This document shows, piece by piece, positions 1 through 52,231 of a DNA stretch of 52,231 nt. Both the position numbers and the translations under genes were made by a program. The stretch's first letter is position 1. Each line of letters begins with the position of its first letter. The stretch spans positions 1-52,231 of the forward strand of contig JAUNHY010000002.1 in the NCBI GenBank assembly GCA_030523715.1. Direction: 5' to 3'. The notes beneath the pieces were generated by a model. The model searched no databases and was not told the origin of the DNA. It worked only from the letters and a program-made list of their open reading frames with translations. This DNA is from Candidatus Saccharimonadota bacterium (GTDB lineage: Bacteria; Patescibacteriota; Saccharimonadia; Saccharimonadales; Saccharimonadaceae).

Positions 1-52
1 ATGTGAGTTTTCCAAACTCAACATGAGAGTTCGACTCTCTCAACTCGCACCA
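1..52 (+). tRNA. 3' part of a type II tRNA, probably tRNA-Leu (cut by window edge)
   Basis: Bases 25-41 form a T arm (GAGAG stem, TTCGACT loop, CTCTC). A seven-base acceptor strand follows (42-48), then discriminator A (49) and an encoded CCA (50-52). Bases 1-24 fold as a hairpin (GAGTTT with AAACTC), as expected for the long variable arm of Leu, Ser or Tyr tRNAs. Discriminator A argues against Ser, and the acceptor end resembles bacterial tRNA-Leu. The anticodon lies outside the window, so the identity is inferred. A tmRNA is less likely because position 70 is C, so the G3-U70 pair of the tmRNA alanine acceptor is impossible. Confidence 0.65.
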
Positions 53-65
53 TAAAGTTTAAAAC

Positions 66-87
66 ATACCCTTTAAGGGTATTTTTT
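66..87 (+). terminator. Rho-independent terminator of the tRNA
   Basis: Stem ATACCC (66-71) pairs with GGGTAT (77-82) around a TTTAA loop and runs into a T tract. It lies 14 bases after the tRNA CCA end. Confidence 0.75.
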
Positions 88-110
88 AAACTTTACTGAT
101 ATGCATTTGA

Positions 111-219
111 CGGGAGGCGAACGTAGTTCGCCCGTGGTAGGAGCCGAGGCAAGCAAAAATGCTTGCATTTTTATTTGTGAGGCGACGCCGCACGGTGTTA
201 ATTTGCACAGCAAATTAAC
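111..219. repeat. Cluster of three clear hairpins in the tRNA to membrane-protein spacer
   Basis: Three perfect stems follow one another: GGCGAAC/GTTCGCC (116-132), GCAAGCA/TGCTTGC (149-166, followed by an A then a T-rich run) and a 10-bp stem GTTAATTTGC/GCAAATTAAC (197-219). A weaker stem may form around 178-193. No ORF covers the segment. It could be a small structured RNA ending at the second hairpin, or palindromic spacer DNA. The sequence does not decide. Confidence 0.4.
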
Positions 220-244
220 TCTCTCTCAACATCCATACTACTTA

Positions 245-253
245 TGTTAAACT
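245..253 (+). promoter_or_regulatory. Extended -10 promoter, leaderless
   Basis: TG-T-TAAACT ends six bases before the ATG at 260, which puts the predicted start of transcription on the A of the start codon. No Shine-Dalgarno sequence is present. Confidence 0.55.
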
Positions 254-259
254 AAAAGT

Positions 260-1231
260 ATGGAACAAGAAGTATCAACAACTCAAACTCCAGCTCCAAC
301 TGAAGCTCCAAAGGCTAAAGGCAAAGCTGGCGCAATTATCATTACCGCTATCGTTGCTTTCGCACTCGGTATCGGCGCATTTTTCCTTATTAATGCCCTA
401 ACTAATAAATCGGGCGACACCGATAGCCCAACCGGCGAAACCGTTACCGCCAAGAGTGCCAACGACGTTATTGCCGACACTAAAGAGTTAATCCGTCGCA
501 CAAATCTTATTTTCTTCTTATTCGACGACGAATCCGATCAACTCTCGATCTATAAAACCCCTCGCTATTCTTCCCTGTCTGAACTCAACGAATTATCTTT
601 GGATGCTAAAGCCACTATCGCTCGTGGTACCCTAGTCGACGATAAGTTCGTAACCAACTGGGAAACAATGACTGAAGAGGAACTTACTGCGCTCCAAACA
701 GCAATGGGCGTCGATACTAAAAAAGATCCAGACACCTTCAACTTCTACCGAGTCAGCCGCAATTTCGACATTACGCCAATTGCCGAAGAATACAAAAAAC
801 TCTTTGGCGAGGAACTTGATCTCGAAAACAATAAAGTTATTCGCCTCGACTACACTTATCCGGGCATGGATTACATCTATGTTGTCAGCAATAAAACTCT
901 CTATTCTGGCGGTGGCGGTGGCGAAGTAAGTACCGTCTCATATACCTATATCAACGACGTTAAGTTCGATGGCGACGATGCCTACGTCTACTTCAATGTC
1001 TTTAATAGCGATATGACGGAATACGATTTAACCAGCGGCGAAGTTCAAACCGAAAACGAAACCTGCTACGACGGCATCGGCCGCACCAACACATTTAAAT
1101 GCAATAGCAAAAACGATATTCTATACGGCGGCATTAAGTCCTCCAACTACAAAGGGCTCAAAAACTACCATCTCAAATTCCACCTCGAAGATGGTAATTA
1201 CATCTACAAAGGCGCCGAAGAAGTAAAATAA
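260..1231 (+). CDS. Hypothetical single-pass membrane protein
   Basis: 323 residues with no family I recognise. A Pro/Ala/Thr-rich cytoplasmic N-terminus (about 1-24) is followed by one strongly hydrophobic segment (about 25-47). The rest is a large polar domain rich in Asp and Tyr, probably extracytoplasmic, with a Gly5 stretch near residue 220. The architecture (short disordered N-tail, one TM, soluble beta-rich domain) recurs in the proteins ending at 9563 and 37084, so it may be a local style of surface protein. It is monocistronic, reads from a leaderless promoter and is closed by a strong terminator shared with the convergent gene that follows. Confidence 0.8.
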   Translation: MEQEVSTTQTPAPTEAPKAKGKAGAIIITAIVAFALGIGAFFLINALTNKSGDTDSPTGETVTAKSANDVIADTKELIRRTNLIFFLFDDESDQLSIYKTPRYSSLSELNELSLDAKATIARGTLVDDKFVTNWETMTEEELTALQTAMGVDTKKDPDTFNFYRVSRNFDITPIAEEYKKLFGEELDLENNKVIRLDYTYPGMDYIYVVSNKTLYSGGGGGEVSTVSYTYINDVKFDGDDAYVYFNVFNSDMTEYDLTSGEVQTENETCYDGIGRTNTFKCNSKNDILYGGIKSSNYKGLKNYHLKFHLEDGNYIYKGAEEVK

Positions 1232-1241
1232 TTAACGCAAG

Positions 1242-1276
1242 AAAAAGCTCCGGCCTGTTCCAGCCGGAGTTTTTTG
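1242..1276. terminator. Bidirectional terminator, copy 1 of a 38-bp repeat
   Basis: Stem CTCCGGC (1248-1254) pairs with GCCGGAG (1263-1269). It has an A tract before and a T tract after, so it works on both strands between convergent genes. The whole block 1242-1279 recurs base for base at 2441-2478. Confidence 0.85.
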
Positions 1277-1277
1277 A

Positions 1278-1814
1278 TTATTTCTTATTAATGCCAACAA
1301 TCGTAAATGGTATTACGCTCAGCAGCAGATTTTCTGCTAAAATTCCGGAAATATAATATAAAGTATATCCGTCAGATGGATAGATAATCCTAATCACACT
1401 CAATGCGAGAAACATAATAACCGTATGAATAGAAAGCAGCTTCTTATTGCATTTATTACCAATAATCTTCAAGACAACACAATCGATTAGAACAAATAGC
1501 AAAATTTTTATCAACAAGCTATCTAAAGCTGCATTTATAAACAATGAAGGTATATTCGATACGAAATCAGCAAAAATACCAACAACTAGTGTTTTAAAAA
1601 TAGCAGAAATAGTTATAATCGCCACATTATAATTATTGGTATCTTTCTTATTTGCATTTTTATAATATTTCTTATACCAAAACGCATCAAGAAAGGCGAT
1701 TAGCAACAACAGAATCGGATATATCCAAATATAGTTAACCTTTAATATCCGGGAAGATAATCCACAATAAAAAAATATTATGATATTTATAAAAAAAGCC
1801 ACATAACTAAACAT
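1278..1814 (-). CDS. Hypothetical polytopic membrane protein
   Basis: 178 residues, almost entirely hydrophobic, with five or six likely membrane helices (about 4-20, 28-45, 63-85, 95-113, 128-145, 150-172). Short Lys/Asn-rich loops separate them (NANKKDTNN near 55). I recognise no family. It is more AT-rich than its neighbours and uses many Ile and Asn codons, which suggests later acquisition. The start is supported by an extended -10 box ending six bases upstream. It lies with the next gene between two identical terminator copies. Confidence 0.7.
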   Translation of the reverse strand: MFSYVAFFINIIIFFYCGLSSRILKVNYIWIYPILLLLIAFLDAFWYKKYYKNANKKDTNNYNVAIITISAIFKTLVVGIFADFVSNIPSLFINAALDSLLIKILLFVLIDCVVLKIIGNKCNKKLLSIHTVIMFLALSVIRIIYPSDGYTLYYISGILAENLLLSVIPFTIVGINKK

Positions 1815-1820
1815 ATATTT

Positions 1821-1829
1821 ATTATATCA
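1821..1829 (-). promoter_or_regulatory. Extended -10 promoter, leaderless
   Basis: Read on the minus strand, TGATATAAT is followed by six bases and the ATG at 1814. Predicted +1 is the start codon itself. Confidence 0.6.
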
Positions 1830-1836
1830 ACATTTG

Positions 1837-1863
1837 AAAACGCCTGCGGAATTGCCGCAGGCG
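1837..1863 (-). terminator. Rho-independent terminator
   Basis: A 9-bp GC-rich stem (CGCCTGCGG with its complement, 1841-1863) has a five-base loop and is followed on the minus strand by TTTT. It lies just beyond the stop of the secreted-protein gene. Confidence 0.8.
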
Positions 1864-1886
1864 ATGGCGATGCTCCCAATTATTAA

Positions 1887-2363
1887 TTATGATTGCTTAT
1901 AGAATGTAATATCATTTAATTCTATATCATGTGGGCTCCCCATACATGTTAGCACTACCCTATACTCTCTTGATATAAAATATGCAAATGTATTTGGGAT
2001 ATTCCAGTATAGTCTGAAAAATTGCCCATCCACCATCTGATTAGTGATAGTGTTATAGGTCTGTTCCGTCGTAGGTGTAACGTATCGAAACGAAACATTT
2101 GATACATCAGTAAAGCCCTCATTACCGGACAATGGGCGGCTCTGTATACGCGCCCTAAACTTTCCACTAACACCATACGCTACGCCTTGGAATATAACAG
2201 TATTACCACCACTAGCTACAGCACTATTAATTCCGGCGTTAGGTACATAATCAATGCCAGAATACTGATGCCAGACAGTCGAGTACGCATATGCTGTAAG
2301 CGGCATCAAGACAATAATTACCAGAGCTAATATTACACTCGCGATTGCTCTTTTACTTTTCAA
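1887..2363 (-). CDS. Secreted hypothetical protein
   Basis: About 159 residues. The N-terminus is a clear signal peptide: Lys/Arg start, about 17 hydrophobic residues, then a TAYAYS cleavage region near residue 25. The mature part is Ser/Thr/Tyr-rich and looks all-beta, with one Cys; I recognise no domain. Translation probably begins at the TTG at 2363, nine bases after a GGGAG Shine-Dalgarno site. An in-frame TTG at 2372 abuts that site and is too close. No ATG start is available before the signal sequence. It is probably exported and either released or held at the surface. Confidence 0.65.
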   Translation of the reverse strand: MKSKRAIASVILALVIIVLMPLTAYAYSTVWHQYSGIDYVPNAGINSAVASGGNTVIFQGVAYGVSGKFRARIQSRPLSGNEGFTDVSNVSFRYVTPTTEQTYNTITNQMVDGQFFRLYWNIPNTFAYFISREYRVVLTCMGSPHDIELNDITFYKQS

Positions 2364-2440
2364 AATAACCAACTCCCGTAATTTAAAGAACGCGGAGCAT
2401 CGCCATCCGTTGATTATATCAAAAAAACAACAACATGATA

Positions 2441-2474
2441 AAAAAGCTCCGGCCTGTTCCAGCCGGAGTTTTTT
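2441..2474 (-). terminator. Terminator, copy 2 of the 38-bp repeat
   Basis: Same stem as at 1248-1269 (here 2447-2453 with 2462-2468). It lies directly after the stop of the metallopeptidase gene, so here it serves a minus-strand transcript. Confidence 0.85.
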
Positions 2475-2483
2475 GATTGAATG

Positions 2484-3200
2484 TTACATCCTCTTTCTGT
2501 GCGGAATTCCGCCAGATGCTGCATAGTTTACTCTTCTGCCTTTCGGCTTAACGAGCTGCCTCTGTCCAGCCTCGAATTTCGATTTGAAACGACGCATATC
2601 TGCTTTGCATTGTTCGCAGAAACAATCGCGCTCATCCTCCTCACCCGCCAAGCGGATTAAAGTCGGTAAATCCAAGGTCTGACACATTGAGCATCCAGCA
2701 TTTGTGCAATGTTCACCGAGATTCATCTCTGTGTTGCTACGCTTCAGGTCTTTTGCGCATTCGAAAATGTGGCCAAGTTCATGACGCATTGTTCTGCGTA
2801 TACAAGCCGACATCACTTCTTCGCTCAGCCCACGATAACGCGCTACACTTTGCACGGTCATTTTAACCTCAGAGCGAGCCGCCCCGAAGCACCAATTTAT
2901 CCCGCGCACGCTCAGGTCTTCACTGGTAAACAGGATCATTGCGCCCGGTTCGACCCATTCCCTCATGACATCCGCCATAATTGTCAGAATAGAACTTGCA
3001 TTCTTCTGACCTTTCTCGTTACGCGGCGCAGCGCGTACAATTGCATCAGAGCTGGTATAGCGGCCATAAGTCCACTTACGCGCACCGTAGCACACGAAAG
3101 TACACCCAAAGATCGCCTCTGTTTCACGCACACCCCTCAGGATGGCATTTTGTTCGGCGGGTCTCAGGCTGCCGTCCCAGCAGATATAGATTGGGAACAT
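2484..3200 (-). CDS. Archaemetzincin-like zinc metallopeptidase
   Basis: 238 residues. Archaemetzincins are soluble zinc proteases with the signature HExxH plus a third His, then H-C-x4-C-x-M and a later CxxC. Visible here are HELGH (140-144), H164-C165-x4-C170-S-M172 and CEQC (195-198), so the zinc ligands, the structural Cys set and the Met all match. The oddity is the distance from His144 to His164: 20 residues instead of the usual six, an insertion of about 14 (CAKDLKRSNTEMNL region). There is no signal peptide, so it is probably cytosolic. A Lys/Arg-rich tail (about 204-238) follows. It has its own strong promoter, a leader of about 50 bases and a GGGGG-type Shine-Dalgarno site, unlike the leaderless housekeeping genes. 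Confidence 0.75.
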   Translation of the reverse strand: MFPIYICWDGSLRPAEQNAILRGVRETEAIFGCTFVCYGARKWTYGRYTSSDAIVRAAPRNEKGQKNASSILTIMADVMREWVEPGAMILFTSEDLSVRGINWCFGAARSEVKMTVQSVARYRGLSEEVMSACIRRTMRHELGHIFECAKDLKRSNTEMNLGEHCTNAGCSMCQTLDLPTLIRLAGEEDERDCFCEQCKADMRRFKSKFEAGQRQLVKPKGRRVNYAASGGIPHRKRM

Positions 3201-3255
3201 TCATCTTTCCCCCTTTCAAAGATCCTTGAGGCCACAAAATAACCCCAACATGTCT

Positions 3256-3284
3256 ATTATAGCACATATTGGGGGAAAAGTCAA
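3256..3284 (-). promoter_or_regulatory. Strong promoter TTGACT-17-TATAAT
   Basis: On the minus strand TTGACT (3279-3284), a 17-base spacer and TATAAT (3256-3261) preceded by TGC. It drives the metallopeptidase with a leader of about 50 bases. Confidence 0.75.
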
Positions 3285-3296
3285 TACAGCTAACGC

Positions 3297-5057
3297 TTAC
3301 GCAAGGTCAGACGCAACGCGATTCACCTCTTCAAATGTTGTTACACCAGTTAAGGCCTTCAGGACACCATCTTGGCGCATCGTAATTGCACCCTTCATCT
3401 TTGCTACACGCATAATATCACCAGATGTCGCATGTGCAACAATCAGCTTCTGAATATCCTCATCAACAGCAATCGTTTCATAAAGACCAGCACGACCTTT
3501 ATAGCCACCCGGCGTCTCCTCCGATTCAATACCCTTCACCAAGGTAAAGCTCTTCGAATTCGCTACCGGCAAAGTGCCATAGCCAAGTTTTTCACTCACG
3601 GCCGCTACATCACCTTGTGATTGCGGTAATAAGTTCCCCACTACTTGCTTAATCGCATTTGTTTCAAGTTCTGAAGATTGGTAGCTCTCACGGCGTTCTG
3701 CCACGCGGCGCACAAGACGCTGACCAATCACCGTATTCAAAGTCGAAGCAATCAAGAACGGCTCGATGCCCATATCCAAGAGACGCGGCATAATACCTGC
3801 TGCTGAGTTGGTGTGGAGTGTCGAGAATACCAAGTGGCCCGTCAATGCCGCCTGCACCGCCAAGTTCGCCGTTTCACCATCGCGAATCTCACCTACCATT
3901 ACTACATCAGGGTCTTGACGCAAAATCGAACGTAGGCCAGAAGCAAAGGTTAAACCAGCATCGGTATTAATCTGAATCTGGTTTACGCCATCCATCTTAT
4001 ACTCGACCGGATCCTCAAGCGTAACGATATTAATTTTTTCGTCTTTTATCTTCTTGATTAAGGCATACAGAGTCGTAGACTTACCAGAACCAGTTGGACC
4101 GGAAGTCAAAATCATACCATTTGGCTTCGAGATGCCATCCATCACATCCGCCAACGCGCGACCAGTCATACCCATCTTCTCAACTTCCATCGAAGTACCA
4201 GATTTATCCAAAAGACGAATCACCACTTGCTCACCCCAAACCACCGGCGATGTCGCAATACGAAGATCAATCGCGTTATCATTTACAACTACGGCGAACT
4301 GACCATCTTGTGGAATACGATGCTCATCAATCTTCAACTTAGCCATAATTTTAATACGCGATACTAATGCTGGCTCAATCGACTTCGGCAGTTCCATCGT
4401 TTGGCGCAAAACACCATCAATACGCATACGAATAACGAGCGATTTCTCAAGTGGCTCAACGTGAATATCCGACGCCTTAGACTTAGCGGCGTAATCAAGA
4501 ATTGAAGCTAACGCCTTCGAAATTGGCGAATCCTGCGTAATTGTCTGTGCAACTTGCCCAGATTGCGAACGAATTTCAGCCTCTTCTTGCTTAGCGACTT
4601 TATCGACATCTTTAAGGTCGGCAATATATTGCATCAACGCATTTTCGATACCAGCTTCGGAAGTCATCACCGTCCGAATCGGCATTCGGACTAAAGTCGA
4701 GATATAATCCGTACGTTGGACATTCGTAGTATCGAGCATCGCCACCACGAGCATACCGCCCTGCATCCCGAGTGGAACAGTCTTTGAGCGCGACGCCACA
4801 TCTTGTGGAATCTTCTGGAGAATTTCCTTGTCAAACTTTACATTTCGCAAATCGTAATATTGAATACCAAGAATTTCAGCCGTCGCATGTTGAATGCAGT
4901 CATCCGTAGCAACATTTTTGCTTTTTAAGACAGCTAAAATCGGCTGACCACTCTTTGAAACCTCATTATAGGTTTTCTTAACGAGTCCAGCATCAACCAA
5001 GCCATTCTCAACTAGAAGGCTTACTACCTTATCTTGTGACTCCTTATTTAGGAGCAT
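3297..5057 (-). CDS. pilB: Type IV pilus assembly ATPase PilB/GspE
   Basis: 586 residues, full length for the family. It is the hexameric cytoplasmic motor that drives pilin polymerisation. The N-terminal GspE/MshE-type domain spans about 1-140. The ATPase domain has Walker A GPTGSGKST near residue 316, an Asp-box/Walker B (DPDVVMVGEIRD) near 380 and the His box TLHTNSA just after. The four zinc-binding Cys usual in the C-terminal part of PilB/GspE are absent: the RLCxxC position reads RRVAERRESY and the second pair is replaced by a Cys-free stretch before GYKGRAGLYE. It is the last gene of the pilus operon, four bases after the preceding stop, with GGAG inside that overlap. No pilT, pilC or pilin gene is in the window. 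Confidence 0.93.
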   Translation of the reverse strand: MLLNKESQDKVVSLLVENGLVDAGLVKKTYNEVSKSGQPILAVLKSKNVATDDCIQHATAEILGIQYYDLRNVKFDKEILQKIPQDVASRSKTVPLGMQGGMLVVAMLDTTNVQRTDYISTLVRMPIRTVMTSEAGIENALMQYIADLKDVDKVAKQEEAEIRSQSGQVAQTITQDSPISKALASILDYAAKSKASDIHVEPLEKSLVIRMRIDGVLRQTMELPKSIEPALVSRIKIMAKLKIDEHRIPQDGQFAVVVNDNAIDLRIATSPVVWGEQVVIRLLDKSGTSMEVEKMGMTGRALADVMDGISKPNGMILTSGPTGSGKSTTLYALIKKIKDEKINIVTLEDPVEYKMDGVNQIQINTDAGLTFASGLRSILRQDPDVVMVGEIRDGETANLAVQAALTGHLVFSTLHTNSAAGIMPRLLDMGIEPFLIASTLNTVIGQRLVRRVAERRESYQSSELETNAIKQVVGNLLPQSQGDVAAVSEKLGYGTLPVANSKSFTLVKGIESEETPGGYKGRAGLYETIAVDEDIQKLIVAHATSGDIMRVAKMKGAITMRQDGVLKALTGVTTFEEVNRVASDLA

Positions 5058-5060
5058 TAG

Positions 5061-5396
5061 CTATTCTCCAGACGGGCGTTCGGTCGGTTCATCCCCACCT
5101 GTGCCACCGCCATTTTCGTCGCCGCCATCTTCGCTATCAATACAAGTATTCGTATCTTCATCCCAAACCTTGCCATCTTCACATTCACCAATGTAAACCT
5201 CAACAGTAGGGTTTCGCATCGAACCATTATATTCCTCTACATCGGGATCTTCGACGATTCCAGAAATACTATCTACATATGTCATTTCGGATGTTAAATC
5301 GCCAGGATCACCAAGAATCCAGTTACCCAAGAAATAGGAAATAATCACGCTTACAACGGCTATCAAAACTATTAATGCAATATCCGTGTTTTTCAT
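5061..5396 (-). CDS. Small membrane protein in the pilus operon (PilP position)
   Basis: 111 residues. One N-terminal membrane helix (about 6-27) is followed by an acidic extracytoplasmic region. That region contains a Cys pair in a CEDGKVWDEDTNTC loop (about residues 73-86) and a Gly/Glu/Asp tail. Its start overlaps the stop of the PilO-like gene by four bases (ATGA), so it is translationally coupled. Position after pilO suggests the role of PilP, but there is no sequence similarity I can point to and no lipobox. It is probably a structural or docking component of the pilus complex. Confidence 0.75.
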   Translation of the reverse strand: MKNTDIALIVLIAVVSVIISYFLGNWILGDPGDLTSEMTYVDSISGIVEDPDVEEYNGSMRNPTVEVYIGECEDGKVWDEDTNTCIDSEDGGDENGGGTGGDEPTERPSGE

Positions 5397-6238
5397 TTTT
5401 TACCTACTTCCTCGCCATGCTTTAACGAACATTTCTTGCTTGTGCCATCTGCGCACAAGACTTTTTTGTTTATCGTAATAGACTTTCTATTCGTGTAATA
5501 ACCGACATACGAAGCCGTTAGATCAATCGAGCCACTATCAGACCAGGATATCTTGAAACTCGAAACATCAAATGGACGTATAGATCTCTCTATCATATCA
5601 AGCGAATTCATAATCCTTGCCGAACTGTCACTAAGAGAAAAACTAATACCAATTGGATTTACAGTTAGCGATCCTGCCGTACCATCTATGGTATTTGAGG
5701 CAAACGCCGATTGCAACCTAGCGGGTATTCTTGCAGTATTGGTTAAGCCAATAAACTCCACATTAACACCGGTACCACCATTGCTCCAGTTCAAAAGCTG
5801 GTTCAAGCTAGCCGCAGCTGCCTCAGCATTTAATGCAGATGGCATAGAGTCTGGAATAACCCTAAGCGAAGAGCAAATCCTTGCCTTTTGAATTTCGGCG
5901 AGGCTATATTCAAAATCCCCATCCGTACAGAGCTTACTGCGCTGACGAGCAACTGCCTCCAGATATTCATTCTCAGATAAGGCTTCGACATCATTAGATA
6001 GATTATTTAAGTTTTCCTGAACGGTCTTAATCTCATCTAATGCCTCTCTCTTTACATCAATTACCGCCTTATTAAATTTAATCACGCGCGCTAGATATAC
6101 AACACCAACCAAGGTAATGCCAAAAACAATCGAAGCTAAGGCGATAGCAATAAACATATTACGCTGCGCCTTGCTAATCTTCGCACGTTTGCCAATTGCT
6201 GCTTTACCACTACTTTTCTTTTCGTTTGCTTCAGCCAT
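5393..6238 (-). CDS. PilO-like inner-membrane pilus alignment protein
   Basis: 281 residues. A Lys-rich cytoplasmic N-tail (1-26), one membrane helix (about 28-50), a coiled coil (about 58-95, with EIKTVQENLNNLSNDVEAL) and an alpha/beta periplasmic-type domain. This is the layout of PilO, which with PilN links PilM to the outer parts of the machine. Sequence identity to PilO is weak by eye, so the name rests on architecture and on the M-N-O gene order. A GGAGG Shine-Dalgarno lies inside the end of the preceding gene. Two C-terminal Cys (VLCADGTSKKCSL) could form a disulphide. Confidence 0.75.
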   Translation of the reverse strand: MAEANEKKSSGKAAIGKRAKISKAQRNMFIAIALASIVFGITLVGVVYLARVIKFNKAVIDVKREALDEIKTVQENLNNLSNDVEALSENEYLEAVARQRSKLCTDGDFEYSLAEIQKARICSSLRVIPDSMPSALNAEAAAASLNQLLNWSNGGTGVNVEFIGLTNTARIPARLQSAFASNTIDGTAGSLTVNPIGISFSLSDSSARIMNSLDMIERSIRPFDVSSFKISWSDSGSIDLTASYVGYYTNRKSITINKKVLCADGTSKKCSLKHGEEVGKK

Positions 6239-6240
6239 GA

Positions 6241-7380
6241 TTAATTGTCCTCCAAATCGGTAGCTTTATCCGTGAACATATCGCGCACCTGAATGTAGCT
6301 ATCTGTTACGTTTTGGCGAGATGGGCCAATCACCCTCATGTGTTTATATGATGACTTAAATACATCCATGTTTACATAAACATTCGCCGTAAATGACAGT
6401 ACTAAGTTCCCGTCAGCATCCTTACCGAAGTTAGAGTTTGTTGTAGTGACTTCCTCTGGGACTAACTTACATTTTTCCAATGTAGCCTTAGAGTCAATAT
6501 TGCCACTTGCTCCATCGAATACAGTGCAATTACTTTCAAAGTAATAACCAGCTTTAATATTCAGATCTTTACGCTTAGTATTACCATTCTTGGCATCTTC
6601 CATCTCGCTTTTATTGCGATAGGTTCGTAAGATGTAGATATCGTCAACTTTTTCATTTTCTTCTTCTTCCTCATCATCATCGTCAGATTCGGAATTATTC
6701 TTGCTCACCATTGGGGCTTCGCATCCAGCCGCACCCTTATGATAAACGCCGTAAATCAGATTATCTTCTAGCACTTCCGTAATACAGAAGGAAGGAATGG
6801 CAACATATTCACCCGTACTCGTGTCTTTGCGCATGTAATCGCCATAATCGAAGTATGAGCTTGCCGCATTCTTCTTGAAAGCTTCGAGCGAACGATAGCC
6901 AATATTGTTTGAAGCGCTGCCTACGGCATCGAAGTATAGTACGCCTTCACTTAAATCAGCACTCAGTTCCGTAATGCTAACATTGTTTTCGCCAGTTGGG
7001 AGAATGATATCAAGTACCGGGAATAGCCTTGACATCTTAATCTTTTCTCCATTAAGAAGTTTAATGTTATGCATCTGGTCCTGAATAGTCAAGAGCTCTT
7101 CATAGTTTTCAAACTTCATAATTGCAGGATATTGCCTACCATTCTTATCTTTCTGATCGCACTTTTTAACATCGCGAGTTGGCCCAGTCGTCCTACAGAC
7201 AACTTCAGTATCGATTCCAGCAAGCGTTAGTGCTTGCGTACCTGTAAAGCCAAGTAAAATCAAAATTACCGCGCCACAGGCGATAGACACAATAATGCAA
7301 ATCAGAATTACTAAGTTGCGCAACTTTTGTTTCTTCAGCAATTCTGCTTTTACATCTGGGACTAAGCTAATTTCGTACAT
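6241..7380 (-). CDS. PilN-like pilus assembly membrane protein, enlarged
   Basis: 379 residues. PilN binds PilM through its short cytoplasmic N-terminus; here the first residues MYEISLVPDVKAELL fit the PilM-binding INLLP-type motif. One membrane helix spans about 24-48. The rest is about twice the length of a usual PilN and includes a Ser/Asp/Glu-rich insert (near 230-245) and paired Cys. It sits six bases after pilM. The extra mass probably forms a lineage-specific extracytoplasmic domain. Confidence 0.75.
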   Translation of the reverse strand: MYEISLVPDVKAELLKKQKLRNLVILICIIVSIACGAVILILLGFTGTQALTLAGIDTEVVCRTTGPTRDVKKCDQKDKNGRQYPAIMKFENYEELLTIQDQMHNIKLLNGEKIKMSRLFPVLDIILPTGENNVSITELSADLSEGVLYFDAVGSASNNIGYRSLEAFKKNAASSYFDYGDYMRKDTSTGEYVAIPSFCITEVLEDNLIYGVYHKGAAGCEAPMVSKNNSESDDDDEEEEENEKVDDIYILRTYRNKSEMEDAKNGNTKRKDLNIKAGYYFESNCTVFDGASGNIDSKATLEKCKLVPEEVTTTNSNFGKDADGNLVLSFTANVYVNMDVFKSSYKHMRVIGPSRQNVTDSYIQVRDMFTDKATDLEDN

Positions 7381-7386
7381 AATACC

Positions 7387-8433
7387 CTACCTATTATTCG
7401 TCCTTTCCGCTAAGCCAATCGCTACCGAAAATTCTGCTGCAACCTGAGACAGGGCTTGCTGTTGTTGCTGTGTAACCCTAACCATCTGCCATGGGTTACC
7501 CTGAATCGTCTGAACACCAGTTTTAGCTTCGAGATATTCTGCCAAGAATGGAATAATTCCAGCAAAGCCAGAGAGCACAATGCCGCCGACCTTTACTGTT
7601 GGATATTTCGTCTGGAAGAAGCGAATTGACTTCGTTAGTTCTGAGGCAAAGTTTTCAAGTGTCTGATCGAGTGCTTTAAAGACTTGACCATCCAACTTAT
7701 CCTGAGCAAGACCAAATTTCAAAATAAACTGACGTGCTTGGCTCTCTTTTACATTCAAAGAGTTTGCGACTGTACGCACGAGCACCGAAAGGCCGCCTGG
7801 GAGCATACGTACTAGGCGCGGAGCACCATAAACAACTGACAAATCAGTAGAATCCTCACCATAATCGATAATCAGGCGTGCATCTCCTAACCCTGGAGGG
7901 GTTAATGAGCGCGACATGGCCAACGAGTCTGGCTCCTGCGCCACCATATTAAAGCCAAAGGCTTCGACGCTTTCCATTCTTTCTTCGGCGTACTGGATTG
8001 CCGTACAAGACAACAACACCTCGGTAATCTTTGGATCATTCGGGCTAGGTCCCAAAATCACATAATCAACCTTTGCGTCATCTATCGGCATCGGGATGTA
8101 TTGGTCGGCGTGGTATTTAATAATTTTTTCCATTGACTTCCTATCTTGAGTAGGAATCTCAATAATCGTCGTAAATGTTTTATTCGATGGCATGCCCATC
8201 GCAATATTCTTTGTTTTAATACCAGCTTGATCAGCAGCACTCTTAATCGTTTCGCCAAGACGGCGACGACCAGCGTCACTGCTATCTTGCAATATCTGAC
8301 GACTTACCGGAACATAAGCAAAGCGCTCCAAAACCCAGCCATGCTGAATATTTCCAGATAGCTGAACCATCCTGAGTGCGTCTGTTCCGATATCTAATGC
8401 GAAGAAGTCGCCCACACCATAACCTAGACTCAT
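7387..8433 (-). CDS. pilM: Type IV pilus protein PilM, actin-like ATPase
   Basis: 348 residues, the normal PilM length. PilM is a cytoplasmic actin/FtsA-fold nucleotide-binding protein that recruits PilN and the motor. The first phosphate-binding strand FFALDIGTDALRMVQL (about 10-25) and the late GGIVLSGFAGIIPFLAEYL motif (about 287-305) match the family. It is first in the operon and reads from a leaderless promoter. Confidence 0.92.
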   Translation of the reverse strand: MSLGYGVGDFFALDIGTDALRMVQLSGNIQHGWVLERFAYVPVSRQILQDSSDAGRRRLGETIKSAADQAGIKTKNIAMGMPSNKTFTTIIEIPTQDRKSMEKIIKYHADQYIPMPIDDAKVDYVILGPSPNDPKITEVLLSCTAIQYAEERMESVEAFGFNMVAQEPDSLAMSRSLTPPGLGDARLIIDYGEDSTDLSVVYGAPRLVRMLPGGLSVLVRTVANSLNVKESQARQFILKFGLAQDKLDGQVFKALDQTLENFASELTKSIRFFQTKYPTVKVGGIVLSGFAGIIPFLAEYLEAKTGVQTIQGNPWQMVRVTQQQQQALSQVAAEFSVAIGLAERTNNR

Positions 8434-8439
8434 ATAACT

Positions 8440-8448
8440 AGTTTAGCA
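8440..8448 (-). promoter_or_regulatory. Extended -10 promoter of the pilus operon, leaderless
   Basis: TGC-TAAACT on the minus strand, six bases, then the pilM ATG. Predicted +1 is the start codon. Confidence 0.6.
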
Positions 8449-8491
8449 TAAGCAACTTCTAAAACGCAAATATTTTTAGCAAAAACAACAC

Positions 8492-9550
8492 CTAAACGTT
8501 AAACTTAAATTCGACCACATCACCATCTTGCATGACATAGTCTTTGCCCTCTGTTCGCATCAGCCCCGCTTCGCGCACAGCTTTTTCTGAGCCAAGTCTT
8601 ACGAGATCATCGTACGAACAAATTGTAGCCGCAATAAAACCTCTCTGAAAATCTGAATGAATAACTCCAGCCGCCTCCGGCGCAGTAGCGCCTTTTTTAA
8701 TCGTCCAGGCGCGCGTTTCCTTCTTTCCCGCCGTCAGATAACTCTGTAACCCCAAAGTCTTATATGCCACATGTACTAATTGACTCAGTCCATCCTCTTT
8801 AATGCCGTAGCTATCCAAAAATTCCTTCTTCTCTTCCGCCGACATATCAGCCATTTCGGATTCTAGTTTTGCATTCACGAAAACACATTCTTGTGGCGCC
8901 ACTAATTCGGCAAGTTCTTTCTTCTTATCCTCATCAACAACTTCGTCTTCATCCATATTGAACATATAAAAAACCGGCTTAGCAGATAATAAATCCAGTC
9001 CGTCAACTGCGTCAATGTGCAGCTTTCCGCTCTTCAAATCTTCAAGAGCACTCGTTGCCTGCTCTGCGCGCTTTGCCGCATCTTTATCACCACCACGCGC
9101 CTCTTTCTGTATCTTCGGCAAACTTTTCTCTAATGTCTCAATATCCGCCAGCGCAAGTTCCGTCTCTACCGTCTCTATATCACGTTTTGGGTCAGGGCCT
9201 CCAGCTACATGCGTGACATTCGTATCTTTGAAAGCACGAACGACATGACATATTACTTTGCACTCTCGAATGTTCGCCAAAAACTTATTGCCAAGCCCTT
9301 CACCTTTTGACGCGCCAGCAATTAAACCTGCAATATCTACAAACTCTACCGTCGCTGGCACCACTTTGTCAGACTCATACATTTTTGCAAGAACATCTAA
9401 ACGCGCATCCGGAACACCGACAATACCCGTATTAGGCTCAATCGTTGCAAAAGGGTAATTTGCCGCCAAAGCCCCCGCGTTCGTTAAGGCATTAAAAAGC
9501 GTACTTTTGCCAACATTAGCCAACCCCACAATTCCAATCTGTAAACTCAT
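8492..9550 (-). CDS. ychF: Redox-regulated ATPase YchF (Obg-like)
   Basis: 352 residues, close to the usual 360. YchF is a cytoplasmic, ribosome-associated NTPase that prefers ATP. The P-loop GLANVGKSTLFNAL is at about 8-21, switch II DIAGLIAGASKGEGLGNKF near 72-90, and the altered G4 motif NMDE near 198, the change that shifts specificity to ATP. A coiled-coil domain lies in the middle and a TGS domain at the C-terminus (GVIHSDFQRGFIAAT). Its promoter overlaps the stop codon of the upstream gene. Confidence 0.97.
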   Translation of the reverse strand: MSLQIGIVGLANVGKSTLFNALTNAGALAANYPFATIEPNTGIVGVPDARLDVLAKMYESDKVVPATVEFVDIAGLIAGASKGEGLGNKFLANIRECKVICHVVRAFKDTNVTHVAGGPDPKRDIETVETELALADIETLEKSLPKIQKEARGGDKDAAKRAEQATSALEDLKSGKLHIDAVDGLDLLSAKPVFYMFNMDEDEVVDEDKKKELAELVAPQECVFVNAKLESEMADMSAEEKKEFLDSYGIKEDGLSQLVHVAYKTLGLQSYLTAGKKETRAWTIKKGATAPEAAGVIHSDFQRGFIAATICSYDDLVRLGSEKAVREAGLMRTEGKDYVMQDGDVVEFKFNV

Positions 9551-9556
9551 GCCAAT

Positions 9557-9565
9557 ATTATATCA
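9557..9565 (-). promoter_or_regulatory. Extended -10 promoter of ychF; its TG comes from the upstream stop codon
   Basis: On the minus strand TGA-TATAAT, six bases, then the ychF ATG. The TGA is also the stop codon of the upstream gene (9563-9565), so one triplet has two jobs. Confidence 0.65.
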
Positions 9566-10285
9566 GATAGAGCCACTCTTACTTGTACTAGAAGTATTAA
9601 TACCCAACGTAAAGGTATCAATCATATCAAACTTGTCACTATTTCGGCTCGGCCCCTCAATTGATACATAATGCGTTTTTCCATCTTCGGCCTCAAAAAT
9701 CCAAATAAAAATCCAAGTGTTGTCGTCGTAATAATACCCAGATATCACATTAGCCGAATATTTATCTGCAATCGTAGCATTTGTTTTCATGAGGCTTTCG
9801 ATATCATCTTCCTTCATGCTGTCATATATTCTCGAAGCATAGTCCGTCGCACTAATCTTATCCGTCGAAGCCGCATAAAGCGTAACAATATAAAGCCCAC
9901 TACTATACTGCAAAGTATCGTTACTATCGATATCTACAAAATCCAGCCAAACTCCATCTGCTTTTAAATATCCAAATTCATCATTCCCTATATATTCATT
10001 GGAATAATAATTTGTGCCATCATCATCGACGCCAAAATTGATATCTATTGGTTCCCAATCATCTTCTTCGGCAATTGATTCTATTTTTTCGCCAAAACGA
10101 TGAATCCCTGTGATGACCAAACCAACGCCTAATAAGCAAGCGCCAACCACCAAGAAGCCAACTACTAAACCAATTATCAAACCCGTATGCGTTTTTTTCT
10201 CTTCAAGTGGAGTATTCTGAATCTGAGCAATCTGCTCATCGCTCATCGGTTCTGCAACCGGTTTTATTAAATCATCGTCTTTCAT
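9563..10285 (-). CDS. Hypothetical single-pass membrane protein
   Basis: 240 residues. A charged N-tail (1-33), a strong membrane helix (about 35-62, Gly/Val-rich) and an acidic outer domain with many Asp, Tyr and Ser. I recognise no family. A TATAAT at 10312-10317 lies about 27 bases before the ATG, so this mRNA has a short leader that includes an AAGCTaAAGCTT palindrome, but no good Shine-Dalgarno site. It lies directly downstream of a two-component system in the same orientation and could be a target or partner. That is inference from position only. Confidence 0.75.
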   Translation of the reverse strand: MKDDDLIKPVAEPMSDEQIAQIQNTPLEEKKTHTGLIIGLVVGFLVVGACLLGVGLVITGIHRFGEKIESIAEEDDWEPIDINFGVDDDGTNYYSNEYIGNDEFGYLKADGVWLDFVDIDSNDTLQYSSGLYIVTLYAASTDKISATDYASRIYDSMKEDDIESLMKTNATIADKYSANVISGYYYDDNTWIFIWIFEAEDGKTHYVSIEGPSRNSDKFDMIDTFTLGINTSSTSKSGSI

Positions 10286-10323
10286 ATTTTGCCTAATTAA
10301 GCTTTAGCTTAATTATAAAATAT

Positions 10324-11256
10324 TTAGAAGCTTAAAGTAAAACGAGTCAATTTATTTATCGAGCTTGCTTCAATCTTCCAATGATTCTGCACCGCTAAAG
10401 CCTTTGCTATAGCTAAACCAAGGCCAGATCCTTCCGCAGTCTTATCGGTTTGATAAAACCTATCAAACACATGTGATATTTTGTCTGGCGCAATTGTCTT
10501 CCCGTCATTTTCAATATAGATGAATTTTGTTGTCATTTTTACAACAATCTTCGACTTAGAGTATTTTACCGCATTATCCAGCAAAATATCCAGCAGTTGC
10601 GTAAAGTCCGCGTCGGCAATTGTTGTTTTCATTTTTTTCGGAATATCCAATATGAGCTCCTTACCGCCCAAACGAGCCTCAATTAGCTGCGCACGCTTAT
10701 GCACAATTTTCACCAAATCAACTTCTCTCTTCGTTGCCGCAACACTTCTGCCATCAGTCCGCGCTAACATCAATAAGTCATTCACCAACTTACTCGCCCG
10801 CTCCAATTCCATATCAACATTATCCGTCCATGGCTGTTCATCCGTACCGAGCGCCTCGAAGTTCGCTCGTGCCGCCGCAATTGGCGTCTTTAATTCATGC
10901 GACGCGTTCGCAATAAACTCTCTCTGTTTGTCGTATGCTTCTTTCACTGGGCGAATTGATCTTTCGGCATAATAATAGCTCGCAAAGAAAACCAAAATTT
11001 CCGTCATTGCGCCCACCATGAACAATACTACCGCCAATCTGGCTAAATGTTCGCTGCGCACTTCTTGCATTTCACGTTCGAAAACTTGACGCATATCCGA
11101 TGCACTAAATTCATTCGGAACATCCATCGGACGGCGCATAGACTGCGACTGCGAATAAGCAGTTACCCCATATATCAATGAAAAAGCGAATACGATAATA
11201 ACTGTCGAAATTACCATATTCGTCAGGATAAATTTATTACGCAGTTCCGAAAACAT
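10324..11256 (-). CDS. Sensor histidine kinase
   Basis: 310 residues. Two membrane helices (about 13-33 and 72-95) enclose a small outer loop of about 40 residues, too short for a classic ligand-binding domain. The dimerisation box NASHELKTPIAA places the phosphorylated His at residue 120. The ATPase part has N-box DILLDNAVKYS and G2 box GSGLGLAIAKAL. There is no clear HAMP domain. It follows its response regulator by two bases with GAGG upstream, so the two are co-translated. A short loop often goes with sensing inside the membrane or via a partner protein. Confidence 0.93.
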   Translation of the reverse strand: MFSELRNKFILTNMVISTVIIVFAFSLIYGVTAYSQSQSMRRPMDVPNEFSASDMRQVFEREMQEVRSEHLARLAVVLFMVGAMTEILVFFASYYYAERSIRPVKEAYDKQREFIANASHELKTPIAAARANFEALGTDEQPWTDNVDMELERASKLVNDLLMLARTDGRSVAATKREVDLVKIVHKRAQLIEARLGGKELILDIPKKMKTTIADADFTQLLDILLDNAVKYSKSKIVVKMTTKFIYIENDGKTIAPDKISHVFDRFYQTDKTAEGSGLGLAIAKALAVQNHWKIEASSINKLTRFTLSF

Positions 11257-11258
11257 TA

Positions 11259-11918
11259 TTATTCCTCTACTAATTTATAACCTAGTCCGCGCACGGTCAT
11301 TATCTTCGCATGTGACTTCAATTTCTTTAAGACTTTACGAAGACGCGACATATATACTTCGATGTAATTATCTTCCCCATAAGCATCACCGCCCCAAACT
11401 TTATTCAACAAGTATTCTTTCTTTACTATTTTTTCTGGCGTTTTCATTAACTCGTGCACAATATCCGCCTCTTTTGTTGTTAAATTAACGCCATTCAATT
11501 GCTTCTCATCTAAATCGTAGGTTAAATCGAGATAACTAATCTTACGCTCTTGCATTTCCGCCGGACGACGCGATAGTGCATTAATTCGTGCCACTAATTC
11601 CGCCGTTTTAAAAGGTTTTGCTAGGTAATCATCCGCACCAGCGTCTAAACCACGCACTTTATCTTCAACTTCAGAAAGCGCCGACAACATAATGACTGGG
11701 GTCGATTTCTTACGCTCACGCATTCTACTCAAAATATCAATCCCAGACAATTTCGGAAGCATCACATCAAGAACAACGCAGTCATATATATTATCAAGAG
11801 CGGCATTCAGACCATCTTCACCATCAAAAGCTAAATCAACATCAAAACCAGACTTCTCTAAATTATGTTTCACGGCCTCAGCCAAGAATTTCTCATCTTC
11901 AACGTATAGAATTCTCAT
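11259..11918 (-). CDS. OmpR/PhoB-family response regulator
   Basis: 219 residues. The receiver domain (about 1-115) has acidic residues E7-D8, phospho-acceptor D51 (VVLDVMLPKLSG) and Lys in LAKPF near 101. A winged-helix DNA-binding domain follows (about 125-219, ending TVRGLGYKL). It is the first gene of the regulator-kinase pair. The ATG is preceded by AGGAG at suitable distance, so this operon is leadered, unlike most neighbours. Confidence 0.95.
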   Translation of the reverse strand: MRILYVEDEKFLAEAVKHNLEKSGFDVDLAFDGEDGLNAALDNIYDCVVLDVMLPKLSGIDILSRMRERKKSTPVIMLSALSEVEDKVRGLDAGADDYLAKPFKTAELVARINALSRRPAEMQERKISYLDLTYDLDEKQLNGVNLTTKEADIVHELMKTPEKIVKKEYLLNKVWGGDAYGEDNYIEVYMSRLRKVLKKLKSHAKIMTVRGLGYKLVEE

Positions 11919-11990
11919 AATAATTCTCCTATCTATATATTACCAGTGTATTTGCCCAACCTTAAAAAAGCTTAAAAAACTGAAAAGATA

Positions 11991-11996
11991 TATAAT
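11991..11996 (+). promoter_or_regulatory. -10 box, leaderless
   Basis: TATAAT ends six bases before the ATG at 12003; no TG extension and no Shine-Dalgarno site. Confidence 0.55.
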
Positions 11997-12002
11997 AAAA
12001 AT

Positions 12003-12416
12003 ATGATTATTTTTAACTATGAAATATCCCCTGCTTTTCATGGACCATCTTTAACCGAGTTCGATAATGTTATCCTACGAATTACCATCGAGAACACCCC
12101 AGCCAATAATGTTACTATAATCCGTGACGGAAAAAAGATTACTTCCACTCTCCAAGAATCTGACATCAATCAGATTATCGAATTGTATTCTCGTAATCCC
12201 CGCATTTTCGACATTCGCCAGCTCGAAGCAAATAACGTTGCAGATGGGAATCAATTTGATTTCTTCTTCTCCGACGGCGTTAAGTCCACCCGAGTTGTAG
12301 CGTTTAATATTGGTCAATATGGCGATATTCCGCATCCAGATGCCGATCTATTTATTCGTATCGTAAAAAGTGTTCGCACTATTCTCGATCAAAATCACAT
12401 CTATACCAACAACTAA
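12003..12416 (+). CDS. Hypothetical small soluble protein
   Basis: 137 residues with no recognised domain, no signal peptide and no membrane segment. It looks alpha/beta (LRITIENTPANNVTIIRDGKK, FFFSDGVKSTRVVAFNI) with a C-terminal helix. It reads from its own leaderless promoter and sits just upstream of queA, which also has its own promoter, so a functional link is not implied. Confidence 0.65.
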   Translation: MIIFNYEISPAFHGPSLTEFDNVILRITIENTPANNVTIIRDGKKITSTLQESDINQIIELYSRNPRIFDIRQLEANNVADGNQFDFFFSDGVKSTRVVAFNIGQYGDIPHPDADLFIRIVKSVRTILDQNHIYTNN

Positions 12417-12442
12417 CTTTTGCAAAAAATCGGAAAAAATTA

Positions 12443-12448
12443 TATAAT
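12443..12448 (+). promoter_or_regulatory. -10 box of queA, near-leaderless
   Basis: TATAAT with eight bases to the ATG at 12457; predicted +1 is one or two bases before the start codon. Confidence 0.55.
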
Positions 12449-12456
12449 ATATAAAC

Positions 12457-13479
12457 ATGCTAGTCTCCGATTATAATTACGATTTACCCGAAAAATGTAT
12501 CGCTAAACGTCCGCCAAAGGTACGCGGTACTACTCGTTTGCTCGTTTTAAATCGCAAATCTGGTCAAATAACTGACTCCCATTACGCTGATCTAGCCGAT
12601 TTTCTCGAACCTGGAGACTTAATTATCTTAAACGATACTCGTGTTATGCGCTCACGTGTTTTTACTGAGCTACCAGATGGTCGTCCTCGAGAATTAGTTG
12701 TTCTAGAGAAACATGATGGTGAAATCGACCATGTTATGTACCGCGGCAAACTTCATGCCGGCGACATACTTACCGTCAAAAATATCAACGACGATTCCAG
12801 AACCACTGACACTATCGCCATTAAAGAAATTCTTGGCAACGGCACCGCTACTATTACTTCCAGCCGCGACATCACTAAAATCGTCGCCGATTACGGCAAT
12901 GTCCCGCTTCCACCATATCTACATCGCGATGCCGATGCGGACGATATTAAACGCTATCAAACCGTTTGGGCAAAACAGCTTGGCTCCGCCGCCGCTCCTA
13001 CCGCCAGTCTTAATATGACCAAATCTCTTATGCAAAAACTCCAAGAAAAAGGTGTTCAAATTCGATATCTTACTCTTCATGTTGGCCTCGGCACTTTCCT
13101 TCCAATTCGCACCGACAACGTCGAAGAGCATCATATGCATTCCGAATGGTTTCACATCCCTACAGAAACTGTAAAAGCCATTGAGGCCACTAAGGCCGCT
13201 GGGCATCGCGTTATCGCAGTCGGCACAACCGTTACCCGCACTCTTGAATTTTGGGCAAAAACCGGCAAGACTGAAGGCGAAGATAATATTTTTATTTATC
13301 CAGGCTTTAAATTCCAGGCAATCGACGCCCTCGTCACCAACTTCCACGCGCCAAAATCTACCGTCCTCATGCTGACGGCCGCTTTCGCTGGATGGGATCA
13401 TCTAAAACCAGCCTACGAACACGCCACGCAAACGGGCTACAAGTTACTGAGCTACGGCGATTCTATGTTGATTTATTAG
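12457..13479 (+). CDS. queA: S-adenosylmethionine:tRNA ribosyltransferase-isomerase QueA
   Basis: 340 residues, normal length. QueA transfers the ribosyl part of SAM to preQ1 in tRNA, giving epoxyqueuosine. Family motifs are visible: YDLPEKCIAKRPP at the N-terminus, NDTRVMRSR near 60, HVGLGTFLPIRTDNVEEHHMHSEW near 200-225 and the C-terminal TNFHAPKSTVLMLTAAFAG and YGDSM. tgt, which acts one step earlier, lies 2 kb downstream on the same strand. The 3' end overlaps the convergent surface-protein gene by four bases. Confidence 0.97.
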   Translation: MLVSDYNYDLPEKCIAKRPPKVRGTTRLLVLNRKSGQITDSHYADLADFLEPGDLIILNDTRVMRSRVFTELPDGRPRELVVLEKHDGEIDHVMYRGKLHAGDILTVKNINDDSRTTDTIAIKEILGNGTATITSSRDITKIVADYGNVPLPPYLHRDADADDIKRYQTVWAKQLGSAAAPTASLNMTKSLMQKLQEKGVQIRYLTLHVGLGTFLPIRTDNVEEHHMHSEWFHIPTETVKAIEATKAAGHRVIAVGTTVTRTLEFWAKTGKTEGEDNIFIYPGFKFQAIDALVTNFHAPKSTVLMLTAAFAGWDHLKPAYEHATQTGYKLLSYGDSMLIY

Positions 13480-15374
13480 TTTTCTTCGCAAGTCAAGGTA
13501 TTATCTACGTCGGCACCTATTTGAATTTTTATATTCGATAGCACACCCGTAAAATGCCTAATCGGTACACCATCTTCCACTGATGCCCCAACCCAAGATG
13601 TTAACTCAAAGAACTCATTGTGGTTATTAAAGTTGTTCACGAATATTGGTGCGCCATTATTAATTTGATAGCAAAAGTTCATATTTTTTCGTATCAAAGC
13701 TATCTGCGTCACGCCGGCCATTGGAATATATATCTTTTTATTCGATAGCTTCACACCGTCTTTTACTACATTCGAGCCAAGTACGAAATTATTAGTGTTA
13801 TTATCTCGTCGCAAAACTATTCCCGGCCATTGCCTACTTTCGTCTTCCAAAGTAGCATTGAACAAAGTCGCCCGATAAACTAGATTAGATGGATTTAGTT
13901 CATCAATATTAAAGCTGATTAGAAAATCTTTTCTGTAATCGTCTTCACTAAATAGGCCGACCCCCGTATCTATATACGTATTATTAGAGTATTGTTCGCA
14001 GCCATCGCCCGAAATATTCATATTTGGCCCGTTAAATCTACACGCGCCATTAAACTCAAACGCAGTATGTATTATTTCTTCGTAAATCGGGCCAATCTCG
14101 ACATCACTCTCCATTTCGAAGCTAATTTCGTCTGACGTGACATCATTGCTCCACTTTTTAAACACAAACCCTTCTCGCTCCTTGGCTTTTAGGGTGATCG
14201 TTGTGCCGTAGTAATATTTTTTACTCTCAAAATTACTATCTATATATTCTGCATTGGTTAAGGTTAGCTCATACTGCTCTCTAGCATATAAATACTCAAC
14301 CTCCATTTTTCCATCACCCGTTATGGTCTTTGTCTGCGTTTGCGGAGAAACAAAATGCTCATAAGTCTTAACTCCCGGCGTAACATTAGCGCCCGTCGTT
14401 CCCCTCTTCTCTTCTATTTCAGGATCGTCATAATCCTCGCCGTTCACTTTCATTTTTTTATGCAAAACTTTATACAAAGTGTCCGTATTCGGCGTAAAAG
14501 TCGCCTCAAGCGTCAAATCACTATTAATTGAGGCACCAAAGTCAAATGGCTCATCATTCGAAATCCAACTATCAAATGTATATCCTTCTTTACTCGGGTC
14601 ATCAGGAGCAGATATCGAACCACCATAGTCTATTATTTGCTCACTCGTATTTGTGCCATCAAATATACTCACTATTACGCGATCATTTAGATGATAAGTG
14701 CTATTAATTATTATTTCCTCAAAGGTATCGGATGCATTCACTACAACCGGTATAGAAACCATCATAGCAACCACAAGAATTGCGGACCCGAATATTTTTC
14801 TTCTCTTATTAAAAATCAATGCCACAGCCAAACCTGCACAGAACAGGAAAGCGATAACTAATATACTCTTAAAACTATCCCAGGTTCCCGGATTAACAAT
14901 TTCATCTTCAGGCACCGAGTATTTTATTATTAGTTTTACAGATGAATCCTGGTCACGTTGCGTAAGATTCTCTAATCTATTTGTATATTCCGCACGCAAA
15001 ATAATATCAAGCTCTCCTGAGGCGTCAATTACTTCGCCGTCATAATCATCATCTAGTTCATAGTTTATATAGTCATTGTCATTTTCGACCAAAATATCGT
15101 TAATCGTATAATCTTTAGAATCTGTATTTAGAATTTTTAAGCTATAAGTAACACTATCCTGAACTTTATGAAATGTTAATTCTTGTTCGATTTCAGAATC
15201 GCTGAATGTAGATATTCCACCCTCAATCGAATCTGACTGTTCCGCTATCATAGCGTCATCGACAATCAAAACGCCAGCCGCATAAACAGCGGAATTTCCA
15301 AAAAGACCAATAACAACAGCCATTAATAATGACAAAATAATCCATCGTACTTCTTTTAGTCTCACATACGCCAT
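13476..15374 (-). CDS. Cell-surface protein with InlB B-repeat-like and lectin-like domains
   Basis: About 632 residues. Order: signal peptide or first TM (about 10-30, ending VYAAG), a Ser/Thr/Asp-rich region, an internal TM with Lys/Arg after it (about 175-200), a second hydrophobic segment (about 205-222), then Listeria-Bacteroides (InlB B) type repeats (DYGGSISAPDDPSKEGYTFDSWIS near 255-275; YYGTTITLKAKEREGFVFKKWSND near 390-415). The C-terminal part (about 450-632) looks like a concanavalin A/LamG-like fold. Such proteins often mediate adhesion. The ATG at 15374 is preferred over a TTG eight codons upstream because a TATAAT box (15387-15392) covers the region in between. Confidence 0.8.
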   Translation of the reverse strand: MAYVRLKEVRWIILSLLMAVVIGLFGNSAVYAAGVLIVDDAMIAEQSDSIEGGISTFSDSEIEQELTFHKVQDSVTYSLKILNTDSKDYTINDILVENDNDYINYELDDDYDGEVIDASGELDIILRAEYTNRLENLTQRDQDSSVKLIIKYSVPEDEIVNPGTWDSFKSILVIAFLFCAGLAVALIFNKRRKIFGSAILVVAMMVSIPVVVNASDTFEEIIINSTYHLNDRVIVSIFDGTNTSEQIIDYGGSISAPDDPSKEGYTFDSWISNDEPFDFGASINSDLTLEATFTPNTDTLYKVLHKKMKVNGEDYDDPEIEEKRGTTGANVTPGVKTYEHFVSPQTQTKTITGDGKMEVEYLYAREQYELTLTNAEYIDSNFESKKYYYGTTITLKAKEREGFVFKKWSNDVTSDEISFEMESDVEIGPIYEEIIHTAFEFNGACRFNGPNMNISGDGCEQYSNNTYIDTGVGLFSEDDYRKDFLISFNIDELNPSNLVYRATLFNATLEDESRQWPGIVLRRDNNTNNFVLGSNVVKDGVKLSNKKIYIPMAGVTQIALIRKNMNFCYQINNGAPIFVNNFNNHNEFFELTSWVGASVEDGVPIRHFTGVLSNIKIQIGADVDNTLTCEEN

Positions 15375-15386
15375 AATAATACTTTT

Positions 15387-15392
15387 ATTATA
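15387..15392 (-). promoter_or_regulatory. -10 box of the surface-protein gene
   Basis: TATAAT on the minus strand, 12 bases before the ATG at 15374, which predicts a leader of about six bases. Confidence 0.5.
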
Positions 15393-15429
15393 AAACAAAC
15401 CGCTTATGATGCAAAGATAATTGTATTTT

Positions 15430-16578
<1,149 letters not shown>

Positions 16579-16583
16579 TTATT

Positions 16584-16592
16584 TGCTATAAT
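16584..16592 (+). promoter_or_regulatory. Extended -10 promoter, leaderless
   Basis: TGC-TATAAT, six bases, then the ATG at 16599. Confidence 0.65.
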
Positions 16593-16598
16593 TAAAGC

Positions 16599-17750
16599 AT
16601 GAGCACTACAACTAAGGTCCAAATCGACACCAAGACCTTTATTCGCTTTTGGCTAGTGATTATCGGTTTTGCGTTTGCGGGCTACCTTTTATATAAAGCC
16701 AGTTTTGGCTTATCAATCATTTTTGCGGCACTTTTCTTTGCGCTTGCAATCTCCCCGCTAATTAAAAAATTTGCAAATATTTTCCCAAGTAAAAGCCGTA
16801 ACTTTTCTATCGCTTTATCTTATATTCTCGTTGTGGGCTTCATTATAACCTTTGCTGCAATCGTTATTCCGACAGTCACAAACGAATCAATTAAGTTTTT
16901 TAGCAGCCTTCCGTCACTAGTCGACGATGCAACTGGCAATATTGGTCTTATTAATAAGATTGGCAACTCCCTCGGTATTGCAAATCTTCAAGATCAAATA
17001 AATCAGGCCGTCGAGGGCTTTTCGAAAAATATGGTCGGCGATTTTGGTACTGTACTCAGCGACTCAATCAGCTCAATCGGTAGCTTCTTTGCGGTATTAA
17101 TTCTTGCGCTCGTCCTTGCATTCTTTATGCTTACCGAGGGGCCAGCCTTAGTTAAAAAATTCTGGAACGTCTTCGGAAAAACAAAAAATACCAAGCGCGC
17201 ACAGCGTGTCGTTAGCCGCCTCGCCGAAACGGTTTCTGCCTATGTTTCAAGCGCCGTCACGGTCGCATTAATCAATGCCGCCTGTACGACGGTCTCCGTA
17301 TTTATTATCTGCCTAATCTTCGGAATCGCCCCTGGGCTCGCATTCCCATTCGGCCTCATTACGGGCGTCTTTTGCTTAATTCCAATGTTCGGTAGCTTCA
17401 TTGGTGGCGCTATTGTTGCTCTGCTCCTTGGCTTCAATACCATGTGGGCCGGCATCGCTTTCCTTATTTATACAATCGTTTATCTCCAAATCGAATCAAA
17501 TATTATTTCGCCAAAAATCCAGGGTAAGGGTATGAACCTACCAGCGCTCGTCATTTTGTCAGCCGTCACAATTGGCGTATACACCTTCGGTCTCGCCGGC
17601 GCTATTACCTCCATCCCAATTGCTGGTTGTATTAAAGTTCTCATTGAAGAATACGGCGCAGATTTAATGGATGACGGTAAAATTAACGGCAGTAATATTG
17701 AGCCGCCGAAGAAGAAAATCGACGAAAAGAAAATCATTGCGAATAAATAG
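16599..17750 (+). CDS. AI-2E-family membrane transporter
   Basis: 383 residues with about eight membrane helices. The N-terminal pair (about 13-55), a central amphipathic region, and a C-terminal block with the conserved GLITGVFCLIPMFGSFIGG and YLQIESNIISPKIQGKGMNLPALVILSAV motifs identify the family. Members have been assigned very different substrates (autoinducer-2 export, Na+/H+ exchange), so no substrate is claimed. It is monocistronic and its terminator is shared with convergent cysS. Confidence 0.9.
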   Translation: MSTTTKVQIDTKTFIRFWLVIIGFAFAGYLLYKASFGLSIIFAALFFALAISPLIKKFANIFPSKSRNFSIALSYILVVGFIITFAAIVIPTVTNESIKFFSSLPSLVDDATGNIGLINKIGNSLGIANLQDQINQAVEGFSKNMVGDFGTVLSDSISSIGSFFAVLILALVLAFFMLTEGPALVKKFWNVFGKTKNTKRAQRVVSRLAETVSAYVSSAVTVALINAACTTVSVFIICLIFGIAPGLAFPFGLITGVFCLIPMFGSFIGGAIVALLLGFNTMWAGIAFLIYTIVYLQIESNIISPKIQGKGMNLPALVILSAVTIGVYTFGLAGAITSIPIAGCIKVLIEEYGADLMDDGKINGSNIEPPKKKIDEKKIIANK

Positions 17751-17757
17751 CTATTAA

Positions 17758-17786
17758 AAAATTCCCCCTCTTGGGGGATATTTTTT
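17758..17786. terminator. Bidirectional terminator between the AI-2E gene and cysS
   Basis: CCCCC (17764-17768) pairs with GGGGG (17773-17777) around TCTT, with A-rich sequence before and T-rich sequence after. Confidence 0.8.
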
Positions 17787-19143
17787 ATTTAGCGTATTGC
17801 CAGATTACTCCATCTGCCCCATCGAGTAACGTAATACCTTTAGCTTCAATCTCATCACGCAAAGCGTCTGCTTTTACGTAATCTTTATCTTTTTTAGCCT
17901 GAATTCTGTCACTTATTTTTTGTTTCAATTCATTTGGTATATCTGGCGTAGTCTCTTCTATCATAAGGCCAAAGGCATCGTCCAAAAACTTCACAAACGC
18001 ATCATCTGGTACATTTTTGCTAATAGATTTATCCAGTTCCGCAAAAGCTCCCGCCGAGTTTAAATTATTATCCAATTGCGTCTTGATGACGTCACGTATA
18101 TCATTCATATCAGTAGCATCTTTTTGCCAACGTAACGCTGCAAAATTACGATAATTCAATAGACGCTGCTTCGCCGCCGCAATATCTTCGAACGAAAAAT
18201 TACGCTCACTCTGGAAATGCCCCTGCAAAACCCACATTTTATAATCCATATGCGAGTAACCTTTCTCGGCCAAATCATTAAACATATATACGTTGCCAAG
18301 CGATTTCGAAATTTTCTGCCCCTCAATCGTAATAAAGTTATTGTGCAACCAAAAATTAGACATCTTTTTGCCGAACGCGCCTTCAGTTTGTGCAATCTCA
18401 TTCGTGTGATGCACTGGAATGTGATCAATGCCACCGCAATGAATATCAATTGGCTCTCCAAGTTTCTCATGAATTATCGTCGAGCACTCAAGATGCCATC
18501 CCGGATACCCCATCCGTCCACGATACTCCCACTGCATCGCATGATCTTCGCCATCGCGAATCCATTTCCAAACTGCAAAATCTGACGGATTCCGTTTCTC
18601 TGAACTAAACTCTACGCGCGCGCCCGCCTTCAAATGCTCTAAATCCAGCCGCGCAAAATCGGCATAGGTCGGAAACTTCGAAGTATCAAAATACAAACCA
18701 TCTGTCGTATCATACAAAAAGCCTTTCTTGTCCAATTCATTAACAAGCGCAATATCCTCTTTGATATAGTCTGTCGCACGGCAAATATCTGTCGGTTCTA
18801 CCATATTTAATGCCCGGAAATTATTTAGGTAATCGTTCATATACATTTCTGCGACTTCCCAAACCGTCTTACCATCACGCTTTGCACCTTTTTCCATCTT
18901 ATCTTCGCCATCGTCGGCATCAGAAGCAAGATGGCCTACATCCGTAATATTTAGAACACGATCTACCGACCAACCATTCAGCCGTAATGTACGCACAAGC
19001 AGATCCCAATAAATATAACAAGTAAAATTCCCAATATGGGCAAAACTATATACCGTCGGTCCACAAGTATAGACTTTTACCCTTTTTGGATTAATAGGGC
19101 TAAATTCTTCGACTCTACGAGTCAGGGTATTATATAGTTTCAT
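17785..19143 (-). CDS. cysS: Cysteinyl-tRNA synthetase
   Basis: 452 residues, normal length. The HIGH-type motif is FAHIGNF after the zinc Cys in VYTCGPTVYS, the central CGGIDHIPVHHTNEIAQTEG segment carries further zinc ligands, and the second signature reads KISKSLGN. The frame is open 29 codons further upstream, but that part does not resemble CysRS. The ATG at 19143 begins the family consensus MKLYNTLTRR and is preceded by a well-placed leaderless promoter, so 19143 is the start. Confidence 0.97.
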   Translation of the reverse strand: MKLYNTLTRRVEEFSPINPKRVKVYTCGPTVYSFAHIGNFTCYIYWDLLVRTLRLNGWSVDRVLNITDVGHLASDADDGEDKMEKGAKRDGKTVWEVAEMYMNDYLNNFRALNMVEPTDICRATDYIKEDIALVNELDKKGFLYDTTDGLYFDTSKFPTYADFARLDLEHLKAGARVEFSSEKRNPSDFAVWKWIRDGEDHAMQWEYRGRMGYPGWHLECSTIIHEKLGEPIDIHCGGIDHIPVHHTNEIAQTEGAFGKKMSNFWLHNNFITIEGQKISKSLGNVYMFNDLAEKGYSHMDYKMWVLQGHFQSERNFSFEDIAAAKQRLLNYRNFAALRWQKDATDMNDIRDVIKTQLDNNLNSAGAFAELDKSISKNVPDDAFVKFLDDAFGLMIEETTPDIPNELKQKISDRIQAKKDKDYVKADALRDEIEAKGITLLDGADGVIWQYAK

Positions 19144-19150
19144 ACCCTTA

Positions 19151-19159
19151 AGTATAGCA
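19151..19159 (-). promoter_or_regulatory. Extended -10 promoter of cysS, leaderless
   Basis: TGC-TATACT on the minus strand, seven bases, then the ATG at 19143. It decides the cysS start. Confidence 0.6.
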
Positions 19160-19174
19160 TCTGTTTTATGACAA

Positions 19175-20692
19175 TTATACGAGCAACAATATGAAAATGA
19201 AGAATGCAATCGGGAAAACAAACATCGCAATCATAAAGATAATAATAATCATTAAAGGATTAGAAGATTGGTTATCGCGCACTTGCACTCTACCATTTCG
19301 GGTTCGTATCCCCTTTATCTTATAATCATTCCTATCGTACATCTGCGAATATCTTGAACCATGAACTGCCGAAGCATAAAAATCTTCTTCCACGACATTT
19401 TTTATCGCCGCAGCGGTATCCTTTTCATGCATATGCCGTGCCGTCTTATTCTTATATTCGTTAGATTTAACTGCCACTATAACTCCAGCGATTAGAGCCC
19501 AAAAGAATGCCACTATAGATAATAACATCTGGAGATACGATAGACTGATGAAGCCATCAATTGCTAGCGAGATAATTTTCAGAGCAATTGCCATGCCGAC
19601 ACATACTGTTGGAACTACCCCTACCCAATGCCATACTTTATTCTTTTCTACCGGCACACTGCCAACTAATTCGCCCGTTCGTCCATTCACGGCCACATAA
19701 TGTAGGACCGCGCTTCCGTCTTTTTTCTTGTCTAAGTAACTATACAACCAAACTGGTAGATATGCAGTTTTCCACTTTACGCCCTTCTGTTCAAGCTGCA
19801 TCCTATCCCAACGCACGCCGCGATCATAGAAAGAAATCCAATCACGCATCCTATACCGCATAATATCTTCTACTTGCAGCTTAACCAATTTATCCAACTC
19901 TTTGATGTCAACATCACGTTTTTCAAAGGCAAACCCCGTCGTATAGCGCGCATCCCATTTCACAGCATTTTGCGTATCGAATGGCATAATCGCACTAACA
20001 ATATTGTTCGTGTTAACCGATATGTCTTGATTAAGTTTATCAGCGGATGCCTCTATCGTTAAATCATCAACAATCAATTCAAATTTTCGGCCCACATTAT
20101 ATATATCTGCATCATAACGCCACTCAGCATCATCGCCAGAACCGACCATATATCTCCGCGTCTGATGTTCTCCAACGCCAGCCATCTCCGCATGGACATT
20201 CATATCTACTACCATATATGGCAAATAAACGCCCATTAAATTATCCTCGCTAAACTGGTCCGCGAATTCCTGCTTACATAAAGTTCTATGATCCTGCACA
20301 AATTTATTCATCAAACGATGCGCTGCCCTACGCGACAATTTAAATGGCAAAATCATATCGGGTACTGCCCCATTTGGCAATTTATCGTTAATCGACAGCG
20401 TATTGCGGCACCAAGGACATCTTGCCGTCAAAGCCTCAGAAGTATTAACGGATACCTCGGACCCGCAGGCCGAACACTTAAGTGTCACCATTACTTTTTC
20501 ATCGATAATTTTCTCGGCACCCTTACCAACAATTTTGCCTTTAAGCAATAACACATTGTCACGTTCGTTCCCTAATTCAGGCTCAAAAACACTGCGGCAA
20601 TATCTACATTGCAGTTTTCCTAGCTTTTGGTTTAGCGTAACATCCGAGCCGCCACAGTTCGGGCATCTTTCTATACTATTTTTTATTGTCAT
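19175..20692 (-). CDS. Zinc-ribbon membrane protein, paralogue 1 (YdjG-like)
   Basis: About 505 residues from the ATG at 20692; the 13 codons upstream overlap the previous gene and add nothing family-like. Two zinc ribbons open the protein: CPNC...CRYC (about 10-30) and CSAC...CPWC (about 65-90). A long conserved domain follows (VPDMILPFKLSRRAA to TAYLPVWLYSY, about 105-325), shared with paralogues 2 and 3. Then come two or three membrane helices (about 345-410) and a last one at the C-terminus. It overlaps the upstream paralogue by 17 bases. In Bacillus the related YdjG and YdjH anchor the SPFH protein YdjI at the membrane, and I infer the same role. It is last in the four-gene operon. Confidence 0.85.
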   Translation of the reverse strand: MTIKNSIERCPNCGGSDVTLNQKLGKLQCRYCRSVFEPELGNERDNVLLLKGKIVGKGAEKIIDEKVMVTLKCSACGSEVSVNTSEALTARCPWCRNTLSINDKLPNGAVPDMILPFKLSRRAAHRLMNKFVQDHRTLCKQEFADQFSEDNLMGVYLPYMVVDMNVHAEMAGVGEHQTRRYMVGSGDDAEWRYDADIYNVGRKFELIVDDLTIEASADKLNQDISVNTNNIVSAIMPFDTQNAVKWDARYTTGFAFEKRDVDIKELDKLVKLQVEDIMRYRMRDWISFYDRGVRWDRMQLEQKGVKWKTAYLPVWLYSYLDKKKDGSAVLHYVAVNGRTGELVGSVPVEKNKVWHWVGVVPTVCVGMAIALKIISLAIDGFISLSYLQMLLSIVAFFWALIAGVIVAVKSNEYKNKTARHMHEKDTAAAIKNVVEEDFYASAVHGSRYSQMYDRNDYKIKGIRTRNGRVQVRDNQSSNPLMIIIIFMIAMFVFPIAFFIFILLLV

Positions 20693-22169
20693 TGTTTTGC
20701 CCCACCGGCTTATCTTCTGGCTTCGACCCAAACATGCGGTCTATTCCTAAATAATTAGCCATTTTTTCGCCCATCATTTCTTTACCATTAGTAGCAATCG
20801 TCCCCTTAATAACACTATCGTTCTGGCCAATAATACGAGAATTCGACAAGCCTTTCCTATGTTCGCGCAAATTATCAGATTTCTTAAGATTCTTCATCTC
20901 GGATTTAGTATTCGCTTCGTGCTTATGACGCTTATCCATATTGCGATATTTGCTCATCTTAATCCAATAAAAGATGAAACCAGGAGTCAAACCGGCTAAG
21001 CCAAATAGCCATGGATTATCGTCATCCGTATCCACACCAAGCCAAAATCTTATCCACTGAAAACCGAGGAAAATACCAATAACTTCAATAATTCCAGATA
21101 TAATTCTTAATTTAGTCTTATTTATCGGTACACTTCCCATCACTGCACCGGTTCGCGCATTTACCGCCACATAATGCAATAGCTTTTTATCCTCTTGGTA
21201 ATAGCTATATAACCAGACTGGCAGATACGCCGATTTCCATTTCGTACCTTTAATATCGACTTTTTCATTCGTCCATTTTGCGCCACGATTATAGAAAGTC
21301 ATGCTTTCCTTAACTTTATAGCGCGCCACATCGCCCACCTGCGCTTGCATCACCGGCTTCAAAAGATCGATATTTGCATCTCTTTTCTCGCTCGAGAAGC
21401 CGCGTAAATAAGCCGGATTCCAGCCGACGCAATTTTCCGTATCAAACGGCATGATTGCATTAATCACGTTATTTGTATTCGTCTTCAGGTCTTGATTTAG
21501 CTTATCAGACGACGCTTCGACGGTTAAATCATCAACAAACAAATCAAATTCGCGCGACACATCATAAGCATCCGCATCATATTTCACCCTACGAGAATTG
21601 CCAGATCCGACAGTATATTGTCGCACCAAATGTTCCGCCTCGCCAGACATCTCTGCGTGCGCATTTACATCTACAACCATGTAAGGCAAGTACGCCCCCA
21701 AAATATTATCGGTTTTAAATTCCGTCTTAAATTTCGGATGCGCAAAAAACTGTCTTTTGCCAACAAATTCATGAATTTTCGCTTCGGCTTCTTCTTTCTT
21801 TGTCTTAAATGGCAAAACTAAATCTGGGACAGCGCCATTCGGCATTTTTTCGTTAACAGACAAAACATGGCGGCACCAGTGACAGCGCGCACTCGTCACT
21901 TCATCGGTATTAATCACGACTTCTGCGCCACAGGCTGGACACTTTAAGGTCAAAATCGTGTTTTCGTCTGGAATAATATTGGTCGCGCCCTCACCTATAA
22001 TCTCGTCTGTCAAGTCCTCAACGCCGCCATAGGCATTAGCACTCTGGTCGTCAAATAAAGTGCGACAATACTTACACTTCAGTTTGCCACTATTAACATC
22101 AAGCTCTATATCGGTAGCGCCGCATTTTGGACATCGATTTGCGCCATTCTTATCATTCTTTATCGCCAT
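20676..22169 (-). CDS. Zinc-ribbon membrane protein, paralogue 2 (YdjG-like)
   Basis: 497 residues, same plan as its neighbours: CPKC...CKYC (about 13-37), CPAC...CHWC (about 76-99), the shared central domain ending SAYLPVWLYSYYQ (near 325), two membrane helices (about 355-410) and a basic Lys/Asn-rich C-tail with no final helix. The tail difference from paralogues 1 and 3 suggests that the three form a hetero-oligomer in which only some C-termini return to the membrane. It starts 12 bases after the stop of paralogue 3. Confidence 0.85.
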   Translation of the reverse strand: MAIKNDKNGANRCPKCGATDIELDVNSGKLKCKYCRTLFDDQSANAYGGVEDLTDEIIGEGATNIIPDENTILTLKCPACGAEVVINTDEVTSARCHWCRHVLSVNEKMPNGAVPDLVLPFKTKKEEAEAKIHEFVGKRQFFAHPKFKTEFKTDNILGAYLPYMVVDVNAHAEMSGEAEHLVRQYTVGSGNSRRVKYDADAYDVSREFDLFVDDLTVEASSDKLNQDLKTNTNNVINAIMPFDTENCVGWNPAYLRGFSSEKRDANIDLLKPVMQAQVGDVARYKVKESMTFYNRGAKWTNEKVDIKGTKWKSAYLPVWLYSYYQEDKKLLHYVAVNARTGAVMGSVPINKTKLRIISGIIEVIGIFLGFQWIRFWLGVDTDDDNPWLFGLAGLTPGFIFYWIKMSKYRNMDKRHKHEANTKSEMKNLKKSDNLREHRKGLSNSRIIGQNDSVIKGTIATNGKEMMGEKMANYLGIDRMFGSKPEDKPVGQNNDNKK

Positions 22170-22181
22170 TATTCCTCCCTT

Positions 22182-23705
22182 TTAATAATCGTAGCTATAA
22201 TCGAAGCCACCTGAATCATAATCAAAATCGTAATCAGAGCCACCCCAATCGTAATCATAATCATAGCTGGAGCCGTAATCATAGTCCCATCCAGAATCAT
22301 AACTCGACGAACCGCCACCTCCGCCAGAACCACCCCCCGCAAAAAGCAATATCAACAATAGAATTACAATAAAGATAATAATGCCAGCTAAGTTACCGCC
22401 TGAGCCACTCGAACTATTACGTTTAGCCTGCGTATAATTACTACCTGTCTGAAAACGATTTTTCTCGACAGCCAACATTTCGTTGCGTCCAGTCGATAGA
22501 GCACCAATCACCCGATTATCATTACGCTTATAAACCTCTTTACTATATGATGTTCCGCTCGATGATGTTAAATCATCCTTTTGAGTTAATTCTTCAATTT
22601 TTGCATTAGTTTCTATTTCGTGACGATGTCGTGAAATATTTTCCGTCTCTACATAATGGCCATTTCCTGTCGCCAATGGCAAACAACCGACGGTCTCACC
22701 CGTACGTGCATTTACAGCCACATAATAGATCCGTGGATCGCCTGCAAACTTCGTATGGTAACTGTACAACCAAACTGGTAAATAAGCCGACTTCCACTTC
22801 GTGCCCTTAATACCCAGGTGTTCTTTTTCCCAACGTACCCCACGATCGTACTGAACAGTTGTCTCTTTTGCTTTACGGCGTCCAATGTCTCCAGATTGCA
22901 GCGCCACAACCTCTTTAAGGCTATTAACACTTACATTACGCTTCTCACTCGAAAAACCTCTCAGATAATTTGCATCCCAGGCCGCCGCGTTTTCCGTATC
23001 GAACGGCAAAATTGCATTAATAATATTATTTGAATTAATATATGTACCTTGATTAAGGCGCGCAGCCGATGATTCTACTGTTAAATCATCTACCAAAAGC
23101 GTAAAATTACGCTCAATTTCATAAGTTTCTATTCGCCATGGTGGCGTAACTTTATTCTTATCCAGGTTTATCTCGGCTTGCCCACGCATTTCCATACGCG
23201 CGTTTACGTCCACAATCATAAATGGGAAATAAACACCATCGACGCCACGCTTATCTAGCTCATCTATAAATCCTGGCGCTATATTTTCACTTCGACCACT
23301 GATGCACTTTCGGACTTTTTCTATCGCCTCTTCTTTCGTAATCTTAAACGGTAAGACCAAATCCGGAACTGCACCATTCGATACTGCTTCATTGACAGCA
23401 AAAATATGACGACACCAGTGACAACTAGCATCGGTTGACTCGTCGGTATTTATTACGACTTCGGCACCGCAAGAAGGACACTTAAATGTTTTTACGATAT
23501 CGTCGCCAGGAATAATATCTTCCGCACCCGCCCCGCGCGTTTCCCCTTTCATCCCCTCGACGCCACCATACTCATTTGCACTTTTTGCTTCAAAAAGTGT
23601 CTTACAATAAGCACATTTAAGCTTTCCTTCTTTTGCGTCCAGCGCTACATCGCTAGACCCGCAATGCGGGCAGCGATGTAGGCCATCTTTCAGCTTTTCA
23701 GCCAT
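22182..23705 (-). CDS. Zinc-ribbon membrane protein, paralogue 3, with Tyr/Asp/Gly tail
   Basis: 507 residues. Zinc ribbons CPHC...CAYC (about 12-36) and CPSC...CHWC (about 76-99) and the central domain match paralogues 1 and 2. The internal membrane pair is missing; a Gln/Asn/Ser linker leads to one helix (about 439-456). A 51-residue tail follows: first Gly/Ser, then about 11 Tyr and 12 Asp mixed with Gly, Trp and Phe, and no Lys or Arg. It looks like a low-complexity, phase-separating or adhesive tail; which side of the membrane it is on depends on topology I cannot settle. It is the second gene of the operon, 18 bases after the SPFH gene. Confidence 0.85.
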   Translation of the reverse strand: MAEKLKDGLHRCPHCGSSDVALDAKEGKLKCAYCKTLFEAKSANEYGGVEGMKGETRGAGAEDIIPGDDIVKTFKCPSCGAEVVINTDESTDASCHWCRHIFAVNEAVSNGAVPDLVLPFKITKEEAIEKVRKCISGRSENIAPGFIDELDKRGVDGVYFPFMIVDVNARMEMRGQAEINLDKNKVTPPWRIETYEIERNFTLLVDDLTVESSAARLNQGTYINSNNIINAILPFDTENAAAWDANYLRGFSSEKRNVSVNSLKEVVALQSGDIGRRKAKETTVQYDRGVRWEKEHLGIKGTKWKSAYLPVWLYSYHTKFAGDPRIYYVAVNARTGETVGCLPLATGNGHYVETENISRHRHEIETNAKIEELTQKDDLTSSSGTSYSKEVYKRNDNRVIGALSTGRNEMLAVEKNRFQTGSNYTQAKRNSSSGSGGNLAGIIIFIVILLLILLFAGGGSGGGGGSSSYDSGWDYDYGSSYDYDYDWGGSDYDFDYDSGGFDYSYDY

Positions 23706-23723
23706 TAAAATCGAATTCCTCGA

Positions 23724-24923
23724 CTAAGCAGCGGCTGGAGTTTCTGGTTCTGCTGGAGCAGCGGCTTGTTCAGCTGGTGCAGCCGGAGCGGCTGGAGCTG
23801 GAGCAGCAGCTTCGCCACCACCAATAGGGGTCGTCAGGCTTCCTGCGCCACCCATCTGATTGATAGCCATACCCATACCAAACATACCAGTAGTACCACC
23901 ATTGCCACCCTGGTTGTTGCCAGCAGCTTCGAAGCCACGAGCAATCGTTGCCTGAGAGTAAGCAGCACCAATGCGACCACCATCTTTGGCCATTTCTTCG
24001 CCAACCATACCCATAGTCTGAGCTTGTGCCATACCAGAGAGCATCGTTGCGTTGAATTGTTCGACCATTTGTGCGGACTTTTCGTCCCAGTCGAGACCAA
24101 GTGGCTGCACATTTACGACTTCGAGACCATACTTAGTACCCCATTGGAAGTTAGCTTCAACAGCTTCGTTGACATTCTTGGCAAACTCAACCGTACCGCC
24201 CTGAATATCGTCGATTGACTTACCGCCCTTAGTATAGGCAGAAAGTGCTGCCGCTAAGGAGCCTACAAAGCCCGAAAAGAGCGAATCCTCTACGCCACCA
24301 GTGTCGCCTTCACCGCCAAGCTCGAAAATACCACGACCCTGACCAGATACGATATCAACAGGTACTAAATTCTTGAATAAGAGAATTGGATCCACAACCT
24401 TAATCGTGTAAGTACCATTACTCGTTACGGAAAGCATCAAACCACGATAGTTACTATCCTTATAGCGAATTACATTTTGCGTACCATAGCGAAGACCAGC
24501 TACATCTTTCAAATTTACGTAGTAAGCTTGCTGTTGGTTGCCTGGCTGACCGCCAAACTTAAACTGGTTCCAGCTCTGGCCAAAGGTCGAAGCAAAGAAG
24601 CCATCACCAGCAAACATGCTTTTAGCTTCTGGAACATTCTGAGTAGTGTAAGTATAACCACCTGGTTCAGCGATAACGGCAGTAATACCACCATTCTCTA
24701 CCGTAATCAAACAGGTGCCTTCTGGTACCATAAACTTACTACCGTCGGAAATGACACTGGCGTTCTCCTCGCCATCATTATTTTCACTTCCGTTAACCTT
24801 TACAGGTGTAGCACGTGCCAACAATACGTGATCGCGCATCGAGGCTGGTGGTGCCATATATTCGAGCCACTGGTTGGCAAAGCTGCCACTGAGAGCGCCC
24901 GTAAAAGCTTTAATAAAGCCCAT
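23724..24923 (-). CDS. SPFH-domain protein, YdjI-like
   Basis: 399 residues. Matches the virion-core/YdjI-type branch of the SPFH (stomatin-prohibitin-flotillin) superfamily: N-terminal GFIKAFTGALSGSFANQW, then SDGSKFMVPEGTCLITVENG, the SPFH core (about 60-290), a helical stretch with AQMVEQFNATMLSGMAQAQTMG, a Gly/Met/Asn-rich segment and an Ala/Pro/Glu tail (about 365-399). SPFH proteins form membrane-associated rings or scaffolds. In Bacillus YdjI works with the zinc-ribbon proteins YdjG/YdjH to bring PspA to the membrane. It leads an operon with three such zinc-ribbon paralogues. A strong AAGGAGGA Shine-Dalgarno is present, so this operon is leadered. Confidence 0.88.
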   Translation of the reverse strand: MGFIKAFTGALSGSFANQWLEYMAPPASMRDHVLLARATPVKVNGSENNDGEENASVISDGSKFMVPEGTCLITVENGGITAVIAEPGGYTYTTQNVPEAKSMFAGDGFFASTFGQSWNQFKFGGQPGNQQQAYYVNLKDVAGLRYGTQNVIRYKDSNYRGLMLSVTSNGTYTIKVVDPILLFKNLVPVDIVSGQGRGIFELGGEGDTGGVEDSLFSGFVGSLAAALSAYTKGGKSIDDIQGGTVEFAKNVNEAVEANFQWGTKYGLEVVNVQPLGLDWDEKSAQMVEQFNATMLSGMAQAQTMGMVGEEMAKDGGRIGAAYSQATIARGFEAAGNNQGGNGGTTGMFGMGMAINQMGGAGSLTTPIGGGEAAAPAPAAPAAPAEQAAAPAEPETPAAA

Positions 24924-24947
24924 GGAAATCCTCCTTACTTTTCTTTC

Positions 24948-24956
24948 ATTTTAGCA
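24948..24956 (-). promoter_or_regulatory. Extended -10 promoter of the SPFH/zinc-ribbon operon
   Basis: TGC-TAAAAT on the minus strand, 24 bases before the ATG at 24923; the predicted leader of about 18 bases contains AAGGAGGA. Confidence 0.55.
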
Positions 24957-25008
24957 TATCCAATATTGATATGCATAAGTAATTTGAGCAAATAATTTAC
25001 TCAGACTA

Positions 25009-25056
25009 CAAAAAACATCTCTCTGTTGCGTTTAAGCCACAAGAAAGATGTTTTTG
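25009..25056 (-). terminator. Terminator of the pyrophosphatase gene
   Basis: On the minus strand AAAAACATCTTTCT pairs with AGAGAGATGTTTTT across a loop of about 18 bases and ends in a T run, 14 bases after the stop at 25070. Confidence 0.65.
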
Positions 25057-25069
25057 TGTTTATTGAGTT

Positions 25070-25591
25070 TTAGAAGCGCTTAATCGCGTCTTCAATAACC
25101 TTCTGGGCTTCTTCAAGGCCAAAGAAACCTTTCACATGGGTCGTGCCAGGCTTCTTCAAATCCTTGTAATGATTGAAGTGGAACTCAATTTGTTCGATGG
25201 TGCGCTTTGGCAAATCTTCAAGCGTCTTAATTACATCGCCATTGTTACGATCATCATCGACCACGGCGATAATCTTATCGTCAACTTCCCCATCATCCTC
25301 AAACTTCATCACGCCAAGAATGCGAGCTTTTACATAAATGCCAGTGGTTAAAGGCTGATCGGTAATCACAAGCACATCGAGCTCATCGCCATCCTCATCG
25401 AGCGTTTGCGGAATAAAGCCATAGTTACAAGGCTTTGCAAATGCCACTGGCTCAATGCGATCGAGCATAAAGCAAGCACGCTTACGATCCCATTCAATTT
25501 TATGATTACTACCAGTTGGAATCTCAATTACGACATTGATCTCGCCGTTTTTGTAATCTCCAGGTTCAAGTACTTGGTTAAAATCTGCCAT
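25070..25591 (-). CDS. ppa: Inorganic pyrophosphatase, family I
   Basis: 173 residues, normal for soluble family I enzymes that hydrolyse PPi to phosphate and pull biosynthetic reactions forward. The metal-binding signature DEDGDELDVLV is near residue 64, preceded by YGFIPQTL; later acidic residues (VDDKIIAVVDDD) complete the site. The ATG at 25591 is chosen over one nine codons upstream because GGAG lies just before it and the family N-terminus begins there. It is divergent from the gapdh operon. Confidence 0.95.
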   Translation of the reverse strand: MADFNQVLEPGDYKNGEINVVIEIPTGSNHKIEWDRKRACFMLDRIEPVAFAKPCNYGFIPQTLDEDGDELDVLVITDQPLTTGIYVKARILGVMKFEDDGEVDDKIIAVVDDDRNNGDVIKTLEDLPKRTIEQIEFHFNHYKDLKKPGTTHVKGFFGLEEAQKVIEDAIKRF

Positions 25592-25656
25592 TTCACTCCT
25601 TTCAATTTTTGCGCCCAAAATCGGGCCTTTCCACTATCATAGCACAACCTATATGG

Positions 25657-25662
25657 TATAAT
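25657..25662 (+). promoter_or_regulatory. -10 box of the gapdh operon
   Basis: TATAAT, then about 40 bases to the ATG; the leader contains AGGAG (25690-25694) at usable spacing. This operon is leadered. Confidence 0.55.
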
Positions 25663-25684
25663 AAGCATAAGTACCATCTAATAA

Positions 25685-26731
<1,047 letters not shown>

Positions 26732-26732
26732 T

Positions 26733-27173
26733 ATGCATGTCTACCTCGGCGCCGATCATCGCGGCTACCAATTAAAAGATGAAATCATTAGCTGGCTCCA
26801 GGGCCGCCAGATTCCATTTACCGATTTTGGCGCCAACTCCTACGACGCCGAGGACGATTTTAATGACTACGCCAAAAAAGTTGCCATCGCTATGACATCA
26901 AATACCGATGACACCGATTTTGGCATCTTACTTTGCGGCTCTGGCCAAGGCATGGCAATGCAGGCCAACCGCTATAAAGGCGTTCGTGCCGCCATCTGTG
27001 ATTCCGCCATCGAGGCCATGGAAGCTCGCGGCCACAATAACGCCAATGTTCTCTGCATTTCCGCAGACGAGAACACGCATAATTACGCAGAAATTATCAA
27101 CGCCTTCATGGATACCAAACCTATCCAAGAAGAAAAATATCAACGCCGTTGTCGCAAATTAGACGAGGATTAA
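26733..27173 (+). CDS. rpiB: Ribose-5-phosphate isomerase B
   Basis: 146 residues. It interconverts ribose 5-phosphate and ribulose 5-phosphate. The N-terminal MHVYLGADHRGYQLK and the active-site loop GILLCGSGQGMAMQAN (catalytic Cys near 71) are typical of RpiB/LacAB. Start 26733 is chosen because it begins the family consensus; it lies one base after the gapdh stop, and the longer frame would run inside gapdh. Confidence 0.95.
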   Translation: MHVYLGADHRGYQLKDEIISWLQGRQIPFTDFGANSYDAEDDFNDYAKKVAIAMTSNTDDTDFGILLCGSGQGMAMQANRYKGVRAAICDSAIEAMEARGHNNANVLCISADENTHNYAEIINAFMDTKPIQEEKYQRRCRKLDED

Positions 27174-27174
27174 T

Positions 27175-27825
27175 ATGGCAATTACAGTAATCGCTCCAAG
27201 CGTTCTCAGCGCAAACCCAACTGAGTATAAAGAAATTATTAAGCGCTACTACCCTTTCGCAAAGCGCGTCCATATTGACGTCTCCGACGGCACTCTTACT
27301 AATAACACTACTCTTCATGAATCTGCCGTCTGGTGGCCAAAAGGCTGGACGGTTGATATTCATATGATGACCGCCGAACCATCAAAACATCTCCAAGATC
27401 TTCTTAAATTACATCCGAATATGGTCATTTTTCACGCCGAAGCTCGTGAAGATTTATTGCCAATCTTTGATACTCTTAAGCAAAACGGCATGAAAGTTGG
27501 CGTCGCTATCGTTAAAGGTGTCTATCCAGGCTCCATTAAAACGATTCTCAAAGCGGCCGACCACGCTCTTATCTTCTCTGGTAACCTCGGCGAATATGGC
27601 GGCGAAGCTAATTTGTTGCTACTTGAAAAAGTCGCTCTCATCGATGAAATTCATAAAGGCATCGAAATTGGCTGGGATGGTGGTGCTAATCTAGAAAACG
27701 CCCGCCTTATTACTCATGCCGGCGTAACCGTGATTAATGTCGGAAGCGCCATCGAAAAGGCAGAAGATCCAGAAGATGTCTTCAAGAAGCTCAATGCCGA
27801 AACCGAAAATGAGGATATTATTTAA
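27175..27825 (+). CDS. Ribulose-phosphate 3-epimerase-like protein, divergent
   Basis: 216 residues, normal length for a TIM-barrel Rpe. The start APSVLSANP and the metal/acid residues in VHIDVSDG, DIHMM and GWDGGANLENA match Rpe positions (His, Asp, His, Asp). Two features differ. The usual MDGHFVPN segment reads SDGTLTNN, and the loop normally V-N-P-G-F-G-G-Q reads GNLGEYGGE. The metal site looks intact, so epimerase activity is likely, but sugar specificity may have shifted (compare allulose-6-phosphate epimerases). It starts one base after rpiB stops. Confidence 0.8.
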   Translation: MAITVIAPSVLSANPTEYKEIIKRYYPFAKRVHIDVSDGTLTNNTTLHESAVWWPKGWTVDIHMMTAEPSKHLQDLLKLHPNMVIFHAEAREDLLPIFDTLKQNGMKVGVAIVKGVYPGSIKTILKAADHALIFSGNLGEYGGEANLLLLEKVALIDEIHKGIEIGWDGGANLENARLITHAGVTVINVGSAIEKAEDPEDVFKKLNAETENEDII

Positions 27826-28778
27826 TGGCGCGCATCGTTAGTATCGGCGCTGCTTTGCAAGACGTTTATCTTGTTGACCATGACGATTTTGGCACCAACT
27901 CGCGTGGCTTCTTTAATCAGCTCGAGCTTGGCACTAAAGTAGATATTGATAAGATTCAGTTTAGCACTGGCGGTGGCGCCTCAAACGCTGCCACTACTTT
28001 TGCTCGCAACGGTCATGAGTCTATTTTCATGGGCTGTATTTCTAATGACCCAGCGGGCACTGCAATTATTAATTCTTTCGACGACGAAGGTATTGATTCA
28101 AGCTACGTTACCTACACTGACCGTGCTCAAACCGGCTATTCTGTCTTATTATTAGCCCCATCCGGCGAACGCACTATTCTCACCTGCCGTGGCGCATCAG
28201 CGAAATTTGACTTGCTAAATCCGGATGACTTAGACACTATCCATCCAGATTGGGTTTACGTTACTACTTTTCGCGGCAATATGGATATGCTCGATCAATT
28301 CTTTACTAAAGCAAAGTCTCTTGGCGCCAAAATCATGTTCAATCCAGGTAATCTCGAGCTGCAGTATCGCCGCAAATTACTTGGCTTATTGTCCGATGTT
28401 GATGTCTTACTCGTAAATAAAAAAGAGTCTAAGATGATTGTCGAGGGCACCTCTCTAACTGAATTAATCGGCCGTCTTCGCAATTATGTTCCAGCCGCAA
28501 TCATCACAGACAGCAACCAGGGTGCTATTGCTACTGATCAAAACGAAGTTTATCGCATCGGCATTTATGAAGATGTCCGCGTCAAAGATTCTACCGGTGC
28601 CGGTGATGCCTTTGGTTCAGGTTTTCTCGCCGCCTACGCCAACGGCAAATCATTTAAGGATTCTCTTATCTTTGCTTCCGCTAACTCCACTTCGGTGGTT
28701 CAAAAAATTGGCAGCAAAGCTGGAATTATTAATCAAAATACAAAATTACATACCATGCCTATACAGGAGATACGTTAA
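27825..28778 (+). CDS. PfkB-family carbohydrate/nucleoside kinase
   Basis: 317 residues. Ribokinase/adenosine-kinase fold: the glycine pair motif STGGGASNAATTFARNG (about 46-62) and the catalytic C-terminal motif DSTGAGDAFGSGFLAA with the base Asp near 262. It contains no clear sugar-specific signature, so the substrate could be ribose, a nucleoside such as adenosine, or another sugar. The operon neighbours (LOG protein, RpiB) make ribose or a nucleoside the best guess. It overlaps the previous stop by one base (TAATG). Confidence 0.88.
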   Translation: MARIVSIGAALQDVYLVDHDDFGTNSRGFFNQLELGTKVDIDKIQFSTGGGASNAATTFARNGHESIFMGCISNDPAGTAIINSFDDEGIDSSYVTYTDRAQTGYSVLLLAPSGERTILTCRGASAKFDLLNPDDLDTIHPDWVYVTTFRGNMDMLDQFFTKAKSLGAKIMFNPGNLELQYRRKLLGLLSDVDVLLVNKKESKMIVEGTSLTELIGRLRNYVPAAIITDSNQGAIATDQNEVYRIGIYEDVRVKDSTGAGDAFGSGFLAAYANGKSFKDSLIFASANSTSVVQKIGSKAGIINQNTKLHTMPIQEIR

Positions 28779-29500
28779 TGGACGATTCCGTCACCAACTG
28801 GCTTGATCAAATAGCCCAAAACAAACTTAATACCGAGGATGTTGAGCGTTCTCTACGCTATGCTAAAGACCTCGAGCAAGGCCTCGCCAAAATTCGCACT
28901 TATTCTCAAGGTGTCTCAATTTTCGGTTCCGCCCGCCTACCAATGAATGGCAAATGGTGCAAACTCGCCGAACAACTTGGCTATAAGCTCGCTCAAAACG
29001 GCCATCCGGTCATTACCGGCGGTGGCCCAAGTATCATGGAAGCCGCCAACAAAGGCGCCTACGAAGCTGGCGGACGCAGCATTGGACTTAATATTCAGCT
29101 CGCCCATGAGCAGCATATCAATCCTTACGTCACCGACGAAATGGAATTTCATTATTTCTTCGCCCGCAAAGTCATGCTCACTATGAGCTCCAAAGTTTAT
29201 GTATTCTTCCCTGGCGGCTTCGGTACACTCGATGAATTTTCCGAAATTCTCATTCTCATGCAGGAAAACAAAATGCCAAAAATGCCGATGTTCCTCATTG
29301 GCAAATCTTTCTGGAAACCGCTTGACCATTTCTTTGCCACTAAGATGCAACCAATGAAGACCATCAACGGCGAAGATCGCAAAATCTACCGTATTACCGA
29401 CAATATCGACGAAGTTGTAGATGCCGCAAACAAAATTGGTCATCCAAGTATCTACGACAACCTCTATAACGATAAGCCAAGCAAGTTTAAACTTATCTAA
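28778..29500 (+). CDS. LOG-family protein (nucleotide 5'-monophosphate phosphoribohydrolase type)
   Basis: 240 residues. Motifs FGSARLP near 50, GGGPSIMEAANKGAYEAGG and PGGFGTLDEFSE (catalytic PGGxGTxxE) identify the LOG/lysine-decarboxylase-like family. Known members cleave NMPs, including cytokinin nucleotides, to the free base and ribose 5-phosphate. An N-terminal helix pair (1-45) precedes the fold. It overlaps pfkB by one base and ends the operon at a strong terminator. Its likely product, ribose 5-phosphate, is the substrate of RpiB in the same operon. Confidence 0.88.
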   Translation: MDDSVTNWLDQIAQNKLNTEDVERSLRYAKDLEQGLAKIRTYSQGVSIFGSARLPMNGKWCKLAEQLGYKLAQNGHPVITGGGPSIMEAANKGAYEAGGRSIGLNIQLAHEQHINPYVTDEMEFHYFFARKVMLTMSSKVYVFFPGGFGTLDEFSEILILMQENKMPKMPMFLIGKSFWKPLDHFFATKMQPMKTINGEDRKIYRITDNIDEVVDAANKIGHPSIYDNLYNDKPSKFKLI

Positions 29501-29507
29501 AAACAAA

Positions 29508-29532
29508 AAGTCTCCCGCAAGGGAGATTTTTT
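29508..29532. terminator. Bidirectional terminator between the LOG gene and dnaE
   Basis: TCTCCC (29511-29516) pairs with GGGAGA (29521-29526) around GCAA, with A-rich and T-rich flanks. Confidence 0.8.
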
Positions 29533-29537
29533 GTTAT

Positions 29538-32500
29538 CTATTTAACAACGACGTTTTCTTCGCCGATTATTTCAGTCAGCTCCTTCATTAAAGTCTCTTC
29601 TGGTTCACAACGGAATGGCATCCGCATCGCTTTTTTATCGTCGCCAATTACCAAAATCACTTCCGAAAGTCCAGGATAAACACTACAGCTCTGTTTAATT
29701 TTTATGAGCGCATCCTTATCGCTTCCGTCCAAAATCCGTAAGTAGATCTTCTTCGGCTTAATTGGCTGCGCATTCACATCGCTTTCTGTCGTTCTAAAAT
29801 GTGTCGCGGGCTTATCTTGACCACCCTTACGATAACCGCCTCCATTACCATCCGCAACGCCCGTTGCCGCAACCTTCCCGCGCGATTTCTTTTGCGATAC
29901 GCCTTTTGTCGGAGTTTTCAGTTTCGCACCCGTCGACTGATAATTATCTAACTCTTCGTCTGTAATCACATCGATCGATTCGGCATTTATCTTCGCCTCG
30001 TCAGTCTTATTGCCATCCCTATCCGACGCATTAACTCTACCAGTCACCTTTACAACCGCATCCTGCACCAACTTCGCCCCCACTTCCTCGAAGGTCTTCG
30101 GGAAGACAATCACCTCAATCTCAGACATCTTGTCTTCAATCTTTACGAAGGCCATTTTTGAACCGCTCTTTGTAATTAGCGAACGCACATTTGTAATAAT
30201 GCCGCCCACAATTACGCTTGCACCATCAATCGCTGGCGTAATCTCGCGAATCGGCATCGTCTGCTCTTCGAAATAAGTATCATATTTATCGAGCGGATGC
30301 GCCGAGATATATAAGCCCATTAAGTCGCGTTCCCACATCAACTGTTCCTTGTCAGAGTACTTCGTTGGCGCCGGCGCAATTTCTACTTCTGGTACCTCTG
30401 CGGCCGTACCCATCGCACCAAACAAGTCCGTCTGTCCATTTGCGGCATCTTTTTGCATCTTGTTGCCATAAGCCTGAATTTTATCCAGGTTGAATAATAA
30501 ATCCGAACGATCCGCAAAGCTGTCAAAACCGCCAGTCTTAATCACTGATTCCCAGCTCTTCTTATTAAACTTCACTCCAGACACGCGTTTCGAAAAATCA
30601 CATACCGACTTAAATTTGCCGTTTTTATCACGCTCGTCAATAACTTCTTCAGCCAGTGCCTTCCCCATACCCTTAATTGCTGCTAAGCCAAAACGAATCG
30701 TTTTTGATTTACCTACCGTCGCAAAGTCCGCGTAGGATTCGTTTATATCTGGGCCTAATACCTGGATTCCCATACGCTTGCATTCTGTCATTTCAATCGC
30801 TAGACGTTCCGTCCAGCGCATATCCGCTGTCATCAACGCCGCCATAAAGGCTTCTGGATAATAAGTTTTCAGATAAGCCGTCCAGTATGCCACTAAGGCA
30901 TAGCACGCAGCATGACTCTTATTGAAACAATAGTTAGCGAAGTCAAGCAGCTGGCTCCAGAACGTTTCCGCAATCTCCTCCGTAGCGCCGCCAACTTCCA
31001 CCGCACCCTTAATAAATAGTGGCTTCATCATGTTCATGAGATCAACTTTTTTCTTACCGACCGCCTTACGCAAAGTATCCGCCTGGCCGCCCGTAAAGCC
31101 GCACCATTCCTTAGACGCCTGCATAAACTGTTCCTGATAAATCAAAATGCCGTAGGTATTCTTTAGGGAATTTTCTAGACCAGGATGCAAATACGTAATT
31201 GGCTCTTCGCCATGTTTACGTTTAATAAAGCTCTCAATAAACTGCATTGGACCCGGACGATACAAGGCATTCATAGCGATTAAGTCGTCAAACGCCGTCG
31301 GTTGCAACTCGCGCAAATATCGCTTCATGCCCGCCGATTCAAACTGAAATACGCCCGTCGTATCACCCCTGCGGAATAACTCATAAACTTTATCGTCATC
31401 TAACGGCAACTCGCCCATATTAATGACTTTGCCATGCACCTTCTTAATAATGCGCAGAGCCTGCTGAATCACTGACAAGTTTGATAGACCCAAAAAGTCC
31501 ATCTTAAGCAGACCTAGTTCCTCAACTTGTGGACCCGGATATTGCGTCGCCAGTGGCCCTTTTGCGGAAACCTCTAACGGCATAAATTTCACTAAATCAT
31601 CCGGCGCAATCACCACACCACAAGCATGCACACCATGTGAGCGAATCGTTCCCTCTAGCTTCATCGCAAAGTCAATCACTTCCTTCGCAGTCGGATTCGT
31701 CTCATATTCTTTCTTTAAATCTGGCTCATTTACAATTGCATCTTTCAGTTTCACATGATGCCCCATCACCGGATCCGGCACCAGTTTCGCAATTCTATCC
31801 GCTTCCGCATATGGCACCTCCAAAACACGCGCCACATCGCGCACGGCGTTCTTCGCCATCATCTTACCAAAGGTCACAATGTTACTCACGCGACCTTTAC
31901 CGTATTTCTGCGTACAGTACTCAATTACTTCATCGCGGCGGTTATCCTGAATATCCGTATCGATATCCGGCATCGAAATGCGATCTGGATTCAAGAAACG
32001 CTCAAAGAGCAAGTCATATTCTAGCGGATTCAAATCTGTAATATGAATTGCATAAGCCAATAGCGAACCAGCTGCTGAACCACGACCAGGACCATAAATA
32101 ATACCTTGACCCTTACCCCAGTTGATAAAGTCCTGCACAATCAAGAAGTAGCCGTTATATCCCATCTTATCGACGGTCGCCAATTCGTAATCAATGCGCT
32201 CCAAAATCTCTTTAGAGAGTAATGGCCGAATTTCTGCCACTGTTTTCTTGGCCGCCTCTTCCTTCGATAAATATCCAAAGCGCTCCGCTAGGCCCTGAAA
32301 AACTATGCGATCCAAATATTCCTTCTCAGTCTCACCAGTATCAATCGGGTACTTTGGAATCAAAATTCGCCCCAATTGAATCTCTACATTGCAGCGATCC
32401 GCAATTTTCTTCGTATTACGAACTGCTTCCGGACAGGTCTTCTCCCAGTGTTTAATAATTTCTTCAGGCGGAATCACATGTAAATCGAAGTCTTTTAAAG

Positions 32501-33251
32501 ACATACGCTTTTCGTCTGAGATGTTACTACCGGTACCAACACACAGCAGGACTTCGTGCGCATCTTGGTCCTCTTTCTTCAAATAGTGAGCATCACAAGT
32601 TACCACCAAGTCCAAGCCCGTCTCTTTCGACAGCTTCATCAAAGCTTCGTTTACCTTTTGTTGCTCTGGATTATGCGTCGTCGAATCTGGATGGCCATGA
32701 TCCTGCATCTCAAGATAGAACCGCCCATCAAAAGTCTTCGCATACCAGTCAATCAACTCGCGCGCCTTTTTTAAGTCATCATTCCGAATTGCCATCGAGA
32801 TTTCCGAACCCATACAGCCCGACAAACAAATAATACCCTCGTTATATTCTTCCATTACTCGATGATCAATACGCGGCTTATAATATTTTCCTTCCGTTTC
32901 TGCGATCGTCATCATTCGACAAAGATTCTCAAAACCTTTATCGTTCATTGCGAGCAAGGTAATATGAAAGCGCTCCTTGTCATAAGCCGGATCGCGATCC
33001 TCCAAGCGACGCGCCGCCACATAAGCCTCAAGTCCCAAAATCGGCTTTACTTCCGCATCTTTACAAGTTTTATAGAGGTCAATCAAGCCCGACATCGTGC
33101 CGTGGTCCGTTACGGCCACCGCCTCCATACCACTATCCTTCACGAAGCCCACAAGTTCATCAATCTTCGTCAAACCATCAAGCAAAGAATAATGTGTGTG
33201 ATTATGTAGATGCACATAATCACTCGGTTTTAACTTTTCCTCCGTAGCCAT
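29538..33251 (-). CDS. dnaE: DNA polymerase III alpha subunit
   Basis: About 1237 residues. It is the replicative polymerase. The N-terminal PHP domain starts HLHNHTHYSLLDGL, the catalytic Asp motif PDIDTDIQDNRRDEV lies in the C-family palm, then YQEQFMQ and the helix-hairpin-helix region, and an OB domain (VIVGGIITNVRSLITKSGSKMAFVKIED) near 1000-1030. A charged linker (PTKGVSQKKSRGKVAATG) lies near 1105-1130. Two in-frame ATGs exist, at 33257 and 33251. The promoter ends directly against the first, so transcription should begin on the second; I choose 33251. Confidence 0.97.
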   Translation of the reverse strand: MATEEKLKPSDYVHLHNHTHYSLLDGLTKIDELVGFVKDSGMEAVAVTDHGTMSGLIDLYKTCKDAEVKPILGLEAYVAARRLEDRDPAYDKERFHITLLAMNDKGFENLCRMMTIAETEGKYYKPRIDHRVMEEYNEGIICLSGCMGSEISMAIRNDDLKKARELIDWYAKTFDGRFYLEMQDHGHPDSTTHNPEQQKVNEALMKLSKETGLDLVVTCDAHYLKKEDQDAHEVLLCVGTGSNISDEKRMSLKDFDLHVIPPEEIIKHWEKTCPEAVRNTKKIADRCNVEIQLGRILIPKYPIDTGETEKEYLDRIVFQGLAERFGYLSKEEAAKKTVAEIRPLLSKEILERIDYELATVDKMGYNGYFLIVQDFINWGKGQGIIYGPGRGSAAGSLLAYAIHITDLNPLEYDLLFERFLNPDRISMPDIDTDIQDNRRDEVIEYCTQKYGKGRVSNIVTFGKMMAKNAVRDVARVLEVPYAEADRIAKLVPDPVMGHHVKLKDAIVNEPDLKKEYETNPTAKEVIDFAMKLEGTIRSHGVHACGVVIAPDDLVKFMPLEVSAKGPLATQYPGPQVEELGLLKMDFLGLSNLSVIQQALRIIKKVHGKVINMGELPLDDDKVYELFRRGDTTGVFQFESAGMKRYLRELQPTAFDDLIAMNALYRPGPMQFIESFIKRKHGEEPITYLHPGLENSLKNTYGILIYQEQFMQASKEWCGFTGGQADTLRKAVGKKKVDLMNMMKPLFIKGAVEVGGATEEIAETFWSQLLDFANYCFNKSHAACYALVAYWTAYLKTYYPEAFMAALMTADMRWTERLAIEMTECKRMGIQVLGPDINESYADFATVGKSKTIRFGLAAIKGMGKALAEEVIDERDKNGKFKSVCDFSKRVSGVKFNKKSWESVIKTGGFDSFADRSDLLFNLDKIQAYGNKMQKDAANGQTDLFGAMGTAAEVPEVEIAPAPTKYSDKEQLMWERDLMGLYISAHPLDKYDTYFEEQTMPIREITPAIDGASVIVGGIITNVRSLITKSGSKMAFVKIEDKMSEIEVIVFPKTFEEVGAKLVQDAVVKVTGRVNASDRDGNKTDEAKINAESIDVITDEELDNYQSTGAKLKTPTKGVSQKKSRGKVAATGVADGNGGGYRKGGQDKPATHFRTTESDVNAQPIKPKKIYLRILDGSDKDALIKIKQSCSVYPGLSEVILVIGDDKKAMRMPFRCEPEETLMKELTEIIGEENVVVK

Positions 33252-33257
33252 GCTCAT

Positions 33258-33266
33258 ATTTTACCA
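33258..33266 (-). promoter_or_regulatory. Extended -10 promoter of dnaE, leaderless; decides the start
   Basis: TGG-TAAAAT on the minus strand lies immediately before ATG-AGC-ATG. With standard spacing, +1 is the second ATG (33251) and the first ATG would be upstream of the transcript. Confidence 0.6.
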
Positions 33267-33290
33267 TGTTTCCCCTTAATCTAATGTTAG

Positions 33291-33368
33291 GATAACTGTT
33301 TATTTATCAAAAAGTTTTTTGTTCGAGGCGAAGAAAGCTAGTTACTATTTGAGATAACTGCGTATTTA
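33291..33368 (+). repeat. Imperfect direct repeat in the dnaE upstream region
   Basis: GATAACTGTTTATTTA (33291-33306) recurs as GATAACTGCGTATTTA (33353-33368), 14 of 16 bases alike. The second copy lies in the loop of the hairpin at 33325-33406. Possible binding sites or a duplication. Confidence 0.45.
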
Positions 33369-33406
33369 GCTGTTAGATTAAATAGTAACTAGCTTCCCCT
33401 CGCCCC
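33325..33406. repeat. Long inverted repeat upstream of the 33484 promoter
   Basis: A perfect 16-bp arm AAGCTAGTTACTATTT (33335-33350) pairs with 33380-33395, with an outer GGCGA/TCGCC (33327-33331 region with 33400-33404). The loop is 29 bases. It ends one base before the -35 box at 33407. Confidence 0.65.
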
Positions 33407-33435
33407 TTGACAAAACATAAGTTTTTTGATATAAT
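33407..33435 (+). promoter_or_regulatory. Consensus promoter TTGACA-17-TATAAT
   Basis: TTGACA (33407-33412), a 17-base spacer, then TATAAT (33430-33435) with TGA before it. It is the best sigma-70 type promoter in the window. It gives a leader of about 42 bases with GGAG at 33475-33478. Confidence 0.85.
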
Positions 33436-33483
33436 GGACTTATTGGGTATCATTCTTTGATATAAAACAAAAACGGAGAAAAA

Positions 33484-34212
33484 ATGAGCGAGGAAATAAA
33501 AACAATCGGTACTACTAGTGGTGCTTCTGATGCCGAAACCGGTAGTGACGAAAATATCCACACCGAGACAAAGGAAATTCGTGTCGATTTGACCGAACCA
33601 GAGTATACCGAGCGTTTTCAAACTGCCGAATATTACATTAAGAAAAAGGTGGTTAACGCCGTTCAAGTTACCGAAACCGGTCTTGAAGCTGGCGACTATG
33701 CCCATCTTGATGTAACTTACGACGAAGAGCATCAACAATACATGATTACAACATGGGTCATGCGCGGTGAAGGCGAAAGTCGTGAAGCGGCAATCGAGGA
33801 CATGCGCCCAGTCGTTCCAGGCGAATGGATTGTCACAAACCCACTCCAACAACCTGGCGACCGCGCTAATAATTACCCTGTTCCCGATGAGACATTTAAA
33901 AAACGTTACGAAGCTACCGACGAACCGGGTCGCTACCGCGCCAAAGGTAAAGCACGTATCATTAAAAATCCAACGGGTAAAAAAGTTGTCATCCAAGCTC
34001 CTTGGGGTGGCGACCAAAATGGCGACGAAGAATGTTATTTCTGCGCCGTTTGTGATGACGCAACTCTTGAAACTATTTCCAAGACTAATCGTTACATCTT
34101 AAGTGCAAACGATTTCGCAACCTATGAATTAGTTGCGGGAGCTGCTGAAACTCCAGAACAAGAAAATGAGAAATTCGGCGAAGCAGTCATTGCTAAAGCC
34201 GAGTCCGAATAA
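33484..34212 (+). CDS. Hypothetical acidic soluble protein (PGDYGF-like stretch)
   Basis: 242 residues, acidic, with no signal or TM. Thr/Glu/Gly-rich ends look disordered (1-30 and 218-242). The middle (about 55-150) holds KKVVNAVQVTETG and VVPGEWIVTNP followed by YPVPDETFKKRYEA. This resembles the PGDYGF-type domain of phage and bacterial proteins (PGDWIVT...Y.V..E.F...Y); I make that link from memory with limited confidence. Two Cys pairs (CYFCAVC) near 182-188 could bind metal. It has the strongest promoter seen here, so it may be abundant. It is monocistronic with its own terminator. Confidence 0.75.
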   Translation: MSEEIKTIGTTSGASDAETGSDENIHTETKEIRVDLTEPEYTERFQTAEYYIKKKVVNAVQVTETGLEAGDYAHLDVTYDEEHQQYMITTWVMRGEGESREAAIEDMRPVVPGEWIVTNPLQQPGDRANNYPVPDETFKKRYEATDEPGRYRAKGKARIIKNPTGKKVVIQAPWGGDQNGDEECYFCAVCDDATLETISKTNRYILSANDFATYELVAGAAETPEQENEKFGEAVIAKAESE

Positions 34213-34228
34213 ACCCGTCAAAGATTAA

Positions 34229-34262
34229 AAAATATATCCTCGCTAGAGGATATATTTTTATT
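34229..34262. terminator. Bidirectional terminator
   Basis: 12-bp stem AAATATATCCTC (34230-34241) with its complement (34246-34257), loop GCTA, T-rich exit on both strands, between convergent genes. Confidence 0.85.
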
Positions 34263-34812
34263 TCGCTATTTTTAAATAATAAAACCGTTCAACATTTCCG
34301 AAGCGCCCCGCCAACTCATTATCTCTCTTCCCCAAAATCACGAACCCATTTTTTCGAATCCTCGCTTCAAAATCCGCAATAATCTCGCGACGCATCTTAT
34401 TATTCTTAATTACACCCTTATTCAACTGCCATGGCTTTGCCTCAAACTGCGGCTTTAGCATCACAATAAACTCCGTATGCGCATCAGCCAAATTATCACG
34501 CGCATAGTCTAACACTTTCACTAAGCTCACGAAACTCACATCCGCCAAAATCACATCCGGTGCATCACAGCTAAATTCAAAAATATCCGTTTTTTCATGC
34601 AGTTCCACCCGTTCATCAAAACGTAGTGGCGCCTTCATTTGGTTTGTACCTTTTTCGACCGCAATCACCTTGACCGCTCCAACGCGAAGCGCCATCTCGG
34701 TAAAACCGCCCGTCGACGAGCCAATATCCAGTACGGTTTTCCCGTGCAAATTAATCTGAAATGCTCTCAGCGCATTCTCAAGCTTATATTCTGCTCTACC
34801 AACAACATCCAT
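34258..34812 (-). CDS. TlyA-like FtsJ-fold methyltransferase without S4 domain
   Basis: 184 residues. SAM-binding motif LDIGSSTGGFTEMAL (about 29-43), ADVSF near 92-96, MLKPQFE near 118-124, and VERFYYLK at the end. The K-D-K-E catalytic set of the RrmJ/TlyA fold (Lys in EYKLENAL, Asp in ADVSF, Lys in LKPQFE, Glu in VERFYY) is in place, so it should be an active rRNA 2'-O-methyltransferase or relative. TlyA proteins normally carry an N-terminal S4 RNA-binding domain of about 60 residues; it is absent, and the frame cannot extend because the upstream gene stops two bases before. It is last in a five-gene operon. Confidence 0.85.
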   Translation of the reverse strand: MDVVGRAEYKLENALRAFQINLHGKTVLDIGSSTGGFTEMALRVGAVKVIAVEKGTNQMKAPLRFDERVELHEKTDIFEFSCDAPDVILADVSFVSLVKVLDYARDNLADAHTEFIVMLKPQFEAKPWQLNKGVIKNNKMRREIIADFEARIRKNGFVILGKRDNELAGRFGNVERFYYLKIAK

Positions 34813-34814
34813 AG

Positions 34815-35729
34815 TTATTTCATGATGGCCAGAAGCGGCTTCTTGGATTTGGAAATCTCTACTAATTCCACATTCTCAAGCTTTTTATACTCCCCTTCGG
34901 CCTGCATCATTATTTTAGCCGGCTTCGGGAATACGAGACAATCATAATCACTTTCCGTCCCCGGAATTCGGCGGAACACACTACAAATCATCATTCCAGC
35001 CAATCTAAAGAACTTCGACATCTTACCATTAAAGCTCAGGAATGACTCCTTCTGAAGATAGAATTTTCCACCCCGCATTAGCTTCGCCACTGTTTTACCA
35101 TTTACCGCCATATAATCCGATGCACCCTGGCATTCAACATATTCATCCGATGAATTACCTAACACAAATCGCGGTAACCATTTCTTGCGGTGCTGCTTCA
35201 ACCACCATCGAATCAGTAAACCGAGACTAAAATAGGTACGCTTGCGTCCACTCTGCAAAGCTTTACGAGTTTTTGGATGGTCAAAAATCGCACACGCCTC
35301 TGCAAACATACCAATCGTAAAATAGCACATCCCATAACGCCAATGTTCGCGGTTTATTTTACATTCAAGCGGCCACACTTCTTTTGCGTCGCCCTTAATT
35401 ATTTCTTCAAACTTCAAGTTGCCAAAACTGCGCGCTGTGTCATTAAAATTTCCAAAGCCAAGCACGCCAATTCGCACATTTTTCGCGCCGGACAGCATAA
35501 TACCATTAATTGCAATCGTTGCCGTGCCATCACCGCCTGCCGCGATAACTAGGTCATCATCTCGGAATACCTTTGCTAGACGATGCGAATTATCGTCCAC
35601 ATCCGTATCTGCCACCTCAAACTTACCAATCATCCAGCCTTTCAGTTTTCGAGCAGGCGTCAACACGTCTCTCTGCACGCGACCATAATGTGAGCTGCGC
35701 GGATTATAAACAATCACTAAGCGTTTCAT
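34815..35729 (-). CDS. Diacylglycerol kinase-like (DAGK_cat) lipid kinase
   Basis: 304 residues. The nucleotide-binding motif AAGGDGTATIAING (about 63-76) and the opening LVIVYNPRSS are the DAGK/sphingosine-kinase/YegS family signature. Members phosphorylate lipid alcohols at the inner membrane face; CPR bacteria lacking lipid synthesis could use one to recycle host lipids. A region near 150-175 is basic and aromatic (RKRTYFSLGLLIRWWLKQHRKKW) and may bind membrane. It is preceded by the coiled-coil protein at a three-base gap. Confidence 0.85.
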   Translation of the reverse strand: MKRLVIVYNPRSSHYGRVQRDVLTPARKLKGWMIGKFEVADTDVDDNSHRLAKVFRDDDLVIAAGGDGTATIAINGIMLSGAKNVRIGVLGFGNFNDTARSFGNLKFEEIIKGDAKEVWPLECKINREHWRYGMCYFTIGMFAEACAIFDHPKTRKALQSGRKRTYFSLGLLIRWWLKQHRKKWLPRFVLGNSSDEYVECQGASDYMAVNGKTVAKLMRGGKFYLQKESFLSFNGKMSKFFRLAGMMICSVFRRIPGTESDYDCLVFPKPAKIMMQAEGEYKKLENVELVEISKSKKPLLAIMK

Positions 35730-35732
35730 ATC

Positions 35733-36470
35733 TTAAATCTTTTCGGCTAAATAATTATCTAACTCTTCTATTGTGCCATAGAAGCGCAAAATGTCATCTC
35801 TTGACATTCCTAAAACATCGTCCATCTTAATTTCGGCATATTTCTTTTTCAACTCATCTCCCGCCGCCACCAAAGCCGCATAATCATTATCGAGATCGGT
35901 CTTTTTTACACCTTTCAAATCGGCATATTTCTCATTAAATTCTGCAACTTTCGCTCGATACTCTGCCAAGTCTTCCGCCATCTTCGTCAAATAATCACTT
36001 TTCAAATCCTTCAGTGTCGTCAATTCTTCCTCAGAAATCTCGCCGTCCTCCAAAATCTCCATAAGTTTCGACTCGACGTCTTTCACTCGCACTAGTTTTT
36101 CTAATTCTTTTTTGGCTGTTTCATATTTTTCATTTACAGTTTCATTTTTTAGCACACCAGTTGCGCCCAAACTCTCTAAATAGTCCGAGCTCTTTTTTAC
36201 AGCATCAGAATAATCAGTAAAAGTCATCTTATTTTCTTCCGAAATTCCCTCTTCACCCACCTTTGCATCAAGGAATTCTTCTACGGCCGCCTTCGTGCTC
36301 AGAATCTCGCTCGTATAATTTTTCGCTTCACGATAGCCAGTCACGCGATTCGTCAACCACAGCGCCGTGCAGACTCCCACCGCCGCCAAAACCCCAGCCA
36401 CAACACAAATTGCAATCTTCGCGCCGCGTGATAAGGTCTTTTTTTTCTTCTCTTCTTTCAAATGCTTCAT
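35733..36470 (-). CDS. Membrane-anchored coiled-coil protein
   Basis: 245 residues. A very basic N-tail (KEEKKKKTLSRGAK) precedes one membrane helix (about 18-40). The rest, about 200 residues, is almost all Glu, Lys, Leu and Ala helices with heptad-like spacing (EELTTLKDLKSDYLTKMAEDLAEYRAKV), probably an outer coiled-coil stalk. I recognise no family. It sits between the DUF3152 protease and the lipid kinase in one operon and starts one base after the protease stop. Confidence 0.75.
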   Translation of the reverse strand: MKHLKEEKKKKTLSRGAKIAICVVAGVLAAVGVCTALWLTNRVTGYREAKNYTSEILSTKAAVEEFLDAKVGEEGISEENKMTFTDYSDAVKKSSDYLESLGATGVLKNETVNEKYETAKKELEKLVRVKDVESKLMEILEDGEISEEELTTLKDLKSDYLTKMAEDLAEYRAKVAEFNEKYADLKGVKKTDLDNDYAALVAAGDELKKKYAEIKMDDVLGMSRDDILRFYGTIEELDNYLAEKI

Positions 36471-36471
36471 G

Positions 36472-37080
36472 CTAAATCCCCTTCACCCATAACTCACTCG
36501 GCAACGGCCATGAATTCGGCGTGCAACCACGTAACCCCGTCGATTGCTGCAACATTATTGGCGCTGGACCAGCCGCGGTTTCACACTGCGAAATATGTCC
36601 ATGCCCCAAGAAATGCCCGACTTCATGATTTACGACCATCTGACGATAGCTCAACAGACTAACACCAAGCTCATTGTAACTATCAGTAGCATACAACCAT
36701 CTATCGTCATTGATTAATACATACGGTTTCACAGTACAACTTAATAACGCCGAGCAACCATTATCGTACGGCGCTGCCGCTCGCACTTCTGCACCACTCG
36801 CCAGCACCATATGTAAACGCCCGCCACTCTCCACGCGCGTAAATTTAACACCTGCGCGCTTCCAACCACGTTCATCATTCAAAATCTCATCAACAAGCTT
36901 CGCGAACTCAGCTTTATCCGCCTTAACATCGCCACGGTAGCTCACGTCATAAGTAATATTGTACTTATAACTACTAACCGGCACATTTACGGTATAGTAT
37001 GAATCTGCTTTTTTCTGCGCCTCAAGATTAGCGCGTTCAACTTCCGCGCTAATAATCAGACTAAGGGCACCTTCGAGCAT
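36472..37080 (-). CDS. DUF3152-type metzincin protease
   Basis: 202 residues. It carries a complete metzincin zinc motif HEVGHFLGHGH (His152, Glu153, His156, His162) and a Met-turn candidate PIMLQQS (Met176). Four Cys (109, 115, 166, 186) could form two disulphides. The ERGWKRAGVKF and NDDRWLYAT segments fit what I know of DUF3152, a family common in Actinobacteria. No convincing signal peptide is present at the annotated start, though disulphides suggest it acts outside. An alternative is export with a non-classical N-terminus (LEGALSLII). Confidence 0.8.
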   Translation of the reverse strand: MLEGALSLIISAEVERANLEAQKKADSYYTVNVPVSSYKYNITYDVSYRGDVKADKAEFAKLVDEILNDERGWKRAGVKFTRVESGGRLHMVLASGAEVRAAAPYDNGCSALLSCTVKPYVLINDDRWLYATDSYNELGVSLLSYRQMVVNHEVGHFLGHGHISQCETAAGPAPIMLQQSTGLRGCTPNSWPLPSELWVKGI

Positions 37081-37083
37081 CTT

Positions 37084-37914
37084 TTACTCTCCGGTTTTCG
37101 TTTTATCTTCGTCACCCTCTTTTTTGTCGTCGTCTTTGCTGTTATCTTTCTTCGTGTTCGCCGAAGAATCGTCGTCTTCCTCTTCTTCCATCGGCTCGCC
37201 ACAGGTAAAGATCCCAGCAATTGCTTCCTTTTCTTCATCCGAAGAGTTTGCGCACGGATCAACCGTGTTCTTCGAGTCAAATCCACCTAATTTCCATTCA
37301 CCGCTAGCGATACGGCCATAAAGAATCACGCGAATCGTTCCGGTTGGCTGCGCCACACCCACACTTACAACTTTAAAGACATTGCTCATGCGCACAAAGT
37401 TAAGATTGGAATCCGCAAAATCAATCACATAACCTGCGCCATACTTATTTGTTAATAGGGTATCAATTTTCAGCAAATCTCCGCCATCAATCATCTCCGA
37501 TTCTTTCGTGAGCGCCTTAACAGCATCTTCTTGAGAATTTACGCCCAAGACATCATAAAGACCTTGCGTGTTGTGTTCGGCCGTAGTCTTCGCGGCTTCC
37601 ATTTTTACGCGTTCCGTGTTTGCATCTCCTACCAACACTACAGTAATAATCAAACCAATCAATAAAACCACCGAAAAAGCTAGCGCACAATAAGCAATTC
37701 TCTGCCAGAGGTAATCAACCATTTTTCGGCCACTAATTACGCCATTCGCGTTTACGACATTAATCGCCGGTTGCACCGGTGCCGGCGCTGCTGGAGCAGG
37801 TGTTTCTTTGTAATTTTCGTATGAGATATTTGGCCCACCAAAGCCGTCAATATTCGGCGTGCCATTTTGCTCGCCGCCATCATTCGATAGTGAATTATTA
37901 TCTTGCGGATTCAT
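37084..37914 (-). CDS. Hypothetical single-pass membrane protein heading the protease/lipid-kinase operon
   Basis: 276 residues. An Asn/Pro/Ala-rich tail (1-60), one membrane helix (about 78-102), an alpha/beta outer domain (about 105-230) with two Cys, then a Glu/Asp/Lys tail. I recognise no family. A GTG four codons upstream lies in the Shine-Dalgarno itself (GAGGAGG), so the ATG at 37914 is the start. Head of the operon followed by DUF3152, coiled-coil, DAGK-like and TlyA-like genes with spacings of one to four bases. Confidence 0.75.
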   Translation of the reverse strand: MNPQDNNSLSNDGGEQNGTPNIDGFGGPNISYENYKETPAPAAPAPVQPAINVVNANGVISGRKMVDYLWQRIAYCALAFSVVLLIGLIITVVLVGDANTERVKMEAAKTTAEHNTQGLYDVLGVNSQEDAVKALTKESEMIDGGDLLKIDTLLTNKYGAGYVIDFADSNLNFVRMSNVFKVVSVGVAQPTGTIRVILYGRIASGEWKLGGFDSKNTVDPCANSSDEEKEAIAGIFTCGEPMEEEEDDDSSANTKKDNSKDDDKKEGDEDKTKTGE

Positions 37915-37993
37915 TTTCCTCCTCACCGGAAATTCTTATGTATATATTTTATCATAAGATTCAAAAACCTGCGGAACGAGCCAAGCCTCGGAA

Positions 37994-38083
37994 CATAAAA
38001 AATCCCGTAGATTGGTGTTTTCTTCTTTCGAAGCGCGTCTTATGGACGAGCAAGAAAGAAAAAACGCCGAGATACGGGATTAT
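37994..38083 (-). terminator. Long trailer hairpin and terminator of tRNA-Ser
   Basis: A 9-bp stem (38001-38009 with 38073-38081) and a second stem of about 15 bp (38014-38029 with 38054-38068) enclose a 24-base loop. On the minus strand the structure is followed by six T. It starts directly after the tRNA CCA end. Confidence 0.65.
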
Positions 38084-38084
38084 T

Positions 38085-38174
38085 TGGCGGAGAGAACAGG
38101 ATTCGAACCTGCGAGCCCCTTGCGAGGCTACACGCTTTCCAAGCGTGCTCCTTCAACCACTCGGACACCTCTCC
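38085..38174 (-). tRNA. tRNA-Ser (anticodon GGA)
   Basis: A 90-base cloverleaf on the minus strand: acceptor GGAGAGG with TCTCTCC, discriminator G73 (the Ser determinant), encoded CCA, anticodon loop CTTGGAAAG giving GGA, long variable arm GCCTCGCAAGGGGC and T arm with TTCGAAT. It reads UCC and UCU codons. A plausible -10 (TATGAT) lies at 38190-38195, about 15 bases upstream. Confidence 0.96.
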
Positions 38175-38237
38175 AGCTCCCTTTATCTTATCATATTTTT
38201 CGCCTTCTGTCATCACCGCATCCACCCCTTATACCTC

Positions 38238-38266
38238 TTGACTTTTTAAGAAAAGTGTGCTATAAT
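38238..38266 (+). promoter_or_regulatory. Promoter TTGACT-17-TATAAT
   Basis: TTGACT (38238-38243) and TATAAT (38261-38266), preceded by TGTGC. Predicted +1 near 38273, at the base of a 5' hairpin. Confidence 0.75.
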
Positions 38267-38272
38267 GAAAGC

Positions 38273-38395
38273 ATTAGGACTTTAATCCAACTGACTCTGT
38301 CAAAAGTCCTAATAACGCACCTTAAAATCGCTGATCTTGGCCTGCGGGAAGGCCTCGTTTTGTGATTAATCGACCGAAGATGAGGAGGAACCAAA
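38273..38395 (+). promoter_or_regulatory. Structured 5' leader of the accessory operon
   Basis: About 123 bases. A perfect 10-bp stem TTAGGACTTT/AAAGTCCTAA (38274-38283 with 38303-38312) sits at the very 5' end, a second hairpin GGCCT/AGGCC follows, then AGGAGG before the ATG. Long structured leaders are exceptional in this window. It could stabilise the mRNA or control translation. Confidence 0.5.
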
Positions 38396-38881
38396 ATGGC
38401 CAAAAGGTATACTAACAACTCAATCGAGTTATTCCAAGGTTTAGGCATCGAGCTCGAAGACGAGCTTATCTGCACTTGCAGCGACTGGTTCAAGGCAAAA
38501 GGCGACCCTAAGGGTTTTGTCTGCACGTCCGGGACCTCCGCCGACAAATTTGCGGGAACCGACGCCTACATGTGGGGCGTTCCCTGCGATTTTACTTACA
38601 ATTTCGCGGGAAAAGACCACACCGAAGTGCTTCCCCAGAGCATCGAACTGTTCTGCGGCACAAAAGTACGTTTCGGCGTACGCACCGGCAACAGCCATAG
38701 AGGCTACACGAAGTTCGAAAAACCAGTTTTAGTCATCGGCATCGATGGCGCTGACGACAAGTTCATCGGCAACTGGCTTATCAACATCGTCGAAGCCTTC
38801 GGCAAAAAACTACAAAGCATCATCAATATCGGCCAGGACCAATACTGGGACTGGTGCGAAGCTAATGGTGTAGCGTACTAA
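38396..38881 (+). CDS. Hypothetical protein, first of a two-gene accessory operon
   Basis: 161 residues, soluble, six Cys. I do not recognise it. The segment AGTDAYMWGVPCDFTYNF followed about 35 residues later by KVRFGVRTGN puts Asp/Asp/Lys/Arg in an order that could fit a nuclease-like core, but this is speculation. Codon use is richer in G+C and Cys than the neighbours. A perfect AGGAGG precedes the start. With the next gene it forms a leadered transcript bounded by a strong terminator. Confidence 0.7.
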   Translation: MAKRYTNNSIELFQGLGIELEDELICTCSDWFKAKGDPKGFVCTSGTSADKFAGTDAYMWGVPCDFTYNFAGKDHTEVLPQSIELFCGTKVRFGVRTGNSHRGYTKFEKPVLVIGIDGADDKFIGNWLINIVEAFGKKLQSIINIGQDQYWDWCEANGVAY

Positions 38882-38907
38882 TTCAAAGATTCAGGGGGTG
38901 AATCATC

Positions 38908-39252
38908 ATGAACAATGTTCGCTGGATTTTCTTCCTCACGGAGAACGGTCGCGCGCCGACCGCTGCTTCCGAAAAACTTCTCCTGGATACCATCTTGGGA
39001 AGTGAGGAAAAGAACACTACGGTAAGAACCTTCGGCGGTCCTGACTGGATGAATGCCGATCGTCTCGCCTATAATCTCAAGCACAGCTCAATCGTAGCTG
39101 TCTTAACGAAGGACGAAGATGGCACTTACAGCTGTAATACCATCCAGGGCAAAGACAACATCGACAAGCTCTGCGCGCTTCTGCACGCAAAATATCCTGC
39201 CAAGAATTCCTACGAGTTGGCAAAACTGTTTATCACCGAAAATCAGCGATAA
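38908..39252 (+). CDS. Hypothetical small protein, second of the accessory operon
   Basis: 114 residues, soluble alpha/beta, no recognised domain. It begins VRWIFFLTENGR and ends with a Tyr/Leu-rich helix. The start is supported by GGGGGTG nine to ten bases upstream. It lies 26 bases after the preceding gene and just before a terminator, so the two are probably co-expressed and may act together. Confidence 0.65.
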   Translation: MNNVRWIFFLTENGRAPTAASEKLLLDTILGSEEKNTTVRTFGGPDWMNADRLAYNLKHSSIVAVLTKDEDGTYSCNTIQGKDNIDKLCALLHAKYPAKNSYELAKLFITENQR

Positions 39253-39254
39253 CC

Positions 39255-39284
39255 AAAAGGCCGGGTTCGTCCCGGCCTTTTTCC
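39255..39284 (+). terminator. Strong terminator of the accessory operon
   Basis: 10-bp stem AAAGGCCGGG (39256-39265) with its complement (39271-39280), loop TTCGT, T-rich exit. Confidence 0.9.
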
Positions 39285-39327
39285 TATTTTGCAAACATTA
39301 TCATTTTTAAAAACCTCTCCGGCAAGG

Positions 39328-39333
39328 TATAAT
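39328..39333 (+). promoter_or_regulatory. -10 box of the ABC transporter operon, five-base leader
   Basis: TATAAT, 11 bases to the ATG at 39345; predicted leader of about five bases, no Shine-Dalgarno site. Confidence 0.5.
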
Positions 39334-39344
39334 TACATGTAGTT

Positions 39345-40385
39345 ATGCCGAATCAAGAAAATGAAACCATTATCGAGCTCAATGCCATCTCGAAGCGTTA
39401 TGGGCTCGGCGACGCGGAGTCGTACGCTCTACATAATTTTGACTTAACGGTTAAGCGCGGTGAATTTATCATGATCATGGGCCCATCCGGCTGTGGTAAA
39501 ACCACTTTGCTTAACATAATTGGCCTCCTAGACAAGGCTACATCTGGCGAATATAAGCTCGCCGGCAAAAATGTCGAACGCATTTCTGCCCGCAAAAAGG
39601 CGCATTTCCGTGCCAAAGAAATCGGCTTCATTTTCCAGAGCTTCAACTTAATCCCAAATCTCAGCGTCATCGAGAACGTTTCCCTTCCACTTATTTATTC
39701 CGGCTATCGCAAAACTCGCCGCCTCAAAATGGCAGACAACATCCTTGAACATTTCCACCTTCGCGAACGCGAATATTACATGCCTTATCAACTTTCCGGC
39801 GGCCAGCAACAGCGCGTCGCTATCGCCCGCAGCCTAATCGCCAATCCAAGCATTATTCTCGCCGACGAGCCAACTGGCAATCTTGATAGTCGCAGCAGCC
39901 ACATTATTATGGAAGAGCTCCAGGAAATTCATTCCCTTGGCAACACTATTATTATGGTTACTCACAACCCTGCCCTTACAACTTATGCTACCCGCGTCAT
40001 TAATATGCTCGATGGCGAAATTGATACCGATATTAAGACCGTCGCCGACCAAGATCTTCCAAAACCAGGCGATCCAGAAAAGATTTCCGTCCGCATTCTT
40101 TCCAAGAAGCGCCCAGTTGAGCTCGAAGTCGACTCTAAAACCAAAGTCGTCGTTAGCGGCAAGAACGTTACCGTCGAAAAAACCGCCAAGCCAAAAGTCG
40201 AAGAAGAACCGGAGGAACCAGAAGAAAAGGTAGAGGTTCGCCCACGTATGAAGAAAATCGAGGTCTCAGAAGAAAAGTCCGAGAAGAAAACCGCCAAAAA
40301 GCGCAGCCGTGTCAGTAAAATCCTCGACAAGGCAAAATCCAAGGCGCCGAAACCAAAAACTAAAAAGAAAGAAAAGGAGTCCTAG
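39345..40385 (+). CDS. ABC transporter ATPase (MacB/LolD type) with charged C-terminal extension
   Basis: 346 residues. A complete ATPase occupies about 1-230: Walker [10 protein letters not shown] near 46, signature [14 protein letters not shown] near 150, Walker [13 protein letters not shown] near 170, and the H-loop THNPA. Normal LolD/MacB ATPase domains stop there. About 110 further residues follow, rich in Lys, Glu and Pro ([12 protein letters not shown], then [29 protein letters not shown]), probably disordered. The permease gene follows after two bases with an AAAGGAG site. No membrane-fusion protein gene is present, as expected for a single-membrane cell. Confidence 0.92.
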
Positions 40386-40387
40386 TC

Positions 40388-41617
40388 ATGGCTTTACTAC
40401 TTAACACACACTTCCATTTTGCCGTCGACAGCCTCCGTCGCAATCGCGGTCGCACTTTTCTATCCGCTCTCGGCATTGCTATCGGTGTCGCATCCATCGT
40501 ACTCATTCTTTCCTTAACTGGCGGCATCGATCGTCTCATTAGTACGAGTAGCAATAAAGAGTACGCCAACTTGATTCTCGTTCGCCCAGCAACTAGTAAA
40601 TCAGTTACGGACAATATAATCGACGAACTCACTTCCAATAACCAATACGTCAAGTCTAATCTTACCCTAGACGACGTCGATACTATTAAAAAGGTTAACA
40701 CGGTTTCCGCCGTCGCCCCAATTGCAATTTCCAACTCCGCTATTACCATCGGAGATCGTATTCACCAAGGCATACCGATTATTGCAACTAATGCCGACTT
40801 CCAGAAAATCCAATCTTTGCACATTAAAAATGGGCAATTTCTCGATTATAGTCTGCGCGAGAATGTCGCCGTTATTGGTTACAACATCGCCATGAATATG
40901 TTTGGTGGCACCGAAGCTATTACTAAAACTTTCAATTACAACGGCCAACAATTTATGGTCATCGGCGTCCTCGACGAAATTAATGACCCAATCAACTTCA
41001 ATGGTGTTGATTTAGACAACTCCATTCTTATTAATATAAAGTTCGCTAGCACCTTTGAGTCGTCTATCCAGATTCAGCAAATTAATGTACGTACTGACAC
41101 TACCGATGCAGTTTCCAGCACTGTCGAAACCATTAAGAAAAATCTTTCCGAATCGAAACGTGGCGACGAGAGTTTCGAGCTCATTACTGGTGAAACCAAT
41201 CTCCATCCGGCCGGCTCCCTTCTCTCCATCGTATCTAGTATGCTCACTTTAGTTGCATCTATCTCACTCATCGTAGGTGGTGTTGGCATTATGAATATCA
41301 TGCTCGTCTCCGTTTCTGAGCGCACTCGTGAAATCGGTATTCGTAAAGCCGTTGGCGCTTCTAGCGGTAATATCCTCCTTCAATTCCTCTTTGAGTCCAT
41401 TATTCTCAGTATCCTTGGCTCGCTCATGGGCTTTGCTCTTGGTTATGTCTTCGCATTCCTTATCTCACTCATCACTCCATTTGCGCCACACATTTCTTGG
41501 GAAATTCTCGGGATCACCGGCGCTGTTTCCATCATCGTTGGCGTGATCTTCGGTATTTATCCAGCCATCAAAGCCGCCAGCAAAGATCCAATTACTAGCC
41601 TCAAATTCTATCGCTAA
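40388..41617 (+). CDS. MacB/FtsX-family ABC permease
   Basis: 409 residues. One N-terminal membrane helix (about 25-48), an extracytoplasmic MacB-PCD domain (about 50-275), then three C-terminal helices (about 280-305, 330-360, 370-395) with GGVGIMNIMLVSVSERTREIGIRKAVGA, the family hallmark for the cytoplasmic coupling helix. Such pairs export peptides or antibiotics or handle cell-wall signals; no substrate can be named. It pairs with the preceding ATPase. Confidence 0.93.
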   Translation: MALLLNTHFHFAVDSLRRNRGRTFLSALGIAIGVASIVLILSLTGGIDRLISTSSNKEYANLILVRPATSKSVTDNIIDELTSNNQYVKSNLTLDDVDTIKKVNTVSAVAPIAISNSAITIGDRIHQGIPIIATNADFQKIQSLHIKNGQFLDYSLRENVAVIGYNIAMNMFGGTEAITKTFNYNGQQFMVIGVLDEINDPINFNGVDLDNSILINIKFASTFESSIQIQQINVRTDTTDAVSSTVETIKKNLSESKRGDESFELITGETNLHPAGSLLSIVSSMLTLVASISLIVGGVGIMNIMLVSVSERTREIGIRKAVGASSGNILLQFLFESIILSILGSLMGFALGYVFAFLISLITPFAPHISWEILGITGAVSIIVGVIFGIYPAIKAASKDPITSLKFYR

Positions 41618-41627
41618 AAAGGCAATA

Positions 41628-41660
41628 AAAAAATATCTCCCATCAGGGAGATATTTTTTC
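41628..41660. terminator. Bidirectional terminator
   Basis: 11-bp stem AAATATCTCCC (41631-41641) with its complement (41646-41656), loop ATCA, T tract; between convergent genes. Confidence 0.88.
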
Positions 41661-41662
41661 GG

Positions 41663-44600
41663 TTAGGCTGCCATGTCCATTTCCATATCTTCGCCAGGCT
41701 CTTCGCCACCTCCAGCCTCTTCGGCTGCCGCCGGCTCAATATCTTCTTCTTGCACCGCTAGACCATATTCTGCTAGCATCGGCGCTAAAGTATTCGTCAT
41801 CATCGGACCATAATCGGCCATCGTGCGATGATCAACTTTTCGCCTACCATCCAATGCTCTTGAACGATAAATTGGATCAGCCGCATTCCATTGCTCAATC
41901 GTATGTTTTAACTGCTCTAAGTCATAATCCGTCAAAGTCTTGCCAGCTTTCCTAGCCCTATCCTTCAACTCGTCATCACTTAAATCGATTGTAGTCGTTT
42001 CCGAATCAAAGTGGACCGGCTCAAAATCTGATGGTGAAGCTTCGCCGCTTTCAGCATCATCGGTTGAATCTGGGGCTGCCTCCTCATCTGAAGCACCGGC
42101 TTCAGGAGCTTCCTCTGGCTCTTCGGTATCTTCGGCCGAATCCTCTGCTGAAGCACCAGCTTCACCGCCACGACTACCACCAAAGCTATCGTCGAATGGC
42201 CCCATATCAATCTCGCTATCATCTTCACTTTCTTCAGCACTCGCCGGAGTCTCACCGCGAGGTGTCGAAGTTCCGTCTGAACCGCCATCGCCACCCTCGC
42301 TTCTATCAGAATCACTCGGCGTTTCCATATGTGTCCTTGGTTCACCACCAATATTTTCAGGCTTTGGCGCCGCAGTACGGCTCAAAGGTGGTAAATCAAC
42401 TCTCGAAACAACACCCGGAATAAAGAGTGGCGCCGCTACACCGCGTTCAACCGACTCAGTGACGTGTTGCACGACATCCCAAGTTGGAACCGTCGTCTCG
42501 ACCGTTGATGTAACCATGTTAGGTATATTACCATCGCCAGAGAAGGTCCAGAATGAGCTACCCATTACTGCACCACTAGCATCAATACCATTATTGTAAA
42601 CACAAGAAATATTATCGAAATGACGACCATTGATCGCATCAGCAAACCATTGCGGCTGACCAGTCAAATCTGGCGCAAAATCACCGTTCGCACCCGTTGC
42701 AGGAACAAACTTCGTTACGCCGCCTATCTTTACGACGAAGCCAACATCGTTGCTAGTTAAGCCCGATGTCTCAATGGTTTGGCCACCGCCCCATGATTTA
42801 CCGGTCAAGTGCGTATAAACACCACGATCAGAGCTATAGTAACCTCTTAACTCGTTACCATCTGAGCCCTTCGTGCCATTACCAAGCCAGTTCGAACGAT
42901 AGCCATCCGGAATTCCCTCCAAAGCTTCATCCGTCGATACGGTCTCGGTCGTTGTTGTAACTTTATCAGCACCGCGTATTACCGTGCAGTTCGGATCATT
43001 TTCAAACTGTGCACGTTCTGCGTCCGTAAGTTCAGCACCTTGATGCAAAATCGCATCCATATGCGTAACTTGCTTCAAGCCAACTAAGCCTGCCAAGAAA
43101 GTATTTCTTGCATCATCGGCATTCTGCGTCAGCTCATGCCCAATTACATTACGTGCGGCTTGGTTTACGCCAGTTTCAACTAGACCAACTTGGCTAGTGT
43201 CAGCAAAGGCTGTTGCTTCCTGAATACCAATTGAGAAAGCGCCAGCAACCACTGCCGACTTCAAGCCTTGCGCGGCCGCACGGCGACGACGTAGGCTTCT
43301 AAAGGCCTTATCCTTTGCACTAATATCGTTTTCAAGCGCCTCCGTTACATGCTCTACCGCATCAGCAACATGCGCCGTTACATCTTCAACGCCAAGTTCG
43401 CGCAACTTCGCTTTAGCCTGAGCGCGTGCAATATCAAGTTGCATACGTGCATCCGAAATCGTATCCGCATCTGCAACTTCGCCCTTCTTGCCAGTTCCGT
43501 AATCAATCAAATCGATACCACGTCTATCGCTCATTTTTACGAGCGTATCAGCCTGAGCAAAGGCTTGCGTAATTCTATCAGCATCACCAGACTCAACAGC
43601 CTCAGTCAAGGTAGTCGTAAGTTCTGTTGCATTATAGGTATCGTATTGGACCTCGGCCATTTGCTCACCATAACGCTTCGCCTTCTCGGCAGCCCTAATT
43701 ACACGGCGCTTACCGCTCGTTGGTACTATCGCATCGCTAGGTTCATTACCACGTGCCAAGTCGCGCGCTTGTGTTGCGCGATCACCCGTGACACGACTAC
43801 GCTCTTTCAGTGCAGCCGTTACGCCCGCCATACCGGCACCTATTACTACTGGCACTATCGCTGCACCAGCCGCTGCACCAACTACAGCCGTACCAGCCGC
43901 AACCAATGCGGCACGAACTGGCGTCTTACCGAAGAAGACCGCGGCACTTGCCGCAGCGCCAATTGCTTCAGGTGGTAAGAATTTACCAAGTGCCGAATTC
44001 GCCAATCTGTTCGTAATTCTATCCAAAGCATCGCGATGTGCTTCCGTACGGATATTCGTGCGCGCTTCACCATTGATGAAGCGGAATCCATCCATCACAT
44101 CCTCAATAGACTTGCCATGTTCAGCACGATCACGCGCCGCCTCAGCAACCGCCATATAGTTATCCGCCATCAAGGCATCTGGATTGCCGCCAGCTTGCGC
44201 GAGTTCCTGGTTCAAAGTTGCAATCGCATCCTGGAAGGCCTTTTTATCGCCCGTACGCGCATATTCTGCAATTGCATCATGCATCGTAATCGTCGCTTTA
44301 CCTTCAGGACTGTCGTTCTCAACTCTCTCTTCGTGACGCTGGCCATTTTCATCAACCCAGTAGTGCGTCACAACATCATGACCTTCTTCATCTTTGCCTA
44401 GGCCATAAGTATCCATCTTTTCACCCGCATCACCATGAATCATTTCTTCTTCTAGACCACGTACATGCGCCTGGACAAAAGTTTCAAGACCAGCCTTCGT
44501 TGCCCAATCCATATCAGACAAAGTCGAAGACTCCCCTCTTTGCTTACCCATGATCATTTCGTAAGCTTTCTTTTCATAATGCTGAATTGTCGCCTCACGG

Positions 44601-45946
44601 AACATTGTGCCAAACACCGCACGATAGATGAATCCGCGCTCAACTTTGTTCTTTTCTAGCATATGCTTCGCAATATCATGCGCCGCATCGCGTGCATCTT
44701 TCTCGCGGTTTAAGGCGACGGCTACCAGTGGATCATCGACTTCGCGTGGCTCTTCTTCACCACCCTCTTCTTCGCCTTCTTCCTCTTCTTCCTCTTCTTC
44801 GCCCTCACCATGAGAAGCATAAAATTCGTCAATCAGACGTTGTAGCTCTTCGTTAGACATATTCATTAGCTCTTCAGCCGTATAACGGCCATCGAGCCAA
44901 TCACTGAACTCTCTACCACCAATAATACCCAGAAGCCTCTCGTGCTCTTTACGTTCTTTATCTTCTTCGTCTTCGGAGTCATCTTTCAGAGAATCGAGAT
45001 ATTCCTGATATAGCGCCTTGAGCTCTTCGTCGCTCATTGCCTCGATTTCTTCAGCCGTATAACGACCATCGAGCCAATCACGCGCTTCGCGACCACCGAG
45101 TACACTTAACGCTTTCTCGCGGTCAAATTCTTTACTCTCATGGTCTTCAGCACCATCTTCGGCGTCATCCTCAGCATCAGTGTCAGCGCCATCCTCGGCA
45201 TCAGTATCGTCGCCATCCTCGGCGCCATCTTCAACGTCCTCGACATCATCCTCAACGTCGCCTTCGGCGCCGCCATCGTCTGAACCTTCTTCACCATCAG
45301 CATCATCAGAACCAGACTCGCCATCATCTTCTAATAAGCCAATGCGACGTGCCCACTCTTCAGTCTTTTCACCAGGATTGCGCGGATGCTCGCGCACGAA
45401 TTTCTTCTTTTCGTCGCTCGACATTTCTGCCCAAGCCTCACGCACGGATTTTTCACCGCCCGCTTCACCTTCATCAGCCGCATCTTCACCCTTCATGAAA
45501 TCTTCAAATGAAGGAATACCAACACGCGCATACCATTCTTCATCCGTCTCGTCCGATTCGTCTGGATGTCCAGCCTCTTTGCCGCGTAGACGTGGAAATT
45601 CTTCCGATTTCTCGCGGACCATTCTTTCCCAAGCCGAACGACGGCTATATTTGGCATTATCTTCACCTTTTTGTTTCGGATGGTAGTCGACGTGATAAGA
45701 GGTTTGAGCACGTTCGCTTTCGCCCTCAAGAGGCGTACCATTTTCAAGATTATCTAAGAGAGGGTTGTGGTCATCGCCACGTTCCGCCATCGCCTCCATT
45801 TTGGCGCGATAGGCATCTGATTCATCTGGAGCATCGCCAGTATCTTCCTTTTGATCGGAAGCACGAAATGGCGGCCAGTCCTGATCCCACTTCTGCCCTT
45901 GCTCTTGGTCTTGGGCTTCGTGGTTTGAACGCTTTTCTTCACTCAT
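41663..45946 (-). CDS. Very large acidic membrane-associated protein
   Basis: 1427 residues, the largest product in the window, with no family I recognise. N-terminal 1-270 is charged and largely disordered with EEWYARVGI / EEWARRIGL motifs and a long Asp/Glu run (about 205-272). Two copies of a 45-residue unit (LGGREARDWLDGRYTAEEIEAMSDEELKAL type) lie at about 273-318 and 333-378, then a poly-Glu run. A helical region (about 410-650) is followed by a hydrophobic block (about 655-720, Ala/Gly/Val) and a second hydrophobic segment (about 890-915). The next part (about 930-1160) may be extracytoplasmic, and the C-terminus is again Ser/Glu/Asp-rich. It is downstream of the DUF5663-like gene with GGAG before the ATG. 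Confidence 0.8.
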   Translation of the reverse strand: MSEEKRSNHEAQDQEQGQKWDQDWPPFRASDQKEDTGDAPDESDAYRAKMEAMAERGDDHNPLLDNLENGTPLEGESERAQTSYHVDYHPKQKGEDNAKYSRRSAWERMVREKSEEFPRLRGKEAGHPDESDETDEEWYARVGIPSFEDFMKGEDAADEGEAGGEKSVREAWAEMSSDEKKKFVREHPRNPGEKTEEWARRIGLLEDDGESGSDDADGEEGSDDGGAEGDVEDDVEDVEDGAEDGDDTDAEDGADTDAEDDAEDGAEDHESKEFDREKALSVLGGREARDWLDGRYTAEEIEAMSDEELKALYQEYLDSLKDDSEDEEDKERKEHERLLGIIGGREFSDWLDGRYTAEELMNMSNEELQRLIDEFYASHGEGEEEEEEEEGEEEGGEEEPREVDDPLVAVALNREKDARDAAHDIAKHMLEKNKVERGFIYRAVFGTMFREATIQHYEKKAYEMIMGKQRGESSTLSDMDWATKAGLETFVQAHVRGLEEEMIHGDAGEKMDTYGLGKDEEGHDVVTHYWVDENGQRHEERVENDSPEGKATITMHDAIAEYARTGDKKAFQDAIATLNQELAQAGGNPDALMADNYMAVAEAARDRAEHGKSIEDVMDGFRFINGEARTNIRTEAHRDALDRITNRLANSALGKFLPPEAIGAAASAAVFFGKTPVRAALVAAGTAVVGAAAGAAIVPVVIGAGMAGVTAALKERSRVTGDRATQARDLARGNEPSDAIVPTSGKRRVIRAAEKAKRYGEQMAEVQYDTYNATELTTTLTEAVESGDADRITQAFAQADTLVKMSDRRGIDLIDYGTGKKGEVADADTISDARMQLDIARAQAKAKLRELGVEDVTAHVADAVEHVTEALENDISAKDKAFRSLRRRRAAAQGLKSAVVAGAFSIGIQEATAFADTSQVGLVETGVNQAARNVIGHELTQNADDARNTFLAGLVGLKQVTHMDAILHQGAELTDAERAQFENDPNCTVIRGADKVTTTTETVSTDEALEGIPDGYRSNWLGNGTKGSDGNELRGYYSSDRGVYTHLTGKSWGGGQTIETSGLTSNDVGFVVKIGGVTKFVPATGANGDFAPDLTGQPQWFADAINGRHFDNISCVYNNGIDASGAVMGSSFWTFSGDGNIPNMVTSTVETTVPTWDVVQHVTESVERGVAAPLFIPGVVSRVDLPPLSRTAAPKPENIGGEPRTHMETPSDSDRSEGGDGGSDGTSTPRGETPASAEESEDDSEIDMGPFDDSFGGSRGGEAGASAEDSAEDTEEPEEAPEAGASDEEAAPDSTDDAESGEASPSDFEPVHFDSETTTIDLSDDELKDRARKAGKTLTDYDLEQLKHTIEQWNAADPIYRSRALDGRRKVDHRTMADYGPMMTNTLAPMLAEYGLAVQEEDIEPAAAEEAGGGEEPGEDMEMDMAA

Positions 45947-45962
45947 TTATTTGTTCTCCAGA

Positions 45963-46310
45963 TTATTCCGCTTCCTTAGCTTCTTCGCGCATCGCATCGA
46001 CATTAACATTTGCGTTTCCACCAAGATAGAGTAAGCGGAATTGCAACATCGTTTCCAATGCGATTCTTTCCAAATCAAGACCACTGTTGCGCATGTATTC
46101 GGCAACTTGATCATCGGTAAAGTTTTCGTCGTCGAGCTTATCCGCAAGCTCAATCGCCTTATCTTCTGGCAAAGCATTAATGGCCGCGCGATCAATCTGA
46201 TCAAGCAAACGCTCCATCATGTCCATTTTCAATTCGGTACGAACGTCGCCTTCAACGCCCAACCCTTTTTCATCGATAAGTTGATCGACAAACTGTTCAA
46301 CATTTTCCAT
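45963..46310 (-). CDS. DUF5663-like small helical protein
   Basis: 115 residues, acidic and all-helical. The opening ENVEQFVDQLIDEKGLGVEG, then LERL-type helices and a central ALPEDKAIELADKLDD, resemble the DUF5663 proteins I know from CPR genomes; function unknown. It is the first gene of a pair with the 1427-residue protein (16-base gap), which suggests a common job. A GAGAGG site lies upstream of the ATG. Confidence 0.7.
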   Translation of the reverse strand: MENVEQFVDQLIDEKGLGVEGDVRTELKMDMMERLLDQIDRAAINALPEDKAIELADKLDDENFTDDQVAEYMRNSGLDLERIALETMLQFRLLYLGGNANVNVDAMREEAKEAE

Positions 46311-46420
46311 AAAAATATTTGACCTCTCTTGAATATATTTATCCTTATGTTAATCATAACACATTACGCTCATGCATATAAACCAAACTTCCCCATTTTT
46401 TTGGATATTATTATTAACTG

Positions 46421-46536
46421 GCCACTCTAGCTATTTCTAGTAAACCTTACAGAAGTTACGACTGAGTACGAGTTGCGCAATCCCTATAACGATAGGCGAT
46501 TGCGACAACGTGTTTACTAGGAGTGGCTAGAGTGGC
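46421..46536. repeat. Large two-part inverted repeat upstream of tsaD
   Basis: Arms 46421-46445 and 46512-46536 pair over all 25 positions, 22 Watson-Crick and three G-U in the plus-strand RNA. Inside, 46472-46487 pairs with 46492-46509 (about 15 bp, two single-base bulges, AACG loop). The outer arm ends eight bases before the tsaD extended -10. No ORF. Possible structured RNA, MITE or cruciform regulatory site. Confidence 0.75.
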
Positions 46537-46543
46537 TAAAAAA

Positions 46544-46552
46544 TGTTATAAT
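46544..46552 (+). promoter_or_regulatory. Extended -10 promoter of tsaD, leaderless
   Basis: TGT-TATAAT, seven bases, then the ATG at 46560. Confidence 0.65.
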
Positions 46553-46559
46553 ATCCAAA

Positions 46560-47597
46560 ATGAAAATCTTGGGAATCGAATCCTCCTGCGACGAAACCGC
46601 CGCCGCCATCGTTGAAGATGGGGCAAACATTTTGTCGAATGTCGTCGTTTCCCAAATCGATATCCATGCCGAATATGGCGGCGTCATTCCCGAAATTGCC
46701 GCTCGCTCCCATATAGAAGCCATTAATCCAGTACTAAACAAAGCTTTCAAGGACGCCAATCTCACTATTGATGACATTGATACTATTGCTGTCACCCACA
46801 CTCCCGGTCTCGTTGGTTCCCTCTTAGCCGGCACCTTAGCTGCCCGCACCCTCGCAATCCTACATGATAAACCCTTCTATCCTACCCACCATCTTAAATC
46901 CCACATCTATGCCAACTGGCTTAGTGGCTATCAGCCAGAATTTCCGCTCCTTGCCGCAGTCATCTCTGGCGGTCACACTCAAATCATTTACATGGAGCGC
47001 CACGATCACTTTGAAATTATTGGTACCACCCGCGACGACGCTATTGGCGAATGCTTCGATAAAGTAGCCAAAATTCTCGATCTCCCCTACCCTGGTGGTC
47101 CGGCCATTGCTAACGCTGCTCAAAGTGGCAACGCCAAACGATATCATCTTCCAATTCCAAAAGTCGATGGCCTAGATTTCTCTTTTAGTGGCCTCAAAAC
47201 CGCCGTTCTCCGCACCGTCCAAAAAGAGCTTAACCTCCCTATTACTACCCCATCTTACGAGCTCCAAAAATTAATTAGCCAGCAACAAATTACCGATTTT
47301 GCCGCCAGTTTTCAAGCTACCGCAGTTGATATTTTAGTTAAAAAACTTAAAACCGCCTCCGAGACTCATCCCGCAAAATCTATCCTTCTCGCTGGTGGCG
47401 TTAGTGCCAACCAACTTCTTCGCAACGAAATCACAAAAAACTTCTCCAAAACCCATCAAGTTTTCTTCCCAGAACCAAAATTCAGCACCGATAACGGTGC
47501 CATGGTCGCTTCTGCCGCCTATTATTCCATCCAATCCGACGAGCAAGCTACCGACCCATATAAACTTGATATTTCCCCGCGCTCCACTATCCGTTAA
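46560..47597 (+). CDS. tsaD: tRNA N6-adenosine threonylcarbamoyltransferase TsaD
   Basis: 345 residues, normal length. It makes t6A37 in ANN-reading tRNAs together with TsaB/TsaE and TsaC. ASKHA-fold motifs: GIESSCDETAAAIV at the start, the metal-binding HHLKSHIYANW (HxxxH type) near 105-115, AVISGGHTQI near 133, and the C-terminal GGVSANQLLR and STDNGAMVA with the metal Asp. tsaB, tsaC and tsaE are not in the window. Confidence 0.97.
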   Translation: MKILGIESSCDETAAAIVEDGANILSNVVVSQIDIHAEYGGVIPEIAARSHIEAINPVLNKAFKDANLTIDDIDTIAVTHTPGLVGSLLAGTLAARTLAILHDKPFYPTHHLKSHIYANWLSGYQPEFPLLAAVISGGHTQIIYMERHDHFEIIGTTRDDAIGECFDKVAKILDLPYPGGPAIANAAQSGNAKRYHLPIPKVDGLDFSFSGLKTAVLRTVQKELNLPITTPSYELQKLISQQQITDFAASFQATAVDILVKKLKTASETHPAKSILLAGGVSANQLLRNEITKNFSKTHQVFFPEPKFSTDNGAMVASAAYYSIQSDEQATDPYKLDISPRSTIR

Positions 47598-47634
47598 ATT
47601 TGCTCAGTAAGTTTAAAAACTTAGTTCAACGCGG

Positions 47635-47640
47635 TATAAT
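47635..47640 (+). promoter_or_regulatory. -10 box of the DegT-type gene, leaderless; decides the start
   Basis: TATAAT, seven bases, then the ATG at 47648. The in-frame ATG-initiated frame at 47600 would be upstream of the transcript. Confidence 0.6.
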
Positions 47641-47647
47641 AAAACCA

Positions 47648-48877
47648 ATGAATTTGAGTGAGTCCAACTTGGCCGTGCGCGAAAAGCTCGCTAAGTATTC
47701 CAATACCGACGCGAACGATTGGTTTTTGTGCCTCAAAGCCCGCTACGGCATGGCGACCGTTTTTAAAACCATTCGCAACACTCTTGGCCCTGGCGATGTT
47801 ATTACTACCCCATATACCTGCATCACCTCTGTTAACCCTATACTTGTCGCCGATCTTAAGCCAGTCTATGCCGATATTGACCCCACTACTCTCTCAATCA
47901 CCGACGCCAATAAGCATATTCGCAAGCATACTCGCGCTATCGTCGTCCAGCATACGCTTGGCATTATTAACCAAGAAATTCAGTCTATCGGAAAAACTTG
48001 CAAAGAAGAAGGCATTATCCTAGTCGAAGATTCCGCCCATTGTCTTGCCCGCATGGCGCTTGATAATAAAAGTCGACCAATCGCAGATATCTCCATCCAC
48101 TCTTTTGGTGTTGAAAAAGTGTTGCAAAACACCAAGTTTGGCGGCGCAATTTATGTCAATCCTCGCCTCAAGAAAACCAACCCAAAACTCTACGAAGTAA
48201 TTGTTCATAATTTGATTAATCTCCCCGAGGCACCACGCGCGCTTGATCTAAAAATCCGCGCCTATCGCACTCAAAATGCCATTCTCCAGCGCGTACCAAA
48301 TGTTATGAAAAACGGCCTCCGCAACTTCTTGCTAAAAACTAAGACTTTCGAGCCGGCCGTCACCCCAATCGAACAAGACGCCACCCAAGCCGAATCGTAC
48401 GCAATAACAGATTACGCCTGCCAGGTAATCCTCAAAAATATCCCTTCCCTGCCAGCAGACTATCGTCGTCGCGAGCAGAACACGGAAATATACCAAAAAT
48501 ATCTCAAATCCGCATCTTACTTTCATATAATTTCGGAGAAAAAAGAGCCACTTTTGGCCTTCCCTGTCGTATTCGAAGACTCGCATCGTGCCACAGAAGC
48601 ATATAACGCTTTAGCATCCTCTGGATACTTCATCCGACGCTGGTATTCTCCACTACTCTATCCTGGCCCAACAGATAATCGCTTCTATTTCTATAATCCA
48701 AAGATGTCCCCAGTTGCCGAAGCAATGCACCCACGTGTTATTTGCCTACCGACAAATCTCAGCACGGTTGAAACCAAAAAAATCATCAATATTTTATATC
48801 CTGTGCAAAACCATGTGGAAAACTACAAGCAAACTGTGGAAAACTCCCTTGACAAGCCGAAAAAATCGCAAAAATAA
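47648..48877 (+). CDS. DegT/DnrJ/EryC1-family PLP aminotransferase
   Basis: About 409 residues. Sugar aminotransferase fold: GDVITTPYTCITSVNPILVADLKPVYADIDPTTLSI, then VVQHTLGI, VEDSAHCLA near 140 and SFGVEKVLQNTKFGGAI with the PLP Lys in VEKVLQ near 163. The last 20-30 residues (VQNHVENYKQTVENSLDKPKK) are low-complexity, and their DNA carries three DnaA-box-like repeats. Start 47648 is chosen from the promoter position. These enzymes build amino sugars for surface glycans or lipids; no glycan genes are adjacent. Confidence 0.88.
   Translation: MNLSESNLAVREKLAKYSNTDANDWFLCLKARYGMATVFKTIRNTLGPGDVITTPYTCITSVNPILVADLKPVYADIDPTTLSITDANKHIRKHTRAIVVQHTLGIINQEIQSIGKTCKEEGIILVEDSAHCLARMALDNKSRPIADISIHSFGVEKVLQNTKFGGAIYVNPRLKKTNPKLYEVIVHNLINLPEAPRALDLKIRAYRTQNAILQRVPNVMKNGLRNFLLKTKTFEPAVTPIEQDATQAESYAITDYACQVILKNIPSLPADYRRREQNTEIYQKYLKSASYFHIISEKKEPLLAFPVVFEDSHRATEAYNALASSGYFIRRWYSPLLYPGPTDNRFYFYNPKMSPVAEAMHPRVICLPTNLSTVETKKIINILYPVQNHVENYKQTVENSLDKPKKSQK
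48802..48843 (-). repeat. Three DnaA-box-like 9-mers inside the end of the DegT gene
   Basis: TGTGCAAAA (48802), TGTGGAAAA (48814) and TGTGGAAAA (48835) differ by one base from the DnaA-box form TGTGNATAA. They share orientation and lie 12 and 21 bases apart, about one and two helical turns. Confidence 0.4.
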
Positions 48878-48901
48878 GCAAAAAATATCCCAAAATCGCA
48901 T

Positions 48902-48928
48902 AAAATCCGCCAAAAAGGCGGATTTTTT
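48902..48928 (+). terminator. Terminator of the DegT-type gene
   Basis: 10-bp stem AAAATCCGCC (48902-48911) with its complement (48917-48926), loop AAAAA, T-rich exit. Confidence 0.85.
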
Positions 48929-49004
48929 AAGAAAAAAATCGTAAAATCGACAAAAAAATGAAAATAACGCATAAAAAACAAATAATTATTTGCGGCAAAA
49001 TACG

Positions 49005-49028
49005 AAAAAATCCTGTCAAGTCTTGACA
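49005..49028 (-). terminator. Palindrome TGTCAAG-T-CTTGACA, likely terminator
   Basis: A perfect 7+1+7 palindrome (49014-49028). On the minus strand it can fold as TGTCAA-GAC-TTGACA followed by GGATTTTTT, so it probably ends the short transposase-like gene. It could equally be an operator. Confidence 0.5.
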
Positions 49029-49048
49029 CTATCTATAAAAAATAGAAA

Positions 49049-49258
49049 TTATTTATTTTTATCGAACTGATCAAGGTCAAAAAGCGGAGTTTTTCCCTCG
49101 TCCATCACTTTTTGCGCCTTTTTTAAGAGTTTTTCGAGCCCGTATTCACTATTTGCAGAACCAATATGTACCGTCTTCACGACTTCCCCATTCTGTTTCC
49201 AGCAAACTTGAACGCCCGTTGCCCCACTTCCCGTCTTAAATTTCCGGATAAAAGCCAT
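49049..49258 (-). CDS. Short protein resembling the N-terminus of IS1634-type transposases
   Basis: 69 residues from the ATG at 49258. The opening AFIRKFKTGSGATGVQVCWK, then VVKTVHIGSANSEYGLEKLLKKA, fits the N-terminal DNA-binding part of IS1634/IS4-type transposases (x-R-x-V-K-T-x-S-G-A-T-x-V-Q, then H-x-G-S-A). The catalytic DDE part is missing and nothing like it follows on either side. It is therefore either a remnant or a small DNA-binding protein derived from a transposase. A consensus DnaA box overlaps its upstream region. Confidence 0.6.
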   Translation of the reverse strand: MAFIRKFKTGSGATGVQVCWKQNGEVVKTVHIGSANSEYGLEKLLKKAQKVMDEGKTPLFDLDQFDKNK

Positions 49259-49269
49259 CTTAACTATTA

Positions 49270-49278
49270 TTATCCACA
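49270..49278 (+). promoter_or_regulatory. Consensus DnaA box TTATCCACA
   Basis: Exact TTATCCACA, 11 bases upstream of the 49258 start codon. A single copy could regulate that gene or be part of a replication-related site. Confidence 0.5.
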
Positions 49279-49334
49279 ATTCCGCCGAAAACACCAAACC
49301 ATAATTATCCTTCTATCTGTTTCTTTACATCCTC

Positions 49335-49364
49335 TTGACTTAGCATGCCGCTTTGGTGTAAAAT
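49335..49364 (+). promoter_or_regulatory. Promoter TTGACT-18-TAAAAT of an apparent non-coding transcript
   Basis: TTGACT (49335-49340), an 18-base spacer, TAAAAT (49359-49364). It shares the CTCTTGACTT context with the promoters at 38238 and 52182. No plus-strand ORF follows until valS, which has its own promoter. Confidence 0.5.
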
Positions 49365-49370
49365 AGAATC

Positions 49371-49482
49371 AACAAACGAAGTAATTGCGTTTGGGACGTT
49401 GAACGTAAGGGTGTAACGTACAATTAGATAATAATTATTGGATACCGTCAATTTCCACGTGAAATTTTGATGGTCTTTTTGG
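49371..49482 (+). ncRNA. Candidate small structured RNA upstream of valS
   Basis: Between the promoter above and a terminator-like hairpin (ACCGTCA-ATTTC ... GAAATTTTGATGGT, then CTTTTTGG, about 49445-49482) lie about 110 bases with small stems (CAAACG/CGTTTG; ACGTT/AACGT). I recognise no RNA family. It might instead be an attenuated leader of valS. A 61-codon GTG-initiated frame on the opposite strand (49490 to 49305) is the main competing reading, so confidence is low. Confidence 0.3.
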
Positions 49483-49498
49483 TTTTTCACGTGGAAAA
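49451..49498. repeat. Two parS-like palindromes forming a 13-bp inverted repeat
   Basis: ATTTCCACGTGAAATT (49451-49466) and TTTTTCACGTGGAAAA (49483-49498), each centred on CACGTG, 32 bases apart. Against the parS consensus TGTTYCACGTGRAACA they match 12 and 14 of 16 positions. The arms 49452-49464 and 49485-49497 are perfect complements. Confidence 0.5.
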
Positions 49499-49560
49499 TC
49501 TACAATTATAGATAGAGAACAGCAAATACTTCACTAATAGGGGTAATTCTAAGCGTCTCA

Positions 49561-49569
49561 TGCTATAAT
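49561..49569 (+). promoter_or_regulatory. Extended -10 promoter of valS, leaderless
   Basis: TGC-TATAAT, six bases, then the ATG at 49576. Confidence 0.65.
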
Positions 49570-49575
49570 AAATCT

Positions 49576-52134
49576 ATGAAATTTAGTAAAACCTATGAGC
49601 CGAACCAATACGAGCCAGACGTATACGCACTCTGGGAAAAATCCGGCGCATTCAAGCCATCTGACGACAAGGGAAAAGATCCCTACACAATCGTCATGCC
49701 ACCTCCGAATGCAAACGGTAATCTTCATATTGGCCACGGACTAACAATTGCATTACAAGATATCTTAATCCGTTACCATCGCATGAAAGGCCAAAACGCC
49801 TGGTATATTCCGGGTGCCGATCACGCCGGCTTTGAAACTTGGGTCGTATACGAGCGCAAACTCGAAGCAGAAGGGAAAACTCGCTTTGATTTCAGCCGTG
49901 ACGACCTCTATAACCAAGTCTGGAGCTTCGTCTATGAACAGCGCGGCAACATGGAATTACAGATACGTGCCCTCGGCGCATCTTGTGACTGGTCAAGCCT
50001 AACTTTTACGCTCGATCCAAAAGTTATTGACACCGTTTACGGCACATTTAAGAAACTTTGGGACGATAAACTCATCTACAGAGGCGAGAAACTCGTCAAT
50101 TACTGTACAAAGCACCAAACCGCCTTTGCGGATATTGAGGTTACCCACAAAGAAGAGCAGGGCAAGCTCTGGCAAATCGCTTACCCACTCGTAGAGCCAA
50201 AGAATGGAATCAGCGAACTCGTCGTTTCAACCACTCGTCCAGAAACTCTCTTAGGGGATACGGCAGTCGCAGTAAATCCAAACGACAAACGCTACAAAGA
50301 TATTGTCGGCTCAATGTTAAAACTCCCTCTAACAGATAGAGAGATCCCAGTTATCGCCGACGAACATGCCGACATGGAATACGGAACAGGTGTTGTAAAA
50401 ATTACACCGGCTCACGATCAGGATGACTTCGAAGTAGGTCAACGCCATAATCTTCCAAAAATCACAGTTATCGGTTATGACGGCAAGATGAATAAAAATG
50501 CCGGCTTCAACTACGAAGGTCTTACCACTCACCAAGCTCGCATCAAGGTTCTCGAGGCGCTCAAAAACAATGATCTCTTACGCGGAGAAGAGAATATCAC
50601 TCACGCCGTTGGCCATTGCTATAAGTGCGATACGGTTATTGAGCCACTCCTTAAGGAACAGTGGTTCGTTGACGTAAAGCCACTCGCCGAACGCGCCATT
50701 AAGGTGCTTGAGGAAGGGAAGATTAAATTCCACCCTGCTAGTAAAAAGCAAGTTCTTATCAATTACCTCAGTAAAATCAAAGATTGGAACATTTCTCGTC
50801 AGATTCCTTGGGGTATTCCAATTCCAGCATTCGTAAACGTCAACGATCCAACAGATTGGATTTACGATACGAATGTTAGCCAACCAACCATCGAAAGGGA
50901 TGGCAAAACTTATCGCCGCGATAACGATACTTTTGATACTTGGTTTAGCTCCGGACAATGGCCATACATCACAACTAGTGACCGCCCAGAGCATTATCCT
51001 ACATCTGTTATGGAAACCGGTGCTGACCTCTTATTCCAGTGGGTTGGTCGCATGATTATGCTCGGCCTCTATGTTACTGACGATATTCCATTTAAAGATG
51101 TCTACATGCATGGCATGGTCCTCGACGAAAAGGGCCAAAAGATGTCCAAATCTAAAGGTAACGTCATCAACCCAATCGAGATCGTCGCCAAATATGGCTC
51201 CGATGCGCTTCGTCTCGGCCTTATCGCCAGTCGTTCCGCTGGTATTAACCAGGCCTTCAGCACAAGCAAAGTCATGGCCAGCCGCAACCTCTGTAACAAA
51301 GTTTGGAACATTTCTCGTCTCGTTCAAGACATCGTTGAGAAAAATCCTACCAAATCCAACGAAATCGAAGTTAAGAATTTCGGCGAAGATTGGATTCTTG
51401 AACAGATTAACCGCACTAGCACAGAGCTACAGAAGCTCCTCGATCACTATCGCTTTGCCGAAGCTGGCGATTTAATCTACGATCTCATCTGGAACAAGTA
51501 CGCCGACTGGTTTATTGAAACCGAGAAGCTCTGGAAAAACACCAACCTTCTCAAGTCTACCCTCGAACAGATCCTCAAGATGCTTCACCCATTTGCGCCA
51601 TTTGTCACTGAAACCATCTGGCAAACACTTGATTGGACCGAAGGAATGCTCATTTCCCAGGAATGGCCAAAACCATACGAATATAACCAGCAAAAGTCCG
51701 ACGATTTCTCAGAACTCATCGAGATTATCACTAATATTCGTAGTCACTATCAGAGCATTCCAGGTTCCGGCAATTACCCAATCGCCTTCCACGACGATCC
51801 GCTCATGTACGACAACCAGTTATTGATCCAACATCTCACCAAAGCTCCATGCGTACCAAAGATTAACCTCGAAGACGCAAGGGGCCTCCATCTCGCTGTT
51901 CATAATCGCAACATCTACATCGACATCCCTAAAGATATCCATGAAAAATACAAGCATAACCTCGAAGATCGCGTTCTCAAGATGAATCAAGAGATCATGA
52001 CTCTCGAAAAACGTCTTGATAGTCCAAATTACGTCACCAAGGCGCCAAAAGAGCTTGTTGAAGAGACTCGCCAGTCACTTCTAGAGAAGCGCGAACTTCT
52101 CAAGAAGATGCGCGCAGAACTCGAGCATATTTAG
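49576..52134 (+). CDS. valS: Valyl-tRNA synthetase
   Basis: 852 residues, full length. The class I signature HIGH is in PPPNANGNLHIGHG near 47-60 and KMSKS in GQKMSKSKGN near 525. The editing domain (STTRPETLLGDTAVAVNP, near 218-235) is present. The anticodon-binding domain follows, with the C-terminal coiled coil typical of ValRS (about 795-852, LEDRVLKMNQEIMTLEKRL). It is monocistronic and leaderless, with its own terminator. Confidence 0.98.
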   Translation: MKFSKTYEPNQYEPDVYALWEKSGAFKPSDDKGKDPYTIVMPPPNANGNLHIGHGLTIALQDILIRYHRMKGQNAWYIPGADHAGFETWVVYERKLEAEGKTRFDFSRDDLYNQVWSFVYEQRGNMELQIRALGASCDWSSLTFTLDPKVIDTVYGTFKKLWDDKLIYRGEKLVNYCTKHQTAFADIEVTHKEEQGKLWQIAYPLVEPKNGISELVVSTTRPETLLGDTAVAVNPNDKRYKDIVGSMLKLPLTDREIPVIADEHADMEYGTGVVKITPAHDQDDFEVGQRHNLPKITVIGYDGKMNKNAGFNYEGLTTHQARIKVLEALKNNDLLRGEENITHAVGHCYKCDTVIEPLLKEQWFVDVKPLAERAIKVLEEGKIKFHPASKKQVLINYLSKIKDWNISRQIPWGIPIPAFVNVNDPTDWIYDTNVSQPTIERDGKTYRRDNDTFDTWFSSGQWPYITTSDRPEHYPTSVMETGADLLFQWVGRMIMLGLYVTDDIPFKDVYMHGMVLDEKGQKMSKSKGNVINPIEIVAKYGSDALRLGLIASRSAGINQAFSTSKVMASRNLCNKVWNISRLVQDIVEKNPTKSNEIEVKNFGEDWILEQINRTSTELQKLLDHYRFAEAGDLIYDLIWNKYADWFIETEKLWKNTNLLKSTLEQILKMLHPFAPFVTETIWQTLDWTEGMLISQEWPKPYEYNQQKSDDFSELIEIITNIRSHYQSIPGSGNYPIAFHDDPLMYDNQLLIQHLTKAPCVPKINLEDARGLHLAVHNRNIYIDIPKDIHEKYKHNLEDRVLKMNQEIMTLEKRLDSPNYVTKAPKELVEETRQSLLEKRELLKKMRAELEHI

Positions 52135-52139
52135 AACCA

Positions 52140-52170
52140 AAAGCCACCCCATAAAATTGGGTGGCTTTTT
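52140..52170 (+). terminator. Terminator of valS
   Basis: Stem AAGCCACCC (52141-52149) with its complement (52159-52167), loop of nine bases, T tract. Confidence 0.85.
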
Positions 52171-52181
52171 GATTCTACCTC

Positions 52182-52210
52182 TTGACTTTTTATCCCGTTT
52201 ATGCTATATT
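52182..52210 (+). promoter_or_regulatory. Promoter TTGACT-17-TATATT reading out of the window
   Basis: TTGACT (52182-52187) and TATATT (52205-52210) with TGC before it. The gene it drives lies beyond the right edge. Confidence 0.65.
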
Positions 52211-52231
52211 CACCTTATATCTAACCAAAAA

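Follow-up and report, generated by a model that had tools for sequence, protein, structure and literature searches.

An SPFH gene with three differentiated YdjG-like paralogues and no PspA in a genus of gut Saccharibacteria

Results

The window analysed here, a 52,231-nucleotide stretch of a Candidatus Saccharimonadota genome (GCA_030523715.1, contig JAUNHY010000002.1), carries on its minus strand a compact unit in which an SPFH gene is followed by three tandem anchor paralogues, here called A, B and C. The SPFH scaffold gene (399 aa; 23724–24923) lies 18 bp from paralogue A (507 aa; 22182–23705), and A lies 12 bp from paralogue B (497 aa; 20676–22169). Paralogue C (505 aa from its ATG; 19175–20692) overlaps B by 17 bp, and its reading frame also allows a TTG start at 20731. 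A hairpin followed by a U run (minus strand, approximate limits 25008–25056; −27.0 kcal/mol for a 90-base stretch) separates ppa from the SPFH gene. A consensus scan did not pick it up, but it probably terminates ppa transcription, in which case the four genes would start a transcription unit of their own. A promoter scan, the observation that bears on sigma-W stress control of the kind known for pspA-ydjGHI, gave matches at chance level. Downstream, 31 bp from the unit, lies cysS (17785–19143, minus strand), a constant neighbour in the genus that is not thought to belong to the unit. Further along the same strand, beside tgt, a 640-aa open reading frame (13476–15398), with a hydrophobic stretch at its N-terminus and segments resembling repeats, may encode a surface protein; homologues recur at the same site in several loci of the genus.

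The SPFH protein scored 46.8 bits with the profile Band_7_1 (PF13421), whose cut-off is 24 (E = 3.5e-12). Its AF2 model (mean pLDDT 73, built on 52 aligned sequences) retrieved 47 PDB chains at E ≤ 0.001, with stomatin, HflK/C and prohibitin leading and flotillin also present (best E = 4.8e-8), in agreement with the YdjI-like SPFH protein described in the first-pass annotation. Hydropathy gave no peak that would mark a membrane helix in this protein. Its C-terminus is an Ala/Pro/Glu-rich tail, the type found in Saccharibacteria, at the place where relatives have SHOCT or a zinc ribbon; unlike B. subtilis YdjI, it contains no CxxC and hence no C-terminal ribbon. Among the aligned carriers, SHOCT ends the protein in 33 of 52 (it was noted earlier as a common companion of PF13421; PMC3581485), zinc ribbons do so in Enterococcus, and GYF_2 does so in two. 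A second, shorter SPFH-type reading frame of about 255 aa lies outside the window in the same genome (G000:C5:19844-20008); its PF13421 match is limited to profile positions 154–208, and similar frames occur in much of the class.

The three anchor paralogues can be aligned along the full length of the core (BLASTP E = 2e-131 and 8e-150), with pairwise core identities of 44–52%. Each has eight zinc-ribbon cysteines forming two four-cysteine ribbons, at C12–C34 (23604–23672) and C76–C98 (23412–23480) in A, C13–C35 (22065–22133) and C77–C99 (21873–21941) in B, and C10–C32 (20597–20665) and C73–C95 (20408–20476) in C. All eight are invariant in an alignment of seven proteins from five lineages, including homologues from Enterococcus, Comamonas, Vibrio and Paracoccus. 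Each protein continues with a YdjG-like core, and the membrane endings differ by hydropathy: A has one C-terminal helix (residues 439–457; 22335–22391; hydropathy 3.28), B a helical hairpin, and C both a hairpin and a helix at its C-terminus. These data confirm the original description of three tandem two-ribbon paralogues with a shared core and different membrane endings. The AF2 model of B (pLDDT 83.9, pTM 0.82) shows the ribbons together with long beta strands, and places the membrane hairpin near residues 351–409.

Pfam and NCBIfam contain no family for the anchor core, with sub-threshold matches to the ribbons alone, and Foldseek returned no significant match of the core in the PDB. The VIA-align rows for the anchor model were mostly due to the membrane hairpin, and assignment of the core to a known fold was rejected. 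A weak structural match to the C-terminal domain of YpeB (5boi; Z 3.1, rmsd 4.9, 81 residues) may hint at the YpeB-related, NTF2-like domain of YdjG-type anchors. When the B model was compared with viral structures, two giant-virus proteins annotated as DnaJ-like subfamily C member 3, from Yasminevirus (E = 4e-9) and Edafosvirus (E = 3e-6) were matched, the sole significant fold matches found for the anchor model. An anti-phage role was also rejected, as the PADLOC matches were weak and ribbon-sized.

The published description gives YdjG a pair of zinc ribbons, a YpeB-related domain and a membrane segment; YdjH has a TPM domain, and the operon's SPFH protein is of the band-7 type with a C-terminal zinc ribbon (PMC11237479). 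By this domain description, all three paralogues are YdjG-like and none is YdjH-like; the sequence comparator was the Enterococcus homologue (E = 2e-30). None of them shows the TPM profile (PF04536), which is absent from the entire genome. TPM does occur in several related genomes of the genus; four of these also have the anchors (G016, G029, G032 and G035), and there it lies on a different contig from the SPFH-anchor operon. The earlier suggestion that the two Bacillus anchors were here expanded to three therefore has to be replaced by multiplication of the YdjG type.

Phylogenetic analysis of the anchors, by a quick method with a midpoint root and several long branches, resolved A as a firm clade (SH-aLRT 100, 33 rows). 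The C copies clustered less firmly, while B copies had shorter branches and lay nearest the single-copy relatives. In one subgroup of the genus (L056-L066 and L071; for example, L065:8498-10642) the B anchor reaches about 700 aa and has an extra membrane helix; its C-terminal part of roughly 150 aa, of no recognised family, is predicted to lie outside the membrane. A very diverged anchor-like gene with three CxxC motifs and an extremely long branch sits between A and B in L058 (L058:8483-9862).

Paralogue A ends in a 50-aa tail (22182–22334) made mainly of S, G, D, Y and W, with GFDYSYDY preceding the stop codon. In the 28 tailed A copies, 42–69 residues follow the last membrane helix (S 41%, G 21%, D 15%, Y 9%, W 6%), and all end in GF[DST]Y...D[YW], 18 of them exactly in GFDYSYDY. 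In 20 of the 45 genomes of the genus, the DNA pattern for this peptide plus stop was present exactly once, adjoining the anchor genes, and a reversed-control pattern had no match. Because the peptide is a single anchor-adjacent copy with an empty control, and synonymous codons vary between genomes, it appears to be under selection. A genome-wide sorting signal was rejected, given that no genome has more than one copy of the coding motif and that each copy lies by the anchor genes. The A copies of L072 and L074 have no tail. Since the A protein of the window has a single membrane pass by hydropathy, and if its ribbons are cytosolic as assumed, the tail would lie outside the membrane.

PspA (PF04012) had no match in the window's own genome (95% complete) or in any of the 45 genus genomes, whereas 9 of 14 control genomes, B. 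subtilis among them, were positive. The missing PspA reported from the operon's immediate surroundings thus holds for the genome and for the genus, and no pspA was found elsewhere with this profile. Across the class, PspA exceeded the cut-off in 2 of 147 genomes.

Anchors were present in 41 of 45 genomes of the genus, in 2 of 78 genera of the class and in 1 of 247 genera of a phylum sample. Two nearly complete genus genomes (G006 and G009) have none, so the unit is dispensable. Wherever the named records state a source, it is the gut or rumen of animals such as sheep, goat, cattle, deer and horse. Within the genus the position is fixed (gapA-ppa-[SPFH-anchors]-cysS-AI2E-tgt), and the sister genera examined keep cysS-AI2E-tgt wholly or partly and have no unit. 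Most genus loci have two to four anchor copies; two Saccharibacterial loci (L083 and L084) have one. Conservation of the four-gene order across Saccharibacteria, which the first-pass annotation had proposed as a check, was not seen; the order is confined to one genus, with a variable number of anchors. G107, the second genome of the class sample with anchors, has its own pair at a different site, and the SPFH protein there is more distantly related (E = 4e-75), which suggests independent acquisition. Two records labelled Nomurabacteria have a single-anchor version. One of them (L130, labelled Candidatus Nomurabacteria) shares the cysS-AI2E-tgt order common to Saccharibacteria, so its label may be wrong; its anchor ends in an Asp/Tyr-rich tail. 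Among Patescibacteria, then, the pair is almost confined to one genus, and the novelty there is an anchor in two to four differentiated copies. No relevant paper on SPFH, stomatin or PspA in Saccharibacteria emerged from a literature search.

Outside Patescibacteria, a tblastn search of plasmids placed the anchor next to an SPFH gene in Enterococcus, Comamonas, Vibrio and Paracoccus. The Enterococcus gallinarum locus (L001) has an SPFH protein homologous over its full length (E = 7e-39) and a homologous anchor (E = 2e-34). It differs from the window in having a single anchor, zinc ribbons at the SPFH C-terminus and a TPM gene in third place, after the SPFH and zinc-ribbon genes. When 84,980 species genomes were scanned with the three paralogues, at least 79 loci emerged, drawn from the best 80 matches and hence a sample that leans to close relatives. 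Among the matches listed, 75 loci have contigs that reach far enough, and in 74 of them the SPFH gene lies directly 5' of the anchor, mostly no more than 10 bp away. Carriers are found in, among others, Clostridia, Bacilli, Actinobacteria (Actinotalea, Homoserinimonas), Bacteroidales and Methanobrevibacter.

The loci of Clostridia, Actinotalea, Methanobrevibacter and others (L086-L132) share with the window the SPFH-then-anchor order, and their anchor cores are mostly 45–49% identical to those of the window. In contrast to the window, they have one YdjG-like gene each, as do carriers outside the genus generally, and a mostly SHOCT-ended SPFH protein, with no S/G/D/Y/W tail in those read. Neither PspA nor TPM was seen in the flanks of the loci from the genome scan, the PspA check resting on three seeds, and PspA exceeded the cut-off somewhere in 6 of 40 pair-carrying genomes outside the genus (genomes without a completeness figure). 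As the pair occurs without PspA nearly everywhere it was found, this is its ordinary state, and the absence of PspA, which had been taken as distinctive of the window, is not.

Discussion

The closest characterized relative of the unit is the B. subtilis pspA-ydjGHI operon, which likewise combines a helix-free YdjI-type SPFH protein with a YdjG-type protein of two ribbons, core and membrane helix (PMC8581546, PMC11237479). There, YdjI is probably soluble, both YdjI and PspA depend on YdjG and YdjH for their membrane localization, and membrane fluidity changes when ydjI is lost (PMC8581546). The window differs in having neither PspA nor YdjH, in placing the SPFH gene first rather than last and in carrying three YdjG-like genes. 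Caution is needed in transferring the anchor role to YdjG-like proteins, because the two-hybrid contacts reported are those of YdjH with YdjI and PspA, with no YdjI contact reported for YdjG (PMC8581546). Given the distribution of the pair, the B. subtilis operon looks like one elaboration of a two-gene SPFH and YdjG-like module.

More distant parallels, supported by the fold match, are the complexes Flotillin/NfeD, QmcA-YbbJ and HflK/C-FtsH, in which an SPFH protein also works with a membrane partner. In contrast to the protein described here, those SPFH proteins bear a membrane segment of their own, and their partners are unrelated to zinc-ribbon anchors.

With moderate confidence, we interpret the unit as a PspA-independent membrane scaffold of the SPFH/YdjG type whose anchor was duplicated and specialized in one genus of gut Saccharibacteria. 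This interpretation builds on fold, co-occurrence, position and conservation. The product of the four genes is most likely a hetero-oligomeric membrane scaffold. By analogy with solved SPFH proteins, the SPFH subunits may assemble into a ring or cage at the inner face of the membrane, where the zinc-ribbon and core part of the anchors would hold them, as YdjI needs YdjG and YdjH. B would represent the ancestral anchor type, with A and C adding membrane contacts, and A would place its Ser/Gly/Asp/aromatic tail outside, perhaps touching wall or envelope material. The complex probably organizes a patch of membrane and, with no ESCRT-III-type partner, shields it during envelope stress; we infer that the likeliest function is that of a stand-alone membrane-integrity complex.

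A more specific version assigns the tail a ligand. Here the module is an old, PspA-independent one of bacteria and archaea that became a hetero-oligomeric transmembrane assembly in gut Saccharibacteria, where one anchor exports its aromatic, acidic low-complexity tail and the conserved end of that tail binds a specific partner outside the membrane. We put this forward tentatively and think it rather doubtful.

Decay of a larger system is an unlikely explanation. In this scenario, an ancestral pspA-ydjGHI envelope-stress system lost PspA and YdjH in Saccharibacteria and left a partly functional remnant, which would account for SPFH and anchor proteins with the domain make-up published for YdjI and YdjG (PMC11237479), and for SPFH, zinc-ribbon and TPM genes still standing together in Enterococcus. 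However, in several phyla close relatives carry just the two genes, with neither PspA nor TPM in the vicinity, and few genomes anywhere in the class have PspA, so there is no sign of a recent loss; duplication and specialization are, moreover, unlike decay.

The first-pass annotation had connected the unit to life attached to a host cell, and the tail of A gives this idea its most concrete form: A would act through the exported aromatic tail at the host-bacterium interface of an epibiont. The membrane helix of A, the exported-looking tail behind it with a terminus conserved across the genus, and the near restriction of the unit to this genus within Patescibacteria all speak for such a contact-site or surface complex. 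Yet a tail of 42–69 aa may not span the wall, relatives L072 and L074 do without it, and nearly all other Saccharibacteria have no unit at all. Many bacteria and archaea that are not epibionts carry the pair (Clostridia, Actinotalea and Methanobrevibacter among them), so nothing ties the pair to epibiosis. We consider a contact-site role improbable; at most, A alone might have one.

Also improbable is a regulatory or nucleic-acid-binding complex whose ribbons bind DNA or RNA and are tethered to the membrane through the SPFH scaffold: DNA binding has been suggested for YdjG (PMC9239133) and the ribbons score best against TFIIB-type and other transcription-factor ribbons, but all these matches fall below curated cut-offs, zinc ribbons commonly bind proteins too, and the pair has no constant regulatory neighbour.

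Work on YdjGHI treats the SPFH-anchor module as an accessory of PspA. The comparison made here separates the module from PspA: the pair stands alone in most carriers found, archaea and minimal genomes included. Because it occurs apart from PspA, the role of SPFH scaffolds by themselves can now be tested. The SPFH and anchor pair itself is widespread; peculiar to this genus are the duplication and, on one of the copies, an odd tail that looks exported. The duplication thus offers a natural experiment on the way in which SPFH complexes gain an outside-facing part.

No constant third partner of the pair was found in other phyla. A multi-helix protein of 150–194 aa adjoins it in a few Clostridia and Bacilli. 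In Paracoccus (L004:2266-6984), the pair is preceded by a toxic anion resistance (TelA-type) gene and a DUF2927 gene, neighbours hinting at a connection to tellurite-type stress operons.
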